Origin: Paracoccus seriniphilus
GTDB taxonomy: Bacteria > Pseudomonadota > Alphaproteobacteria > Rhodobacterales > Rhodobacteraceae
Direction of reading: 5' to 3'
Length of the DNA stretch: 64,000 bases
Assembly (NCBI RefSeq): GCF_028553745.1
Contig: NZ_CP067129.1
Location: forward strand, 1,470,501-1,534,500
Made by a program: the position numbers and the translations under genes
Shown: positions 1 to 64,000 of the stretch, one piece after another
How positions within the stretch are numbered: the first letter of the stretch is position 1
Layout: each line of letters starts with the position of its first letter
Notes under the pieces: model-generated
The model's database searches: none
What the model was told of the DNA's origin: nothing
What the model saw: the letters and a program-made list of their open reading frames with translations, nothing else

Positions 1-671
1 TCGACATGTCCACGGGGCTCTATGCCCAGCAGGCACTGGCCGCCGCTCTCTATGCCCGTCGTGACGGTGCCGAGGGGCGCAAGATCGAGGTCAGCCTGCT
101 GGAGGCCGCGGCCAGCATCCAGGCCGTGAGACTGCTCAGCGGCTATCGCACCGGACCGCGCCGCGCCTCGACGGCACCTTCGGGAACCTTCAGGACCAGC
201 GACGGCCATATCCAGATCAATATCGTGCGCGATCACGAATTCGAGACCTTCTGCAAGCTGCTGGATCTGGACGAACTCTGGCAGAACCAGAAATACCGCA
301 GCATTGCCGGACGGCTGGAGGATATCGACATCCTCAACGATCACGTCCGCGCCATCACCGAGGGCTGGAAGGCCGCCGAACTGTCCGATCTGCTGAGCGG
401 GGCCGGTCTGCAGAACGAGGTGGTGCAGACCTATCGGGATCTGGTCCGCCATCCGCAGGCCGAGGCCGTCGGCGTCTTCTCTTGGCTGCAACAGGAGGGC
501 GCGGATGATCCATGGCCGGTGCCCAATATCCCCGGATTGCCGGCTTTCGTTCCCGGTGATGCGGCGGCCCAGTCTCCGCGGGTCGGCCAGCACACCCGAC
601 AGATCCTGACCGAGCTTGGCTACGCCAAAGACCAGATCGACGCGCTTTATGCACAGGGCGTGGTCGCATGA
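1..671 (+). CDS. Class III (CaiB/BaiF family) CoA-transferase, C-terminal part
   Basis: The reading frame is already open at the window edge, so this is the C-terminal ~222 residues of a protein whose family is usually near 400. The first complete codon (3-5) is Asp, followed by MSTGLYA. In this family the Asp before the S/N-TG motif carries the acyl/CoA intermediate, so the catalytic residue is just inside the window. The enzyme would move CoA from a donor thioester to a carboxylic acid. The ATG at position 6 is therefore internal, not a start. It heads a run of same-strand genes for a CMD-like protein, aldehyde dehydrogenase, thiolase and a beta-oxidation fusion, which suggests it activates the acid made by that pathway. 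The substrate is unknown. Confidence 0.85.
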   Translation, partial: DMSTGLYAQQALAAALYARRDGAEGRKIEVSLLEAAASIQAVRLLSGYRTGPRRASTAPSGTFRTSDGHIQINIVRDHEFETFCKLLDLDELWQNQKYRSIAGRLEDIDILNDHVRAITEGWKAAELSDLLSGAGLQNEVVQTYRDLVRHPQAEAVGVFSWLQQEGADDPWPVPNIPGLPAFVPGDAAAQSPRVGQHTRQILTELGYAKDQIDALYAQGVVA

Positions 672-708
672 CATCGCCCTTGGGCGCAGATCAGAAGGAA
701 ACAGACAG

Positions 709-1104
709 ATGAATGACAAATTGTTCGAACTTGGGCTGGAACAACGCAAGGCGGTTGTCGGCGCGGAATATGTCGAAAGGAACCTTGCCGCTGCGGATGA
801 TTTTTCGCGCCCATTTCAAGAGGCGATGACCGCATGGTGCTGGGGGTTTGGCTGGGGCGATGAGACCATTGACCACAAGACACGCTCGATGCTGAACCTC
901 GTGATGCTGGCGGCTCTTGGCAAGATGCATGAATGGGAAATTCACTGCAACGGCGCGATCAACAACGGCGTCAGCAAGGAAGAAATCCGCTCGATCATCC
1001 ATATCATCGGTATCTATTGCGGTGTCCCCCAGTCGCTGGAGTGCTTTCGCCATGCGCGCAAGGTGCTGGAAGAACGCGGGCTGCTGGATGCGGCCGACTC
1101 GTGA
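709..1104 (+). CDS. Carboxymuconolactone decarboxylase (CMD) family protein
   Basis: This 131-residue all-helical protein fits the length of PcaC-type CMD proteins. The motif WEIHCNGAINNG, with His79, matches the conserved active-site stretch of gamma-carboxymuconolactone decarboxylases. The start MNDKLFELG at 709 is preceded by AGAAGGAA. An upstream in-frame start at 616 would overlap the CoA-transferase and has no site, so I rejected it. The stop lies 29 bp before the ALDH start. Classical PcaC acts in the protocatechuate branch, but no pcaB, pcaD or pcaIJ gene is beside it, so true 4-carboxymuconolactone decarboxylation is only one possibility. CMD-like proteins are also common in uncharacterised CoA-ester catabolic operons. 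Confidence 0.8.
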   Translation: MNDKLFELGLEQRKAVVGAEYVERNLAAADDFSRPFQEAMTAWCWGFGWGDETIDHKTRSMLNLVMLAALGKMHEWEIHCNGAINNGVSKEEIRSIIHIIGIYCGVPQSLECFRHARKVLEERGLLDAADS

Positions 1105-1133
1105 CCCGCAAAGCAAAGCATCAGGAGCCAAGC

Positions 1134-2594
1134 GTGACGACAGTTGACAGACATTACATTGACGGGGTTTGGGTTGCCGGTCAGGGCGGCAGAACCGTGC
1201 CGATCATGAACCCCGCGACCGAGGCACCGATCGGCTCGGTCACGCTTGGCTCCCCGGCGGACGTGGATCTGGCGGTCGCTGCCGCAAGCCGCGCCTTCGA
1301 GGGCTTTTCGCGCACTGCGAAGGCAGAGCGGCTGGACCTCTTGCGCGCATTGCAAAGGGCCCTTGAGGCGCGCATCGAGGATATGGCGCAGGCCATAAGC
1401 CAGGAGATGGGCGCTCCCATTACCTTGGCGCGCAATGCGCAGGCCGGTTGCGGTCCGCGCCATGTGGCGGCCTTCATTGCCGCGCTTGAGGCGCTGGAAG
1501 AAGAATACTCCCTGCCCAATGGCGATACCATCCGCAAGGAGCCGATCGGGGTCTGCGGGCTGATCACCCCGTGGAACTGGCCGATCAACCAGATCGCGCA
1601 GAAGGTCGTGCCGGCACTGGCAGTCGGGGCGACATCCGTCCTCAAACCCTCGGAACATACCCCGCTGTCGGCGGAGATCTTTGCGCAATGCGTGCATGAG
1701 GCGGGCTATCCGCCGGGCGTGTTCAACATGGTCTTTGGCGATGGCGCAGATGTGGGCAGTGCCATGTCGCGCCATCCCGATATTGCCATGATGTCCTTTA
1801 CCGGGTCCACCCGCGCCGGGGCGATGGTTTCGCGCGACAGCGCCGAAACCGTCAAGCGTGTGGCGCTGGAACTGGGGGGGAAATCGGCCAATCTCGTCTT
1901 TGCCGATTGTGATCTCGAGACATGTGTTCCGGCATCGGTCAGGCGCTGCTTCCTGAACACCGGGCAGGGCTGCAATGCGCCCACGCGCATGCTGGTCGAA
2001 CGCAGCTGCTATGACAGGGTTCTGGAGATTGTGCGGGAGACCGCCGAAAGCCAGGCTGTCGATGACCCGGCCAAAGAGGGCCCCCATATCGGCCCCCTGT
2101 TCGACAAGATGCAATACGACCGGGTCCAGATGATGATCGATGTCGGGTTGCAGGAAGGCGCGCGACTGCTGGCGGGCGGGCCGGGTCGGCCTGACGGATT
2201 GGGGACCGGCTGGTTCGCCCGGCCGACGGTTTTTGCCGATGTTGGAAACGACATGCGCATTGCGCGGGAAGAAATCTTCGGTCCTGTCCTTTCGGTGATC
2301 CCCTTTGACAGCGAAGAGGAAGCCATCCGTATCGCCAATGACAGCGATTACGGACTGGCCGCCTATATCCAGACCGGCAGCGCGGCGCGGGCGCGTCGGG
2401 TGGCGGCGCAGTTGCGCGCCGGAGTGGTCGCGATCAACGGGCAGGGTGCCGGCGCGGGTTCGCCCTTTGGTGGCTACAAGCAGTCCGGCAACGGGCGCGA
2501 AGGCGGCCAGTTCGGGCTGGAGGAATATCTGGAGGTCAAGGTGATGCCCTCGATAGATGCGATGGTCGCAGCCGGTCGCTTCACCGCACCCTGA
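1134..2594 (+). CDS. NAD(P)-dependent aldehyde dehydrogenase
   Basis: This is a 486-residue enzyme of the ALDH superfamily that oxidises an aldehyde to its acid. The general base Glu246 sits in LELGGK, and the nucleophile Cys280 sits in NTGQGCNAPTRM. PWNWP and the C-terminal PFGGYKQSGNGREGG element are also present. I take the start as the GTG at 1134, which follows CAGGAG. An in-frame GTG at 1101 overlaps the stop of the CMD-like gene and is the alternative. The long N-terminal extension of the open frame is not ALDH-like. The gene is 24 bp upstream of the thiolase and probably supplies the acid that the CoA-transferase activates. The aldehyde is unknown. Confidence 0.9.
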   Translation: MTTVDRHYIDGVWVAGQGGRTVPIMNPATEAPIGSVTLGSPADVDLAVAAASRAFEGFSRTAKAERLDLLRALQRALEARIEDMAQAISQEMGAPITLARNAQAGCGPRHVAAFIAALEALEEEYSLPNGDTIRKEPIGVCGLITPWNWPINQIAQKVVPALAVGATSVLKPSEHTPLSAEIFAQCVHEAGYPPGVFNMVFGDGADVGSAMSRHPDIAMMSFTGSTRAGAMVSRDSAETVKRVALELGGKSANLVFADCDLETCVPASVRRCFLNTGQGCNAPTRMLVERSCYDRVLEIVRETAESQAVDDPAKEGPHIGPLFDKMQYDRVQMMIDVGLQEGARLLAGGPGRPDGLGTGWFARPTVFADVGNDMRIAREEIFGPVLSVIPFDSEEEAIRIANDSDYGLAAYIQTGSAARARRVAAQLRAGVVAINGQGAGAGSPFGGYKQSGNGREGGQFGLEEYLEVKVMPSIDAMVAAGRFTAP

Positions 2595-2618
2595 GCGCTA
2601 TCCGGAAAGGAGCACGGA

Positions 2619-3809
2619 ATGCTTGACGCCTATATCTATGACGGTTTGCGCAGTCCTTTTGGACGGTACGGCGGCGCACTGGCCGATATCCGCCCCGACG
2701 ATCTGATGGCCCAGGTCATTGCGGCCCTGATGGCGCGAAGCGATCTGCCGCAGGGCAAGATCGAGGACGTGGTGCTGGGCAATGTCTGCCAGTCCGGCGA
2801 GGACAGTCGCAACCTGGCGCGCTTTGCGGGCTTGCTTGCCGGACTGCCGCAAGAGGCCGGAGCGCAGACCGTCAACCGGCTGTGTGGCTCGGGGATGGCA
2901 GCTGCGCTGGATGTGGCACGGGCCGTCACTCTTGGCGAGGGCGAACTTTTCGTCGCGGGCGGGGTCGAAAGCATGACACGCGCGCCGCTGGTCATGGCCA
3001 AGGCTGCAACCGCATGGTCGCGCAAGGGCGAGATCCATGATGCCACTGCGGGAAAGCCTTTTCCCAACCCCCGCTTCCAGGCGCAGTTCGGCGGCGACAG
3101 CATGCCGCAGACCGCCGACAATCTTGCGGCGGAATTCGGCATCTCGCGCGACGCCTGTGATCGCTATGCCCTCGCCAGCCAGCAACGTTACGAAAGCGCG
3201 CGGGCCAGCGGCTTCTTTGCCGATGAGATCATCCCAGTTTCCATCACCGGGCCCAAAGGGGCCGTTCAGGTGGTGGATCGGGACGAACACCCCCGTCCGG
3301 ACACGACGCTGGACAGGATGGCGCGGTTGCCCAGCCTGGCCACGGATGGCGTGGTCACGGCGGCCAATGCCTCGGGGATCAATGACGGTGCCGGGGCGCT
3401 GGTGATCGGCCGTGCCGGCCTGGGTTCCAGGCCGCGCGCACGCATCCTTGCCGGGGCGGTCTCGGGCGTGGCACCACGGGTCATGGGGCTGGGTCCGGCG
3501 CAGGCCATTCCCAAGGCGCTGGATCGCGCCGGGCTGACCCTGTCGCAAATGGATGTGCTGGAAATCAACGAAGCCTTTGCCGCGCAGGTGCTGGCATGTT
3601 GCGACAGTCTTGGTCTGGCGCATGACGAGCCCCGGCTCAATCCAAATGGTGGGGCCATCGCCATCGGCCATCCGCTTGGGGCTTCGGGGGCGCGGTTGAT
3701 CCTGACCGGGCTGCGCCAGCTAGAGGCCATCGGCGGGCGCTATGCCTGCCTGTCGATGTGCATCGGCTTCGGCCAGGGCATTGCAATGATCATCGAACGG
3801 CTGGACTGA
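2619..3809 (+). CDS. Acetyl-CoA C-acyltransferase (thiolase) of PcaF/PaaJ type
   Basis: This 396-residue degradative thiolase cleaves a 3-oxoacyl-CoA with free CoA. Cys89 in NRLCGSGM is the acylated nucleophile, His351 lies in AIGHPLGASGA, and Cys381 in SMCIGFGQG is the second catalytic Cys. The AGGVESMTRAP and GGDSMPQTADN segments resemble 3-oxoadipyl-CoA thiolases (PcaF, PaaJ), which also carry a non-Gly residue in the CIGxGQG loop. The start at 2619 follows GGAAAGGAG. It precedes the hydratase/dehydrogenase fusion by 18 bp, so the two would carry out consecutive beta-oxidation steps. The exact chain, whether oxoadipyl-CoA or another acyl group, is not decided by the sequence. Confidence 0.88.
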   Translation: MLDAYIYDGLRSPFGRYGGALADIRPDDLMAQVIAALMARSDLPQGKIEDVVLGNVCQSGEDSRNLARFAGLLAGLPQEAGAQTVNRLCGSGMAAALDVARAVTLGEGELFVAGGVESMTRAPLVMAKAATAWSRKGEIHDATAGKPFPNPRFQAQFGGDSMPQTADNLAAEFGISRDACDRYALASQQRYESARASGFFADEIIPVSITGPKGAVQVVDRDEHPRPDTTLDRMARLPSLATDGVVTAANASGINDGAGALVIGRAGLGSRPRARILAGAVSGVAPRVMGLGPAQAIPKALDRAGLTLSQMDVLEINEAFAAQVLACCDSLGLAHDEPRLNPNGGAIAIGHPLGASGARLILTGLRQLEAIGGRYACLSMCIGFGQGIAMIIERLD

Positions 3810-3827
3810 GCGGGGAGAAAGACCGAA

Positions 3828-5954
3828 ATGAAGGATGCAATCACGGATATCCTGCGGGTCGAGATCGAAGACGGAATCGGCCTGATCTGCCTGAACAAAC
3901 CACCGGTCAATGCGCTGGGTGTGGCATTGCGCACAGCCATTCACGCGGCCTATGGGACGCTGCGCGACGATCCGGCGGTCAAGGCAATCGTTCTTTATGG
4001 CGAGGGGCGTTTCTTTTCCGCCGGGGCCGACATCAAGGATTTCGGCAAGGCCGATCTTCAACCGACCCTGCCGCAGGTTCTCAAGGCATTGCAGGATAGC
4101 GACAAGCCCGTGGTCACGGCCCTGCATGGTGTGGCCTTTGGCGGAGCGCTGGAACTGGCGCTGGCCACCCATCTGCGGGTCGGGCTGAACGGTCTGCGCA
4201 TTGCGCTGCCCGAGGTCCGGCTGGGGCTGTTGCCCGGTGCCGGCGGTGCGCAGCGCCTGCCCCGGCTGACGGGGATCGCAGCTGCAATCGACATCATCTG
4301 CTCGGGGCGCGAGGTCGGGGCACAAGAGGCCCTTGGTCTGGGCATCATTGACCGGCTGGCCGATGGGTCCCCTCGTGAGGCCGGGCTGGCTGCCGCGCGC
4401 GATATTCTGGCCGGCCGGCTGACGCCGCGCCAGACCGACAGGCTGAGCGCGGGCGAAGATCCGCAAGCCGTCGAAGCAGCGCGCCAACGCCTGACGGCCA
4501 AACGACCCGCGCTGCTTGCGCCACTGAAGGCGCTGGAGGCGGTCACCGCGGCAAGCCTGCCCATCGAGGAGGGGCTTGCAAGGGAACGCGCCCTGTTCAT
4601 GGAACTGATGCAGGGCGAGGAACGCGCCGGTCTGGTTCATGCCTTTTTTGCCGAACGCGCCACCAGCAAGATCCCCGAAAGCACGGCACCCCTGCGCCTG
4701 ATCGAACAGGTGGCGGTGATCGGTGGCGGTACCATGGGCGTCGGCATTGCCACCAGCCTGCTGATCGCAGGCTATCGCGTGCAGTTGATCGAGGCACAGG
4801 GTGAGCGCCTGCCAGCGGTGCGCGCCGCTATCGAGGCCAATCTGGCCGGCGCCCTGAAGCGGGGCAAGCTGACCGCGAATGGCCATGGCGATGCTCTGCT
4901 GGGTTTCAGTTGTGGCGAGGCGCTGGAGGCGGCGGCGAATGCGGATCTGGTCATCGAGGCCATTTTCGAGGATATCTCGGCCAAGACCGAACTCTTCGCC
5001 CGGCTGGACCGGATCTGCAAGACCGGCGCGATTCTGGCCAGCAATACCTCCTATCTGGATGTGAATCTCATCGCCGAGGCCACCTCGCGCCCGGCGGATG
5101 TGATCGGCCTGCATTTCTTTTCGCCCGCACATATCATGCGGCTGCTTGAGGTGGTCGTGGCGGATCGGACTGCGCCGGATTGCGTCAGCACCGCCTTCGC
5201 GCTGGCGCGCAGGTTGGGCAAGGTGCCGGTGCGGGCAGGGGTCTGCGATGGTTTCATCGGCAATCGCATCCTGACCCAATACCGACGCGCGGCCGAATAC
5301 CTGTTGCTGGATGGCGCCAGCTTTGAAGAGATTGACAGCGCACTAGAGGAATTCGGCTTTGCGATGGGGCCCTTTGCGGTCTCGGACCTGGCCGGGCTGG
5401 ACGTTGCCAAGGCCACCCGTGACCGCAAGGCCGCGACCCGCCCCCCGGATGAACGCTATTCTCGCGTGGCCGATCTGATCTGCGCGCAGGGCTGGTACGG
5501 GCGCAAGACCGGTCGCGGCTATTACATCTATGACAAGGCCGCACCCCGGCGTGCCAATCCCGATGTTCTGGCAATCATCGATGATGAACGCAGGGTCTTG
5601 GGTATCACCGCGCGCGCGTTCAGCAATCAGGAGATCGTCGACCGCTGCCTGACGGCGATGATCGCCGAGGCCGTGCGCGTCATCGAAGAGGGTGTGGCGC
5701 TGCGTCCGGTCGATGTCGATGCGGTCGAACTGTTCGGCTATGGCTTTCCCCGCCATCGCGGCGGGCCGATGTTCCAGGCGGATCGGATCGGGCTGCCCGT
5801 CCTGATCGACCGGATCGAGAGATTCTCCCGCGAAGACCCGCAGTTCTGGCGCGTGCCCGAACTGCTGCGCCGCATGGCGCAGGCGGGGGAAGGCTTTGCG
5901 CCGATGAACGACCAACCACTTTCAACGACCGAAAAGAGAAACTCCCATGAGTGA
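3828..5954 (+). CDS. Enoyl-CoA hydratase / 3-hydroxyacyl-CoA dehydrogenase fusion (FadB/FadJ-like)
   Basis: This 708-residue bifunctional protein matches the size of FadJ and peroxisomal multifunctional enzymes. Residues ~1-190 are a crotonase fold with FFSAGADIKDFG, HGVAFGGALE and Glu129 in the PEV motif before LGLLPGAGGAQRLPR. From about residue 295 an NAD-binding Rossmann segment begins (AVIGGGTMGVGIA), followed by SNTSYLD and the catalytic-His region GLHFFSPAHIM. It would hydrate a trans-2-enoyl-CoA and oxidise the 3-hydroxyacyl-CoA, feeding the thiolase upstream. The start at 3828 follows GGGGAGAAAGA. The last 8 bp overlap the next gene, indicating translational coupling. A partner thiolase subunit like FadA would be the gene at 2619. 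Confidence 0.92.
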   Translation: MKDAITDILRVEIEDGIGLICLNKPPVNALGVALRTAIHAAYGTLRDDPAVKAIVLYGEGRFFSAGADIKDFGKADLQPTLPQVLKALQDSDKPVVTALHGVAFGGALELALATHLRVGLNGLRIALPEVRLGLLPGAGGAQRLPRLTGIAAAIDIICSGREVGAQEALGLGIIDRLADGSPREAGLAAARDILAGRLTPRQTDRLSAGEDPQAVEAARQRLTAKRPALLAPLKALEAVTAASLPIEEGLARERALFMELMQGEERAGLVHAFFAERATSKIPESTAPLRLIEQVAVIGGGTMGVGIATSLLIAGYRVQLIEAQGERLPAVRAAIEANLAGALKRGKLTANGHGDALLGFSCGEALEAAANADLVIEAIFEDISAKTELFARLDRICKTGAILASNTSYLDVNLIAEATSRPADVIGLHFFSPAHIMRLLEVVVADRTAPDCVSTAFALARRLGKVPVRAGVCDGFIGNRILTQYRRAAEYLLLDGASFEEIDSALEEFGFAMGPFAVSDLAGLDVAKATRDRKAATRPPDERYSRVADLICAQGWYGRKTGRGYYIYDKAAPRRANPDVLAIIDDERRVLGITARAFSNQEIVDRCLTAMIAEAVRVIEEGVALRPVDVDAVELFGYGFPRHRGGPMFQADRIGLPVLIDRIERFSREDPQFWRVPELLRRMAQAGEGFAPMNDQPLSTTEKRNSHE

Positions 5955-7002
5955 AAATGGCGGACCGCCTCTGGTCACTGTCAGCGAGGCACTCAGCTTT
6001 GACGAGGCCGCGCTGCAACGCTATCTTGCCGATATCCTGCCGGGTTTCGACGGCCCGCTGACGGTACGCCAGTTCAATGCCGGGCAAAGCAATCCGACCT
6101 ATCAACTTGCGGTCAGGGATCGCAAATACGTGCTGCGCAAGAAGCCACCGGGCACGCTGTTGCCTTCGGCTCATGCCGTGGACAGGGAATATCGGGTCAT
6201 GGAGGCGCTGCGCGATACGCCGGTCCCGGTGCCCCGGATGCTGCATCTGTGTCGCGATGCTTCGATCATCGGAAGCGATTTCTATGTCATGGAAATGGTT
6301 GAAGGTCGGGTCTTCCATGATCCCAGCCTGCCCGGATTGACCCCGCCGGACAGACGGGCCTTCTATGACAGCTTCATCAAGGCGCTGGCCGATCTGCACG
6401 CGGTGCGTCCCGAGACGGTGGGGCTGGCCGATTTCGGCCGCCCGCAAGGGTTCCTGTCGCGGCAGGTCCAGCGCTGGAGCAAGCAATATGTCGCAACGGA
6501 AACCGAAACCATCGCGGCGATGGACAAACTGATGGACTGGCTGCCGGCCAATCTGCCTCAGGATGACGAAGCCGCAATCGTGCATGGCGATTTCCGGCCG
6601 GGCAACGCCATGGCGGGCCAGCATTCCCCCGAGGTGATCGCCCTGCTTGACTGGGAACTTTGCACCCTTGGGCATCCTCTGGCCGATCTGGGTTATGTCT
6701 GCGCCAATTATCACGCCGATCAATTGCCCACCGGACAGTTCAAGGGGCTGGACTTCACGGCCCTTGGCATTCCCACTGAACAGGAGTTCCTGGACCTCTA
6801 TTGCCATTATTCGGGGCGGGACCGGATTTCCAACCACCTGTTCTTCGTCGTGTTTTCCTTCTTTCGCAGCGCGGCGATCATCCAGGGCGTCTACAAGCGG
6901 GGGCTGGAGGGCAATGCCTCTTCGCGCAAGGCCTTGTCGCTTGGACATCTTGCCCGCGTCAGAGCAGAAAATGCGTGGAGAATTGTCGAGCAGAACTTCT
7001 GA
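5947..7002 (+). CDS. APH-fold phosphotransferase family protein (ACAD10/11 N-terminal-like)
   Basis: This 351-residue protein has an aminoglycoside-phosphotransferase-like kinase fold. The nucleotide-site segment is FNAGQSNPTYQL with YVLRKKPPG, the catalytic loop is IVHGDFRPGN (His213, Asp215), and the metal-binding Asp is in LLDWELCTLGHPLADLGY. This subfamily is related to the N-terminal domain of the eukaryotic acyl-CoA dehydrogenases ACAD10/11. That domain is reported to phosphorylate 4-hydroxyacyl-CoAs. In bacteria these genes lie beside acyl-CoA dehydrogenases and beta-oxidation genes. Placement at the end of this operon, overlapping the fusion gene, suggests phosphorylation of a hydroxyacyl intermediate. 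That role is inferred; antibiotic resistance is unlikely. Confidence 0.8.
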   Translation: MSENGGPPLVTVSEALSFDEAALQRYLADILPGFDGPLTVRQFNAGQSNPTYQLAVRDRKYVLRKKPPGTLLPSAHAVDREYRVMEALRDTPVPVPRMLHLCRDASIIGSDFYVMEMVEGRVFHDPSLPGLTPPDRRAFYDSFIKALADLHAVRPETVGLADFGRPQGFLSRQVQRWSKQYVATETETIAAMDKLMDWLPANLPQDDEAAIVHGDFRPGNAMAGQHSPEVIALLDWELCTLGHPLADLGYVCANYHADQLPTGQFKGLDFTALGIPTEQEFLDLYCHYSGRDRISNHLFFVVFSFFRSAAIIQGVYKRGLEGNASSRKALSLGHLARVRAENAWRIVEQNF

Positions 7003-7077
7003 TGCGCGGGGCGGATCGTGGATCGGTTCCTTGAATCCGTTTCTTCGGACAGAAAAATCGCGTGATACGGGCGGGCA

Positions 7078-9699
7078 TCATTCGGCAGCCTCCATTTGCC
7101 TGACCTGCCCCAGCAGCACGGCAATTTCAGGTCGGCATGATCCGCAGTTGGTTCCCGCTCCGGTGCAGTCGCCGACCCTTGCCACGCTGCAGGCCTGCCC
7201 GCTGGCGATGGCTTCCCGGATCGTGTTCATGCCAACATTGAGGCATGCGCATACAACCGGGCCGGGGTCGGATGCATCGCGACCGGGGCGCCCTGACAGC
7301 GGCGCAGTTCCGGTCGATCCAAGTTGCGCCGCAATATGGTCACGCGACAGGGAAACAGGATTGCGGGACACGAAGAGAGCCGCCAGCAATGTATCACCGT
7401 CAAGAAATGCAAGGCGGGCGGTGCCGGTTGCCGGGTCGGAGATGCTCTGGCACCGGGCATCCGGCAGGGAAAACAGGGCGCGGGCATAGGTTTCCCAATC
7501 CTGCGCCTCTCTGGTTCCGGCCAATTCGCTTCGCCAGCCTTTCGCCACGCAACAGCGCGCCCAATAGGTGCAATCAGGCCGGAATTCGGTGGTGCTGATG
7601 GCAAAACCGAACCATGCGGTGTCATGGGGCGCAATGGCGACTGCGGCGGCCTTGCTCTCCGGTTGGCCAGACACTGGATCAACGATGCTTGATACCAGCG
7701 CATCGATACGACCCGTCGGGGCGCTCTGTCCGCTCCAATGCATGGGCGCAAAGACGTGACCGCACCGCACGCGGTCGGTGACCAATGCGCGCAGGATGCA
7801 GCGGCCTGCGGGACTGCTGACCTCGACCAGACCGGCAGGCGGAATCCCAAGCTGCGCCGCATCATCAGGGTGTATTTCGAGGAACGGCTCTCCCAGATGC
7901 TGGTTCAGCCGCGGCGATTTGCCGGTGCGCGTCATCGTGTGCCATTGGTCGCGGATGCGACCGGTGTTCAGGCGGAAGGGAAAAGCGGCATCGGTTTGTG
8001 CAACCGGTGGACGCGCGCTCACGGGGATCATTCGTGCCTGGCCATTATCGGTGAAGAAGCCACCGTCGGCGAAGAAACGCGCCTGCTGGCCTTGGGCCGT
8101 GATGGGCCAGCGGGTAGGGGGCAGCGCATCGTACCCGTCCCGGCCCAGCCCGGTCAGTCCGGAGATGTCGAAGTCACGTCCTTCGGCCGCCGCGATGGCC
8201 GACAGCCGCGCATGTTCGTCGAATATCTGGGCCGGGCTGGAATAGTCGAAGGCCTCGGTCCAGCCCATGCGGCGGCCAACCTCGGCCATGATGTCCCAAT
8301 CGTGGCGCGCCTGGCCCGGTGCGCGCATGATGGCCCGCTGGCGGCTGATGGTGCGGTCGGAATTGGTGACGGTGCCGTCCTTTTCTCCCCAGCCGGTGGC
8401 GGGCAACAACACATCTGCCAGACGCGCGGTATCTGTCCGGGCGGTCAGGTCGCTGACGACCGTAAAATCGCAACCGGCAATGGCCTCTTGCACGATATTG
8501 GCGTCGGGCATGGTGGCGGCAGGATTGGTGCAGACGATCCACAATGCCTTGATGTGGCCGCTGCGGACCCGGTCGAACAAATCAACGGCTTTCAGTCCCG
8601 CCTGGGCAGGGATTGCGGGTGCATTCCAGAAGTCGCGCAGCCTTTCGCGGTGGTCGGGATTTTCCAGATCCAGATGGCAGGCCAGAGAGTTGGCCAGACC
8701 GCCAACCTCTCGTCCGCCCATCGCATTGGGTTGCCCGGTTACGGAGAACGGCCCCATGCCGGGTTTGCCGATACGTCCTGTCGCCAGATGACAGTTGATG
8801 ATCGCATTGACCTTGTCGGTCCCTGACGACGATTGGTTCACTCCCTGGCTGAAGACTGTGACGACCTTTTCCGTGCCCAGCCACAACTGGCAGAATTCAT
8901 CGATCTGATCAGGGGGCAGACCGGTGGCTGCGCCATCCTCGGCCAACGCGACACGCAAGGAGTCGTCAAAACCCGAGACGTGCCGGAGGTATTCGCGGTT
9001 CACCGCGCCGCCTGCATGGATTGCGGCGAGAAGGCGGTTGAACAAGGCCACGTCGCTGCCTGGTTCCAGTGCCAGATGCAGATCTGCCAGATCGCAGGTC
9101 GCCGTGCGGCGCGGGTCGATGACGACGACACGCATGTCGGGGCGGGCCTCTTTCGCGGCGGCGATGCGTTGATACAGGACCGGGTGGCACCAAGCCAGAT
9201 TGCTGCCGGTCAGAACGACCAGATCGGCCAATTCCAGATCCTCGTAAGTTCCCGGAACCGTGTCCGCGCCAAAGGCGCGCTTGTGCCCCGCCACGGTCGA
9301 GGCCATGCAGAGGCGGGAATTGGTATCGATATTGGCTGACCCGATAAACCCCTTCATCAGCTTGTTGGCGACATAGTAATCCTCGGTCAGGAGCTGACCC
9401 GAGACATAGAAAGCGACGGAATCCGGCCCATGCGTCGCGATTGTTTGCGAGAATCGCTCGGCGACCAATGCCAGCGCGCTGTCCCAGTCACTTTCGATGC
9501 CATTGATGCGCGGGGCCAGCAGCCGGTCATCCAGAGACAGGGTTTCGCCCAATGCAAAGCCCTTTGAACACAGGCGCCCCTGGTTGGCCGGATGGTCGGG
9601 ATCGCCGCGCAGGGTGACGCCGCCCTGACCATCGGCTTTGGCCAGGATGCCGCATCCGACCCCGCAATATGCACAGGTGGTCCGGATCTCGTCGGTCAT
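7078..9699 (-). CDS. nasA: Assimilatory nitrate reductase catalytic subunit
   Basis: This 873-residue cytoplasmic molybdopterin enzyme reduces nitrate to nitrite. The N-terminus holds a [4Fe-4S] motif with Cys9, Cys12, Cys16 and Cys44. The central region is the bis-MGD oxidoreductase fold (for example VFSQGVNQSSSGTDKVNAI), and a dinucleotide-binding domain follows near residue 600 (FPFRLNTGRIRDQWHTMTR). The last ~60 residues form a BFD-like [2Fe-2S] domain with Cys residues in VVCACLN and GAGTNCGSC. It has no flavin or NADH domain, so electrons must come from a partner. NirB with the NirD ferredoxin is the obvious candidate, as reported for the Paracoccus Nas system. Its ATG overlaps the nirD stop by 4 bp, and it is the last gene of the operon. 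Confidence 0.95.
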   Translation of the reverse strand: MTDEIRTTCAYCGVGCGILAKADGQGGVTLRGDPDHPANQGRLCSKGFALGETLSLDDRLLAPRINGIESDWDSALALVAERFSQTIATHGPDSVAFYVSGQLLTEDYYVANKLMKGFIGSANIDTNSRLCMASTVAGHKRAFGADTVPGTYEDLELADLVVLTGSNLAWCHPVLYQRIAAAKEARPDMRVVVIDPRRTATCDLADLHLALEPGSDVALFNRLLAAIHAGGAVNREYLRHVSGFDDSLRVALAEDGAATGLPPDQIDEFCQLWLGTEKVVTVFSQGVNQSSSGTDKVNAIINCHLATGRIGKPGMGPFSVTGQPNAMGGREVGGLANSLACHLDLENPDHRERLRDFWNAPAIPAQAGLKAVDLFDRVRSGHIKALWIVCTNPAATMPDANIVQEAIAGCDFTVVSDLTARTDTARLADVLLPATGWGEKDGTVTNSDRTISRQRAIMRAPGQARHDWDIMAEVGRRMGWTEAFDYSSPAQIFDEHARLSAIAAAEGRDFDISGLTGLGRDGYDALPPTRWPITAQGQQARFFADGGFFTDNGQARMIPVSARPPVAQTDAAFPFRLNTGRIRDQWHTMTRTGKSPRLNQHLGEPFLEIHPDDAAQLGIPPAGLVEVSSPAGRCILRALVTDRVRCGHVFAPMHWSGQSAPTGRIDALVSSIVDPVSGQPESKAAAVAIAPHDTAWFGFAISTTEFRPDCTYWARCCVAKGWRSELAGTREAQDWETYARALFSLPDARCQSISDPATGTARLAFLDGDTLLAALFVSRNPVSLSRDHIAAQLGSTGTAPLSGRPGRDASDPGPVVCACLNVGMNTIREAIASGQACSVARVGDCTGAGTNCGSCRPEIAVLLGQVRQMEAAE

Positions 9700-10031
9700 G
9701 CAACCCGCTCCCGCCGCAGCCCTTGCGTGTCCAGCATGATGCGTCCGGCCTCGACCCGGAGGGGATAGGTGTTGACTGCCCCCGTATCAGATCCCTGAGC
9801 CAGCCCGGTATCCAGCCGCAGAACCATGTTGTGCAGCGGGCATGTCACCGATTTGCCATGCACGATACCTTCGGACAGGGGGCCTCCCTTATGGGGGCAG
9901 CTGTCATCGATGGCAAAGACTTCGTCATCAATGGTGCGAAAGATCGCGATGCAGCCCATATGGGTCTTCACCACGCGGGCGCCCCGTTCGGGGATGTCGT
10001 TCAATGCGCCGATATCGGTCCAACAGGTCAT
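9696..10031 (-). CDS. nirD: Nitrite reductase small subunit with complete Rieske motif
   Basis: This 111-residue protein starts with MTCWTDIG at 10031, whose ATG overlaps the nirB stop by 4 bp. The larger open frame upstream is not homologous. It has all four Rieske [2Fe-2S] ligands: Cys45 and His47 in SCPHKGG, and Cys64 and His67 in TCPLHN. Enterobacterial NirD lacks the cluster, whereas the Paracoccus homologue NasG is a Rieske ferredoxin. It therefore probably passes electrons from NirB towards the siroheme and possibly on to NasA. Overlaps at both ends (ATGA with nirB and with nasA) indicate tightly coupled translation. Confidence 0.93.
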   Translation of the reverse strand: MTCWTDIGALNDIPERGARVVKTHMGCIAIFRTIDDEVFAIDDSCPHKGGPLSEGIVHGKSVTCPLHNMVLRLDTGLAQGSDTGAVNTYPLRVEAGRIMLDTQGLRRERVA

Positions 10032-12472
10032 TCCGCGGCCTCCATGGTCAGATCTGCAAGGGGGGAATACAGTTCGCGGTAGCTGGCCTTGGTGCGTTCT
10101 GCCCAGGGGTCTTGCTGCATGAACTGCTGGGCGAAATGGAACCGCTCGGCCAGTGCCTTGCGGCTGTCTCCATCCGTCACCACACGTTCGACGATGTGAT
10201 CCAGGCCGACATTGTCCAGCCACTTGTACATCCGCTCAAGATAGGCGGCTTCTTCGCGATACAGCTGGATGACCGCTGCGCAGTATTCCATGACCTCGTC
10301 TTCGGTCTTGACGGTGCACATGATCACCGTGCCCTGGATATGCAGGCCAGCCGCACCACCGATATGCAGGATATAGCCTGAATCGACGCAGATCACGCCC
10401 ACATCCTTGCAGGTGCTTTCGGCACAGTTGCGCGGACAACCCGATACCGCCATCTTGACCTTGGCGGGCGTCCATGCCCCCCACAGGGCCTTTTCCAGAC
10501 GGATGCCAAGACCTGTACTGTCCTGTGTCCCAAAACGACAATGGTCGGTGCCGACACAGGTTTTCACCGTGCGCAGGCCCTTGGCATAGGCCTGTCCGCT
10601 GACCATGCCGGCCGCGTTCAGATCGGCCCAGATGTCGGGCAGGTCCTGCTTCTTGACGCCCAGCAGGTCGATGCGCTGTCCGCCGGTGACCTTGACGGTC
10701 TGTACCTGGTACTTGTCTGCCGCATCGGCGATCGCGCGCAGTTCATCGGCAGTGGTGATGCCACCCCACATGCGTGGCACGACGGAATAGGTGCCGTCCT
10801 TCTGGATATTGGAATGCATGCGTTCGTTCACGAAACGGCTTTGATCGTCGTCGCGGTATTCGCCGGGCCAGTCGCAAAGCAGATAGTAGTTCAGTGCCGG
10901 ACGACACGAGGCGCAGCCGCAGGATGTTTTCCAGCCGCATTCCTGCATGACGGCAGCCATCGACTTCAGTTCCCGTGACTTGATCAGGCGGCGGACATCC
11001 ATATGGGTCAGCGATGTGCAGGAACACATCGGCTTGACGGTCTCGACCTCGAAGCTGTCGCCAAGAGTCATGGCCATGACCTGTTCCACCAGACCGGTGC
11101 AGGTGCCACAGGATGCGCTGGCCTTGGTCTGCTCGCGCACATCGGTCAGCGTCCGGGCACCGCCCTGGATCGCATCGACGATGCGGGATTTGCATATGCC
11201 GTTGCAGCCGCAGATTTCTGCGTCAGCCGGTAAGGCTGCAACGGCCGCCAAAGGGTCCGCCTGGGCACCCCCCTGGAACGCGGGGCCAAAGATCAGCGTG
11301 TCGCGCATGTCGCTGATGTCCGTGCGGTCCTTGATCAGACCGTGAAACCATGGACCGTCGCCGGTATCGCCATACATGACGGCCCCGATCAGGCGCTGGC
11401 CTTCAAGCACAAGTCGCTTGTAGATACCACGCGCGGGATCGCGGAAGATGATATCCTCGCGATCGTCAGCATCGGCGAAATCACCCGCGCTGAACAGATC
11501 GCAGCCGGTCACCTTCAGCTTGGTTGCGACCTCTTTCGGGGCAAAGCTTGCGGGCGTGTCACCCAATGTATCGGCGGCCACCCTGGCCTGATCGTAAAGC
11601 GGCGCGACCAGGCCGAAAACCGCGCCCTGATGTTCGACGCATTCCCCGATTGCCAGAATATTCGGGTCCGATGTGATCATGGCGTCATCGACGTGGATGC
11701 CGCGACCGACAGCCAGACCGGCCTCTTTGGCCAGTGCCACATTGGGACGGATCCCCACGGCCATGACCAGCAGGTCGCAGGCGATGACACGGCCGTCATC
11801 CAGGCGCAGACCGCTGACATGACCGTCGGTGCCGATGATTTCCGAAGAATTGGCCGAGGTGAGGACGGTAATGCCCTTTGCCTCCAGTGCCTTTTTCAGA
11901 AGGTATCCCGCCGCTTCGTCCAGCTGACGTTCCATAAGGTGGCCCATGACGTGAATGACGGTAACATCGACACCACGTGCCGCCATGCCGGCGGCGGCTT
12001 CGAGCCCAAGCAGCCCGCCGCCGATGACCACGGCCTTTGCCCCCGGTTTCTTGGCCAGACCCATCATGCGTTCGGTATCATCCAGATCGCGATAGGGGAT
12101 GACACCCTGCAGATCATGGCCCGGCAGCGGGATCATGAAGGGGTTCGACCCGGTGGCCATGACAAGGCGGTCATAGGCGAGTTCACCCCTCTCGCCGATG
12201 ACGACGCGGCGCTCGCGGTCGATCCTCTGGACCTTTTCGCCAAAGCGACAGGTCACGGATTGCGCAGCGTACCAATCATCATCATGGGTGACGATCTCGG
12301 CATAGGTCTTGTCGCCCGACAGCACCGGCGACAGCATCAGCCGGTTGTAATTTCCGCGCGGTTCGGCGTTGAACAGGGTGACGTTCCATTCACCCGGTTG
12401 GGTTTCGAAAAGATGCTCCAGCATCCGGCCCGAGGCCATCCCGGCCCCTATGACGATCAGGTTTCTGGTCAT
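10028..12472 (-). CDS. nirB: Assimilatory NAD(P)H nitrite reductase large subunit
   Basis: This 814-residue cytoplasmic flavoprotein carries out six-electron reduction of nitrite to ammonium. It begins with the FAD site LIVIGAGMASGRM, then has an NAD-binding segment (AVVIGGGLLGLEAA). Two Cys-rich BFD-type segments follow: ICGCNGICKS with SCGTC, and MCSCTS with SCGCASC. The C-terminal sulfite/nitrite reductase domain binds siroheme and [4Fe-4S] through KTCVGTDHCRFG and SGCPRNCAEST. The length is near the family norm. It begins 3 bp after the tandem ABC ATPase gene and ends overlapping nirD. It probably supplies electrons to both nitrite and nitrate reduction, since no separate electron-donor flavoprotein is encoded in the unit. 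Confidence 0.96.
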   Translation of the reverse strand: MTRNLIVIGAGMASGRMLEHLFETQPGEWNVTLFNAEPRGNYNRLMLSPVLSGDKTYAEIVTHDDDWYAAQSVTCRFGEKVQRIDRERRVVIGERGELAYDRLVMATGSNPFMIPLPGHDLQGVIPYRDLDDTERMMGLAKKPGAKAVVIGGGLLGLEAAAGMAARGVDVTVIHVMGHLMERQLDEAAGYLLKKALEAKGITVLTSANSSEIIGTDGHVSGLRLDDGRVIACDLLVMAVGIRPNVALAKEAGLAVGRGIHVDDAMITSDPNILAIGECVEHQGAVFGLVAPLYDQARVAADTLGDTPASFAPKEVATKLKVTGCDLFSAGDFADADDREDIIFRDPARGIYKRLVLEGQRLIGAVMYGDTGDGPWFHGLIKDRTDISDMRDTLIFGPAFQGGAQADPLAAVAALPADAEICGCNGICKSRIVDAIQGGARTLTDVREQTKASASCGTCTGLVEQVMAMTLGDSFEVETVKPMCSCTSLTHMDVRRLIKSRELKSMAAVMQECGWKTSCGCASCRPALNYYLLCDWPGEYRDDDQSRFVNERMHSNIQKDGTYSVVPRMWGGITTADELRAIADAADKYQVQTVKVTGGQRIDLLGVKKQDLPDIWADLNAAGMVSGQAYAKGLRTVKTCVGTDHCRFGTQDSTGLGIRLEKALWGAWTPAKVKMAVSGCPRNCAESTCKDVGVICVDSGYILHIGGAAGLHIQGTVIMCTVKTEDEVMEYCAAVIQLYREEAAYLERMYKWLDNVGLDHIVERVVTDGDSRKALAERFHFAQQFMQQDPWAERTKASYRELYSPLADLTMEAAE

Positions 12473-12475
12473 GGC

Positions 12476-14158
12476 TTACTCCGCAGCGATGGGGTTGCGT
12501 TTCGGTTTGGCGCCGTGTTCATATTCCGTAAGGAAATCAAGAACCTCTTGGCGATAGGCATAATAGTCTGGATGCGCCAGCAGCGCCTTGCGCGTGCGTG
12601 GACGTGGCAGGTTCACATCGGTGATCTTGCCGATGGTGGCTTGCGGTCCGTTGGTCATCATGACGACGCGGTCGGCCAGCAGGATCGCTTCATCGACATC
12701 ATGGGTGACACAGATGGCGGTGACCTTGGTGCGTGACCACACCTCCATCAGGACCTCTTGCAGTTCCCAGCGGGTCAGGCTGTCCAGCATGCCGAAGGGT
12801 TCGTCCAGCAACAGCAGCTTGGGAGAAAGGGCAAAGGCTCGGGCAATGCCGACACGCTGCTTCATGCCGTTCGACATGGATTGCGCACCACGGTCCATGG
12901 CATCGGCCAGGCCGACCCGTTCAAGATAGTATTCAACGACTTCCTGGCGTTCCGCCGGGCTGGCCCTGGGATAGACCTTGTCGACGCCGATCGCGACGTT
13001 TTCCTTGGCGGTCAGCCATGGGAACAGGTTGGGCGACTGGAATACGACCGCGCGTTCGGGATCGGCCCCGACGACATGGCTGCCGTCCAATGTAATCGCG
13101 CCCTTCGATATCTCGTTCAGGCCCGCAGCCATTGTCAGCACGGTCGATTTCCCGCAGCCTGAATGACCGATCAGGCTGATGAACTCGCCCTGATTGACCT
13201 TGAGGTTGAAATCCTCGACCACGGTCAGCGGACCCTTGGGTGTGGGGTAGACCTTGTGCAGTTGTGAGAAATCCAGGAACCGCCGGTCGATCATGCCGTC
13301 GCGGGCGTCGCGCAACGCGTTTGGGATCATCTTGTGGACAGGCGTGACATCGGGCAGCCCCCGCGTTTCCGTGGATTTGGCCGCGAAACCGACATCCATC
13401 AGATATTGCGTGACCGAGGCGCGCAGCTTCTTGAACCCGGCGTCATGGTTCATCGCATCGCGGTTGCGCGGGCGGGGGATGTTCACCGTCACCGGATCGG
13501 CCAGGGTCCCATCGGGGTTCAGGACGATGATGCGGTCGGCAAGCAGGATCGCCTCATCCACGTCATTGGTGATCAGGATGCAGGTCTTCTTGTCGGCTTC
13601 CCAGATCTCCAGAATTTCATCGGCCAGATTTGCACGGGTCAGGGCATCCAATGCCGACAGCGGTTCGTCCAGCAGCAGCAGATCGGGTTCCATCGCAAGC
13701 GCGCGGGCAACGGCGACGCGCTGACGCATTCCGCCCGAGAGTTCCGACGGATAGCGATGTGCCGCATGGGGCAGGCCAACCATGGCGATATAGCTGTCGG
13801 CCTTTGTCGCACGTTCGGCCTTGGACAGCCTGGCGTGAACCGCATCGATGGCCAGCATCACGTTGCCGCGGACAGTCAGCCAGGGCATCAGGCTGTAGCT
13901 TTGAAAGACCAGCCCACGGTCGGGGCCTGGGCCGGTGATCGCATCGCCACGAAAGGTCAGGCTTCCGGTGTCGGGCTGTTCCAGTCCCGCGATCAGATTC
14001 ATCAGGGTCGATTTTCCCGTGCCCGAGAAGCCGAGGATGGCAAGGAATTCGCCCTCGGCCACATCAAGTGTGATGTCGCGCAGGATCTGTGTGTGATCTG
14101 TTCCCTGGCCGAAACCCTTGCTGACATTCTTGAACTGCAGGATGCTCATGCCGGTCAC
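12476..14158 (-). CDS. Nitrate ABC transporter, two fused ATP-binding domains (NrtC/NrtD-like)
   Basis: This 560-residue protein consists of two complete ABC ATPase domains in tandem. Domain 1 has Walker A at residues 43-51 (GFSGTGKST), signature LSGGMRQRV and Walker B LLLLDEP. Its switch loop reads ITNDVDEA, with Asn198 replacing the usual His. Domain 2 has Walker A at 331-339 (GHSGCGKST), an altered signature MSNGMKQRV and a normal switch His486 in VTHDVDEA. It would drive nitrate import with NrtA and NrtB. In cyanobacteria NrtC and NrtD are separate proteins. I took the GTG at 14158, which overlaps the nrtB stop. An ATG three codons later (14149) is equally possible. Confidence 0.92.
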   Translation of the reverse strand: MTGMSILQFKNVSKGFGQGTDHTQILRDITLDVAEGEFLAILGFSGTGKSTLMNLIAGLEQPDTGSLTFRGDAITGPGPDRGLVFQSYSLMPWLTVRGNVMLAIDAVHARLSKAERATKADSYIAMVGLPHAAHRYPSELSGGMRQRVAVARALAMEPDLLLLDEPLSALDALTRANLADEILEIWEADKKTCILITNDVDEAILLADRIIVLNPDGTLADPVTVNIPRPRNRDAMNHDAGFKKLRASVTQYLMDVGFAAKSTETRGLPDVTPVHKMIPNALRDARDGMIDRRFLDFSQLHKVYPTPKGPLTVVEDFNLKVNQGEFISLIGHSGCGKSTVLTMAAGLNEISKGAITLDGSHVVGADPERAVVFQSPNLFPWLTAKENVAIGVDKVYPRASPAERQEVVEYYLERVGLADAMDRGAQSMSNGMKQRVGIARAFALSPKLLLLDEPFGMLDSLTRWELQEVLMEVWSRTKVTAICVTHDVDEAILLADRVVMMTNGPQATIGKITDVNLPRPRTRKALLAHPDYYAYRQEVLDFLTEYEHGAKPKRNPIAAE

Positions 14159-15237
14159 CGCTGCGCCGAAAAGGTAAAGAATGACTGCATGGCGAACATC
14201 ACGCGATCCAGCAGGAAGCCGATGATGCCGATGGTCAGCACCGCGACGATAATGCGTGCCAGCGATTGCGAAGAGCCGTTCTGAAACTCGTCCCAGACGA
14301 ATTTGCCAAGACCGGGGTTCTGGGCCAGCATCTCGGCGGCGATCAGAACCATCCAGCCAACCCCCAGCGACAGGCGAAGGCCGGTAAAGATCAGGGGCAG
14401 GGCAGAGGGAAGCACCAGCTTTGTGATCTTGGTATAGGTATTCATCTTCAACACGCGGCTGACGCTGATCAGATCGCGATCAATCGAGGCAACTCCCAGG
14501 GACGTGTTGATCAGCGTTGGCCACAGCGAACACAGCGTCACGGTAATGGCCGATACAAGGAATGATTTGGAAAACAGCCCGTCGTTCGTGGCATAGACTG
14601 CGCTGACAACCATGGTCACGATCGGCAACCATGCAAGCGGCGATACCGGCTTGAAAATCTGGATCAGCGGGTTCAGTGCCGCATTGGCCGTGGGCGAAAG
14701 GCCCGCAGCGATGCCAAGCGGAATGGCGATCGCCGAAGCGATCAGGAAGCCGAAGAACACCGTTTTGATCGAGGTCCAGATTTGACCGTAATAGGTCGGC
14801 GATCCGGTATAGGCGATGTCCTTCACCTCGGATGCGCGTCCGGCATCGATCAGCCGTTGGTTGCGCTGTTCCAGACGTTCGTCGAACTTGGCCTGTTTTT
14901 CCCATTTGACGGTGGCATCATGATGCAAGCCCTTCGCCTCGGTCCATACGGCGACGGGACCGGGTATGGCCCCAAGCGAAGTCACGACCTTGGGCGCCAG
15001 CGTCGACCACAGCATCAGGAACACGACGATGGACAGCAGGGGCACACCCAGCAGACGCCAGACATCCTTTAGCTGGCCACGTGGGTTATCACCGGCGAGG
15101 GCCTTGATCAGAGGTGCGATCCAGGCAAGGCCCAGCACCGAAAACCATGCGTCTGCCTTGTTGATGCGGGTGAACCAGATGGCGCGGCGGGCTTCGCGTT
15201 GCTTGGCTGCAAGATGTGCGGGGTCGACAGCGGTCAT
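14155..15237 (-). CDS. nrtB: Nitrate ABC transporter permease
   Basis: This 360-residue inner-membrane protein is of the BPD_transp_1 type. The N-terminal ~150 residues include one or two hydrophobic segments (WFSVLGLAWIAPL, LLSIVVFLMLW) and a charged periplasmic-like stretch. From about residue 155 come the permease helices, with the family-typical pattern FKPVSPLAWLPIVTM and the EAA-like loop. The conserved region GVGWMVLIAAEM is typical of NrtB/SsuC permeases. The start at 15237 is preceded by CGGAGAG. It lies 59 bp after nrtA and overlaps the ATPase gene at its end. The N-terminal extension is longer than in cyanobacterial NrtB (about 280 residues). Confidence 0.93.
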   Translation of the reverse strand: MTAVDPAHLAAKQREARRAIWFTRINKADAWFSVLGLAWIAPLIKALAGDNPRGQLKDVWRLLGVPLLSIVVFLMLWSTLAPKVVTSLGAIPGPVAVWTEAKGLHHDATVKWEKQAKFDERLEQRNQRLIDAGRASEVKDIAYTGSPTYYGQIWTSIKTVFFGFLIASAIAIPLGIAAGLSPTANAALNPLIQIFKPVSPLAWLPIVTMVVSAVYATNDGLFSKSFLVSAITVTLCSLWPTLINTSLGVASIDRDLISVSRVLKMNTYTKITKLVLPSALPLIFTGLRLSLGVGWMVLIAAEMLAQNPGLGKFVWDEFQNGSSQSLARIIVAVLTIGIIGFLLDRVMFAMQSFFTFSAQR

Positions 15238-15296
15238 GGCGCTCTCCGATATGGCTATACTGAAGGGTTTGGGCCGTGGGGGGCAGCCCGTGCGGG

Positions 15297-16649
15297 TCAG
15301 CCGTTGGCGGGCTCGTCGGATTTCAGTCCGATCGGCAAGCTGTCCAGATAGGCATTGGGGGCCTTGCCGTCATAGGGGATGCCGTCGATGACATCGGCGG
15401 CGGGCGTCGGTGCCCTGTATCCGTCGCTGTCCCACGGAAAATCAGCCTCGGACGCCAGACCCTCATCGACCAGCAGACGCGCGGCCCGCAGATAGATGTC
15501 GGGGCGGTAGACCGATCTGGCGGTCTTGTCGAACCATGCGTCATCCCTGGGTTCGGAAATCTGACCCCAGCGTCGCATCTGCGTCAGGTACCAGACGGCA
15601 TCCGAATAGAACGGATATGTGGCGTTATACCGGAAAAAGACGTTGAAATCGGGCACATCGCGAATGTCTCCCTTTTCGTATTCGAAGGTGCCGGTCATGG
15701 ATGCGGCGATCACATCCTGATCGGCCCCCACGTATTCGGGCCGCGACAGGATCTCGACTGCTTCGGCGCGATTGGCATTGTCGTTTTCGTCCAGCCAGAT
15801 GGCAGCGCGGATCAGGGCCTTGGTCAGCGCAATGGTGGTGTTGGGATTTTCCGTGGCAAAGGCCTCGGTGATGCCAAAGACCTTTTCCGGGTTGTTCTTC
15901 CACAACTCGTAATCGGTGATGACCGGCACGCCGATGTCCTTGACGACGGCCTGCTGGTTCCACGGCTCGCCCACGCTATAGCCGTTGATGGTGCCTGCCT
16001 CCAGCGTTGCGGGCATCTGCGGCGGGGGCGTGACCGAAAGCGCCACATCCGCGCCGATCTGTCCCGAAGTGTCATCGGGGCTATAGAACCCGGGGTTCAG
16101 ACCACCCGCTGCCAGCCAGTAGCGCAATTCGTAATTGTGGGTCGATACGGGAAAGACCATTCCCATGTTGAACGGTTTTCCGGCCGCCTGATAGCTTTCG
16201 ACCACGGGTTTCAATGCGGATGCGCTGATCGGATGCTGGGGTTTGCCGTCGGTATCCGTCGGAATATTGGGCTTCATCTGCGCCCAGACCTCATTGGACA
16301 CGGTAATCCCGTTCCCGTTCAGATCCATCGAAAAGGGCGTGACGATATGCGCCTGTGTCCCATAGCCGATGGTTGCAGCCAGTGGCTGACCGGCCAGCAT
16401 ATGTGCGCCGTCCAGTTGTCCGCCGATCACACCGTCCAGCAGCACCTTCCAGTTGGCCTGAGCCTCCAGCGTGACGAACAGGCCCTCGTCCAGAAAATAG
16501 CCGTTTTCATAGGCCACGGCCAAGGGGGCCATATCGGTCAGCTTGATAAAGCCAAAGGTCAGTTCATCCTTTTCCAGATCCAGCATCTGGGCAAGGGCAG
16601 GGCCGCTAAGCAGGGTCGAAGCCAGCAGGCTGAAGACAAGTTTTTTCAT
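15297..16649 (-). CDS. nrtA: Periplasmic nitrate-binding protein of ABC transporter
   Basis: This 450-residue protein begins [20 protein letters not shown], a clear signal peptide, at 16649 with AGGGA 7 nt upstream. The longer open frame from 16724 runs through the regulatory leader and is not coding. The mature part matches Nrt[21 protein letters not shown] at its N-terminus, [13 protein letters not shown], and [13 protein letters not shown] near the ligand pocket. It would deliver nitrate (and perhaps nitrite) to NrtB and the tandem ATPase. It is the first structural gene after the 16742-16809 antitermination element, so its expression and that of everything downstream should depend on NasT. 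Confidence 0.95.
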
Positions 16650-16699
16650 GGTGTGGTCCCTGTGGTGATCCGCGGACGAAAAATGCGCCTGGACAAACG

Positions 16700-16750
16700 A
16701 AAAATAGCCGACGACCAGCCTCATGCTTTGGCACGAAGGGTCGAGCGGCT
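16700..16750 (-). terminator. Leader intrinsic terminator upstream of nrtA (attenuator)
   Basis: On the minus strand, AGCCG (16750-16746) and CGACC (16743-16739) pair with GGTCG (16716-16712) and CGGCT (16710-16706). They form a two-part stem with a small internal loop, followed by ATTTTT at 16705-16700. The stop would fall about 50 nt before the nrtA ATG. The 5' arm overlaps the loop and 3' arm of the second hexaloop hairpin (16757-16742), so the two structures exclude each other. This fits premature termination that is relieved when NasT stabilises the upstream hairpin. Confidence 0.75.
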
Positions 16751-16809
16751 TTGCTCGGGTGAACCCGGACTTTGGGGATGAGATCAGGCGAACGCCATTG
16801 TCTGCCTGA
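16742..16809 (-). promoter_or_regulatory. Two-hexaloop ANTAR (NasT) target RNA in the nrtA leader
   Basis: Hairpin 1 (16809-16784) has stem TCAGGC/GCCTGA, one A/C mismatch, then GAC/GTT, closing a loop AATGGC. Hairpin 2 (16757-16742) has stem CGAGC/GCTCG closing a loop AAAGCC. Both hexaloops have A at position 1 and G at position 4, the recognition signature known for ANTAR-domain antiterminators. The linker is 26 nt. Hairpin 2 overlaps the terminator at 16750-16700. With nasS and nasT just upstream on the same strand, this is the expected binding site of NasT. The structure was read by eye; no folding energy was computed. Confidence 0.8.
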
Positions 16810-16814
16810 CTTCG

Positions 16815-16843
16815 AATAAAGCGGACCGGGGCAGGGCAATCAA
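16815..16843 (-). promoter_or_regulatory. Possible sigma-70 promoter of the nrt-nir-nas operon
   Basis: On the minus strand TTGATT (16843-16838) and TTTATT (16820-16815) are separated by 17 bp. Each matches 4 of 6 consensus bases. A transcript starting about 7 nt downstream would begin almost exactly at the first hexaloop hairpin, which is what an antitermination leader would need. I saw no sigma-54 GG/GC pair in the same stretch. The match is weak, so this is a suggestion only. Confidence 0.35.
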
Positions 16844-16904
16844 CGATACTGCAGTCCGAGGGGGGTAAAATCTGTCCCTTGGAGCGATGATGCCGAAAAT
16901 CATG

Positions 16905-18005
16905 TCAGTCTGATGTTGCCAGGCCTAATTCTTGACCATCAAAAAAACGATCCGGGGCCGTTTCGCGTTCGCGATAGCCGGGAATTGCCTGCAGAACATC
17001 ACGATTCTGATCACTGCGATATGTCGCGATAGCGGCTGTGCGCGCAGCGGTCCGATCCAGCCCGAGGCGCGCTGCAAGCCGTTCACCAATCCACGCTGCA
17101 TGTGCGGCATGCGGGGCATAGCGGCTGAAATCGACGAATTTCGGGACGTGCCGGCTTTTGCCGCGCCCCGAAATGGTCAGATGGCCAGAAAGGGCACGGT
17201 CGATGATTTCGGCGGGAACATCCAGATACTGGCTGCCTGCCAGCAGCTCGCAGGCGGTGGTGCGGCTTTGCCGATCACTCAACCATTGCCCTGCATGCCA
17301 CAGCGCACGAATGGCCGCGCGCAGCGGTTCGGGATTTGCATCGGCCAGATCGGCGCGTACGCCCAGCACCTTTTCGGGAGCACCGGCCCAGATGGCCGAT
17401 CCGGGCAGCAGCAAAGCACCTGCGCCGGTTTCCACCGCCACGGATCCCCAGGGTTCGCCCACACAGATGGCGTCCAGTTCACCCGCCGCCAGCCCTGCCG
17501 CCATCAGCGGTGGCGGAACCGTGCGGATGTCGACCGAGGCCGGGGCGGGCAGGCCCAGTGCCGTCAACCAATAGTACAGCAGTTCGGCATGCATCGAAAA
17601 CGGAAAGGGAACTGCAATGCGCAAAGGCCCGCGCGCCGCAGCAATCAGGGCCCGGCCGGCAGCATCCGGGTCGTTCAGAGCGAAGGCGTGTCCAGCTTCG
17701 CGCATACGTGCGGCAATCGCCTTGCTGACACCAATCACTTCGCCATTGGTCGACAGCACGGCAACGGCTGCAAGGGGTGCCCCCGCACCGCCAAGCCCAA
17801 GCGCAGTCGCCACAGGCATGGCCGATAACATCTGAGCCGCGGTGACTTGCCCAAATGAGACCATGTCACGCAATGCAGACCAGGAATGCGCACGGCGAAG
17901 GTCCAGGGCGATGCCTTCCGCCCGGTCAAAGCCCATTTCGGCGGCGACAATCAGCGGTGCCGCATCGATCAACGGCAGGAAACCTATATGCAGTGTTGTC
18001 GTCAT
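16905..18005 (-). CDS. nasS: Cytoplasmic nitrate/nitrite sensor NasS
   Basis: This 366-residue NrtA-like ligand-binding protein has no signal peptide (it begins MTTTLHIGFLPLIDAAPLIV), so it stays in the cytoplasm. The binding-protein fold is recognisable from FALNDPDAAGR, FPFSMHAELLYYWLTALGL and AICVGEPWGSVAV, which parallel the periplasmic NrtA. In Paracoccus and Azotobacter NasS holds NasT inactive until nitrate or nitrite binds. It overlaps nasT by 4 bp (ATGA), as expected for partners made in fixed ratio. It ends just upstream of the nrtA leader, so the operon promoter probably lies in the 16810-16904 gap or the nasS 3' end. Confidence 0.93.
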   Translation of the reverse strand: MTTTLHIGFLPLIDAAPLIVAAEMGFDRAEGIALDLRRAHSWSALRDMVSFGQVTAAQMLSAMPVATALGLGGAGAPLAAVAVLSTNGEVIGVSKAIAARMREAGHAFALNDPDAAGRALIAAARGPLRIAVPFPFSMHAELLYYWLTALGLPAPASVDIRTVPPPLMAAGLAAGELDAICVGEPWGSVAVETGAGALLLPGSAIWAGAPEKVLGVRADLADANPEPLRAAIRALWHAGQWLSDRQSRTTACELLAGSQYLDVPAEIIDRALSGHLTISGRGKSRHVPKFVDFSRYAPHAAHAAWIGERLAARLGLDRTAARTAAIATYRSDQNRDVLQAIPGYRERETAPDRFFDGQELGLATSD

Positions 18006-18586
18006 GACAAGAGACCTGCTGTCGTGACCAGCGCCTCGGCAATGTCTATGACCTTGCGTCCCTGGTCCATGGCCGTTCGGCGCAACAGGGCATAGGCATC
18101 CGCCTCGCCAATGCCTTTGGCTTTCATCAGCAGCCCTTTGGCACGGTCGATGACCTTGCGTTCTTCCAATGCGCGTTTGGTCGCGGCCAGTTCGACACGC
18201 ATCTGACGGAACATGTTGAAACGTGTCACGGCCGCATCGATGATCGGCTTCAGCCGCTCTGACCGCAGCCCGTCGACGACATAGGCCGACACGCCGGCCT
18301 CGATCGCGATCCTCGTCAAATTCGCATCGCTTTGATCGACAAACAAGGCGACAGGCCGCTCCAGCGGCGCCGAAGCCAGAGTCAAGGCCTCCAGCGCGTC
18401 GCGCGACGGATTATCAAGATCAATCAACACGATGTCCGGATTATGGGCGACGATTGCTTCTGTCAGCCGTGCCATGTCGGACACGATGTTCAGCTCATAC
18501 TGACCCGCGCGCGACAGACTCTCTTCGATCAGGGCGGCCCGCGCCGGATCGCTTTCGACAATGGTAATCTTCAACAGCCGATGCAT
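18002..18586 (-). CDS. nasT: Nitrate-responsive transcription antiterminator NasT (ANTAR)
   Basis: This 194-residue protein has an N-terminal pseudo-receiver domain (KITIVESDPARAAL, DIVLIDLDNPSRD). The C-terminal ANTAR domain (ALEERKVIDRAKGLLM, then DAYALLRRTAMDQGRKVIDIA) binds paired hexaloop hairpins in RNA. I prefer the ATG at 18586 (MHRLLKITIVE), which matches usual NasT starts. An in-frame TTG at 18622 would extend it by 12 residues through a palindrome. Released from NasS by nitrate or nitrite, it should bind the leader at 16742-16809 and allow transcription of nrtA through nasA. Confidence 0.93.
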   Translation of the reverse strand: MHRLLKITIVESDPARAALIEESLSRAGQYELNIVSDMARLTEAIVAHNPDIVLIDLDNPSRDALEALTLASAPLERPVALFVDQSDANLTRIAIEAGVSAYVVDGLRSERLKPIIDAAVTRFNMFRQMRVELAATKRALEERKVIDRAKGLLMKAKGIGEADAYALLRRTAMDQGRKVIDIAEALVTTAGLLS

Positions 18587-18641
18587 GGGCAGAGCTTCTG
18601 CAGCAAATTGCCCAAAGGGCAATCAGAAAGGGCATTGCTGT

Positions 18642-18669
18642 CTGTGAAACTCTCGGAACGCCTGTGAAA
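18642..18669 (-). repeat. Paired 8-bp direct repeats upstream of nasT
   Basis: TTTCACAG occurs twice on the minus strand (18669-18662 and 18649-18642), with starts 20 bp apart, about two helical turns. The spacing and the position ~55-85 bp before the nasT start suit a dimeric regulator binding one DNA face. No specific regulator is identified, and chance cannot be excluded. Confidence 0.4.
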
Positions 18670-18753
18670 TAGGCGTCAAGCAAGGAAAGTTGGCTGATCA
18701 CGCAGCGGATGCACCTGCAAATCCGGCGGCCCGTCACCGGCGCGCGAGACAAG

Positions 18754-18787
18754 CCCTTGCCCAGCCCCCGCCCTTGCCCAGCCCCCG
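18754..18787. repeat. Perfect 17-bp tandem duplication
   Basis: The unit CCCTTGCCCAGCCCCCG is present twice, back to back and identical (18754-18770 and 18771-18787), in non-coding DNA. It looks like a recent slippage duplication. No function is evident. Confidence 0.9.
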
Positions 18788-18891
18788 GTATGCGGGCCGG
18801 ATGCATCGAGGGCACGGGGCGGGGTATCACGTTCGGAAACCCGATCGGGGACCGCCAGAACGCCAGAATTCAGATGGGCATCGCCAACTTG

Positions 18892-18931
18892 AAATCAAAA
18901 AGCTGGTTGATGCGAAACGACATCAACCAGC
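18892..18931 (-). terminator. Intrinsic terminator of guaA
   Basis: An 11-bp perfect inverted repeat (GCTGGTTGATG at 18902-18912, CATCAACCAGC at 18921-18931) has an 8-nt loop. On the minus strand it is followed by CTTTTTGATTT. It starts 14 bp beyond the guaA stop, a textbook rho-independent terminator. Confidence 0.9.
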
Positions 18932-18944
18932 ATTTGAGGCGTGA

Positions 18945-20504
18945 TCATTCCCACTCGATCGTGCCGGGAGGTTTCGAGGTGATGTCATAGGTGCAGCGGT
19001 TGATGCCCTTGACCTCATTGATGATTCTCGTCGCCGTTTCGCCCAGGAATTCATGGGTAAAGGGATAGTAGTCGGCGGTCATGCCATCGACCGAAGTCAC
19101 CGCGCGCAGCGCGCAGGCATAATCATAGGTGCGTCCGTCGCCCATGACGCCCACGGTGCGAACCGGCAGGATGGCCACGAAGGCCTGCCAGATCTCGTCA
19201 TAGAGGCCATGTTTGCGGATCTGGTCGATAAAGACCGCATCCGCCTTGCGCAGGATCTCCAGCTTTTCGCGGGTGATCTCTCCGGGGCAGCGGATCGCCA
19301 GACCCGGGCCGGGGAAGGGATGGCGGCCGATGAAGCTGGCAGGCAGACCCAGTTCGCGACCCAGGGCGCGCACTTCGTCCTTGAACAGTTCACGCAGAGG
19401 TTCGACCAGTTTCAGGCCCATTTTCTCGGGCAGCCCGCCAACATTGTGGTGGGATTTGATCGTGACCGAAGGTCCTCCGGAAAAGCTGACGCTTTCGATG
19501 ACATCGGGATAAAGCGTGCCCTGGGCCAGGAACTCCGCGCCATCAATGCCATTGGCATATTTCTGGAACACATCGATGAAAAGCTTGCCGATGGTCTTGC
19601 GCTTCAACTCGGGATCGCTGACCCCTTCCAGAGCCCCAAGGAACAACTCGCTTTCATCGGCGTGGATCAGCGGGATATTGTAGTTGTCGCGGAACATGCT
19701 GACGACTTCGTCAGCTTCCTTCTGGCGCAGCAGGCCGTGATCGACGAAAACGCAGGTCAGCTGATCGCCGATGGCTTCATGGATCAGGACCGCGGCAACA
19801 CTGCTGTCCACGCCGCCCGACAGGCCACAGATCACCTTGCGGTCTCCGACCTGTTCGCGGATCTTGCGGATCGCCTCTTCCTTGTAGGACGCCATGGTCC
19901 AGTCGCCGGTGAATCCGGCCAGCCGCACGAAGTTTTCCAGCATCTTGCGCCCGTTGGGGGTGTGATGCACTTCGGGGTGGAACTGAACCGCATAGAAATG
20001 ACGGGTCTCATCCGCGATCATCGCCAGAGGCGCATTGGGCGAGGTGCCGATGGCCTCGAAACCCGGTGCCAGTTCGGTCACGCGGTCGCCATGGCTCATC
20101 CAGACTTCTTCGCGTCCGGATTCGAACAGCCCGGCGAAAATGCCGTCCTGCTTGTGACCGGGGGCGGGGGTGATGAAGGCACGCCCATATTCCGCGTGAT
20201 GGCCGGCTTCGACGCGTCCGCCCAGCTGGGCCATCATGACCTGTTGGCCATAGCAGATACCAAAGACCGGCACGCCCAGCTCAAAGACCGCCTGAGGCGC
20301 GCGGGGGCTGCCGTCTTCGGTCACGCTGGCCGGGCCGCCTGACAGGATGACGGCGCGTGGCGCCATCTGCCGCAGGTTGTCCTCGGTCACGGAGTTGAAG
20401 GGACGGATCTCGCAATAGACATTCAGTTCGCGCAAACGGCGCGCGATCAGCTGTGTCACCTGAGAGCCGAAGTCGATGATGAGAAGGCGCTGGTGCTGGG
20501 TCAT
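18945..20504 (-). CDS. guaA: GMP synthase (glutamine-hydrolysing)
   Basis: This 519-residue protein makes GMP from XMP using ATP and glutamine. The class I amidotransferase domain fills residues ~1-200, with nucleophile Cys in FGICYGQQ and the His/Glu pair in [10 protein letters not shown]. The ATP-pyrophosphatase domain follows with the P-loop [14 protein letters not shown]. The dimerisation domain ends the protein ([10 protein letters not shown]). The length and ends match bacterial GuaA. It is transcribed alone: the divergent lipoprotein gene lies 128 bp away and a strong terminator follows. Confidence 0.98.
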
Positions 20505-20632
20505 GGTTGCGCTTTAAGGTCGCTTTCACAGACGCGCAAGAGGTCTGTGGCGCGAAAGCGGCGGTTGTGTTGTTCTATCAGGGATGAGGCGGTTAAAATC
20601 GCCTCGAGTTCACTGCGAAGGCGGGGTCGAAA

Positions 20633-21178
20633 ATGAAATACGGAACTCTTTTTGCTTCCATCCTGGGGGTGGCATTGCTGACCGCCTGCGACATGGGCGG
20701 CAGCGTGACGGATGAAACCGAAATCCTGATGGAAGATGCACCGACGGCAAAACCGACAAGCCAATCCCTTGCATCAAGCTGCAGCGGTGATCCTGCCATG
20801 CAGCAGCAGATGATGGATGCGGTGAATGCCGCCCGTGCTTCTGCAGGCAAGAGCGTTCTGGATGTGGACCCGAAGCTGGTCGAGATCGCGCAAGCCCATG
20901 CCTGTGACATGGCCGCGACGGGCCGTGCCACGGTGGCGGGCTCCGACGGTTCGAATATCGTCGATCGCGCCCGCGCGGTCGGCTATGACACCTGCGGCGT
21001 CGCGCAGCTTGTCGCGGTCGGTCGCAGCCCCGAGGGCATTCTGGCCGGCTGGCAGCGTTCTCTGCCTCATCGCGAGGAACTGTTCAGCCAGATGAGCACC
21101 GAACAAGGTGCGGGTGTCGTGCGCGGGGCCGATGGTCGCCTGTGGTGGAGCGTGGTTCTGGCCGAGGACTGCCGCTGA
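20633..21178 (+). CDS. CAP/SCP-domain lipoprotein
   Basis: This 181-residue protein begins with a lipoprotein signal peptide ending in the lipobox LTAC, so Cys19 would be acylated and the protein membrane-anchored in the periplasm. The rest matches the bacterial CAP (SCP/PR-1) fold: helix MMDAVNAARASAGK, the conserved AQAHACDMA with a His, and a C-terminal WWSVVLAEDC strand. The function of bacterial CAP proteins is mostly unknown. It has a GGCGGGG ribosome site before the ATG and a terminator right after the stop, so it is a single-gene unit divergent from guaA. Confidence 0.82.
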   Translation: MKYGTLFASILGVALLTACDMGGSVTDETEILMEDAPTAKPTSQSLASSCSGDPAMQQQMMDAVNAARASAGKSVLDVDPKLVEIAQAHACDMAATGRATVAGSDGSNIVDRARAVGYDTCGVAQLVAVGRSPEGILAGWQRSLPHREELFSQMSTEQGAGVVRGADGRLWWSVVLAEDCR

Positions 21179-21216
21179 ACCATCCCTGCCAGCGCGATGA
21201 AATGGCATCCAAACTG

Positions 21217-21257
21217 AAAAGGCGCGGCCCCTGATGGGACCGCGCCTGTTTCGTTTT
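21217..21257. terminator. Bidirectional terminator between CAP lipoprotein and livM
   Basis: GGCGCGGCCCC (21221-21231) pairs with GGGACCGCGCC (21236-21246), with one C/A mismatch and a TGAT loop. The plus strand continues TGTTTCGTTTT, and the minus strand continues TTTTCAGTTT. It can therefore end both convergent units. Confidence 0.85.
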
Positions 21258-21268
21258 CCGTGTTCCGC

Positions 21269-22606
21269 TCAGTTCTCGGGAACCAGCCCGCGTGGCGCAA
21301 AACGCAGCACAAGCAGCAGCACCAGCCCCATGGCGATGAATCGCATATGGGCCGAACTGTCCATCAGATGTTCCTTCAGCCCGCCATCGGGCAAGGGCGA
21401 TGTCAGCAGACCGATCAGCTCGGGTCCCCAGACCTCGACCTTGATCCAGAGGAACCAGATCAGTATCGCGCCCAGAACGGCACCCCAGTTGTTGCCGGAC
21501 CCGCCGACAATGACCATCACCCAGATCAGAAAGGTATAGCGCAGCGGGTTGTAGCTGACAGGTGCCATCAGACCATCCTGAGTGATCATCATCGCACCGG
21601 CGATGCCGATGACGGCCGAACCCAGAATGAAGACCTGCAGATGGCGGGCCGTCACATCCTTGCCCATGGCCTCGGCCGCGGTTTCATTGTCGCGGATCGC
21701 GCGCATCATCCGCCCCCAGGGCGATTTCAACGCAAGTTCTGCCAGCAGGATGATGGTCAGCAGCACCACCAGGAACAGCAGCATGTAGCACAGCTTGACC
21801 CAGATCCCCGAGGCCTCGGCGGCGCTGAATCCCCAGCGGGTCGCGAATTCGACGAATTCGGGATTCTGCTGCAGGTCGATCTCATAGGGCACCGGCCGGG
21901 GGATCGAGGTGACATTCTTTACCCCGCGCGCCAGCCAGTCTTCGTTCTTCAGAACGGCCACGATGATCTCGCCGATGCCAAGCGTGGCGATCGCCAGATA
22001 ATCCGAGCGCAGGCCCAGGGCCACCTTGCCCACGGCCCATGCGGCGGCTGCGGCAAAGATCCCGCCGACCGCCCATGACAGCAGCACCGGCAGACCCAGC
22101 CCGCCCAGATTGCCGTGGCGCGCGGGATTGTTGGATTCGATGGCATCGACGGCCGGATCGAACAGCCCGCGATAGACCACGAAGCCGACCACCAGGATGA
22201 CCAGGACGGCAAGTCCGCGACCGGTTTTCAGGCGCTTCCATGCCTGAGTGGCCAGCGCCAAAGTGCCGACTCCGACAGCCAGAGCGATCAGGATGCGCGC
22301 GCCGCCCGCCTGCCAGGCACCCTCGACCGGTTCGAGCGATATCAGGACAGGAGCGACCCCGCCCAGGGCCAGAAAACCGACGACGCCGACATTGAACAGC
22401 CCGGCATAGCCCCACTGCATGTTCACGCCCAGAGCGGTAATGGCCGAGATGAGTCCCATGTTCAGGATGGCCAGCGCGGTATTCCAGCTGCCCGAGAACA
22501 TCGAGTTGCGGACCGTGCCTTCCAGAATGAACAGGACTGCAAGGACCGCGAAGAGGATCGGGGCGCGCCATGGGTTGCTGGCTGCGGCTTGGCGATTGGT
22601 TGACAT
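21269..22606 (-). CDS. livM: Branched-chain amino acid ABC transporter permease LivM
   Basis: This 445-residue polytopic inner-membrane protein starts MSTNRQAAASN at 22606 after GGGAGGAA. The extra upstream codons (a Cys-rich string) are not part of the family. Conserved LivM features are NMQWGYAGLFNVGVVGFLALG near the N-terminus, LAIATLGIGEII, and the EAA-type cytoplasmic loop GRMMRAIRDNETAAEAMGKDV. It is longer than enteric LivM because of an inserted hydrophobic region (about residues 100-180). It pairs with LivH, 13 bp upstream, as the permease dimer and is the last gene of the liv operon. Confidence 0.93.
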   Translation of the reverse strand: MSTNRQAAASNPWRAPILFAVLAVLFILEGTVRNSMFSGSWNTALAILNMGLISAITALGVNMQWGYAGLFNVGVVGFLALGGVAPVLISLEPVEGAWQAGGARILIALAVGVGTLALATQAWKRLKTGRGLAVLVILVVGFVVYRGLFDPAVDAIESNNPARHGNLGGLGLPVLLSWAVGGIFAAAAAWAVGKVALGLRSDYLAIATLGIGEIIVAVLKNEDWLARGVKNVTSIPRPVPYEIDLQQNPEFVEFATRWGFSAAEASGIWVKLCYMLLFLVVLLTIILLAELALKSPWGRMMRAIRDNETAAEAMGKDVTARHLQVFILGSAVIGIAGAMMITQDGLMAPVSYNPLRYTFLIWVMVIVGGSGNNWGAVLGAILIWFLWIKVEVWGPELIGLLTSPLPDGGLKEHLMDSSAHMRFIAMGLVLLLVLRFAPRGLVPEN

Positions 22607-22619
22607 GACCGTTCCTCCC

Positions 22620-23627
22620 TTACACCGACTTGCCGCGGAACAGCCCGGTGGGCTTGAACAGCAACACAGCAATCAAGATGACGAAGCTGACCGCGAACTT
22701 GTATTCCGTGCCCAGCAATTGCAGCAGCCCCTCTGGCTCCCACCCCGGGAACAGATAGCGCGCCACCTTCAGCCAGGGGTAGGTGACCGCGACCTCGGAA
22801 AAGGCGACCACGAAGCCACCGGCGATGGCCCCCAGCGGATTGCCCAGCCCGCCCACGATGGCAGCGGCAAAGATCGGCAGCAGGATCTGGAAATAGTTGA
22901 AAGGCTTGAAGGCCTTGTCCAGTCCGTAAAGCACCCCGGCGATGGTCGCCAGAGAGGCCGCGATGATCCATGTCATCCGCACCACCTTTTCCGGGTCAAT
23001 GCCCGACAGCAGTGCCAGATCCTCATTGTCGGAATAGGCGCGCATGGCCTTGCCCGACTTGGTACGGTTCAGGAAACGGAACAGCGCCCAGACGACGATC
23101 ATGGCCACAACCACCGTCAGAACCTGTGTCGTCTTCAGGGCCAGACCTTCCTTGAGACCGGTCATGGCCTTGAAGGTGCGCACATCCATCACGAAACGGG
23201 TGCCATCGGAAAATCGCTGCTCGTCCACGCCAATCAGCAGGCGGGTGATGCCGTTCATCAGGAACATCACCCCGACCGACGCCATGACCAGAATGATCGG
23301 CGCCGCCTTCTTGACCCGATAAAAGCGATAGACCGCGCGATCGGTCAGAAGCACCAGCGCGGCAGTCGCGGCAATGCCGAAGGGCAGGGCCAGTAGGGCC
23401 GTGGGCAGCGGACCAAAGGAAATTCCAATGGCCTGCAGCCCCCAGGTCACCAGGATCGTCACGGCCGTCCCGAATGCCATCGTGTCGCCATGGGCGAAAT
23501 TCGAAAAGCGCAGGATGCCGTAGACCAGCGTGACACCCAGGGCCCCCAGTGCCAGTTGCGCGCCATAGGCGGCTGCCGGGATGAAGACAAAGTTCAGAAA
23601 GGCCACGAGGGCGTTAAGAATATCCAT
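22620..23627 (-). CDS. livH: Branched-chain amino acid ABC transporter permease LivH
   Basis: This 335-residue permease has about eight hydrophobic segments. The LivH hallmark GALGVTLVYGILRFSNFAHGD is near the N-terminus, with the conserved KSGKAMRAYSDNEDLALLSGID coupling loop and GGLGNPLGAIAGGFVVA near the C-terminus. It forms the membrane channel with LivM. The gene starts 3 bp after livF, and livM follows after 13 bp. The length is somewhat above E. coli LivH (308). Confidence 0.94.
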   Translation of the reverse strand: MDILNALVAFLNFVFIPAAAYGAQLALGALGVTLVYGILRFSNFAHGDTMAFGTAVTILVTWGLQAIGISFGPLPTALLALPFGIAATAALVLLTDRAVYRFYRVKKAAPIILVMASVGVMFLMNGITRLLIGVDEQRFSDGTRFVMDVRTFKAMTGLKEGLALKTTQVLTVVVAMIVVWALFRFLNRTKSGKAMRAYSDNEDLALLSGIDPEKVVRMTWIIAASLATIAGVLYGLDKAFKPFNYFQILLPIFAAAIVGGLGNPLGAIAGGFVVAFSEVAVTYPWLKVARYLFPGWEPEGLLQLLGTEYKFAVSFVILIAVLLFKPTGLFRGKSV

Positions 23628-23630
23628 GGC

Positions 23631-24464
23631 TCAGCCCCCCAGGAAGGTGCGGCGCACCTCGTCATTGGCCATAAGCTCCTTGCCGGTGCCCGTGTGGGCA
23701 TTCGCCCCCTGCACCAGCACATAGGCCTTGTCGGCGATATTCATCGCCTGCTGTGCATTCTGTTCGACCATCAGCACCGGCAATCCTCCGCGTGCGATGG
23801 CGATGATGCGGTCGAACAATTCGTCCATGACGATGGGGCTGACCCCGGCGGTCGGCTCGTCCAGCATGAGCACCTTCGGGCGAGTCATCAGGGCGCGCCC
23901 TACGGCAACCTGCTGGCGCTGACCGCCGGACAGTTCGCCCGCCGCCTGCCTGCGCTTTTCGGCAACTGCGGGGAACAGGTCATAGACCTGTTCAAGCGTG
24001 CCCGAAATATCGTCATTGCGGATGAAAGCGCCCATCTCGAGGTTTTCCTCGACGGTCATGGACGGAAAGATATTGTTCACCTGCGGCACGAAACCCATGC
24101 CGGCCTTGACCCTGTCCTGCGGGTTCAGCGCCGTGATGTCCTGGCCGTTCAGGCGAACGCTGCCCTTGCGCAGGTCCAGCATCCCGAAGATGGCCTTCAT
24201 GGCCGTCGATTTGCCGGCCCCGTTCGGGCCGACGATGACCGCGATCTGCCCCTGCTCGACCGCGATGGTGCAATCATGCAGGATGTCGGGCCCCCGGCCG
24301 TAGCCGCCCGACATGCTGTCCCCGATCAGGAAGGGGTCGCCGGTCCTGCCCGGGCCGACGGCTCCGGATTTGCGCGAGCCGTCAATGGTTCCCCGTCCAT
24401 GGGGATTGACGACGGAAGCATCGCGATTGCCGCGATTTCCGAAGGTCTGATCCATGTCGCTCAT
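23631..24464 (-). CDS. livF: Branched-chain amino acid ABC transporter ATPase LivF
   Basis: This 277-residue ABC ATPase has Walker A VGPNGAGKST, the Q-loop segment FVPQVNNIFPSMTV, signature LSGGQRQQV and Walker B VLMLDEPTAG. LivF proteins usually begin at the strand before 'GYG'. Here an extra ~45-residue Gly/Arg-rich N-terminus (NRGNRDASVVNPHGRG) precedes SGGYGRGPDILHDC. The ATG overlaps the livG stop by 4 bp, which supports the long start. The C-terminal half ends MANDEVRRTFLGG as in other LivF. It couples ATP hydrolysis with LivG to transport. Confidence 0.93.
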   Translation of the reverse strand: MSDMDQTFGNRGNRDASVVNPHGRGTIDGSRKSGAVGPGRTGDPFLIGDSMSGGYGRGPDILHDCTIAVEQGQIAVIVGPNGAGKSTAMKAIFGMLDLRKGSVRLNGQDITALNPQDRVKAGMGFVPQVNNIFPSMTVEENLEMGAFIRNDDISGTLEQVYDLFPAVAEKRRQAAGELSGGQRQQVAVGRALMTRPKVLMLDEPTAGVSPIVMDELFDRIIAIARGGLPVLMVEQNAQQAMNIADKAYVLVQGANAHTGTGKELMANDEVRRTFLGG

Positions 24465-25243
24465 GCGCCCACCATGTCCTTGTTCTTCAGACCGGTGCCC
24501 AGATAGGCCTCGATCACTTCCTCATTCTGCATGATCTGATCGGCGCTGCCCTCGGCCAGCACCTTGCCCTCGGCCATGACGATGACCGGATCGCAAAGGC
24601 GACCGATGAAATCCATGTCATGTTCGATGACGCAGAAGGTATAGCCCCGCTCCTTGTTCAACCGCACGATGGCATCGCCGATCGTGCCCAGAAGGGTGCG
24701 GTTCACGCCGGCGCCGACCTCGTCCAGAAAGACCACCTTGGCATCGACCATCATGGTGCGGCCCAGCTCCAGCAGCTTCTTCTGGCCGCCTGACAGGTTG
24801 CCGGCCTTTTCATGGGTGAGATGGCGGATGGTCAGAAAATCCAGAACCTCGTCGGCCTTCTTGCGCAGCTTGGCCTCTTCACGTTCGATCTGCCCGCGCT
24901 TGAACCATGTCTTCCAGATGGTTTCGCCGGTTTGCTGACCCGGAACCATCATCAGGTTTTCGCGAACGGTCATCGAGGAGAATTCATGTGCCAGCTGGAA
25001 AGTCCGCAGCAGCCCGCGATGAAACAGCTCATGCGGCGGCATCCCGGTGATTTCCTCGCCATCCATGAAGACTCGCCCCGATGTCGGCGGCAAAACTCCG
25101 GCGATGACGTTGAAGAGCGTTGATTTTCCGGCCCCGTTCGGCCCGATCAGCCCGGTGATCGAACCCGTTTCGATCGTCAGGCTGGCGCCATCGACGGCAT
25201 GAAAGCCCCCGAAATGGCGGTGAAGGTCCTCGACCCTGATCAT
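24461..25243 (-). CDS. livG: Branched-chain amino acid ABC transporter ATPase LivG
   Basis: This 260-residue ABC ATPase has Walker A IGPNGAGKST, Q-loop RTFQLAHEFSSMTV, signature LSGGQKKLLELGR and Walker B VVFLDEVGAGVN. The switch His lies in CVIEHDMDFI. The Walker B Pro is replaced (DEVGAGVN), as in some LivG proteins. AGGGA lies upstream of the ATG at 25243. It is the first gene after the livK terminator hairpin and overlaps livF. Confidence 0.94.
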   Translation of the reverse strand: MIRVEDLHRHFGGFHAVDGASLTIETGSITGLIGPNGAGKSTLFNVIAGVLPPTSGRVFMDGEEITGMPPHELFHRGLLRTFQLAHEFSSMTVRENLMMVPGQQTGETIWKTWFKRGQIEREEAKLRKKADEVLDFLTIRHLTHEKAGNLSGGQKKLLELGRTMMVDAKVVFLDEVGAGVNRTLLGTIGDAIVRLNKERGYTFCVIEHDMDFIGRLCDPVIVMAEGKVLAEGSADQIMQNEEVIEAYLGTGLKNKDMVGA

Positions 25244-25309
25244 ATGCGTTTCCCTGTCTTCACAGTTTTAAGTGAAGTGTGGCCGTCTTGACGGCTCTTG
25301 TCATTTGAT

Positions 25310-25342
25310 AAAAAGGGGCCCGGCCTCCAAAAGGCCGAGCCC
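25310..25342 (-). terminator. Terminator-like hairpin between livK and livG
   Basis: On the minus strand GGGCTCGGCC (25342-25333) pairs with GGCCGGGCCC (25325-25316), ten pairs with one G-T, followed by CTTTTT. It lies 16 bp after the livK stop and before livG. It probably lets most transcripts end after the binding-protein gene and some read on into livGFHM. Confidence 0.85.
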
Positions 25343-25358
25343 GAAGGGTCACGAGGCC

Positions 25359-26543
25359 TTAACGATAGCCCACGATCTCCATTTTGCCGTCGGTAAAGGC
25401 AACCTCGCGATAGATGCCAGCAGATTCGCCGCCGCCCACGAAATCGACCGAGGTGGCACCGACGTAATCCACGTCTCCGCCGCCATTGATGATTTCCAGC
25501 GCCTTGACCAGTTCGCCCGGCATGATCTCTTCGCCCGGCTCGTTGGCGATATCCATCACCTTTTCCTTGTATTCGGCCGGGTCCGAGGAACCTGCGGCGG
25601 CCATCGACAGCATGATCAGCGCCGCGGCGTCATAGGCCTCGGCCGAGAATGCGCCGCTGCCGTCAAAGCCGGCTTCTTCGGCCAGCTTCAGATAGGTATC
25701 GCGGCCTTCGCCCTCGGCGGCCGGGTTCTGACCAAAGCTGCCGTCGATTTCGGAACCGAAGTTCTCTACCAGCTGGTTGCCGACCATGCCGTCGGGGAAG
25801 ACGAAGGTGTCAAAGGCTCCGGTGTCCAGCGAGGCGCGCACGACGCCTGAACCGCCCTGATCGACATAGCCTGCCACGACCAGCGCATCGCCACCGGCGG
25901 ATGCCAGCGCCGCGACCTCGGCCGAATAGTCGGCCTTGCCGTCGTCATGGGCGGCATTTACCGTCACGGTGCCGCCAGCGGCCTCGAAGGCTGCCTGGAA
26001 GCTGTCGGCCAGACCCTTGCCATAGTCGTTGTTGGTATAGGTGACGGCGACGGTATCAATGCCACGTGACATGATGATATCGGCCATGACCTGGCCCTGA
26101 CGTGCATCCGAAGGCGACGTGCGGAAGAACAGGCCATTGTCCTCGATGTCCGAAAGCGCCGGCGAGGTCGCCGAGGGCGAGATCATCACGATGCCGTTCG
26201 GCTTGGCGACATTTTCAAGCGAGGCGATGGTTTCGCCCGAGCACATGCCGCCTATGATCCCCTTCACGCCTTCGGCCGAAATCAGGCGTTCGACGGTGGC
26301 CACAGCTGCCGCAGCATCGGCACAGGTCGAATCACCCTGAACTGCCGTGACGGTCGAACCATCCAGAAGCAGTCCCGATTCGGTCACCTCTTTCATGGCC
26401 AGTTCGGCGCCATTGGCCATGTCGGGGGCCATGGATTCCAGCGGTCCGGTAAAGCCCAGAGAGATGCCCAGCTTGATGTCCTCGGCCCCGGCAGAGCCAG
26501 CGATCAGAGCCCCGGCGGCAGACGCAAGAAGCAGTTTTTTCAT
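25359..26543 (-). CDS. livK: Branched-chain amino acid ABC transporter substrate-binding protein
   Basis: This 394-residue periplasmic binding protein starts MKKLLLASAAGALIAGSAGA (signal peptide) at 26543, with GGGAG upstream. The type I periplasmic-binding fold is seen in IKLGISLGFTGPLESM, GIIGGMCSGETIA, NGIVMISPSATSPALSD and RTSPSDARQGQVMADI, all typical of LivJ/LivK. It probably binds leucine, isoleucine or valine, but Liv-type receptors also bind amides and other amino acids. It is the first gene of the operon and is followed by a terminator hairpin, consistent with higher expression than the membrane parts. Confidence 0.92.
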   Translation of the reverse strand: MKKLLLASAAGALIAGSAGAEDIKLGISLGFTGPLESMAPDMANGAELAMKEVTESGLLLDGSTVTAVQGDSTCADAAAAVATVERLISAEGVKGIIGGMCSGETIASLENVAKPNGIVMISPSATSPALSDIEDNGLFFRTSPSDARQGQVMADIIMSRGIDTVAVTYTNNDYGKGLADSFQAAFEAAGGTVTVNAAHDDGKADYSAEVAALASAGGDALVVAGYVDQGGSGVVRASLDTGAFDTFVFPDGMVGNQLVENFGSEIDGSFGQNPAAEGEGRDTYLKLAEEAGFDGSGAFSAEAYDAAALIMLSMAAAGSSDPAEYKEKVMDIANEPGEEIMPGELVKALEIINGGGDVDYVGATSVDFVGGGESAGIYREVAFTDGKMEIVGYR

Positions 26544-26792
26544 AGTATTTTCTCCCAGTTGGAACATTGTCCTGAAGGCAGGTTAGAAGGGAGTTGCATA
26601 AAAGGGAAGCAGCTTGTCGTAACGTCAGACATGGATTTACAGACAGGCCAGCCCGCCCTGCATGACAATTCGACGATCCGGGAATTTCCGCCTGTGACGT
26701 CGGGGAAAACGGCGCGAATCAATGGTGGCTGCCCACAAGCTGATTCACGAAATGGCGGCGCGATGATCCGCGCCGCCGCAATGGCAGGGCTG

Positions 26793-28151
26793 TCAGACTT
26801 TCCTGGAGGCTTCGAGGACCGGACGATAGATATCGACCAGCCGCGCTACCGCATCAGCGGGCGAGATCTCGACCGTCTCGCCGCTGCGCCGGTTGGTCAG
26901 CTCGACCTTGTCCTGAGCCAGACCGCGCGGTCCGACGGTAATGCGCCATGGCAGGCCGATCAGGTCCATCGAGGCGAATTTCGCGCCGGCGCGATCATTA
27001 CGGTCGTCATAGAGAGGGTCCAGCCCTGCGGCGCGCAACTGGGCATAGATCTCGTCACAGGCCGTGTCGGTGGCGCTGTCGCCCTGTTTGAGGTTGACGA
27101 TGCCGGCATGGAAGGGCGTCACGCCTTCGGGCCAGATGATGCCCTTGTCGTCGTGATTGGCCTCGATGATTGCCCCCAGCAGGCGGCTGACGCCGATGCC
27201 ATGGCTGCCCATATGCACAGGAACCCGGTTGCCATCGGGACCGACCACGGTGGCGCCCATCGGCTCGGAATATTTGGTGCCGAAATAGAAGATCTGGCCG
27301 ACTTCGATGCCCCGGGCGCTGCGGCGACGCTCTTCGGGGACCTGATTGAAGACCGCCTCGTCGTGGGTTTCATCCGTGCGGGCATAGCGGCTGGTGAATT
27401 CGTCCAGCACCGACTGGCATTCGGCGTGATCGTCATAATCAATCTTGCGGTCGCCAAAGGTCAGATCGGTGATGGCGCTGTCATAGAAGACCTCGGACTC
27501 GCCGGTTTCGGCCAGCACCAGGAATTCATGGGTATAGTCGCCACCGATCGGACCACCGTCGGCGCGCATCGGAATCGCCTGCAGGCCCATGCGCTCATAG
27601 GTGCGCAGATAGCTGACCAGATGCCGGTTATAGGCATGCAGCGCGTCTTCCCTGGTCAGGTCGAAATTGTATCCGTCCTTCATCAGGAACTCGCGGCCCC
27701 GCATGACGCCGAAACGCGGGCGGATCTCGTCGCGGAACTTCCACTGGATATGATACAGCGTCAGGGGCAGATCCTTGTAGCTGTTCACATGACTACGGAA
27801 GATGTCGGTGATCATCTCTTCATTGGTCGGACCGTAAAGCAGGTCGCGTTTCTGCCGGTCACGGATGCGCAGCATCTCTTCGCCGTAATCGTCATAGCGG
27901 CCGCTTTCGCGCCACAGATCGGCGGGCTGCAGCGTCGGCATCAGCAGCGGAATATGCCCGGCACGTTCCTGTTCCTCATGCACGATCTGCTCGATGCGAC
28001 GCAGCACCTTGTAGCCAAGCGGCAGCCAGGAATAGATACCCGCCGCCTGCTGCTTGATCATCCCGGCGCGCAGCATCAGGCGATGACTGACGATCTGGGC
28101 CTCCTTGGGGTCTTCCTTCAGAACGGGCAAAAAATATCGCGACAGACGCAT
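26793..28151 (-). CDS. proS: Prolyl-tRNA synthetase, short alphaproteobacterial form
   Basis: This 452-residue class II aminoacyl-tRNA synthetase charges tRNA-Pro. Motif 1 region [16 protein letters not shown], motif 2 region [16 protein letters not shown] and motif 3 [15 protein letters not shown] are all present. The C-terminal anticodon-binding domain begins near residue 350 ([16 protein letters not shown]). It lacks the ~180-residue editing insertion found in E. coli ProS, as is usual in alphaproteobacteria, so mischarged Ala-tRNA-Pro would need a separate deacylase. It stands alone, divergent from the AI-2E permease gene. Confidence 0.96.
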
Positions 28152-28306
28152 GGCATCCTCATTTCAGCATTTGCGTCACCTCTAGGGCAGTCGCGCGCAC
28201 TGGGCAAGCACCGTGCAGGATTTGCGTATCCGTTGCAGGTCGTGCAGACTTGCAACCCAAGCGCCAACCCGCCACATAGTCATGTTGTAATTCAGGAGCA
28301 TTTGTA

Positions 28307-29512
28307 ATGCGTGTGCCGGTGCAAAAGCAGTTGATCTGGTGGGGTGTTGCGCTCGCATTGCTCTTGATCGTGATGTGGTTGCTGGGGCAGGCCATCCTGC
28401 CCTTCATCCTGGGCGCGGGCGTCGCCTATCTGCTGGACCCGGTGGCCGACCGGCTGGAGCGGGCGGGTCTGTCGCGCATCATGGCCGTCGTGCTGATCAC
28501 CTTTGTCGCGATGCTGCTGTTCGTTGCGGTGATCCTGCTGATCGTTCCCGTGCTGCTGCGCCAGGCCACAGCCTTGATCAACACCGCGCCGGACATGATC
28601 GAACAGGCGCGCGCATTTGTCAGTGCGCGTTTCCCCGAGCTTTTGCCCGAGGGAGGCACCATCGGCACGGCGCTGACCGACCTGGGTGCAGCGATGGGAG
28701 ATCAGTTGACCAATGTCGCGCAGACGCTGCTGAATTCCTTTGGTGGGATGATCAGCGCCGTGGCCTTGCTGGTGATCGTACCGGTGGTGGCCTTCTACCT
28801 GCTGCTGGACTGGGATCGCATGGTGGCCCAGATCGACCGCCTGTTGCCGCGAGAACATGCGCCGGTTCTGCGCGACCTGTCCCGGCAGATCGACCACGCG
28901 CTGTCGGGATTCGTGCGCGGACAGGGGCTGGTGATCCTGATTCTGGGCACGTGGTATTCCCTTGCACTGATGCTTGTCGGGCTGCCCTTCGGCTTTTTCA
29001 TCGGCATCATGGCGGCAGTGTTGTCCTTTATCCCTTATGTCGGGGTGCTGATCGGCGGGGCCACGGCCATCGGCGTCGCCCTGTTCAGCTTTTGGGGTGA
29101 ACCGGTCTGGATCGGTGCCGTGATCGCGATCTTTGCCCTTGGGCAGATCGTCGAGGGCAATTACCTGCAGCCCAAGATTGTTGGCGGTCATGTCGGATTG
29201 CACCCGGTCTGGCTGCTGCTGGCCCTGTCTGTTTTCGGGTCTCTGTTCGGCTTCGTCGGGATGGTGGCCGCCGTGCCTCTGGCTGCCGCCTTGGGGGTGC
29301 TGGCCCGGTTCGGCATCGAGCGCTATCGCGAAAGCGCCTTTTACACCGGGCAAAGCACGCCTTCGGATCCCGGCCCGCCGGTTCTGGTCGAGCTTGTTCC
29401 CCGCGGCACGCTGGAGGGGCAATTGCGCGAGGCCCATCTGCAGGCAGATATCGGACGTGTCAAAGCTGGCGTTGCGCCGCAGCCCAATGATCGGCCCCGC
29501 ACGCCTTCCTGA
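28307..29512 (+). CDS. AI-2E/PerM family transporter
   Basis: This 401-residue membrane protein belongs to the PerM/AI-2E family. Pairs of hydrophobic helices lie at residues ~10-45 and ~60-85, followed by an amphipathic soluble stretch (ATALINTAPDMIEQARAFVS). A C-terminal helix bundle carries the family motifs FVRGQGLVILILGTWY, LSFIPYVGVLIGG and GQIVEGNYLQPKIVG. The start at 28307 follows CAGGAG. It sits 8 bp before hdaA, an arrangement conserved in alphaproteobacteria. The substrate is unknown; members are proposed to export small molecules or act in Na+/H+ exchange. Confidence 0.88.
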   Translation: MRVPVQKQLIWWGVALALLLIVMWLLGQAILPFILGAGVAYLLDPVADRLERAGLSRIMAVVLITFVAMLLFVAVILLIVPVLLRQATALINTAPDMIEQARAFVSARFPELLPEGGTIGTALTDLGAAMGDQLTNVAQTLLNSFGGMISAVALLVIVPVVAFYLLLDWDRMVAQIDRLLPREHAPVLRDLSRQIDHALSGFVRGQGLVILILGTWYSLALMLVGLPFGFFIGIMAAVLSFIPYVGVLIGGATAIGVALFSFWGEPVWIGAVIAIFALGQIVEGNYLQPKIVGGHVGLHPVWLLLALSVFGSLFGFVGMVAAVPLAAALGVLARFGIERYRESAFYTGQSTPSDPGPPVLVELVPRGTLEGQLREAHLQADIGRVKAGVAPQPNDRPRTPS

Positions 29513-29520
29513 GGAGTTTC

Positions 29521-30210
29521 ATGTCGCGACAGCTGACCCTTGACCTGACCACGCCGCCCGCGCATTCGCGGGCCGATTTCCTGCCTGCTGCTGCCAATGA
29601 ATCCGCTCTGGCCGCATTGGATGCGCCGCAGGACTGGCCGCAGGGCCGGATGTTGCTGATCGGTCCGGAAGGTGCCGGGAAATCGCATATGGCCGCATTC
29701 TGGGCAGCCGAAAATGGCGCGCGGCGGATCAAGGCGGCTGCGCTGCGTCCCGAGATGGCCGATCATCTGGTTGCCGAAAGTGGCGCGCTGGTGGTCGAGG
29801 ATGCCGACCGGGCAGGGCGCGCGGCAGGGGCCGAACAGGCGCTGTTCCACCTGTGGAACCTCTGTGGTCCGCGCGACTGCCTGTTGTTGCTGACTGCACG
29901 CAGCGCGCCACGGGACTGGGGGTTGCTGTTGCCGGATCTGCGCAGCCGCATGGATGCCATGCCGCAGGTGCGGCTGGGGCCGCCGGATGAGGCGTTGTTG
30001 TCTGCGGTTCTGGTCAAGCTGTTCTCGGACCGTCAGCTTTCCGTATCCTCGGAATTGATCGAATGGCTGGTGCTGCATATGGATCGCGACCTGGGACAGG
30101 CCCGGCGACTGGTCGCGGCGATGGATCGTGCCGCCATGGCGACAAAAGGGCCTGTAACGCGCCGAATTGCGGTTGAACTTCTGGACAAGCTGGCCCGCTC
30201 CGACGCATGA
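29521..30210 (+). CDS. hdaA: DnaA-related regulator HdaA (Hda)
   Basis: This 229-residue AAA+ protein is related to DnaA but lacks its DNA-binding domain IV. It begins SRQLTLDL, the QLxLxL sliding-clamp-binding motif of Hda. The P-loop is [13 protein letters not shown], Walker B is LVVEDAD, and the lid region is [14 protein letters not shown]. In Caulobacter and E. coli it binds the DNA polymerase clamp and stimulates hydrolysis of DnaA-ATP, preventing re-initiation. It lies between a PerM-like gene and ppk, a position also typical of other alphaproteobacteria. Confidence 0.9.
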
Positions 30211-30241
30211 TCTTCTTGCCTTCACATCCGCGCGGAAACTG

Positions 30242-32407
30242 ATGACCCAGGCCGATTTTCTCAGAACCCCGTTTCCGGAACCGGTCGAATTGCCGGGAGG
30301 CCCACCGACAGGGGCAGATCGCTTTTTCAACCGTGAAATCAGCTGGCTGAGTTTCAATTGGCGGGTTTTGGACGAGGCCCGCAATGTACGGGTGCCCTTG
30401 CTTGAACGGCTGCGGTTCGTGTCGATCAGTGCCGCCAATCTGGACGAATTCTATACGGTGCGCGTGGCCGGGCTGCGCGAATTGCACCGCGAAGGCAGCA
30501 CAACGCCTTCGGATGACGGCAAGACGCCGGCCGAGCAACTGGCGCTGATCAATGCCGATGCGCGCCGCCTGATGGGCGCACAACAGGCGGTATGGAACCG
30601 GATCAGGGCCGAGATGGAAGAGGCGGGCATTGTCATCCTGTCGCGTGACCATCTGAACGAGGACGATCAGGAATTCCTGCGCGCGCATTTCGAAAGCCGG
30701 GTTCTGCCGGTGCTGTCTCCGCTGGCGATTGATCCCGCACATCCCTTTCCCTTCATTCCCAATACCGGATTTTCACTGGCGCTGGAATTGGCGCGGCGTT
30801 CCGACGGGCGCAGGATGCAGGCACTGCTTCCCATTCCCGCGCAATTGCCACGCTTCGTTCCCTTGCCGGGGGGAGAGCGATTTTTGCGGCTGGAAGATTT
30901 GCTGCTGATGAATCTGACCAGCCTGTTTCCGGGCTATACCGATGTCGGGCACTGCGCTTTTCGAGTGCTGCGCGATAGCGATCTGGAGGTCGAGGAAGAG
31001 GCCGAGGATCTGGTGCGCGAGTTCGAAACCGCGCTGAAACGGCGTCGGCGCGGCAGTGTCATCCGACTGAAGATCACCGCCGGTGCGCCCGAAAGCCTGC
31101 GCCGTGTGATCATGCAAGAGCTTGAGGTCACGCCCGATGAGGTGGTCGAGGTCGAAGGTTTGCTGGGCATTGCCGATCTGAAGGAACTGGTCCTGGATCA
31201 CCGCCGCGACCTGTTGTGGCCCGTCTTTACGCCGCGTGTTCCCGAACGGGTGCAGGATCATCATGGCGACATGTTCGCGGCAATCCGGCAGAAGGACATG
31301 CTGCTGCATCACCCCTATGAAACCTTCGATATGGTGATCCGCTTCCTGCAGCAGGCGGCGCTGGATCCCGATGTTCTGGCCATCAAGCAGACACTTTATC
31401 GGACCAGCCGCGACAGCCCGATCGTCGAAGCTCTTTGCGAGGCCGCCGAGGCTGGCAAATCCGTTACCGCGCTGGTCGAATTGAAAGCACGCTTCGACGA
31501 GGCGGCAAATATTCGGCAATCACGGCGTCTGGAGCGAGCGGGCGCGCATGTCGTCTATGGATTTGTCAATTACAAGACGCATGCCAAGATCAGCTCGGTC
31601 GTGCGTCGCGAAGGGGACGCTCTGGTCACCTATACCCACTATGGCACCGGGAATTATCATCCGATCACGGCGCGCATCTATACCGATCTGTCGCTGTTTA
31701 CCTGCGATCCGGCGTTGGGACGTGATGCCACCAAGGTGTTCAACTATCTGTCCGGCTATGTTCAGCCGGAAAATCTTGAAAACCTCTCGATCTCGCCGAT
31801 CGACCTGAAGGACAATCTGCTGACGATGATCGCCCGCGAGGCCGAATATGCCCGCCAGGGCCGTCCGGCAGCGATCTGGGCAAAGATGAACTCGCTGATC
31901 CAGCGCGACATCATCGAGGCGCTTTACGCGGCCAGCGCCGCAGGCGTCAAGATCAGTCTCGTGATCCGGGGGATTTGCGGAATACGACCGGGAATCAAGG
32001 GATTGTCCGAAAATATTCGGGTAAAATCCATCGTCGGCCGCTATCTGGAACATTCGCGGATCGTCTGCTTTGGCAATGGTCACGGGCTGCCATCCAAGAA
32101 GGCGCGGGTGTTTTTCTCTTCCGCCGACTGGATGGGGCGCAACTTGTCGCGGCGTGTGGAAACCCTGGTCGAATGTCACAACGAAACGGTCAAGGCACAG
32201 ATCGTCAGCCAGATCATGGCGGCGAATATGGCCGATGAGGCGCAAAGCTGGCTGCTGCATCCGGACGGCCGTTTCATTCGCTATTTGCCCGAGGAACGGG
32301 ACAATCTTTTCAATTGTCACCGGTTCTTCATGGAGAACCCTTCGCTGTCCGGGCGCGGCACGGCCGGAGCGCGCGATGTGCCGGCCCTGACCCATGCGCC
32401 CGATTGA
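30242..32407 (+). CDS. ppk: Polyphosphate kinase 1
   Basis: This 721-residue enzyme polymerises ATP gamma-phosphate into polyphosphate. The N-terminal domain starts [19 protein letters not shown]. The catalytic part has the autophosphorylated His447 in [11 protein letters not shown], and the second His lies in [30 protein letters not shown] is near the C-terminus. I chose ATG 30242 ([11 protein letters not shown]); the open frame from 30167 overlaps hdaA and the extra residues are not family-like. It is 32 bp after hdaA and 55 bp before ppx, so synthesis and breakdown of polyphosphate are probably cotranscribed. Confidence 0.97.
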
Positions 32408-32462
32408 CGGCTTGGTGGTAAACGGGCATTAGGTCCCTCAATGCGCAAGCAGGAGCTTTTCG

Positions 32463-33998
32463 ATGAATGGTGTGCGGACAACTTCCGGAAAGCAGCATGA
32501 GCCCTTGGGCAAGCTGTTTGCGAAACTGCCCAAACGCGCCCTGTCTCGGGTCGGCGTGGTTGATGTCGGATCAAACTCGATCAGGCTTGTGGTTTTCGAT
32601 GGTGCCGCGCGCTCTCCGGCCTATTTCTACAATGAAAAGGTGATGGCGGGGCTGGGGGCCGAGATGGCCTCGACCGGCAAGTTGAATCCCAAAGGCGTCG
32701 AACGCGGCTTCGCGGCCCTCAGTCGCTTCGCGGCGCTGGCCAAGGGGATGGATATCGAACCGCTGACCTGCGTGGCCACCGCTGCTGTGCGTGAGGCCGA
32801 GGATGGTCCGGCCTTTCAACAAAGGGTCGAGCGCGAAACCGGGTTGAAGCTGCTGGTCATCGATGGCGAGGAAGAAGCGCGTCTGTCGGCACAGGGTGTG
32901 CTGTTGGGCTGGCCCGAAGCCAGCGGGCTGGTCTGCGACATCGGCGGAAACTCGATGGAACTGGCCGAAGTCGCGAATGGCAAGGTCGGGCGACGTGTGA
33001 CCTCGCCACTGGGGCCATTCCGTCTGCAACAGGTCAAGGGCGGCAAGGACGGTTTGCGAAAACACATCCGCAAGATTGTGTCCGAGCTTGCAGAGAAAAT
33101 GGGCACCGAGCATGAGCGGATCTATCTGGTCGGCGGTTCGTGGCGGGCAATAGCGCGCCTTGACATGGAGCGCACCGGATATCCGATGACCGTTTTGCAT
33201 GAATATCGCATGACCCCCGAGGCCGTGCAGGACACCGTTGACTTCATCTCTGCCAGCGATCTGTCCGAGATCCGCAGTTCGGTCAGTATTTCCGCATCGC
33301 GGATGGAGCTGGTGCCGCTGGCCTCGCGCGTGTTGTCCGAACTGGTTTCCGTCTTCAAACCCGAAGATCTTGCCGTTTCCAGCTATGGGATCCGCGAGGG
33401 CCTGCTGTACGAACATATGTCCGACGCGCTGCGCAAGCGCGATCCGCTGATCGAAGCGGCGCGTTTCAGTGAACGGCAAATGGCGCGCATTCCAGGGTCG
33501 GGGCGCAAGCTGTATGATTTTCTGCAGCCTATCTATGACGATGTGCCGCCCGAGCGGGATCGCCTGATCAAGGCGGCCTGCCTGTTGCATGACACGACAT
33601 GGCGCGCGCATCCCGATTATCGCGCCGAGGCCTGTTTCGACAATGTCACCCGCGCGAACATGGCCGCGCTCAGCCATCCGGAACGTGTTTTCCTGGGCGT
33701 CTCTTTGCTGCATCGCTACAAGAACAACCGCAACAATTCACCCATGGCCCGGCTGTTTTCGCTGCTGGATGACGATGAATTGCGTGACGCGGAAATCCTG
33801 GGCAAGGCGATGCGTTTCGGTGCGATGTTTGCCATCGACGACCCCGCGGATGCCGGTACGCTGAAGTACAAGCGGGCTGACAAGATCCTGCGCCTTCACC
33901 TGACCGACATGGGGCGGAGACTGATGGGCGAGGTGGCGGTGGCGCGCTTCAAGTCGTTGTGCAATGCGATGAAGGTCGAACCGGACATCATCGACTGA
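32463..33998 (+). CDS. ppx: Exopolyphosphatase (Ppx/GppA family)
   Basis: This 511-residue ASKHA-fold phosphatase has the first phosphate loop VGVVDVGSNSIRLVV near residue 34, CVATAAVREAEDG, the catalytic Glu region IDGEEEARLSAQGV, and the second phosphate loop CDIGGNSMEL. Residues ~330-511 are the C-terminal HD-like helical region (CLLHDTTWRAHPDYR). It removes terminal phosphate from polyphosphate; some relatives instead act on pppGpp. It follows ppk directly and is the last gene of the perM-hdaA-ppk-ppx run. Confidence 0.95.
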   Translation: MNGVRTTSGKQHEPLGKLFAKLPKRALSRVGVVDVGSNSIRLVVFDGAARSPAYFYNEKVMAGLGAEMASTGKLNPKGVERGFAALSRFAALAKGMDIEPLTCVATAAVREAEDGPAFQQRVERETGLKLLVIDGEEEARLSAQGVLLGWPEASGLVCDIGGNSMELAEVANGKVGRRVTSPLGPFRLQQVKGGKDGLRKHIRKIVSELAEKMGTEHERIYLVGGSWRAIARLDMERTGYPMTVLHEYRMTPEAVQDTVDFISASDLSEIRSSVSISASRMELVPLASRVLSELVSVFKPEDLAVSSYGIREGLLYEHMSDALRKRDPLIEAARFSERQMARIPGSGRKLYDFLQPIYDDVPPERDRLIKAACLLHDTTWRAHPDYRAEACFDNVTRANMAALSHPERVFLGVSLLHRYKNNRNNSPMARLFSLLDDDELRDAEILGKAMRFGAMFAIDDPADAGTLKYKRADKILRLHLTDMGRRLMGEVAVARFKSLCNAMKVEPDIID

Positions 33999-34114
33999 TT
34001 TCTTGACCTTCCGAGTTGGGAACAACTGCCCGGGCATCTGCCCGCTGGCAGCCTGTCGGCATTTTCAAGAACGATCCGATCCGCATAACTCGTGGACAGT
34101 GCCGCTGTGCAATG

Positions 34115-34143
34115 AAAAAGGGCGCCCCGAAGGACGCCCTTTC
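34115..34143. terminator. Terminator of groEL, UUCG-type loop
   Basis: On the minus strand AGGGCGTCC-TTCG-GGGCGCCCT is a 9-bp stem (34140-34119) with a stable UUCG tetraloop and a following run of T (34118-34115). It lies 31 bp after the groEL stop. On the plus strand it is followed by only TTT, so it may also weakly end ppx transcription. Confidence 0.88.
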
Positions 34144-34170
34144 CCGTATCTGCCAGGGGCAGGGGGATGA

Positions 34171-35868
<1,698 letters not shown>

Positions 35869-36156
35869 TTACGAAATGATGCCCAGGATGTCGCTTTCCT
35901 TCATGATCAGCAGCTCTTCGCCGTCGATCGTGACTTCGGTGCCCGACCATTTGCCGAACAGCACCCGGTCGCCCGCTTTGACCGTGGGTGCGATCAGCTC
36001 GCCCGAGTCCTTGCGCGCACCTTCGCCGACAGCGATGATTTCGCCTTCAGCGGGTTTTTCTTTAGCGCTGTCGGGGATGATCAGACCGCCTTTGGTCTTT
36101 TCTTCCGACTCGACGCGGCGGACCAGCACGCGGTCATGCAGCGGTTTGAATGCCAT
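35869..36156 (-). CDS. groS: Co-chaperonin GroES (Hsp10)
   Basis: This 95-residue lid of the GroEL chamber starts [14 protein letters not shown] at 36156, with CGGAG 8 nt upstream. An in-frame GTG three codons earlier would put the start too close to that site. The mobile-loop region [19 protein letters not shown] and the C-terminal [13 protein letters not shown] are typical. It is the first gene of groESL. Confidence 0.97.
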
Positions 36157-36195
36157 TTTGAACACTCCGATGTTTCAGGTTGCAGTGTCGTGTTG

Positions 36196-36222
36196 TTGGC
36201 ACTCACCTTCGGCGAGTGCCAA
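36196..36222 (-). promoter_or_regulatory. CIRCE operator (HrcA site) of groESL
   Basis: TTGGCACTC (36196-36204) and GAGTGCCAA (36214-36222) form a perfect 9-bp inverted repeat with a 9-bp spacer. The consensus CIRCE is TTAGCACTC-N9-GAGTGCTAA, so each arm differs at one symmetrical base. It lies 40 bp upstream of the groES ATG, just downstream of the likely promoter, where HrcA binding would repress initiation. Confidence 0.93.
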
Positions 36223-36229
36223 TGCAGGT

Positions 36230-36258
36230 GATCTAGGAGAGGCGGAGGGCACTGTCAA
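36230..36258 (-). promoter_or_regulatory. Probable groESL promoter
   Basis: On the minus strand a perfect TTGACA (36258-36253) is followed after 17 bp by TAGATC (36235-36230). The start of transcription would fall at the edge of the CIRCE repeat. The -10 match is only 3 of 6, which is common in alphaproteobacterial promoters. No clear RpoH-type sequence was seen. Confidence 0.6.
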
Positions 36259-36369
36259 CGGCGCTGATCAAGAAAATCTCGCTGGCGGTGGAGCTTGGCG
36301 CGTTCTTGTGTCAGCCTGCGTGAAATAGGGCGTCACTTGGCCTGTCTGACAGAATACCGGAGAGTGGAT

Positions 36370-37383
36370 ATGCGTTTTGGGCTAACTGCTGCTGCCTTGT
36401 TTCTTGGCCTTGCTGGAGCCGGTGTCGCGGGGGAATGCGTCGGCCAGAATCTGTTCGAGACCATGCCGCCCCAGCAGCGCGCGCGGATCGAGGAGGCGGT
36501 CCGCAAGGTGCCTTACCACGAAGGGTTGTTCTGGCGCGCCCGTCGGGGCGATGAGGTCATCACCATCGTGGGCAGCTATCATTTCGCCGATCCACGGCAT
36601 CAGGCCAATCTGAAGCGGATCGAGGCCCCCCTGGTCGCTGCCGACGTGCTGTTGGTCGAAGCCGGTCCCGAAGAAGAGGCGCGGCTGACACAGGCCCTGA
36701 CCGAAGATCCCACGCTGATGGTCGATCCGACCGGCCCGACCCTGCCGGAACGGCTGCGCCCGGAGGAATGGCAGGCCCTTTCTGATGCCATGGCGTTGCG
36801 TGGCACACCTGCGGTCGTCGCGGCAAAGCTGCGTCCCTGGTATGTCGCGATGATGCTGGGGATTTCACCCTGCATGATGCAGGGCCGGGCCAATGACGGT
36901 GCGGCGGGGTTGGATCATTTGCTGGTCGCGCGGGCCCGGGACATGGGTGTTCCGGTGCAGCCGCTCGAGCCCTGGGACACGGTATTTTCCCTGTTCGAGG
37001 ACATGACCCCGGCGCAAGAAATCGACATGATCCGGGCGTCCCTGCCGACGGCGGCCTATGCCGATGACTATGCCGTCACCCTGACGGACGCCTATTTCGA
37101 AGGCGATGTCTGGAAGATATGGGAGTTCGGTCGCTTTGACGCCTATGAAAACTCGGGGCTGTCGCGCGCAGAGGTTGATGACCTGATGGAACTGGCACGC
37201 ACGCAGTTGATGGACCGGCGCAATCAGCGCTGGATCGCCCCTCTGACCCGGGCCGCCCATCAGGCGGCCCGGCGTGGCAAGGGGGTCATGGCCGGTTTCG
37301 GGGCCTTGCATCTGCCCGGCGAGATGGGCGTGCTGCGCCTGCTGGAAAAGCAGGGATGGACGATCGAGAAGCTGGAGGGGTGA
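36370..37383 (+). CDS. TraB/GumN family protein, probably exported
   Basis: This 337-residue protein starts MRFGLTAAALFLGLAGAGVAG at 36370 after GGAGAG, a signal peptide. The TraB/GumN fold is indicated by ITIVGSYHFADPRH at the N-terminus, the paired ADVLLVEAGPEE strand and the C-terminal GKGVMAGFGALHLPGEMGVLRLL. This fold is shared with PrgY/TraB pheromone-shutdown proteins and TIKI-type metalloproteases; a conserved His and Glu are retained (SYHF, VEAG). The function in alphaproteobacteria is unknown. The gene ends back to back with the antiporter gene: TGA and its complement share TGATCA at 37381-37386. Confidence 0.82.
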   Translation: MRFGLTAAALFLGLAGAGVAGECVGQNLFETMPPQQRARIEEAVRKVPYHEGLFWRARRGDEVITIVGSYHFADPRHQANLKRIEAPLVAADVLLVEAGPEEEARLTQALTEDPTLMVDPTGPTLPERLRPEEWQALSDAMALRGTPAVVAAKLRPWYVAMMLGISPCMMQGRANDGAAGLDHLLVARARDMGVPVQPLEPWDTVFSLFEDMTPAQEIDMIRASLPTAAYADDYAVTLTDAYFEGDVWKIWEFGRFDAYENSGLSRAEVDDLMELARTQLMDRRNQRWIAPLTRAAHQAARRGKGVMAGFGALHLPGEMGVLRLLEKQGWTIEKLEG

Positions 37384-39330
37384 TCACCGTTCCCGCGATC
37401 TGCTGCGTCCGCCGGGACGGTTCTGGCGAAGCTCATGGGCCAGGCCGTGCTCGGGTTCCTCTGGTTCGTCCCTTTCTTTCGCGGCCGGCGCCTGCTGCGC
37501 GTGATCAAAGCGTTCCATCAGGGCGTTTTCAAGATTGCGGTTCAATTCGCGGCTGAGCTGCACATATTCGGCGTTCTGATCCAGCGGCACACCCGGCTTC
37601 CATACCTGTGCCAGTTCGCGCAGCGAGGCGCGGTCAAGCCGATAGAAGATGCGCTCCAGTTCGGATGCCTCATATTCGGAAAGACCTGCGTTCTCCAACA
37701 CATAGCGCCCGGCACGCAGAGAGCTGTCAAAGGTCTCGCGCACGATGTCATTGGCGCCGGAACTGTACAGCTCATAGACATTCACCCGGTCGCGCGCGCG
37801 GGCGATGATATGCAGATCGGGGCGGCGCTCGCGGGCAAAGTGGATCAGTTTGAGATTGGCCGCCGGATTGTCCAGCGCAGCGACAAGGATGCTGGCCTTG
37901 TCCAGCCCCGCGGCCAGCAGGATCTCGGGGCGGGTCGGATCACCGAAATACCCCTTGAAGCCAAAGCGGCGCATCAGCTGGATCAGTTTCAGGTCATGAT
38001 CCAGAACGGTGGTCTGAAAGCCCGACATGGTCACCAGACGGTTGACGACCTGTCCGAACCTTCCGACCCCTGCGATGATGATGGGCTGTTGTTCGGTGAT
38101 GTCATCGGGGGGCTCGGTCACCCCTGCTTCGGCCAGCCGGCGCGTCACCTGCGCATGCAGGATGAACAGCAATGGCGTGCACAGCATGGTCAGAGCAATG
38201 ACCAGCAGGACCGATTGCGCAAGTTCGGTCGGCAGGATTGCCAGCGACACCGCGAAAGAGACCAGCACGAAACCGAATTCACCCGCCTGTGCCAGCGACA
38301 GCGTGAACAGCGAACGGTCCTTGTGCCGCATATGCGAGGATCGGCCGATCAGCCAGAGGATCAGCGCCTTGACCGCGATCAGCCCGGCCGTGGCCGACAG
38401 GATCGGAACGGGGTTCTGCGCCAGAATGGTGAAGTTCATTCCTTCGCCGACGGTCACGAAGAACAGACCCAGCAGAAGCCCCTTGAATGGCTCGATCTGG
38501 GATTGCAGTTCGTGGCGCAACTCGGAACTTGCCAGGGTGACACCTGCCAGAAAGGTTCCAAGGGCAGGCGACAGGCCGACAAGGATCATCAGCGATGCAA
38601 TCCCGACCACGATCAGCAAGGCCATGGCGGTTTCCATCTCGGGCAGATGCGAGGACACGACGAGACGAAAGATCGGGCGGATCAGATATTGCCCCAGAAC
38701 GATCACCACGGCCACGGCCCCAAGCGTGACCAGGGTGACCCCCCATCCGGGAAGTTGGGCCATGAAGACCTCGCCAATATGATCTTCTCCATGAGAATCG
38801 CCCATGCTGCCGGAATAGGGGGCCAGCAACGGCATCAGCGCGATCATCGGAATGACCGCGATATCCTGCGTCAGCAGCACGGAAAAGGCCGAGCGACCTC
38901 CGGCGGTCTGCATCAACCCTTTCTCCGAAAGGGTTTGCAGGACAATTGCGGTCGAACTGAGCGACAGGATCATGCCCAGAGCCAGAGAGCTGGACCAGCC
39001 AAGGTCAAAGATGAAGGCCGCCAATGTGGCGATGACCGCAACCGAGATGGACACCTGTGCAACGCCCAGCCCGATCAGCTTGTGGCGCATGTTCCACAGG
39101 CTGCGTGGTTCCAGTTCCAGACCGATCAGGAACAGCATCATCACCACGCCGAATTCCGCAAAATGCTGCAAATCTGCGGTTTTGTTACCGGTCAGGTGAA
39201 GCACTGGCCCGATCAGGATGCCGCAGATCAGGTACCCCAGCACCGAACCAAGGCCCAGCCGTGCCGAGATGGGGACCGCGACGACCATGGTGATCAGATA
39301 GACTGTCGAGAGAAGCAGGAAATTGTCCAT
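37384..39330 (-). CDS. Kef-type potassium/proton antiporter (CPA2) with TrkA-N domain
   Basis: This 648-residue inner-membrane protein has ~12 hydrophobic helices over residues 1-400. They carry CPA2 motifs: LGYLICGILIGPVL, FGVVMMLFLIGLELEPRSLW, LSLSSTAIVLQTL, LTQDIAVIPM and GLSPALGTFLAGVTLASSE. A RCK/TrkA-N Rossmann domain follows from ~415 (PIIIAGVGRFGQVVNRLV). A hydrophilic acidic then Arg-rich tail ends in RSRSRER. It probably releases K+ in exchange for H+ under electrophile or pH stress, as KefB and KefC do. The KefC glutathione-binding details were not checked. The start overlaps the stop of the upstream 1040-residue gene by one base. Confidence 0.92.
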   Translation of the reverse strand: MDNFLLLSTVYLITMVVAVPISARLGLGSVLGYLICGILIGPVLHLTGNKTADLQHFAEFGVVMMLFLIGLELEPRSLWNMRHKLIGLGVAQVSISVAVIATLAAFIFDLGWSSSLALGMILSLSSTAIVLQTLSEKGLMQTAGGRSAFSVLLTQDIAVIPMIALMPLLAPYSGSMGDSHGEDHIGEVFMAQLPGWGVTLVTLGAVAVVIVLGQYLIRPIFRLVVSSHLPEMETAMALLIVVGIASLMILVGLSPALGTFLAGVTLASSELRHELQSQIEPFKGLLLGLFFVTVGEGMNFTILAQNPVPILSATAGLIAVKALILWLIGRSSHMRHKDRSLFTLSLAQAGEFGFVLVSFAVSLAILPTELAQSVLLVIALTMLCTPLLFILHAQVTRRLAEAGVTEPPDDITEQQPIIIAGVGRFGQVVNRLVTMSGFQTTVLDHDLKLIQLMRRFGFKGYFGDPTRPEILLAAGLDKASILVAALDNPAANLKLIHFARERRPDLHIIARARDRVNVYELYSSGANDIVRETFDSSLRAGRYVLENAGLSEYEASELERIFYRLDRASLRELAQVWKPGVPLDQNAEYVQLSRELNRNLENALMERFDHAQQAPAAKERDEPEEPEHGLAHELRQNRPGGRSRSRER

Positions 39331-42300
39331 TATTTCCCGCTCAACACCGACAGTTGCTGGGGACGGCCGCCTTTCACATAGGTGATGCGGCTGTCGCCGA
39401 TATCGGTGATGGTTCCGCCATTGATCCTGTCACCCAGGCGCAGGGTGATGATGCGCCCGTTGGACAGTCGGACCAGCGCGCGACTTGCCTTGCCCGCACC
39501 GATCGTGCCGATGATCTGGGTCCGACTCAACTGGATGCCGTCCTTGACCGTGGCTGCCTGGGCGGCGCTGCCCTGACCCCGGCCCGTTGGCAGGGTGGCC
39601 TGCAGCTCGGGCTCATTCTCGGCTTCGGGTGGCATGTAATTCTGTTTGCGTGCGGCTGCCGCGCGGGCTTCGGCCTGAGCCTGTGCGCGGGCGCGGGCCT
39701 CGGCCTGTGCGCGGGCGCGCGCCTCGGCCTGGGCATCAGCCTGGGCACGGGCACGGGCACGCGCCTCGGCCTGGGCCTGAAGCTCGGCATCAAGGCGGCG
39801 TTGTTCGGCGATCTCGGCCTGGCGCTTCTGGTTCATGGCGGCTTCGCGCAAGTCTTCGGTGGTCGGGGTCGAGGGTTTGGCCGCGCGTGCCCCGCTATTG
39901 CGACTGCGGCGTGGCGGCAGGGCTGATGTGCGAAGCGCCGTCAAAGCGACGGCGCCCGGTGTGGCACTGCTGGAGGAAACGGCGGCGGCGATCGCATCTT
40001 CGACCGCCCCGGCAGAAAGGCTGGCATTGCCCGGGCCGGGATCGCGCCCCGATTGCGCGGCAATCGTTCTGGGGCGCGATTGGGGGCGCGACGAACTGGT
40101 CATGCCCGAAACGCGACCGGGCGGCGCTGCAGTGGCAGGGGCTGCCTTTCCGATGACGCTGGCGCGCGGAATCGGCCGATCACTGGCAGCCACCGCCTCG
40201 GCCACGGCGGCGCGTACGGCGTCATTTGATGGACGCGATACGGAAACCGGTCTGCGGGCCGGGCGAGCATCGGCCAACCGGATCAGCCTGCGCTCATCAG
40301 GACTGAGCCCGCTTGCGCCAGCCTGCGCCGAACGCAGATTTCGCATCAGCTCTTGGACAAAGGCTTCTTCCGCGGCGGTCAGACGTGTCGGCGCGCGATC
40401 CTCGCTGGCACTGCCTTCCTCCAGCAGGGTCAGACTTGCCGGGCGCTCGGGCGGACGTGGGACAGATGACGATGAGGTCACTGTCGGCGCCTTTTCCGGC
40501 GTCGGAGCAGAAGCAGATGTCGATGTCTGGCCTCGGGACGGGCGTGACGGCGGGCGCGCGGTGGTTGGCACCGATTTCACCTCGGGTGCCTTGACCTCTG
40601 CGGGGGCTGCGGCGGGAGTCGGTGCCGGTGCCGGTGCCGGTGCCGGACGGGCGGGGCGTGACGGCGGCCGTTCGCCACTGACCCGGGGTGGCTCGGGCTG
40701 GTCGCGTTGCTCAAAAGGCAGCGGGTTTACCGGAACCGTGGGAAGCTTGTCGGGTCTTGCCGGTGCGCTTGTGCGTGTTGGCGGCGCAATGGGTGGACGG
40801 GCGGAACTGCGCAGTCGCGAAGTCGGTGTGACATTGACCGCGGGTGCCGCCACCGCCGCAACCGGCGCGCGCTCTTCCCGGGCTTCGGCGCGCGATTGCG
40901 CCACGGCTTCCGGGGGCACATCCGTTGCCGCGGACGCCGTGTCAGGTGTTGCCAGGTCCGGATTTTCCGTGCCGTCCTCGGTCCGGGTGCGACTTCCTGG
41001 CCCGGCATCATTTGCCTGCGCCGCCGCATCGATAGCCTCGGAGAGGGCGCGGGTCAAAGCGTCCTGCGACGGGCTGGACAGGGGTTCGGCAGCCGCCGGT
41101 TCATCAGCAGTCCGGACCGGAGATTGCGCGACATCGGCCGATGCTTCTGCCTCAAGCTCTGCCTCGGGTACGAACTCAGCATCAGGGGCCGCTTCGGGGA
41201 TGCTGGCGAGTCCTTGCATGTCGCCGGTGTCGGGCGCGATTGCTTCGGACGCGAGGCCATCGATGCCATCCTCGGGATTGGCGGCGGACTGTGAAACTGT
41301 CGGCAATGCTGCGGGTTCGTTGGCGGCCTGTTCTTGCGGTGCCTCTGCCCTTTCCGCAGGCTGAACCTGGGGTTCTGCCGTTGGCGGTGTCTGGGCGGGT
41401 TTGCTGCCAAACACCAACAGGACCAGAAAGAGCAGGACCAGAAGTCCACCCAGAAGAAGCGTCAGCTTGCCCGGAGCCGCTCTGCGCAGCAGGGCCATCA
41501 GGGCGGATTCCGAAACCTGCTGCCCCTCTGCCTGATCGGCGCGTCTGGCCCGTGCCTCGGCGGCCCGAGCATGCACCGCTTCGGCGCGTGGTGACATATT
41601 GCGCTTGCCGGGGGCGGGTTTCGGATCGCCGTGACGGATGACCGCCGGTGCCCTGGGGGGCTCTGGCCGGGTCGCAGGTTCCGGCGTTGGCTCTGGCCTT
41701 GTAACGATGGTCGCCGGTGCTTTCGCAACGTTCTCTTTCGTGGCCACAGGCCTGGCTGGTGCCTTGGCAGCGCGAGGATAGTGATGCGCAATCACGCGGC
41801 TGATCGCGGCGGTTTCTGCCGCGGACTCGGGAGGCATGTCGAGGGTATTTTCCTCGGGTGCCTCATCTTCAGACGGCGTTTCGATGACGGGCGCGGTAAC
41901 GCGGGCCTTGCTCAGATCCGGTTCGCTGAAAGGCGGGCGACTGGGTGTGTCGGCGTGCAGCGTGCTCAGACCGAAATCGGGCTGGCCTTCAAAACGCTCA
42001 TCACCCGGACGTGCGACGAATGCAGAGGGGACGAACCCCTGGGCGCGGGCGAATTCCTCGGCCTCTTCCAATGTGCGCCGGGCGACCGCGGCCACCCGCA
42101 GGGTTTCGATGTCACCATTTTCCGAGGGGCACCAGTCGAATGCCAGATCTTCGGCCCGGTATGGGGTGACGGCTTCCAGTGCGCGGCCGACCGCAGCAGC
42201 GGTATCGGCACCAACGGGAACCGTCAGGGTGGTGTAAAGAATCTGATCGTCGGGAATGACCAGAACGGTTTCGGACAAACCCGAAATATCGCCCGCTGAT

Positions 42301-42452
42301 CGGCGCAGGGCATTCAGTCTGTCGGTCATTTCGCGACCTGCAAAACGCACCTGACCAAGCAAGCGCCAGTCAAGGCCCTCGCGCCGTTCAAGCAAGACAG
42401 CTTCCTGTGTGAAGCTCATGGCAAATTCAGGGGCGGCGGCGTGTTGGTTCAT
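39330..42452 (-). CDS. Large bitopic protein with PilM/GspL-like and PilP/GspC-like ends
   Basis: This 1040-residue protein is one I recognise only in part. Residues ~1-170 look like the PilM/GspL cytoplasmic fold (VLVIPDDQILYTTLTVPVG, then AEDLAFDW and RVAAVARRTLEEAEEFARAQG). A single membrane helix lies at ~329-350 (KLTLLLGGLLVLLFLVLLVF). Then comes a ~520-residue Pro/Ala/Ser-rich region, an Ala/Arg/Glu/Gln repeat likely to form a coiled coil (~885-930), and at the C-terminus a small beta domain (IGTIGAGKASRALVRLSNG, TLRLGDRINGGTITDI) resembling PilP/GspC. An envelope-spanning scaffold is suggested. No secretin, pilin or ATPase gene is nearby. M12 (42419) is an alternative start. Confidence 0.7.
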   Translation of the reverse strand: MNQHAAAPEFAMSFTQEAVLLERREGLDWRLLGQVRFAGREMTDRLNALRRSAGDISGLSETVLVIPDDQILYTTLTVPVGADTAAAVGRALEAVTPYRAEDLAFDWCPSENGDIETLRVAAVARRTLEEAEEFARAQGFVPSAFVARPGDERFEGQPDFGLSTLHADTPSRPPFSEPDLSKARVTAPVIETPSEDEAPEENTLDMPPESAAETAAISRVIAHHYPRAAKAPARPVATKENVAKAPATIVTRPEPTPEPATRPEPPRAPAVIRHGDPKPAPGKRNMSPRAEAVHARAAEARARRADQAEGQQVSESALMALLRRAAPGKLTLLLGGLLVLLFLVLLVFGSKPAQTPPTAEPQVQPAERAEAPQEQAANEPAALPTVSQSAANPEDGIDGLASEAIAPDTGDMQGLASIPEAAPDAEFVPEAELEAEASADVAQSPVRTADEPAAAEPLSSPSQDALTRALSEAIDAAAQANDAGPGSRTRTEDGTENPDLATPDTASAATDVPPEAVAQSRAEAREERAPVAAVAAPAVNVTPTSRLRSSARPPIAPPTRTSAPARPDKLPTVPVNPLPFEQRDQPEPPRVSGERPPSRPARPAPAPAPAPTPAAAPAEVKAPEVKSVPTTARPPSRPSRGQTSTSASAPTPEKAPTVTSSSSVPRPPERPASLTLLEEGSASEDRAPTRLTAAEEAFVQELMRNLRSAQAGASGLSPDERRLIRLADARPARRPVSVSRPSNDAVRAAVAEAVAASDRPIPRASVIGKAAPATAAPPGRVSGMTSSSRPQSRPRTIAAQSGRDPGPGNASLSAGAVEDAIAAAVSSSSATPGAVALTALRTSALPPRRSRNSGARAAKPSTPTTEDLREAAMNQKRQAEIAEQRRLDAELQAQAEARARARAQADAQAEARARAQAEARARAQAQAEARAAAARKQNYMPPEAENEPELQATLPTGRGQGSAAQAATVKDGIQLSRTQIIGTIGAGKASRALVRLSNGRIITLRLGDRINGGTITDIGDSRITYVKGGRPQQLSVLSGK
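39659..39790 (-). repeat. Imperfect repeat encoding Ala/Arg/Glu/Gln heptad-like units
   Basis: Units around GCCTCGGCCTG and GCGCGGGCG recur several times with small changes. They encode repeated EARARAQ-type segments of the 1040-residue protein. The low sequence complexity suggests growth by slippage or unequal exchange, and the unit number may vary between strains. Confidence 0.75.
40621..40644 (+). repeat. Hexanucleotide repeat (GGTGCC)4
   Basis: Four perfect copies of GGTGCC lie within the 1040-residue protein gene and encode a Pro-Ala string on the minus strand. Being a multiple of three, copy changes would alter linker length without breaking the frame. Confidence 0.85.
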
Positions 42453-42640
42453 TTTTTGCTTCGCTGCTCGAATATGATCGCGGGGCCTGGGTCCGCGATA
42501 TGGTGGGATTAGCCAGATTTACCGCAAATGCTGGTATGAGGAAAGGACATCTGGCGTATCTGTGAACGCAATTTAATGGACCTTTCGCAAGGAAGGCGAG
42601 ATGAATTGGGCGGCAATTTCATTTACCAGAAGGATTAGTC

Positions 42641-43510
42641 ATGTATCGATTTCCCGTTCAGCTTGGCCGAACAGCTTTGATCGCGTCCACGGTTCTTGCA
42701 CTTTGGGCCGTCGGGCCTGCGGACGCCGGCCCGGGCAAGAGTGGCGGCATGACGCATGGCGGTGCCATGTGCCAACAGGACATCGGGCGGCTGACAGTGA
42801 CGGGGCAGGGCGAGGCGCGCCTGGTCCCGGATATGGCCAGCATTCAGGTCGGCGTTACCACCCAGGGGGAAAGCGCCGCCGAAGCGATGTCGCAGAACTC
42901 GGCGCAGCAGGGTGCCGTGATCGAGGCGCTGAAGGCTGCGGGGATCGTCGGCAAGGACATCCAGACTTCGGGGCTGAATCTAAGCCCGATGATGGATTAC
43001 GGTGACAACCGTGCCCCGCGGGTCACCGGCTATCAGGCACGCAATATGGTATCGGTGCGGGTCAGCGATCTTGCCGCTCTGGGCGAGGTCCTGGATGCTT
43101 TGGTGACGGCAGGGGCCAATGAAATCAACGGCATCTCATTCGGGCGCGAGGATGGCCGCGAGGCCGAGGACGAGGCCCGTCGCGCTGCCGTTCAGGATGC
43201 CCGTCACAAGGCCGGAATCCTGGCCGAGGCCGCCGGTCAGAAACTGGGGCGTGTCATTCGGATGCAGGCCAGCGCCCAGTCGGGTGGTGGACCACGCCCG
43301 ATGATGATGCGCGCCGAAGCCAGCATGTCCAAGGATGTTCCCGTCGAGGCTGGTGAACTGTCCTTTGGTGCGCAGGTGCAGATGGAATTCGCACTGATCG
43401 ACGAAAATGCCTGCGCGCCACGGCCCGATCGCAAGAAGGGTCACAAGGGCAAGGATGGCGCCGCGCACAATCAGGCAGATGCCCCGGCACAGGGTGAGGC
43501 CACCGAATGA
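42641..43510 (+). CDS. SIMPL domain (DUF541) periplasmic protein
   Basis: This 289-residue protein has a signal peptide (MYRFPVQLGRTALIASTVLA, ending near residue 29). A SIMPL domain follows, recognised by LTVTGQGEARLVPDMASIQVGV, DIQTSGLNLSPMMDYGD, VTGYQARNMVSVRVSDL and the ARHKAGILAEAAGQKLGRVI helix. Family members are periplasmic or outer-membrane associated (E. coli YggE) and have been linked to oxidative-stress tolerance. The C-terminal tail is short, hydrophilic and Lys/Gly-rich (RKKGHKGKDG). AAGGA precedes the ATG at 42641, and a strong terminator follows the stop. Confidence 0.9.
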   Translation: MYRFPVQLGRTALIASTVLALWAVGPADAGPGKSGGMTHGGAMCQQDIGRLTVTGQGEARLVPDMASIQVGVTTQGESAAEAMSQNSAQQGAVIEALKAAGIVGKDIQTSGLNLSPMMDYGDNRAPRVTGYQARNMVSVRVSDLAALGEVLDALVTAGANEINGISFGREDGREAEDEARRAAVQDARHKAGILAEAAGQKLGRVIRMQASAQSGGGPRPMMMRAEASMSKDVPVEAGELSFGAQVQMEFALIDENACAPRPDRKKGHKGKDGAAHNQADAPAQGEATE

Positions 43511-43546
43511 CCGACACCGTATAACCGGGGCCGGGCAATGACGCAG

Positions 43547-43579
43547 AACGGGCGGCAGATCGCCGCCCGTTTCATCTTT
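43547..43579. terminator. Terminator after the SIMPL gene
   Basis: AACGGGCGGC (43547-43556) and GCCGCCCGTT (43562-43571) form a perfect 10-bp stem with loop AGATC, followed by TTCATCTTT. It sits between convergent genes and may also act on metY readthrough, though the T run is weaker on that strand. Confidence 0.85.
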
Positions 43580-43599
43580 GCTTCAGCTATCTGCCGGAC

Positions 43600-44886
43600 T
43601 CAGGCGGTTGCCTTGGCCAGAGCCTGATCCAGATCCGCAATCAGGTCATCGACATTTTCAATGCCGATGGACAGTCGAACGACCTCGGGCGCGGCCCCGG
43701 CTGCGCGCTGTTGTTCTTCGGTCAGCTGGCGATGGGTGGTCGAGGCCGAATGGATCACCAGCGATCGCGCATCGCCCAGATTGGCGACATGGCTGAACAG
43801 TTCCAGCGAATCGACCAGCTTGACCGCTGCCTCATAGCCTCCCTTGATCGAGAAGGTGAACAAAGAGCCGGTGCCCTTGGGATAGAGACGCTTGGCTGTT
43901 TCGTTCCAGGGCGAGGACTGCAGCCCCGCATAGGTGACCGAGGTCACGCGCGGATCCTTCTCCAGCCATTCCGCGACCTTCTGGGCGTTCTCGACATGGC
44001 GCGGCATCCGCAGGCCAAGGGTCTCGATCCCCATCAGCGTATAATGCGCACCTTGCGGGTTCATGGTCATGCCAAGGTCACGCAGACCGATGGCAATGCC
44101 GTGGAAGGTAAAGGCCAATGCCCCGAAGGTCTCGTGAAACTTCAGCCCGTGATAGGCAGGCTCGGGGGCCGAGAGGCTGGGAAATTTGTCGCTGGCAGAC
44201 CAGTCGAACTTGCCGCTGTCGACAACCACGCCACCGGTCACGGTGCCATTGCCGGTCATGAATTTGGTCAGGCTGTGGACGACAAGCGTTGCACCCATTT
44301 CGATGGGGCGGCACAGGAAGGGCGTGGCCAGGGTATTGTCCACGATCAGCGGGATGCCGGCCGCATCTGCAATTTCGGCCACGGCAGGAATGTCGGTGAC
44401 ATAGCCGCCGGGATTCGAAATCGATTCGCAGAAGATCGCGCGGGTGTCATCGTCAATCGCCTCGCGCAGCGCCTCCATATCGTCGAGATCGACGAATTTC
44501 GCCGACCAGCCAAAGCGCTTGATCGTATGGCTGAACTGCGTGACCGTGCCACCGTAAAGGCGTGTCGAGGCGATGATATTCTTGCCCGGTCCCATCAGCG
44601 GGAACAGCGCCATGATCTGTGCAGCATGACCCGAAGAACAGCAAACAGCGCCCGCGCCACCTTCCAGCGCCGCGACACGGTTCTGCAGCGCGGCCACCGT
44701 CGGATTGGTCAGGCGCGAATAGATGTATCCGACCTCTTCCAGGTTGAACAGACGCGCGGCATGATCGGCATCGCGGAACTGATAGGAGGTGGACTGATAG
44801 ATCGGTACCTGCCGCGCACCGGTCGCGGGATCAGCATCCGTGCCGGCGTGAATTGCCAGCGTGTCGATGTCGTAGTTATGGGCCAT
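43600..44886 (-). CDS. metY: O-acetylhomoserine/O-acetylserine sulfhydrylase (Cys/Met metabolism PLP enzyme)
   Basis: This 428-residue cytoplasmic PLP enzyme makes homocysteine from O-acetylhomoserine and sulfide. The N-terminus IDTLAIHAGTDADPATGARQVPIYQSTS and the pyridoxal Lys208 in HSLTKFMTGNG are characteristic. EEVGYIYSRLTNPT binds cofactor phosphate from the neighbouring subunit. The size and AHNYDIDTLA start place it with MetY rather than MetB/MetZ. The start is ATG 44886; the ORF extension to 44913 lacks homology. The upstream DNA shows no SAM-II-like riboswitch that I can recognise. It joins cysK, ahcY and metK in this window in sulfur amino acid metabolism. Confidence 0.93.
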   Translation of the reverse strand: MAHNYDIDTLAIHAGTDADPATGARQVPIYQSTSYQFRDADHAARLFNLEEVGYIYSRLTNPTVAALQNRVAALEGGAGAVCCSSGHAAQIMALFPLMGPGKNIIASTRLYGGTVTQFSHTIKRFGWSAKFVDLDDMEALREAIDDDTRAIFCESISNPGGYVTDIPAVAEIADAAGIPLIVDNTLATPFLCRPIEMGATLVVHSLTKFMTGNGTVTGGVVVDSGKFDWSASDKFPSLSAPEPAYHGLKFHETFGALAFTFHGIAIGLRDLGMTMNPQGAHYTLMGIETLGLRMPRHVENAQKVAEWLEKDPRVTSVTYAGLQSSPWNETAKRLYPKGTGSLFTFSIKGGYEAAVKLVDSLELFSHVANLGDARSLVIHSASTTHRQLTEEQQRAAGAAPEVVRLSIGIENVDDLIADLDQALAKATA

Positions 44887-45293
44887 GTTCGTTTCCCTCT
44901 GTTTCGCGCGCACAGTAGTCTTGCAAGCCCTGATGCATCAATGCCGTTTTTTCGACGCCCTCGCCCATGGTGCCGGATATGGCAGGGTGCCACCCGTGTC
45001 AGGCTCAGCTTCCTCGTTCGCGATATCAGTCCACGCGTGATCGGGCGGCGTCTGAAACGGCGCGTCAGCACCCATCGTCACACATCCCTTCGCCGGACGA
45101 AAAAGACCCCCATCGCGCGCTGCCGTTTACATCTGATGTCTGTCAATCGCTCGACATGAACAGGGCTCAGTCGGAGTGTCGTCTCAGGAACGCCAAAGGT
45201 CATGAAATCGCGCAAGGGACATCTGGGACCACGAGGTATCCCGGGGCATGAAATGTTGCTATGGCTTCAAACAGGAATGAACATATCATCCCT
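44887..45293. other. Non-coding gap upstream of metY
   Basis: These ~400 bp hold the metY promoter region and the DNA beyond the tRNA-Ser 3' end. I saw no convincing ORF, riboswitch or long repeat. The open frames here have no ribosome sites and look like overrun from metY in other frames. Confidence 0.55.
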
Positions 45294-45318
45294 AAAAATT
45301 CCAATGTAAACAATGGAA
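45294..45318 (-). terminator. Weak terminator after tRNA-Ser
   Basis: On the minus strand TTCCA (45318-45314) pairs with TGGAA (45303-45299), followed by TTTTT (45298-45294), beginning 3 bp after the tRNA CCA. The stem is only 5 bp, so the call rests mostly on the T run and position. Confidence 0.5.
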
Positions 45319-45320
45319 AA

Positions 45321-45410
45321 TGGCGGAGAGACAGGGATTCGAACCCTGGGAACCCTCTCGGGCTCAACGGTTTTCGAGACCGCCCCGTTCGACCACTCCG
45401 GCACCTCTCC
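45321..45410 (-). tRNA. tRNA-Ser (anticodon CGA)
   Basis: A class II tRNA of 90 nt including an encoded CCA. The acceptor GGAGAGG pairs with TCTCTCC. The anticodon stem GCGGT/ACCGT closes the loop CTCGAAA with anticodon CGA, reading UCG. A long variable arm follows (GAGCCCGAGAGGGTTC), typical of tRNA-Ser. The T loop is GGTTCGAATCC. It starts at 45410 and its CCA is at 45323-45321. Confidence 0.96.
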
Positions 45411-45507
45411 GCGCTTTGGTGTGGTGAGGCGGGGATTTAGAGGGGAAGGGGTTGAAGTGCAAGAGGGTTTCAACGAAAAAAAGCCGGAACTTGCGAAAGG
45501 CGCAAAT

Positions 45508-46374
45508 ATGCTGAGGATTTTCTCTGTGGTTGCTGCCGTGATGGCGTTGTCTTTCGCGGTTGTTCCCATGTCGATGGCAACGCCTCACGGGCGAATCGCG
45601 GCCACTGAGGCTGGGATTCTGCGCATATGGCAGGATCTGGACATGGCGGCCTTGATGCCCATCCTTCATGACGAGGCGCTGATCGAAGCTGCGCAGATGC
45701 AGGAAAACATGGGACGGCGCGCAGGGAATGCTGTCTGGTTGCGGACCGTGTCGCGCATTCACTCGCCGCAGCGGCTGAAACGGCATTTCATGCAGGGCGC
45801 GGCAGAAGCACTGAAAGGCCGTCAGGCCGATCGCATTGAAAGGGCACTGACCTTCTATCAGACCGATCTGGGGCGTCGCGTGCTGCGATTGGAGACCGAG
45901 GCGCGCCGCGCCATGCTGGACCCGGATACCGAAGCGCGGGCAGAAAAGGCCTTTTGGGATGCCGCCAACCGCGACCATCCGCGAATCGACCAGATTGAAC
46001 GCCTGATCGAGGGCGCCGACCTGATCACGCCCAATGTTGCAGGCGGTTTGAATGCGCTGATGGCGTTCTCGCGCGGGTTCGCGGAAGGGGGCGGTTTCGA
46101 TATCCCCAAGGATGAACAGCAGATGCTTGATGAAGCATGGGCGCAGGAAGAGGAGATCCGCGCCCAGACCATCGACTGGATGGAAGCCTATCTTTTCCTT
46201 GCCTATGCGCCGCTAAGCGATGACGAGCTTGAAACCTATATCCGTTTCGCGAAATCCCCCGAGGGCAAGGCGCTGTCAGCGGTGCTCTTTGCCGGCTTTG
46301 ACGCCCTGTTCCAGCAGACATCCTGGGAATTGGGCCTTGCGGCGGCGGGCCATATGCAAGGTGACCATCTTTGA
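45508..46374 (+). CDS. DUF2059-like exported protein
   Basis: This 288-residue protein starts MLRIFSVVAAVMALSFAVVP at 45508, a signal peptide; the open frame upstream runs through the antisense of tRNA-Ser and is not coding. The mature part is helical. It carries two similar segments, ALTFYQTDLGRRVLRLE and YIRFAKSPEGKALSAVLF, that resemble the helical hairpin of DUF2059 proteins, suggesting an internal duplication. The function is unknown. Its stop overlaps the TTG start of the NUDIX gene, so it probably forms an operon with trgB and cysK. Confidence 0.72.
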   Translation: MLRIFSVVAAVMALSFAVVPMSMATPHGRIAATEAGILRIWQDLDMAALMPILHDEALIEAAQMQENMGRRAGNAVWLRTVSRIHSPQRLKRHFMQGAAEALKGRQADRIERALTFYQTDLGRRVLRLETEARRAMLDPDTEARAEKAFWDAANRDHPRIDQIERLIEGADLITPNVAGGLNALMAFSRGFAEGGGFDIPKDEQQMLDEAWAQEEEIRAQTIDWMEAYLFLAYAPLSDDELETYIRFAKSPEGKALSAVLFAGFDALFQQTSWELGLAAAGHMQGDHL

Positions 46375-47462
46375 CTCGGGTTCTTCATCTGGTCGGGCCG
46401 CTCGCGGCACCCGAAATGATTGCCGCGCTTGATCTGAAGGTGGAAGCTCCAGATCGTCGTTTGACGGGCGGGCTGAGGGGTGGACTTCGCGCCGGACTTC
46501 CGGGCCAGCAATGGCCGGTGCTTCGGGCGGCTGACGCGGTCCTGGATCATGCCGTGGTCAGAGCGAACGCCAAGCTGGAGCGCTATGCCAGCGTGATGGG
46601 GCTGAAGCCCGTCAACTGGCAGGGCGTTCGGATTCTTGGTGCGCAACCTGACGGTCAGGACGCTGTGCCTTGGCGCCCCGAGTCACAATCGCTGCAGCTG
46701 GTCGCGGCGATTGCCCGGGAGATTCTCGATGCGGACCCTGATATGAGTGCCGAAGATATTGCCTCCCGGCTGCCGATGATTGCGGTCTGGGCCGACAGCA
46801 GGCTGCGCGCGGCGAATGGTCCCGTTTCAGGCGGCAAGATCGTCGACATGCGCGCAAGCTCGGACGTCAGGATTGCCGACCGCAGTCAGCCCTTTGCCGG
46901 TTTCTTTGCTGTCGAACGGCAGACACTGACCCACCGCAGGCATAAGGGTGGTTTCACTCCTCAGATGACACGCGAGGCCTTCGTCATGGGCGACGCCGTC
47001 GTGGTGTTGCCATGGGACCCGGTCCGCGACCGGGTTCTGGTGATCGAACAGTTCCGCTTTGCGCCCTTCATTCGCCATGATCCTCAGCCCTGGTTGCTCG
47101 AGCCGATTGCCGGTCGAATCGACGCGGGAGAAACCGCAGAACAGGCGGCGCGGCGCGAGACCCGTGAAGAGGCCGATCTTTCGCTGACGCGGCTGTTCCC
47201 GGCATTTCACCACTACCCAAGTCCCGGCGCGGCGGCCGAATTTCTGTATATGTATGTAGGGATTGCCGATCTGCCCGATGACAGTGCGGGGATCCATGGG
47301 CTGGCCGGAGAGGTCGAGGACATCCGGGGCCATTTGCTTGATCGCGACGAGTTGATGCGGATGGTTCTGGCCAATGAAATCTCCAACGGACCCCTGGCAG
47401 GTCTGGCGCTGTGGCTGCAGCATCAGAAAGCGGCCCTGCGCAAGGAACTTTACGGGGCCTGA
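46371..47462 (+). CDS. trgB: TrgB-like NUDIX hydrolase
   Basis: This 363-residue two-part protein has a C-terminal NUDIX domain (~200-345) resembling ADP-ribose pyrophosphatases. The NUDIX box at ~247-269 has GRIDAGE, then RRETREEADL; the usual Gly near its end is Asp. FVMGDAVVVLPWDPVRDRVLVIEQFRFAPF is the preceding strand pair. The N-terminal ~190 residues may be a divergent gamma-glutamylcyclotransferase-like region, but I am not sure. The start is TTG at 46371, overlapping the previous stop (TTGA) with AAGGTGA upstream. In Rhodobacter sphaeroides, trgB lies beside cysK in a tellurite-resistance locus, as here. The TrgA membrane protein is not adjacent. Confidence 0.8.
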   Translation: MTRVLHLVGPLAAPEMIAALDLKVEAPDRRLTGGLRGGLRAGLPGQQWPVLRAADAVLDHAVVRANAKLERYASVMGLKPVNWQGVRILGAQPDGQDAVPWRPESQSLQLVAAIAREILDADPDMSAEDIASRLPMIAVWADSRLRAANGPVSGGKIVDMRASSDVRIADRSQPFAGFFAVERQTLTHRRHKGGFTPQMTREAFVMGDAVVVLPWDPVRDRVLVIEQFRFAPFIRHDPQPWLLEPIAGRIDAGETAEQAARRETREEADLSLTRLFPAFHHYPSPGAAAEFLYMYVGIADLPDDSAGIHGLAGEVEDIRGHLLDRDELMRMVLANEISNGPLAGLALWLQHQKAALRKELYGA

Positions 47463-47545
47463 TCGCTTGGGGACGGGGTTGCCCCTGTGGGACCGCCACG
47501 TGTAGGAATGCGGAAACGAATGAACTGCTGAAAAGGTCGATCGCC

Positions 47546-48577
47546 ATGTCCATCTGCTCTGATTTGTCCTCCGCGATCGGCAATACGCCCCTGATCCGTC
47601 TCAACCGTGCCAGCGAGGCAACCGGTTGCGAAATCCTGGGCAAGGCCGAATTCCTGAACCCCGGTCAATCGGTCAAGGATCGCGCAGCTCTCTATATCAT
47701 CAAGGATGCGGTGGCGCGCGGTGCGCTGAAGCCCGGGGGCACGATTGTCGAAGGGACCGCGGGCAACACCGGGATCGGGCTGGCTCTGGTCGGAGCCTCG
47801 CTGGGGTTCAAATCGGTAATCGTGATCCCCGAGACCCAAAGCCAGGAAAAGAAGGACATGTTGCGTCTGGCCGGGGCGACCCTGGTCGAGGTTCCTGCCG
47901 CGCCCTACAAGAACCCCAACAACTATGTGCGTTATTCCGGGCGCTTGGCGGAAGCCCTGGCCAAGACCGAACCCAATGGCGCGATCTGGGCAAACCAGTT
48001 CGACAATACCGCCAACCGGCAGGCCCATGTCGAAACCACCGGCCCCGAGATATGGGAGCAGACTGGCGGCAAGGTTGACGGATTTACCTGTGCGGTCGGC
48101 TCGGGCGGAACGCTGGCGGGCGTGGCCATGGCCCTGCAGCCCAAGGGGGTCAAGATCGGTCTGGCCGACCCCGAGGGTGCGGCGCTGCATTCCTTCTATA
48201 CCACCGGCGAATTCGCCAGCCCCGGAAGCTCGATCACCGAAGGCATCGGGCAGGGGCGCATCACGGCCAATCTCGAAGGTTTCACGCCCGACTTCAGCTG
48301 GCGGATCCCCGATTCCGAAGCCTTGCCGATCATTTTCGACCTGCTGGAATTCGAGGGGCTTTGCCTTGGTGGTTCCTCGGGAATCAATGTCGCGGGTGCC
48401 ATGCGGATGGCACGCGAGATGGGGCCGGGTCATACCATCGTGACGGTGCTTTGCGATTACGGCAACCGCTATCAGACCAAATTGTTCAATCCTGCATTCC
48501 TGCAGGCCAAGGGATTGCCGGTTCCCGCATGGATGGCTCGCAAGGCGCCTGAGTTGCCGGAAGTCTTCGAGGACTGA
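47546..48577 (+). CDS. cysK: Cysteine synthase A
   Basis: This 343-residue PLP enzyme makes cysteine from O-acetylserine and sulfide. PLP-binding Lys44 is in NPGQSVKDRAAL, the substrate loop is EGTAGNTGIGLAL, and the phosphate-binding Gly-rich loop is VGSGGTLAGVAMAL. The ATG at 47546 follows AAAAGG; earlier in-frame starts run back into trgB. It is slightly longer than enteric CysK (323). The gene lies 83 bp after trgB and 6 bp before the mechanosensitive channel gene. In R. sphaeroides cysK next to trgAB contributes to tellurite resistance. Confidence 0.95.
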   Translation: MSICSDLSSAIGNTPLIRLNRASEATGCEILGKAEFLNPGQSVKDRAALYIIKDAVARGALKPGGTIVEGTAGNTGIGLALVGASLGFKSVIVIPETQSQEKKDMLRLAGATLVEVPAAPYKNPNNYVRYSGRLAEALAKTEPNGAIWANQFDNTANRQAHVETTGPEIWEQTGGKVDGFTCAVGSGGTLAGVAMALQPKGVKIGLADPEGAALHSFYTTGEFASPGSSITEGIGQGRITANLEGFTPDFSWRIPDSEALPIIFDLLEFEGLCLGGSSGINVAGAMRMAREMGPGHTIVTVLCDYGNRYQTKLFNPAFLQAKGLPVPAWMARKAPELPEVFED

Positions 48578-48583
48578 TCATTC

Positions 48584-51061
48584 ATGTTGCGCACATTTCT
48601 TGCCGTCTGGCTGACGGGTCTGTTCCTGTCGGCAACCTCTCTGGCCGCGCAGGATGTCGCAACACCTGACTATACCGTGTGGGAGTCCAGGGCGTCGCAG
48701 GCCGAAGCCCTGGTCGAAAATCCCGATGTGACGGATCAGCAGCTTACCGAGCTGCGCAGCGAACTGGCGGATTGGCGCAAGAAATTCCGCACGGGCGAAG
48801 AGGTGAATGCCACGCGCATCGCCTCTGTCAATGAACAGTTGAAGGCATTAGAGCCCGCTCCGGGCGAAGGGGAAACCGAAAGCGAAGATATTGCCCGGCG
48901 CAGGGCCGAACTGCAGGACTTGCTGTCGAAACTGCAAGCGCCCCAGCTTACCGCCGTCGAGGCATTCAGCCGGGCGGATGCGTTGATTCACCAGATCGAC
49001 CGATTGAGCGACGCGCGTCAGGCGCTTGAACTGGCGCGGCTGTCGCCCTCGCCGCTGAGACCCGCCAGCCTTGCCGCCGCGGCCAAGGACAGCTTGCAAC
49101 TGCTGGAAGGTTTCGGGGCCGAGGCCATCGAGATCGGCAAGACCAGCAGCTGGAGCAATATTTCGCCCCGGCTGCCGCAGGCTCTGGCCTATCTGATCGC
49201 GGCGATCATCCTGCTGACCTACGGTCGCCATTGGGTCAGATCCTTGCCTTCGCGCCTTTCGGTCCATGCCTCGGAATATTCGCGCTCGGTCGTGGTTTTC
49301 GTCGTGTCACTGGGGCAGATCGCCTTGCCGATGATCGGCGTCTACCTGGCGATCAATGCCGTGCGCGCCACCGGGCTGGCCGGCCCCTGGACGACGCCAT
49401 TTCTTGACGCCTTGCCACAGGCGTTCATCATCTTCTTTGCCTTTGGCTGGCTGGGGCGGCAATTGTTTCCAAGGCAGGCGATCATCTATGATACGCTGAC
49501 CATGGACGAGAGCCAGCGCAATCGCGCGCGTCGGATGCTGTCCGCGCTGTCCATCGTTTTCGCCATTCACCATGTCGCCTCCATGACATTGCTGCCCCAG
49601 TCGGGCCTTTACGGGCGCATCGGTGACAATATCACGCGTGTGCCCTTCGAGGTGTCGGATGCCTTTGTATCGGTTGGGCATTTCGCGATTCTGCTCTTGG
49701 GTGCCCTGCCATTGTTCCGGCTGGGATCGACATTGCGCAAACTGGATGCCGGCAAGAGCATTCACGGCAGGGCCTATCGTCACGGTGTCCTGAAATATTC
49801 AGGCATGCTGACCCGCATCGTGGTGGCAGTGTCGGTTCTGCTGGGGGCCTTGGGCTTCATCAATTTTGCCAATACGCTGTTCTGGCCCTGGACGCTGACG
49901 CTGACGCTGATCTGTGTTCTGGTGCTGCTGCAGGACTTCATCGCCGACGTCTATGCGTTGATCAAGCGCGGTGAGGAAGGCGCAAGGGACGGGCTCATCC
50001 CCCTGTTGCTGGGGTTCTTCCTGATCCTGCTGTCGGTTCCGCTGTTCCTGATCATCTGGGGCGCAAGGAGCGCCGAACTCAGCGAATATTGGTCCGCCGT
50101 GATAAGAGGCATCAGTGTCGGCGGCATCAATCTGTCGCCCGGCGTGGTGCTGACCTTCCTGATCGTGTTCGCCATCGGCTATTCGATCACCCGCGGGCTG
50201 CAAGGTGCGTTTCGCAATTCGATTCTGCCAAAGACCAAGCTGAATTCGGGCGGGCAGGCGGCGGTTGTCGCGGGCATTGGATATGTCGGCATCTTTCTTG
50301 CGGCGGTGATCGCGATTGTCTCGGCAGGTATCGACCTAAGTTCGCTGGCCATCGTGGCCGGGGCCCTGTCTGTCGGTGTCGGCTTCGGCCTGCAGAACAT
50401 CGTGTCGAATTTCGTATCCGGCATCATCTTGCTGATAGAGCGTCCCGTCAGCGTGGGCGATTGGATCAGCGCCGGGGGACAGCAGGGGATCGTCAAAAGC
50501 ATCTCCGTGCGCTCTACCCAGGTCGAAACCTTCGACAAGACCGAGGTCATCGTCCCCAACAGCGATCTGATCAGCCAGCCCGTGGTCAACTGGACACGGC
50601 ACAATCTGACCGGCCGGATCATCATCCCGGTCAGGGTCGCCTATGGCACTGACACCCGCCATGTGGAACGGGTCTTGCTGGACATCATCGAGGATCAGCC
50701 GGTCGTCACCGTCGATCCGGCGCCCTCTGTCCTGTTCCGCGGCTTCGGCGAGAGCAGCCTCGACTTCGAAATCCGTGCTGTCCTCAGCGATGTGTCAGCA
50801 GGTCTCGGGGTGACCTCCGAGGTGTGCCATATCATCGCCGAGAGATTTGCCGAGGAAGGCATCAGGATGCCCTTCCCGCAGCAGGATATCTGGCTGCGCA
50901 ACCCCGAGGCCCTGCGCGGCGACGCCATGCCCGAGACGCCTGCGGAACCCCGTGTTGCCACGCCCGGACGTCCTCGACCGCAGGGATCGACCCATGATCC
51001 CCGGATCACCTTTGATGATCCCGGTGAAGATGCCGGAGAGGGTGACGGCGGAGATCGCTGA
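48584..51061 (+). CDS. DUF3772 / MscS-family mechanosensitive channel
   Basis: This 825-residue inner-membrane protein has a signal peptide (MLRTFLAVWLTGLFLSATSLA). A periplasmic helical DUF3772 region (~30-200) with coiled-coil character (VTDQQLTELRSELADWRKKF) follows, then about ten membrane helices (200-580). The MscS core is near residues 585-700: pore helix and beta domain GALSVGVGFGLQNIVSNF, ERPVSVGDWISAGGQQG and VIVPNSDLISQPVVNW. The C-terminal tail is Pro/Asp/Gly-rich. Such large MscS-like channels (MscK/YjeP type) release solutes upon hypo-osmotic shock. It follows cysK by 6 bp, so it may be cotranscribed. Confidence 0.9.
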   Translation: MLRTFLAVWLTGLFLSATSLAAQDVATPDYTVWESRASQAEALVENPDVTDQQLTELRSELADWRKKFRTGEEVNATRIASVNEQLKALEPAPGEGETESEDIARRRAELQDLLSKLQAPQLTAVEAFSRADALIHQIDRLSDARQALELARLSPSPLRPASLAAAAKDSLQLLEGFGAEAIEIGKTSSWSNISPRLPQALAYLIAAIILLTYGRHWVRSLPSRLSVHASEYSRSVVVFVVSLGQIALPMIGVYLAINAVRATGLAGPWTTPFLDALPQAFIIFFAFGWLGRQLFPRQAIIYDTLTMDESQRNRARRMLSALSIVFAIHHVASMTLLPQSGLYGRIGDNITRVPFEVSDAFVSVGHFAILLLGALPLFRLGSTLRKLDAGKSIHGRAYRHGVLKYSGMLTRIVVAVSVLLGALGFINFANTLFWPWTLTLTLICVLVLLQDFIADVYALIKRGEEGARDGLIPLLLGFFLILLSVPLFLIIWGARSAELSEYWSAVIRGISVGGINLSPGVVLTFLIVFAIGYSITRGLQGAFRNSILPKTKLNSGGQAAVVAGIGYVGIFLAAVIAIVSAGIDLSSLAIVAGALSVGVGFGLQNIVSNFVSGIILLIERPVSVGDWISAGGQQGIVKSISVRSTQVETFDKTEVIVPNSDLISQPVVNWTRHNLTGRIIIPVRVAYGTDTRHVERVLLDIIEDQPVVTVDPAPSVLFRGFGESSLDFEIRAVLSDVSAGLGVTSEVCHIIAERFAEEGIRMPFPQQDIWLRNPEALRGDAMPETPAEPRVATPGRPRPQGSTHDPRITFDDPGEDAGEGDGGDR

Positions 51062-51087
51062 GTGCGGGTGACGGTCGTCATGTCACA

Positions 51088-51122
51088 AGGGCGCTGCATG
51101 TCTTTGCAGCGCCCCTTTCATT
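51088..51122 (+). terminator. Terminator of the mechanosensitive channel gene
   Basis: GGGCGCTGCA (51089-51098) and TGCAGCGCCC (51105-51114) form a perfect 10-bp stem with a 6-nt loop, followed by CTTTCATTT. It starts 27 bp after the stop. On the minus strand the flank is T-poor, so the main direction is plus. Confidence 0.85.
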
Positions 51123-51145
51123 TCTGCAGTGCAGTGCCAGGGCTG

Positions 51146-52243
51146 TCAGGCGGCGATGGATGGCGGCGCTTCGGAATTGTCGCTGCTGCCGTCATCGGGC
51201 AGCCCCTCGCGCGAGAGCAGCACCGCAACCGGGCGCAGCCAGGGGATATGGGCACATACGATCATCAGCGCCACCATGATGGGCACCGCCAGAAACATGC
51301 CCGGGATGCCCCAGACCGCGCCCCAGAAGGCCAGGCTGAGGATGATGCCAAAGCTGGACAGCCGCAACGTCTGCCCCAGCAGCATGGGATCCAGAACATT
51401 GCCGATGATGAATTGCACCAGGCTGCAGGCGGTGCCGACCAACAGGGTCAATGTCGTGTCGCCGCTGAGGACGAAGACAAGGACGACGGCAATGGCTGTC
51501 GCGATGATCGATCCAACCGAGGGAATGAAATTCAGCACGAAGGTCAGCAAGGCGACCGCTGCGGCCAGTTCAAGCCCGGCCAGATGAAATATCAGCCATA
51601 CCGCGATGGCAGTCACACCGCTGACCGCTGTCTTGACGACCAGATAGCGGTTCACGCGATGCATGATGGAGCTAATGATGCGGCGTACCTGCAGGGCCTT
51701 CACCGGGTCGTTCGTCAGCCGCTCCATCTTGCTGGGAAACCAGACCTGCTCGGCAAACATGAAGCCCACAAACAGGATGACCAGCACGCTGCCCGACAGC
51801 ACGCCCGAAGCCTGACCTGCCAGTGACCTGATCCAGCCGGTGATGTTGAAATTGGACAGGGCGGTCAGGACGCGCTCCTGCGCCTCGGGGCCCAAGCCTT
51901 CGGTCAGACCCGGCAAGGCAGCCTGGGCCTGTTCGGCATAGGCGATGGCGGTTACCACCACTTCGTTGACCTGGGCGACAATGGTGGTGGAGACCCAGAG
52001 AAGCCCCAGGGCGATCCCGATCAGCGCCAGCGTCGTTGCCAGCCAGTTCGGCACCTTCAACCGTGACGAAATGGCGAAAATGGCATCGGAGGTCAGCGAG
52101 AACAGGATGATCGCGATGGCCAGAGAAATCAGCAGAAAGCGTGCCTGAACCAGCATGAACAACAACAGAGCGAAAGCTATGATTCCAAGGAAGCCCGTCT
52201 GAAGTCTTTCGCGCAGAACTGCCTCGCCAGATCGCTGATCCAA
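51146..52243 (-). CDS. AI-2E/PerM family transporter (second copy type)
   Basis: This 365-residue membrane protein has a helical pair at residues 15-60, a second at ~65-85, a soluble amphipathic stretch (~85-140) and a C-terminal bundle. The family motifs are FVLNFIPSVGSIIATAIAV, VQFIIGNVLDPMLLGQTL and LAFWGAVWGIPGMFLAVPI. It is only distantly similar to the PerM-like protein at 28307. The start is TTG at 52243 (MDQRSGEAV), preceded by GAGGT at good spacing; no ATG lies nearby in frame. The C-terminal tail is acidic and Ser-rich. The substrate is unknown. It is transcribed away from gyrA's end on the same strand. Confidence 0.86.
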   Translation of the reverse strand: MDQRSGEAVLRERLQTGFLGIIAFALLLFMLVQARFLLISLAIAIILFSLTSDAIFAISSRLKVPNWLATTLALIGIALGLLWVSTTIVAQVNEVVVTAIAYAEQAQAALPGLTEGLGPEAQERVLTALSNFNITGWIRSLAGQASGVLSGSVLVILFVGFMFAEQVWFPSKMERLTNDPVKALQVRRIISSIMHRVNRYLVVKTAVSGVTAIAVWLIFHLAGLELAAAVALLTFVLNFIPSVGSIIATAIAVVLVFVLSGDTTLTLLVGTACSLVQFIIGNVLDPMLLGQTLRLSSFGIILSLAFWGAVWGIPGMFLAVPIMVALMIVCAHIPWLRPVAVLLSREGLPDDGSSDNSEAPPSIAA

Positions 52244-52269
52244 TCGCTACCTCACCCTGTATCTTCTGT

Positions 52270-52297
52270 GCCGGGCGGTGCTGATAGCCGCCCGGCC
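52270..52297. terminator. GC-rich stem-loop at the gyrA 3' end
   Basis: GCCGGGCGG (52270-52278) and CCGCCCGGC (52288-52296) form a perfect 9-bp stem. A T-rich run (CTTTGTTT) follows on the plus strand, but on the minus strand, where gyrA is read, the flank ACAGAAG is T-poor. It may stabilise or stop the gyrA message imperfectly. Confidence 0.5.
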
Positions 52298-52307
52298 TTT
52301 GTTTACA

Positions 52308-55082
52308 CTAGGTATCTTCTTCGGAATTTCCAGCATCTTCCGCATCGCCCTGTTCCGCAATGCGCGCGACCGAGACGACCTTTTCGCCTGCTGCCGTGTT
52401 GAAGACACGCACGCCACCTGCACTGCGCGAGCGGAAGCTGATCCCGTCGACCGGCACCCGGATCGACTGACCGGTCGATGTCGCCAGCATGATCTGGTCA
52501 TCCGTCTCGACCGGGAAACTGGCCACCAGGGAACCGCCACGCATGGCCTTGTCCATGGCCATGACACCCTGACCACCCCGACCGCGGACAGGATAGTCAT
52601 GGCTGGAACTGATCTTGCCCGAACCATTGGCGGTGATCGTCAGGATCAGATCTTCGGCGGCCGACATCTCGCCATAGCGTGCCGGCGAGATTTCACCCTC
52701 GACCACGTTCTCTTCATCCTCGTCGGCCTCGGCACCGTCATCCAGCGCACCGGCGACGGCTCGGCGCATCTTCAGATAGGCCGCGCGCTCTGCCGGGTCG
52801 GCTTCGAAATGGCGGATGACCGACATGCTGACAACGCTGTCGCCCTCGGCCAGCCGGATGCCACGGACTCCGGTGGAATCGCGCCCCTTGAAGACCCGAA
52901 CCGCCGTGGTCGGAAAGCGGATCGCACGGCCATGTTCGGTGAACAGCATCATGTCGTCTTCGGTGGTGGCCATACGCACACCGACCAGGCTGACACCTTC
53001 CGGCAGTTTCATCGCGATCTTGCCGTTGGATTTGACATTGGTGAAATCCGACAGCGCATTGCGGCGCACGTCACCCTGCGAGGTCGCAAAGACGATCTGA
53101 TAGGCTTCCCATTCAGTCTCTGGGGCATCGACAGGCATCAATGCCGCGATCGAGACTCCCGGGTCGATGGGCAGAATGTTCACGATCGCCTTGCCCTTCG
53201 AGGTCCGCCCGCCCAAGGGCAGTCTCCAGGTCTTGAGCCGATAGACCATGCCATCGGTCGTGAAGAACAGCAGCTCGGTATGGGTATTGGCGACGAACAA
53301 TGTCGTGACGACATCATCCTCCTTGGTGGCCATCCCAGACAGGCCCTTGCCACCGCGCCGCTGAGCACGGAACTCGGCCAGCGCGGTACGCTTGATATAT
53401 CCCCCCGAGGTGATGGTGACGACCATGTCTTCGCGTTCGATCAGATCCTCGTCCATCATGTCACCGGACCATTCGGTGATCTCGGTGCGACGCGGGACGG
53501 CGAACTGATCGCGCACTTCCTGCAATTCATTCGAGATGATTTCCAGAATCCGTTCGCGCGAGGCCAGGATTGCCAGATAGTCGCGGATCGCGTCAGCCAG
53601 CTGCTGCAGTTCGTCCGTGACCTCCTTGACGCCGATCTGTGTCAGGCGCTGCAGGCGCAGGTCCAGAATGGCGCGGGCCTGCGTTTCCGACAGATAATAG
53701 GTGCCGTCATCATTGATGGGATGCAGGGGGTCGTCGATCAGGCGCAGATATTCGGCAATCTCATGGGCGGGCCAGCGGCGTTGCATCAGCCTTTCGCGGG
53801 CTTCCGCGCCATCGGCACTGCTGCGGATGGTGGCCACAACCTCGTCCACATTGCTGACGGCAACGGCCAGACCGCACAGGACGTGGCTGCGCTCGCGGGC
53901 CTTGCGCAGTTCATAGGCTGTACGTCGCGCCACAACTTCTTCGCGGAAGCTTATGAAATGCGTCAGAAAATCGCGCAGCTTCAGTTGCTCGGGACGGCCG
54001 CCGTTCAGCGCCAGCATATTGCAGCCAAAGGTGGTCTGCAGCGAGGTGAATCTGAACAGTTGGTTCAATACGACCTCGGGGGTGGCATCGCGCTTCAGTT
54101 CGATCACGACGCGGACACCCTGACGGTCGGATTCATCCTGAACCGAAGAGATCCCCTCGACCCGCTTTTCCTTGGCCAGTTCGGCGATCCGTTCGATCAG
54201 GCTGGATTTGTTCACCTGATAGGGGATTTCGTCGACGACGATGGCATAGCGGTCCTTGCGCGGCTCCTCGATATGGGTCTTGGCGCGAATGATGACGCTG
54301 CCCCGACCCTCCAGATAGGCCTTGCGCGCGCCCGAACGGCCCAGGATCAGCGCGCCGGTCGGGAAATCCGGACCGGGGATGATTTCCATGATCCGCTCGG
54401 TCGGCAGATCGGGGTTTTCGATCAGGGCCAATGTTGCATCGATGACCTCGCCCAGGTTGTGCGGCGGGATGTTGGTGGCCATCCCGACCGCGATCCCGCC
54501 GGCACCATTGACCAGCATGTTGGGAAAACGGGCGGGCAGGACCGTGGGTTCACGGTCTTTGCCGTCATAGTTGTCCTGATAGTCGACGGTATCCTTTTCG
54601 ATATCCTTCAGCAGGAAATCGGCAGGCTTGTCCATGCGCACTTCGGTGTAACGCATGGCCGCGGGCGGATCGCCATCCATCGAGCCGAAGTTGCCCTGAC
54701 CGTCCAGAAGAGGCAGGGACATCGAGAAATCCTGCGCCATCCGCACCAGGGCGTCATAGATCGCTGCATCGCCGTGCGGGTGGTACTTACCCATCACGTC
54801 GCCGACCGGTCGCGCCGATTTGCGATAGGGCTTGTCGGCGGTATTGCCGCTTTCCTGCATGGCGTAAAGGATACGTCGATGAACCGGCTTCAACCCGTCA
54901 CGCAAATCGGGGATCGCACGGCTGACGATGACCGACATGGCGTAATCCAGATAGGATGTCCGCATCTCGGATGAAATATCGATCACCGGCCCGTCATGAG
55001 GCATCACGCTGCGCACCGGATCGGTGCTGTCCGGTCCGGACTGTGGCGTTTCGGGCATGTCGTCTTCTGGAGTATCGGCCAC
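52308..55082 (-). CDS. gyrA: DNA gyrase subunit A
   Basis: This 924-residue topoisomerase subunit cuts and rejoins DNA during supercoiling. The catalytic Tyr145 is in [10 protein letters not shown], and the GyrA-box is QRRGGKG. The N-terminus has ~23 more residues than E. coli GyrA. The quinolone-contact segment reads GDAAIYD, so the position equal to E. coli Ser83 is Ala106 here, while the Asp87 equivalent (Asp110) is kept. An acidic insert ([12 protein letters not shown]) lies in the C-terminal DNA-wrapping domain. The start is GTG at 55082 with AGGAA 6 nt upstream. It is monocistronic or read with little downstream. Confidence 0.97.
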
Positions 55083-55152
55083 GGAAATTCCTCAACATCT
55101 TGTTGAAGTTTGGTATAGCCGACAGGGTTTCTGGGGGCAATCTTGCCCCCCC

Positions 55153-55641
55153 TTATTTTGCCGTATTGATGCCTTTTAGACCGCGCATTGACGCGATCGT
55201 CCAGATCGCCAGCAGCCCGGCCGAGCAAATGGCGTTCCAACTGGCCATCGACAGCCCGACAAAGCGCCAGCTGACCTCGTCACAACGTGTCACCGGCGCC
55301 GATTGCAGCTTGGTCAAGAGGTCCTGGGCGGACATGCTGGCGATATCTCCGACTCCGCCAGAGCAATGCGCAGGCCCTGGCCACCATGCCATCTCGACGC
55401 CGCTGTGATAGATCGCCAGTCCCAGCGCCACCGCGGCCGCCACCATGCCCAGCACGGCGAATGCACGCAGGCGTCCGGTCAGCCAGATCAGCGCGGCGAT
55501 CACTGCGGCCGCCAGATGTGGCCAGCGTTGCAGGATGCACAATTCGCAGGGTGCATAGCCCGCAGCCTGGAACCCCAGCGCAGCGATCAGCAGGCCCGCG
55601 GAACCGGCTCCGGCCAGAAATGTCAGTTGGCGTGCGTTCAT
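55153..55641 (-). CDS. dsbB: Disulfide bond formation protein B
   Basis: This 162-residue inner-membrane protein has four helices. It reoxidises DsbA and passes electrons to quinone. The first periplasmic loop has Cys32 and Cys35 (PCELC) followed by QRWPH, and the second loop has Cys93 and Cys120 (PAHCSGG, VTRCDEV); all four redox cysteines are present. The C-terminal helix is SWNAICSAGLLAIWTIASM. The start is ATG 55641, overlapping the stop of the upstream YqaA-like gene by 4 bp. No dsbA lies in the window. Confidence 0.9.
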   Translation of the reverse strand: MNARQLTFLAGAGSAGLLIAALGFQAAGYAPCELCILQRWPHLAAAVIAALIWLTGRLRAFAVLGMVAAAVALGLAIYHSGVEMAWWPGPAHCSGGVGDIASMSAQDLLTKLQSAPVTRCDEVSWRFVGLSMASWNAICSAGLLAIWTIASMRGLKGINTAK

Positions 55642-56216
55642 AGATACCTCAATGCGACAAAGCCGCCGATGAGGCAGACCATGAAGACGGTAAAAACAAG
55701 GCCCAGGCGTCTCTCGATGAAATCCCTTATGGGCGGACCAAAGCGCCACAACAGTCCGGCGACCACAAAGAAGCGTGCGGCGCGGCCCAGAACCGTCGCC
55801 AGCAGGAACAGTGGCAGAGGCAGGGCGACAGCGCCGGAAAAGATCGTGATGACCTTGAAGGGAAAGGGCGTCAGCGCCGCGAAGAGGACGGCCCAGCCGC
55901 CATATTCGTTGAACCTTGCCGAGAGAACCTCATAGGCCTCTTGCTTGCCATAGGCGCTCAGCACCCATTGGCCGACGCTGTCCATCAGCGCGGCACCGAT
56001 CCAGTAACCCAACATGGCCCCCAGAACCGAGCCGAAGGTCGCGATGAAGGCAATGGCCATCGCGCGGGCGCGACGCGCCAGAACCATGGGGATCATCAGC
56101 ACGTCCGGCGGGATCGGAAAGACCGAGCTTTCGATGAAGCTGATGCCGAAAAGGGCCGGCATGGCGTGGCGATGCGCCGCGAGTCCCATGGTCCAGTCAT
56201 AAAGCCTGCGCAGCAT
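55638..56216 (-). CDS. YqaA/DedA-type (SNARE-associated) membrane protein
   Basis: This 192-residue polytopic protein starts MLRRLYDWTMGLAAHRHAMP at 56216. The long open frame before it is out of family. Features of the YqaA branch of the DedA/VTT superfamily are FIESSVFPIPPDVLMIPMVLA near the start, GSVLGAMLGYWIGAALMDSVG, and AALTPFPFKVITIFSGAVALP with the conserved Pro-Phe-Lys. Members are linked to membrane homeostasis and lipid scrambling. It overlaps dsbB by 4 bp (ATGA), so the two are translated together, a pairing also seen in other Rhodobacterales. Confidence 0.88.
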   Translation of the reverse strand: MLRRLYDWTMGLAAHRHAMPALFGISFIESSVFPIPPDVLMIPMVLARRARAMAIAFIATFGSVLGAMLGYWIGAALMDSVGQWVLSAYGKQEAYEVLSARFNEYGGWAVLFAALTPFPFKVITIFSGAVALPLPLFLLATVLGRAARFFVVAGLLWRFGPPIRDFIERRLGLVFTVFMVCLIGGFVALRYL

Positions 56217-56391
56217 CACGGTCCCTTCCGTATTCCGTGGCCGTGGATGGACCGGCAAGTGAACAGGGTCAAGCACCTTGCGCTGCTTTCGCGAGGCTGT
56301 GATCATGACCTGTGACATCTTCGGCAATCGTGACCGGTCGCGCGCCTCATGACGCAATGGCGCAGACCGCTTCGCAGAAAGGCGGACCATC

Positions 56392-57237
56392 ATGCAGTGG
56401 CGAGGCAGGCGCAGCAGCCGCAATATCGACGACCGGCGCAGCCTTGGCAGGCGTGGTGCGGGCGGCATGGGCATTGTCGGCATGTTGGTCGTGCTAGCCG
56501 TCGGCTATTTCTTCGGTGTCGATATCGCGCCGATCGTCGGTGAACTCGATCAACAGCCCGCCGGGACAGGACAGCCGTTGAGCGCGCGCGACCGGGAATA
56601 CGGCGAATTTGCTTCGGTCATTCTGGCCGATACCGAAGACGTCTGGGCGGCGGTATTGCCGCAACAGGCCGATATCTCCTATGTCGAGCCGACGCTGGTC
56701 CTGTTTCGCGGCAGTGTTCAATCGGCCTGCGGCGGGGCCTCGGCGGCCATGGGGCCGTTTTATTGCCCCAACGACCAGCGCGTCTATCTGGATACGGATT
56801 TCTTCGAACAGATGCAGCAACGGATGCAGGCGGGCGGAGATGCTGCTTTCGCCTATGTCATTGCCCATGAGATCGGGCACCATGTGCAAAACCTTATGGG
56901 CACGCTGGGGCAGGTCAATTCACTGCGCAGCCGCGTCAGCAAGGCGGATTCCAATGCGCTGTCGGTCCTCGTGGAACTGCAGGCCGATTGCTATGCCGGC
57001 ATCTGGGTGCGGCAGGCGGATCAACGCTTTGACCTGCTGGAGACCGGCGATCTGCAAGAGGCCATGAGGGCCGCCCATGCGGTGGGTGATGATGTCATTC
57101 AGGCCGGGGCAGGGCGCACGCCCATGCCCGACAGCTTTACCCATGGTTCGGCGCGGCAACGTCAGGACTGGCTGATGCGGGGCTATAATTCCGGCGACAT
57201 GGCGCAATGCGATACCTTCGCGGCAGCGGGGCTGTAG
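56392..57237 (+). CDS. Neutral zinc metallopeptidase (YpfJ family)
   Basis: This 281-residue membrane-anchored protein has an N-terminal MQWRGRRSSRNIDDRR segment, typical of the family, then one membrane helix (MGIVGMLVVLAVGYFFG). The periplasmic domain carries the zinc motif HEIGHH at residues 159-164 and ELQADCYAGIWV, whose Glu is the likely third ligand. GPFYCPNDQRVYLDTDFF precedes it. Substrates are unknown. AAGGCGG lies before the ATG. It ends 9 bp from a small convergent membrane protein gene. Confidence 0.9.
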   Translation: MQWRGRRSSRNIDDRRSLGRRGAGGMGIVGMLVVLAVGYFFGVDIAPIVGELDQQPAGTGQPLSARDREYGEFASVILADTEDVWAAVLPQQADISYVEPTLVLFRGSVQSACGGASAAMGPFYCPNDQRVYLDTDFFEQMQQRMQAGGDAAFAYVIAHEIGHHVQNLMGTLGQVNSLRSRVSKADSNALSVLVELQADCYAGIWVRQADQRFDLLETGDLQEAMRAAHAVGDDVIQAGAGRTPMPDSFTHGSARQRQDWLMRGYNSGDMAQCDTFAAAGL

Positions 57238-57246
57238 GGGTGCGGC

Positions 57247-57432
57247 TCAATGCGGCAGGCGCGGCGCCCGGCCATGTGTCATCTGCGCCCATTCCGGCCA
57301 GAGCCCCAGTTTTTCAAGTGCGACGATCCCGATGGCCAGTGCAATCACCGCAAGAACCAGCATGACACGGGCCTTGCTGGGCGGGTTTCGCGCCCATTTC
57401 GATGCGCGAAGCAGCCAGATCAGGTTGTTCAT
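57247..57432 (-). CDS. Small membrane protein, conserved in Rhodobacterales
   Basis: This 61-residue protein begins MNNLIWLLRASKWARNPPS, an amphipathic basic stretch, followed by one hydrophobic helix (VMLVLAVIALAIGIVALE) and a short polar tail. GGGAGAG is upstream of the ATG. I recall similar 55-65-residue proteins in this order, with no assigned function. The gene lies between convergent and divergent neighbours: the metallopeptidase ends 9 bp away, and the RatA-like gene starts 70 bp upstream in the opposite direction. Confidence 0.68.
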   Translation of the reverse strand: MNNLIWLLRASKWARNPPSKARVMLVLAVIALAIGIVALEKLGLWPEWAQMTHGRAPRLPH

Positions 57433-57502
57433 TGCCCGCTCTCCCTGCTAATGCCGGTGGCGCAAGACAACACCCGAATGCCACGAAACACAAGAGATCA
57501 CC

Positions 57503-57967
57503 TTGCCGCATCATCAGGACAGCCGCGACCTTCCCTATACCGCCAGCCAGATGTTCGCGCTGGTGGCCGATGTCGAGAAATATCCCGAGTTCCTGCCATG
57601 GAACAGCGCGGCGCGGATCCGCACCCGCAAGACGCGCGAAGATGGCGCCGAGGAAATCGCCGCCGATCTGGTCATAAGCTTCAAGGTGTTCCGCGAACGC
57701 TTTGGCAGCCGGGTGGTCCTGTGGCCCGCGGACAGCGCAACAGGGGCCCTGAAGATCGACACCGAATATCTGGACGGGCCGTTCAAATACATGCGCAGCG
57801 GCTGGGTCTTTACCGACCGCCCCGAGGGTGGCTGCCGTGTCGAGTTCTATGTCGACTTCGAATTTCGCAATGCCATCCTGCAAAAGCTGATCGGCGTCGT
57901 CTTTCACGAAGCCATGTCTCGGATCGTCAAAGCCTTTGAAGATCGCGCCCGCGCGCTTTACAGCTAG
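57503..57967 (+). CDS. RatA/COQ10-type START-domain protein
   Basis: This 154-residue protein of the polyketide cyclase/START fold begins with TTG (MPHHQDSRDLPYTASQMFAL) after AAGAGAT. The hallmark is LVADVEKYPEFLPWNSAARIR near the N-terminus and FRNAILQKLIGVVFHEAMSRIVKAFEDRA at the C-terminus. Alphaproteobacterial members are thought to bind ubiquinone like COQ10 and help respiratory chain function, while E. coli RatA was described as a toxin acting on ribosome association. The first role fits the lack of an adjacent antitoxin (RatB-like) gene. Confidence 0.85.
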   Translation: MPHHQDSRDLPYTASQMFALVADVEKYPEFLPWNSAARIRTRKTREDGAEEIAADLVISFKVFRERFGSRVVLWPADSATGALKIDTEYLDGPFKYMRSGWVFTDRPEGGCRVEFYVDFEFRNAILQKLIGVVFHEAMSRIVKAFEDRARALYS

Positions 57968-57996
57968 GATTCATTCAAGCAGCGCAGGATTTCGAC

Positions 57997-58353
57997 ATGA
58001 CTCCGACATCGGGAAAGGCGCAACCGGATCTGATGCCCGCCAAGATTGTCTATGGGCTGTATGCGATTGGCTATCTGGTGGCGGTGACCACGCTGGCCGG
58101 TGTGGTCTATGCCTATCTGTCACGTGGCAAGGATCCGGTTCTGGACAGCCATCTGACCTTTCAGATCAGAACTTTCTGGATCAGCCTTGGCATCGCCGTG
58201 CTGGCCCTGATCACCACGGTCATCGGAATCGGCCTGCTGATCTGGCTGTTCCTGGCAGTCTGGGGCGTGTTGCGGGTGTTGTCGGGCTTTCTGCTGGCCC
58301 ATGACGGCAAGCCGATCTCGGGGACGCGGCACTGGGGAATGATGGCCTATTGA
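57997..58353 (+). CDS. DUF4870-like membrane protein
   Basis: This 118-residue protein has three hydrophobic segments: YGLYAIGYLVAVTTLAGVVYAY, FWISLGIAVLALITTVIGIGLLIWLFLAVW (possibly two helices) and a short C-terminal region. The conserved HLTFQIRTFW between the first two is characteristic of the family. AGGA precedes the ATG. The function is unknown. It follows the RatA-like gene by 29 bp, probably in one operon, and ends at a strong bidirectional terminator. Confidence 0.8.
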   Translation: MTPTSGKAQPDLMPAKIVYGLYAIGYLVAVTTLAGVVYAYLSRGKDPVLDSHLTFQIRTFWISLGIAVLALITTVIGIGLLIWLFLAVWGVLRVLSGFLLAHDGKPISGTRHWGMMAY

Positions 58354-58374
58354 GCCCTCCAGCCCAAGGATGAA

Positions 58375-58406
58375 GGAAAAGGGGCCTGCGCCCCTTTTCC
58401 GGCTTT
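58375..58406. terminator. Bidirectional terminator between the DUF4870-like gene and metK
   Basis: GGAAAAGGGGC (58375-58385) and GCCCCTTTTCC (58390-58400) form a perfect 11-bp stem with a CTGC loop. The plus flank is GGCTTTTC, and in both directions the stem itself ends in a T run. It separates the convergent genes. Confidence 0.88.
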
Positions 58407-59585
58407 TCAACTCAAGGCCGCTTTCAGGGCTTCGGCGCGGTCGATGCGCTCCCAGCTGAAGGCCGTGGCATTGGCCAGCGCATAGGGCTCACGTCCAAAA
58501 TGACCATAGGCCGCCGTCGGGCGATAGATCGGGTGCAGCAGGTCCAGATCGCGGATGATCGCGAAGGGTCGCAGGTCAAAGACCTCGCGGACCGCGGCGA
58601 CGATACGATCATGGGCGACCGTTTCCGTGCCGAATGTGTTGAGGCTGATCGAGGTAGGTTGTGCCTCGCCAATGGCATAGCTGACCTGAATTTCGCAGCG
58701 GCTGGCCAGACCGGCGGCCACGATATTCTTGGCGACCCAACGCCCGGCATAGGCGGCCGAGCGGTCGACCTTGGACGGATCCTTGCCCGAAAACGCACCG
58801 CCACCGTGACGGGCCATGCCGCCATAGCTGTCGACGATGATCTTGCGCCCGGTCAGCCCGCAGTCACCCACCGGGCCGCCAATGACGAATTTTCCGGTCG
58901 GGTTGATGAAATATTTGGTCTCGGCCGACAGCCATTCGGCAGGCAGAACCGGCTTGATGATTTCCTCGATCACCGCTTCGCGCAGATCCGCCAGCGAGAT
59001 ATCGGGATTGTGCTGGGTGGACAGAACGACCGCATCAATGCCGGTCGGACGGCCGTCTTCGCCATAGCGCAGGGTGACCTGTGACTTGGCATCCGGGCGC
59101 AGCCAGTTCAGCGTGCCGTCGCGACGGACCTTGGACTGACGTTCCACCAGCCGGTGGGCATAGGTGATCGGGGCGGGCATCAGCACATCGGTTTCATCCG
59201 AGGCATAGCCGAACATCAGGCCCTGATCGCCCGCGCCCTGTTCTTCCAGGCTGGCGCGATCCACGCCCTGATTGATCTCGGGGGATTGCTTGCCGATGAT
59301 ATTGATCACCGAACAGGTCGCCCCGTCGAAGCCGACATCGCTGCTGGTATAGCCAATATCATTGATCACGTCGCGCACGATCGATTCCAGATCGACCCAA
59401 GCGCTGGTGGTGATCTCGCCCGAGATGATGGCGACGCCGGTTTTTACCATCGTCTCGCAGGCTACGCGTGCGCGCGGGTCCTCGGCCAGAATGGCGTCCA
59501 GAATCGCGTCGCTGATCTGGTCGGCGATCTTGTCGGGATGGCCTTCCGAGACGGACTCGGAGGTGAAAAGCGAATATTCAGGCAT
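58407..59585 (-). CDS. metK: S-adenosylmethionine synthetase
   Basis: This 392-residue enzyme makes SAM from methionine and ATP. Motifs include [19 protein letters not shown] near the start, [15 protein letters not shown] (substrate loop) and [19 protein letters not shown] (phosphate loop), all intact. It starts 3 bp after ahcY with no clear ribosome site of its own, so it probably depends on translational coupling. It works in a cycle with AhcY: MetK makes SAM, methyltransferases yield SAH, and AhcY removes SAH. Confidence 0.97.
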
Positions 59586-59588
59586 TGA

Positions 59589-60980
59589 TCAATACCGGTA
59601 ATGGTCTGGTTTGAAGGGGCCTTCCGGGGACACGCCGATATAGTCGGCCTGTTCCTTGGACAGGGTCGACAACTTGACCCCGATCTTGTCCAGATGCAGA
59701 CGGGCCACCTTTTCGTCCAGCGCCTTGGGCAGGATATAGACGCCGGGCTGATATTCGCTGCCCTTGGTCCACAGTTCGATCTGCGCCAGCACCTGATTGG
59801 TAAAGCTGGCCGACATGACGAAACTGGGATGTCCCGTAGCGTTGCCCAGATTGAGCAGACGGCCCTGGCTGAGCAGGATGATCCGGTTGCCCGAGGGCAT
59901 CTCGATCATGTCCACCTGGTCCTTGACGTTGGTCCATTTGTGATTGCGCAGCGCAGCGACCTGAATTTCATTGTCGAAATGGCCGATATTGCCGACGATC
60001 GCCATGTCCTTCATCTCGCGCATATGCTCGATGCGGATGACGTCCTTGTTGCCGGTCGTGGTCACGAAGATATCCGCGTCGGCCGCCACATCTTCCAATG
60101 TGACCACCTCGAAACCGTCCATCGCCGCCTGAAGGGCGCAGATCGGGTCAACCTCGGTCACCTTGACGCGCGCGCCCGCGCCGCGCAGGCTGGCCGCCGA
60201 GCCCTTGCCGACATCACCATATCCGCAGACAACGGCGACCTTTCCGGCCATCATCACGTCGGTTGCACGGCGGATGCCGTCGACCAGTGACTCCTTGCAG
60301 CCGTATTTGTTGTCGAATTTCGACTTGGTGACGCTGTCATTCACGTTGATCGCGGGAAAGGGCAACTGGCCGTTCTTGTGCAGGTCATACAGGCGATGCA
60401 CGCCGGTCGTGGTTTCCTCGCTGACGCCCTTCAGCGCATCGCGCTGACGGGCGAACCAGCCGGGGCTGGCCGCGAGCCGCTTACGGATCTGCGCGAACAG
60501 GGCTTCTTCCTCTTCGCTGGTGGGAACGGCGATCAGATCGGTTTCGCCTGCTTCGACACGCGCGCCCAGCAGGATATACATGGTCGCATCGCCACCATCG
60601 TCCAGGATCAGATTGGCGGTGCCCTCCGGGAACTGGAAGATCCGATCGGTATAAGACCAGTATTCTTCCAGCGTTTCGCCCTTGACGGCAAAGACAGGTA
60701 CGCCACTGGCGGCAATTGCGGCGGCGGCATGGTCCTGGGTGGAATAGATATTGCACGAGGCCCAACGGACCTCGGCACCAAGCGCGGTCAGGGTCTCGAT
60801 GAGAATTCCGGTCTGAACCGTCATATGCAGGCTGCCCGCGATCCTGGCACCTGCAAGGGGTTTGCTCTCACCATATTCTTTCCGCAACGCCATCAGACCC
60901 GGCATTTCGGTTTCGGCGATATCGAATTCCTTGCGGCCAAATTGCGCAAGGCCGATGTCCCTGATGATATAATCGGTCAC
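59589..60980 (-). CDS. ahcY: S-adenosylhomocysteine hydrolase (adenosylhomocysteinase)
   Basis: This 463-residue NAD-dependent enzyme cleaves SAH to homocysteine and adenosine. The N-terminus [22 protein letters not shown] is standard for the family and fixes the start at a GTG at 60980. The NAD site is [14 protein letters not shown], and the C-terminus PFKPDHYRY carries the conserved Lys and Tyr that reach the neighbouring subunit. The ribosome site is weak. The GTG lies inside a strong hairpin (60977-61018). It heads the ahcY-metK operon. Confidence 0.97.
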
Positions 60981-61018
60981 GGGGGCGATCTTTCGTTAAA
61001 CTGAATTTCGCCCCGTGA
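60977..61018 (-). promoter_or_regulatory. Hairpin covering the ahcY start codon
   Basis: On the minus strand TCACGGGGCGA (61018-61008) pairs with TCGCCCCCGTGA (60988-60977), 11 pairs with one bulged C and a 19-nt loop. The 3' arm contains the GTG start codon of ahcY (60980-60978) and the bases just before it, so folding would hide the start. It does not match the SAH, SAM-II or SAM/SAH riboswitch consensus as I know them. Confidence 0.6.
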
Positions 61019-61134
61019 TAATGGATGCCCCCCGAAGGTGAAAGGCCGTTTTGCGCACAGCCGCCCCTTGCCGGGCATTATCAGCGTGCTGCCGCAGGCC
61101 TGGCCGTGCCTGTCGCGTCATCTGGGGCACTGGC

Positions 61135-61833
61135 TCAGTTCGGCTTGCGCGTAGAGCCGCGGGCGATACGCCTGACGAAATCATGAAGCGCGATCTTTGC
61201 CGCCTCGACCTGTGGCGTGTCGGGATACCATTCGGACATGCGCTGATCGACGACCATGCGCGCCAGCCCATAAGCAAATGAGCGGCTGGACAGAACCATC
61301 AGCCGGATATTCTCATCTTCGGCAAGATGGCCGGCATCGCGGGCCCGTTCCAGCATACGCCCCATCAATTCGTCCAGCGAGGTCGCATATCGGCGCAGTG
61401 ACGGAACGTTCAGCAGGTTCAGCATGCGGTCATCCGACAACAGCCGGAACTGCGCGCGATGCATGTCGGCCCATTCGATATAGGCTTCGCCCAGGGCAAG
61501 AAACTGTGCGACCGAGTCCTGCGGGTCGACCTTGACCACGGCCTTGACGCAGGCATCCATCAAGCGAACCAGCGCCTGTTCCGCGGCCGCCACAAGAACG
61601 GAATGCTCATCCGGGAATATCTTGCGCAGATCCTGTGCCGAAACCCCCAGGATCTCGGAAAGATCCTCGATCTGAGGCAATGTCGTCTGAGAACTTTCCA
61701 GCACATCAAGCAACGTTGCGATCGTGCGGCCATGCAGGCCGACACCCGCAAGACCTTGCCGTCTGTTGCTCATGTCATCGCCTTTCATGTTGCCGAAATC
61801 GGCGCCGAGCTTCTTGTCGATGGTCATCGCCAT
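61135..61833 (-). CDS. TetR/AcrR family transcriptional regulator
   Basis: This ~232-residue protein has an N-terminal helix-turn-helix (TIATLLDVLESSQTTLPQIE, then LSEILGVSAQDLRKIFPDEH), a divergent form of the TetR signature. The C-terminal domain is like TetR_C WHG (YIEWADMHRAQFRLLSDDRML, then RSFAYGLARMVVDQRMSEWY). Several starts are possible: GTG 61848, ATG 61833 (AAAGGG upstream, chosen), ATG 61827 and ATG 61773 (also AAAGG upstream). The regulated genes are unknown. It lies upstream of ahcY on the same strand with a 154-bp gap, and no obvious operator palindrome was seen. Confidence 0.82.
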   Translation of the reverse strand: MAMTIDKKLGADFGNMKGDDMSNRRQGLAGVGLHGRTIATLLDVLESSQTTLPQIEDLSEILGVSAQDLRKIFPDEHSVLVAAAEQALVRLMDACVKAVVKVDPQDSVAQFLALGEAYIEWADMHRAQFRLLSDDRMLNLLNVPSLRRYATSLDELMGRMLERARDAGHLAEDENIRLMVLSSRSFAYGLARMVVDQRMSEWYPDTPQVEAAKIALHDFVRRIARGSTRKPN

Positions 61834-62102
61834 GGCAGGCCCTTTCACGAAGATGAACTTGACATGTGAACGGATCCGTATTGTCCAATATGTCTATCTA
61901 ACATTCCAGTTCTTCGAGACAAGCAGTTATACTCCCGTGGAAAAATTCGTCGGCGCTGCGCATGATTCGCGCCCTGTTCCGCGAGATATTCCGAACAAGG
62001 TCAGAGCGGTCCGTGACATCCGACACGCAAATGCGATACATGTTCAGCCTCTCTGGATCCCAACTTGACCCAGCGTAACACAGACACGGTTAACGACGAA
62101 CT
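61834..62102. other. Non-coding gap between the TetR gene and typA
   Basis: About 270 bp, plus the typA terminator beyond, contain no credible gene. The region is less GC-rich than its surroundings (for example runs of A and T near 61880-61945 and 62098-62112) and should hold the TetR gene promoter. I saw no clear repeat or operator. Confidence 0.55.
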
Positions 62103-62145
62103 AATATAAAAGAACAACCGCCGCGCAGCGGGGCTGCACGGCGGT
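62103..62145 (-). terminator. Intrinsic terminator of typA
   Basis: On the minus strand ACCGCCGTGCAGC (62145-62133) pairs with GCTGCGCGGCGGT (62129-62117), 13 pairs including one G-T with a 3-nt CCC loop. TGTTCTTTTATATT follows. It begins 20 bp after the typA stop. Confidence 0.92.
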
Positions 62146-62164
62146 CTGACATGTCCGGACGGGA

Positions 62165-63985
62165 TCAGGCCTCGGCGCGGGCCTGACGCTTGCGTTCATG
62201 CGGGTCGAGATGGCGCTTTCTCAACCGGATGTTCTTGGGCGTGACTTCAACCAGTTCATCATCATTGATATAGGCGATTGCCTCTTCCAGCGACATCCGA
62301 ACCGGGGGCGTCAGCCGGACCGCCTCATCCGTGCCCGAGGCGCGGACGTTGGTCAGTTTCTTGCCCTTGAGCGGGTTCACCTCCAGGTCATTGTCACGGC
62401 TGTGTTCGCCGATGATCATGCCCTGATACAGCTGCTCTTGCGAGCCGATGAACATCTTGCCGCGATCTTCCAGGTTCCAAAGCGCATAGGCAACGCTGAC
62501 ACCATCTTCCATGCTGATCAGCACGCCCTGACGACGCCCTTGGATCGGACCCTTGTAGGGTGCCCATCCATGGAAGATACGGTTCAGAACGCCATTGCCG
62601 CGCGTGTCGGTCATGAATTCGCCATGATAGCCGATCAGGCCGCGCGACGGCACATGTGCCACGATCCGCGTCTTGCCGACGCCCGCGGGACGCATGTCGA
62701 CCATTTCGCCCTTGCGGTCGCCAGTCAGCTTTTCGATCACTGCGCCGGTATAGTCGTCATCGACATCGATGATGACCTCTTCGATCGGCTCCATGCGGAC
62801 GCCATCTTCTTCGCGGAAGATCACGCGCGGACGGCTGATCGACAGTTCATAGCCTTCGCGGCGCATGTTCTCGATCAGAACGCCCATCTGCAATTCCCCG
62901 CGACCCGAGACCACGAAAGCCTCGCCGCCGGGAGTGTCTTCGACCCGGATGGCGACATTCACCTCGGCTTCGCGCATCAGGCGTTCGCGGATGACGCGCG
63001 ACTGGACCTTCTTGCCGTCCTTGCCGGCCAGCGGGCTGTCATTGATGCCGAAGGTCACGCTGATGGTGGGCGGATCAATCGGTTGTGCGGGCAGGGCGGT
63101 CTCGACGTCGAGCGCGCAGAGCGTATCCGCCACCGTCGCCTTGGACATGCCGGCAAGCGTGACGATGTCACCGGCAACAGCCTCGTCGATCGGGGTCTGG
63201 GTCAATCCGCGGAACGCCAGAACCTTGCTGATGCGGAATTGCTCGATCCGGTCGCCGTCGCGCGACAACGCCTTGATCGTGTCGCCCGCCTTGGCGCGTC
63301 CTGCTTCGACCCGACCGGTCAGCAGGCGGCCAAGAAAGTTGTCGGCCCCCAGGGTGGTGGCCAGCATCTTGAAGGGTTCATCGGCATGTTCGACCTGTTT
63401 GGGCGGCTGAACATGTTTCAGGATCTGATCGAACAGCGCAGTCATGTCCTTGCGCGGACCGTCCAGCGTTTCGTCACACCATCCCCCGATGCCCGAGGCA
63501 TACAGATGCGGAAAGTCGAGTTGCTCGTCACTGGCGCCCAGATTGGCGAAAAGATCGAACACATCGTTCAGCGCGTGATCGGGTTCTGCGGCGGGCTTGT
63601 CCACCTTGTTCAGAACGACGATCGGGCGCAAACCGAGGGCCAGGGCCTTCGAGGTCACGAATTTCGTCTGGGGCATCGGTCCTTCTGCGGCATCAACCAG
63701 CAGACAGACGCCATCGACCATCGACAGGATCCGTTCGACCTCACCGCCGAAATCGGCGTGGCCCGGGGTGTCGACGATATTGATGCGCGTGCCTTTCCAT
63801 TCGACCGAGGTTGCCTTGGCCAGAATGGTGATGCCACGCTCACGTTCGATGTCGTTGCTGTCCATCGCGCGTTCGGCGACGGCCTGATTTTCGCGGAAAG
63901 AACCGGATTGCTTCAGCAACTGGTCGACCAGCGTCGTCTTGCCGTGGTCAACGTGTGCAATAATGGCGATGTTGCGGATATCCAT
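62165..63985 (-). CDS. typA: Translational GTPase TypA/BipA
   Basis: This 606-residue ribosome-associated GTPase is of the elongation-factor type. The G1 motif is AHVDHGKTT, the switch region is [17 protein letters not shown]3 is [11 protein letters not shown] and G4 is NKVDKP, all intact. EF-G-like domains III and V follow ([21 protein letters not shown]), and the C-terminal BipA-specific domain ends the protein ([30 protein letters not shown] is interrupted nowhere). GGAAGGC precedes the ATG at 63985. It acts in 50S assembly and in growth at low temperature or under stress. It stands alone, closed by a strong terminator. Confidence 0.97.
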
Positions 63986-64000
63986 GGTAGCCTTCCGTAC

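Follow-up and report, generated by a model that had tools for sequence, protein, structure and literature searches.

The window, a stretch of 64,000 nucleotides of Paracoccus seriniphilus DNA, harbors a nas/nrt gene cluster on the minus strand, in which nasT and nasS lie directly upstream of a leader that is followed by the nitrate assimilation genes nrtA to nasA (Table 1). NasT carries a receiver domain and an ANTAR domain (8.7e-21), and its relatives in the PDB include the putative antiterminator 1s8n, EutV, NasR, and AmiR. In an alignment with the EutV residues described in the available text of PMC8934654, NasT keeps the equivalents of Met172, Arg168, Arg142, Lys143, and Tyr164, the last of which stacks on the G at loop position 4 (G4) in EutV, and differs at Asn173, Lys147, Arg175, and Arg177. 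No signal peptide was seen by eye at the N terminus of NasS, which is, as far as can be judged from its sequence, probably cytoplasmic. The cluster belongs to the NasS-NasT type, with a receiver-ANTAR protein encoded beside an NrtA-like sensor that has no evident signal peptide and adjoining nitrate assimilation genes. Of 80 regions taken from upstream of nrtA in the family, 77 have the order nasT-nasS-leader-nrtA. The original prediction had placed nasT just upstream of the leader; the nasT-nasS pair is located there, with nasS as the directly adjacent gene.

The ATPase of the nitrate transporter is a single 560-aa protein with two fused ABC domains. For the nitrate reductase, no NCBIfam model at cut-off was found among the matches listed. 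The nas/nrt cluster (7078-18622) seems foreign within its genus: NasT shares 82-86% identity with proteins from a Loktanella MAG and from three Sulfitobacter genomes, and the best matches listed from other genomes of the genus reach 64% over the full length and 68% in one 105-aa fragment.

Table 1. Genes and leader elements of the nitrate assimilation cluster in the window, and second hairpin arrays at other loci of the family
Feature	Position	Strand	Description
nasT	18002..18622	-	Receiver (PF00072) and ANTAR (PF03861) antiterminator; start codon uncertain
nasS	16905..18005	-	Nitrate/nitrite sensor; PF13379
Predicted -35 box	16838..16843	-	TTGATT; best-scoring sigma70-like pair in weighted scan
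Predicted -10 box	16815..16820	-	TTTATT; weighted scan; putative RNA start at about 16811-16808
P1 hairpin	16784..16809	-	TCAGGCAGAC-AATGGC-GTTCGCCTGA; 9 pairs and one A.C mismatch; hexaloop, A1 16799, G4 16796
Pm middle hairpin	16764..16776	-	CCC-AAAGTCC-GGG; 3 pairs; 7-nt loop, A1 16773, G4 16770
P3 hairpin, antiterminator	16742..16757	-	CGAGC-AAAGCC-GCTCG; 5 pairs; hexaloop, A1 16752, G4 16749
Intrinsic terminator	16700..16750	-	AGCCG...CGGCT-ATTTTT; stem 16750-16706, U-tract ATTTTT 16705-16700
nrtA	15297..16649	-	Nitrate-binding protein, first controlled gene; PF13379; signal-like N terminus by eye
nrtB	14155..15237	-	Permease; domain/family models
nrtC-nrtD	12476..14158	-	ATPase, two ABC domains in one chain; domain/family models
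nirB	10028..12472	-	Nitrite reductase large subunit; TIGR02374 above cut-off
nirD-like	9696..10223	-	Rieske protein; PF13806; start uncertain
nasA	7078..9699	-	Assimilatory nitrate reductase catalytic subunit; named from domains and context
Second array, L382	2028-2128		Directly before siroheme synthase CysG
Second array, L383	1995-2100		Directly before uroporphyrinogen-III C-methyltransferase
Second array, L384	about 3878-3940	-	Directly before siroheme synthase CysG

Layout and folding of the leader

Two hairpins with hexaloops carrying A at position 1 and G at position 4 (A1/G4), P1 (AATGGC) and P3 (AAAGCC), are present between nasS and nrtA as originally predicted, together with an intrinsic terminator. 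The 5' arm of the terminator is formed by the loop and the 3' arm of P3, so that P3 and the terminator are mutually exclusive, an overlap that had likewise been proposed; the 3' part of the terminator is also listed by a simple promoter/terminator scan of the window. A third hairpin, Pm, is situated between P1 and P3, with linkers of 7 nt to P1 and 6 nt to P3, and G4 is present in all three loops of the window as well as in most relatives.

The minimum free energy structure of the transcript preceding the terminator (16811-16741) consists of exactly the three hairpins P1, Pm, and P3. In this fold, the pairs of P1 and P3 have probabilities of at least 0.93 and 0.95, respectively, and those of Pm 0.5; with its 3 pairs and -2.1 to -3.1 kcal/mol, Pm is marginal in the window. 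When the RNA from the predicted start through the U-tract is folded, the terminator form (-47.0 kcal/mol) is favored over the form with P3 forced (-37.2 kcal/mol), and thus P3 needs help to win, in line with the earlier expectation that a second stem of only 5 pairs would depend on protein. With P1, Pm, and P3 all forced, the same RNA reaches -36.1 kcal/mol. A leader stretch of 141 nt folds better than 200 of 200 shuffled versions.

A sigma70-like promoter (TTGATT, 17 nt, TTTATT) is predicted here, with 15 nt between its end and the P1 loop. The corresponding distance of the best-scoring promoter is 12-20 nt in 65 of 77 leaders, compared with a mean of 15.2 and a maximum of 23 in 100 rounds of shuffled upstream sequences, whereas a stricter simple scan listed no promoter in the window. 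The location of the predicted promoter just before P1 suggests that transcription probably starts at the base of this hairpin. In a plain unrestricted fold, a helix CCCGG/CCGGG encloses P1. This helix was set aside because the predicted promoter boxes occupy the same place and it is, accordingly, probably absent from the RNA.

Conservation in related leaders

Relatives of NrtA were found in 110 of 295 genomes of the family (110 of 294 genera), and regions upstream of nrtA were taken from 80 of these 110 genomes. The 77 family regions containing nasT and nasS and ten leaders from the genus, including the window, gave 87 leaders. An automatic rule that requires P1, P3, and the terminator and ignores the middle was passed by 76 of the 87; among the 11 failures was the window itself, which has an interrupted terminator arm and was added by hand to give 77 leaders. 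The 10 other failures all match R1, the covariance model built for the three-hairpin array, with E values no higher than 9e-4. Counts of Pm and of linkers refer to the 73 leaders with a P1-P3 distance of up to 60 (65 from different genera and 8 from the genus of the window), four of the 77 with larger distances (L149, L174, L067, and L076) being left out. The structure-free alignment A2 comprises 72 of the 77 leaders, without these four and L088. P. denitrificans-type leaders, which also have three small hairpins, were kept out of the pooled counts. Among the named loci, the automatic rule was passed by 64 of 80 and failed by 16, including P. denitrificans, and a run of R1 on 54 chosen loci gave 42 matches at E up to 0.1.

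The A1/G4 motif occurs in 117 of 241 hexaloop hairpins in the leaders of 62 loci of the genus, including the window, compared with 24 of 390 in the nasS coding sequence of the same loci; 8 of originally 70 leaders had been dropped from this count as truncated or unrecognizable, and no nasS was obtained for one locus, L098. Chains of at least three A1/G4 hairpins are found in 34 of 77 leaders, whereas for the other 15 loop types a single leader of the 77 reaches three. The original prediction had suggested a search for compensatory changes in related leaders, and such changes are found in both outer stems. In A2, 85.5% of the pair cells of P1 are formed, with both-side changes at 6 of 7 pairs, and 93.1% of those of P3, with both-side changes at 2 of 5 pairs. 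The three loop-adjacent pairs of P1 and P3 were part of the selection rule, and the A2 counts are no proof for them; as A1/G4 of both loops also belonged to this rule, their invariance in A2 is not evidence either.

When R1 was run against the genome of P. seriniphilus, the leader of the window scored 61.5 bits (E 1.5e-13) and no convincing second NasT site was found, the next best match having an E of 0.136. In a search of the whole window with Rfam at gathering score, the leader was unmatched and one tRNA was found elsewhere; at E 1, no Rfam family matched the leader.

Judging from the aligned and shuffled sequences, the third hairpin Pm is conserved in most of the related bacteria examined. 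A hairpin with a 6-8-nt loop and G4 is present at the place of Pm in 65 of 73 leaders, compared with 8.0 +/- 2.4 (maximum 16) in 200 rounds of shuffling. With A or G at position 1 in addition to G4, the count is 59 (shuffled 3.5, maximum 9), and with A at position 1 it is 41 (shuffled 2.3, maximum 7). The other bases at position 4 are less enriched than G in these 73 leaders, with 25 for A (shuffled 10.1, maximum 18), 18 for C (13.0, maximum 20), and 14 for T (6.8, maximum 13), A and T still slightly exceeding their own shuffles. The 65 loops comprise 7 nt in 33, 6 nt in 20, and 8 nt in 12 cases, and position 1 is occupied by A in 41, G in 18, T in 4, and C in 2. In A2, 67.0% of the pair cells of Pm are formed, which is little above the 62.5 and 62.2% of the slid controls, and sliding the hairpin by -1 gives the same covariation score (0.166). 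Because CCC/GGG hardly varies, the shuffle test is the stronger evidence for Pm.

The G4 middle hairpin is missing in 8 of the 73 leaders. In L111 and L199, a 6-nt Pm loop has G at position 3; in L199, one A is missing and the G has moved to this position. L199 is one of the five nearest relatives by NasT, which stem from Loktanella, three Sulfitobacter, and Jannaschia (L199-L203). The sequence CCCAAAGTCCGGG is kept in four of the five, including L203, despite a quite different P1 stem and loop in the latter.

Some leaders deviate in other respects. By eye, the L079 leader of the genus seems to have four small hairpins in a row after nasS, with the middle loops GAGGAC and GAGGAT. L091 has a nasT-nasS pair, and no separate nrtA, nirB, or nasA match was found in its flank; in its leader, the first loop has lost A1 (CATGTC) and the U-tract is broken, and R1 still scores 25 bits. 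This leader is perhaps a decaying switch. Just after the nasS stop of several leaders of the genus, such as L084, L087, and L092, a near-palindrome of the type TGCTGCANNGCAGCA is seen by eye upstream of the promoter, which was not seen in the window and is possibly a regulator site.

Hairpin spacing and second arrays

The leader of the window shares with the ANTAR dual-hexaloop class an adjoining gene for an ANTAR protein, two A1/G4 hexaloops, and a last hairpin that excludes the terminator, whereas the P1-P3 linker of 26 nt exceeds the short linker of this class. In eut leaders, linkers of 5-12 nt are described, and induction fell drastically when the linker was changed to 3 or 14 nt (PMC3369931); 20 additional nt in the linker of an EutV target abolished antitermination in vitro (PMC8934654). 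None of the 73 leaders has a P1-P3 linker within the range of eut leaders. The distances to the middle hairpin are short, with a P1-Pm linker of 5-12 nt in 35 of 65 leaders, a Pm-P3 linker of 3-12 nt in 58 of 65, and a distance of 19-22 between the Pm and P3 loops in 56 of 65. The earlier description of the leader as a complete two-hairpin switch in which NasT clamps the second hairpin is therefore incomplete, since P1 and P3 are too far apart for a classical pair and the conserved Pm fills the gap.

Outside the family, loci were searched for A1/G4 hairpins that overlie a U-tract terminator and have another A1/G4 hairpin upstream as their partner. Such a pair was found in 8 of 20 distant loci, with the partner at 18-25 nt in seven and at 55 in one; in one of the seven (L346), a second site has partners at both 18 and 41. 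Among the loci of the class and phylum searches, 7 of 50 have a pair. The partner lies at 19-25 in L291, L296, L305, and L328, three of which have another at 45-67, and partners at 34-51 are found in L293, L299, and L279 of the window's own family; by eye, the spacing is about 27 in L280 and L281. As two-hairpin leaders elsewhere mostly show 18-25, the usual pair spacing corresponds to that of Pm and P3. P1 looks like an added upstream hairpin and may be a later addition.

At E 1e-4, R1 matches 68 of 198 genomes of the family, a lower bound due to stricter filters. In three of these 68 (G194, G211, and G215), there is a second match, and the second arrays directly precede genes for siroheme synthesis (Table 1). 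In all three, the loops are 20-23 nt apart and the array has a T-rich, terminator-like end. All three hairpins are well paired in L383 and L384; in L382, a mismatch adjoins the closing pair of the P1 stem, and the middle segment pairs otherwise when the leader is folded with the terminator. Nitrite reductases of this type use siroheme as their cofactor, which makes siroheme synthesis a sensible second target. Within the genus, 15 of 125 genomes match R1 at E 1e-3. The four weakest of these matches (G093, G024, G104, and G056) are probably due to chance; none of the eight window proteins compared had a match in the flanking 4 kb.

Known ANTAR systems and the putative mode of action

According to the available text of PMC3369931, PMC8934654, and PMC7496416, the eut leaders controlled by EutV and the nasF leader controlled by NasR also have small A1/G4 hairpins, the last of which overlaps a terminator, and an ANTAR partner. 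The leader described here differs from these in having three hairpins with distant outer ones and in its middle loop, which is most often 7 nt long and strongly keeps G4 alone. The latter fits the EutV structure, in which G4 is contacted and A1 is described without a specific contact (PMC8934654): the Pm loop keeps G4 and relaxes A1. The nearest three-loop precedent in the literature searched is the small RNA EutX, which has a dual hexaloop and a single hexaloop with G4 (PMC8934654); EutX sequesters EutV in the eut system, whereas the array of the window belongs to the leader switch of a nitrate operon. NasT leaders of nosR and other, different operons in Bradyrhizobium diazoefficiens are also described as acting by antitermination at leader hairpins (PMC6759348).

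Another known system is NasS-NasT of P. denitrificans, which has nasT-nasS directly upstream, hairpins in the leader, and nitrate assimilation genes (PMC5424462, PMC3795266), the first controlled gene being nasA there and nrtA here. In this organism, the nasA leader RNA is a binding target of NasT, and NasS-NasT comes apart in the presence of nitrate or nitrite (PMC3795266). Expression fell severely when the hairpin HI, which lies 137 bp upstream of nasA, was mutated, and the chromosomal HI mutant lost growth on nitrate; a mutated HII, at 91 bp upstream, made little difference with nitrate and caused a 2-fold rise with ammonium (PMC5424462). The leader of strain DSM 413 (L239) has three hairpins before the start codon at 6039, with loops at 5884 (AACGGC), 5909 (AATGAT), and 5932 (GACGAT). 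Judged by distance, HI would correspond to the first of these and HII to the third, and the middle one (5909-5914) is absent from the mutants described in the available text of PMC5424462. With HII taken as the third hairpin, the relatively unaffected expression after its mutation is a point against the three-hairpin model. No U-tract terminator pair was found in a search of the L239 leader, and the HII result is therefore not directly transferable to the leader of the window. P. denitrificans-type leaders of the genus (e.g., L239 5884-5937) often have a third loop GANGNN or AAGGGC after two A1/G4 loops, and contain an inverted repeat AAAGCG...CGCTTTCC without a U-run.

NasT attenuators before nitrate genes are already known, and the three-hairpin array is the new part; no description of a three-hairpin ANTAR target in a leader was found in the literature searched, the scope of which covered few subscription papers. 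Given its three hairpins, the overlap of P3 with the terminator, its conservation, and the neighboring genes, the leader is likely to be a three-hairpin ANTAR attenuator that is operated by NasT in response to nitrate or nitrite. The type of switch originally proposed stands, with the receiver and ANTAR domains of NasT, the competing terminator, and a predicted promoter upstream of P1. In the absence of nitrate, NasS would hold NasT, and the RNA would fold through P1 into the terminator before nrtA. Nitrate or nitrite would release NasT from NasS, as in P. denitrificans. P1, which is the most stable of the hairpins, might capture released NasT as soon as it emerges from the polymerase, and NasT might then reach P3 through Pm, which has ANTAR-like spacing from both neighbors. 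NasT on P3 would keep the terminator open, allowing transcription of nrtA-nrtB-nrtCD-nirB-nirD-nasA.

Two published models of ANTAR action differ in that a dimer would either bind the two hairpins simultaneously (PMC3369931) or pass from the first hairpin on to the second (PMC8934654). Our tentative proposal is a relay with three stations, in which P1 serves for strong capture, Pm retains only the G4 contact, and P3 is reached last; it would be used throughout the family, be reused for siroheme genes, and favor sequential binding over a simultaneous clamp. That Pm is an RNA spacer or a polymerase-pause hairpin that gives NasT time to load, and is no NasT site, appears rather unlikely: its CCC/GGG stem close upstream of P3, the frequent 7-nt loop, and the relaxed position 1 would suit such a role, which would have no need for a loop G4, the sole base that is contacted specifically in the structure of EutV with RNA (PMC8934654). 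We regard it as unlikely that P1 and P3 are the sole NasT sites, separated by a neutral, loosely folded linker. They are the best-formed hairpins and have proper hexaloops, Pm is weak in the window, and NasT is counted among the systems with a two-hairpin motif (PMC7496416); however, such a linker would not retain a G4 hairpin in 65 of 73 leaders, and the P1-P3 linker is in every case outside 5-12 nt while EutV fails at longer linkers (PMC3369931, PMC8934654).

An arrangement in which NasT is titrated by an upstream site made up of P1 and Pm, with antitermination by Pm and P3 alone, would be in keeping with the Pm-P3 spacing, which is like that of two-hairpin leaders elsewhere, and would parallel the EutV-sequestering EutX RNA, in which an extra single hexaloop stands beside the dual one (PMC8934654). 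It is very unlikely, as the severely lowered expression after mutation of the first hairpin in P. denitrificans (PMC5424462) makes P1 a positive element there. High G+C favors short hairpins, but their formation by chance around an ordinary terminator is extremely improbable given that the enrichment is specific to the loop and far exceeds that of shuffled sequences and of other loop types, and given the arrays before siroheme genes.

With a conserved array of three hairpins, outer hairpins too distant for a classical pair, and a middle loop that mainly keeps G4, simple mutants could separate the two models of ANTAR action. Searches limited to two close hexaloops can miss or misread NasT targets in this family. 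The second arrays indicate siroheme synthesis as a second target of NasT in some of its members.
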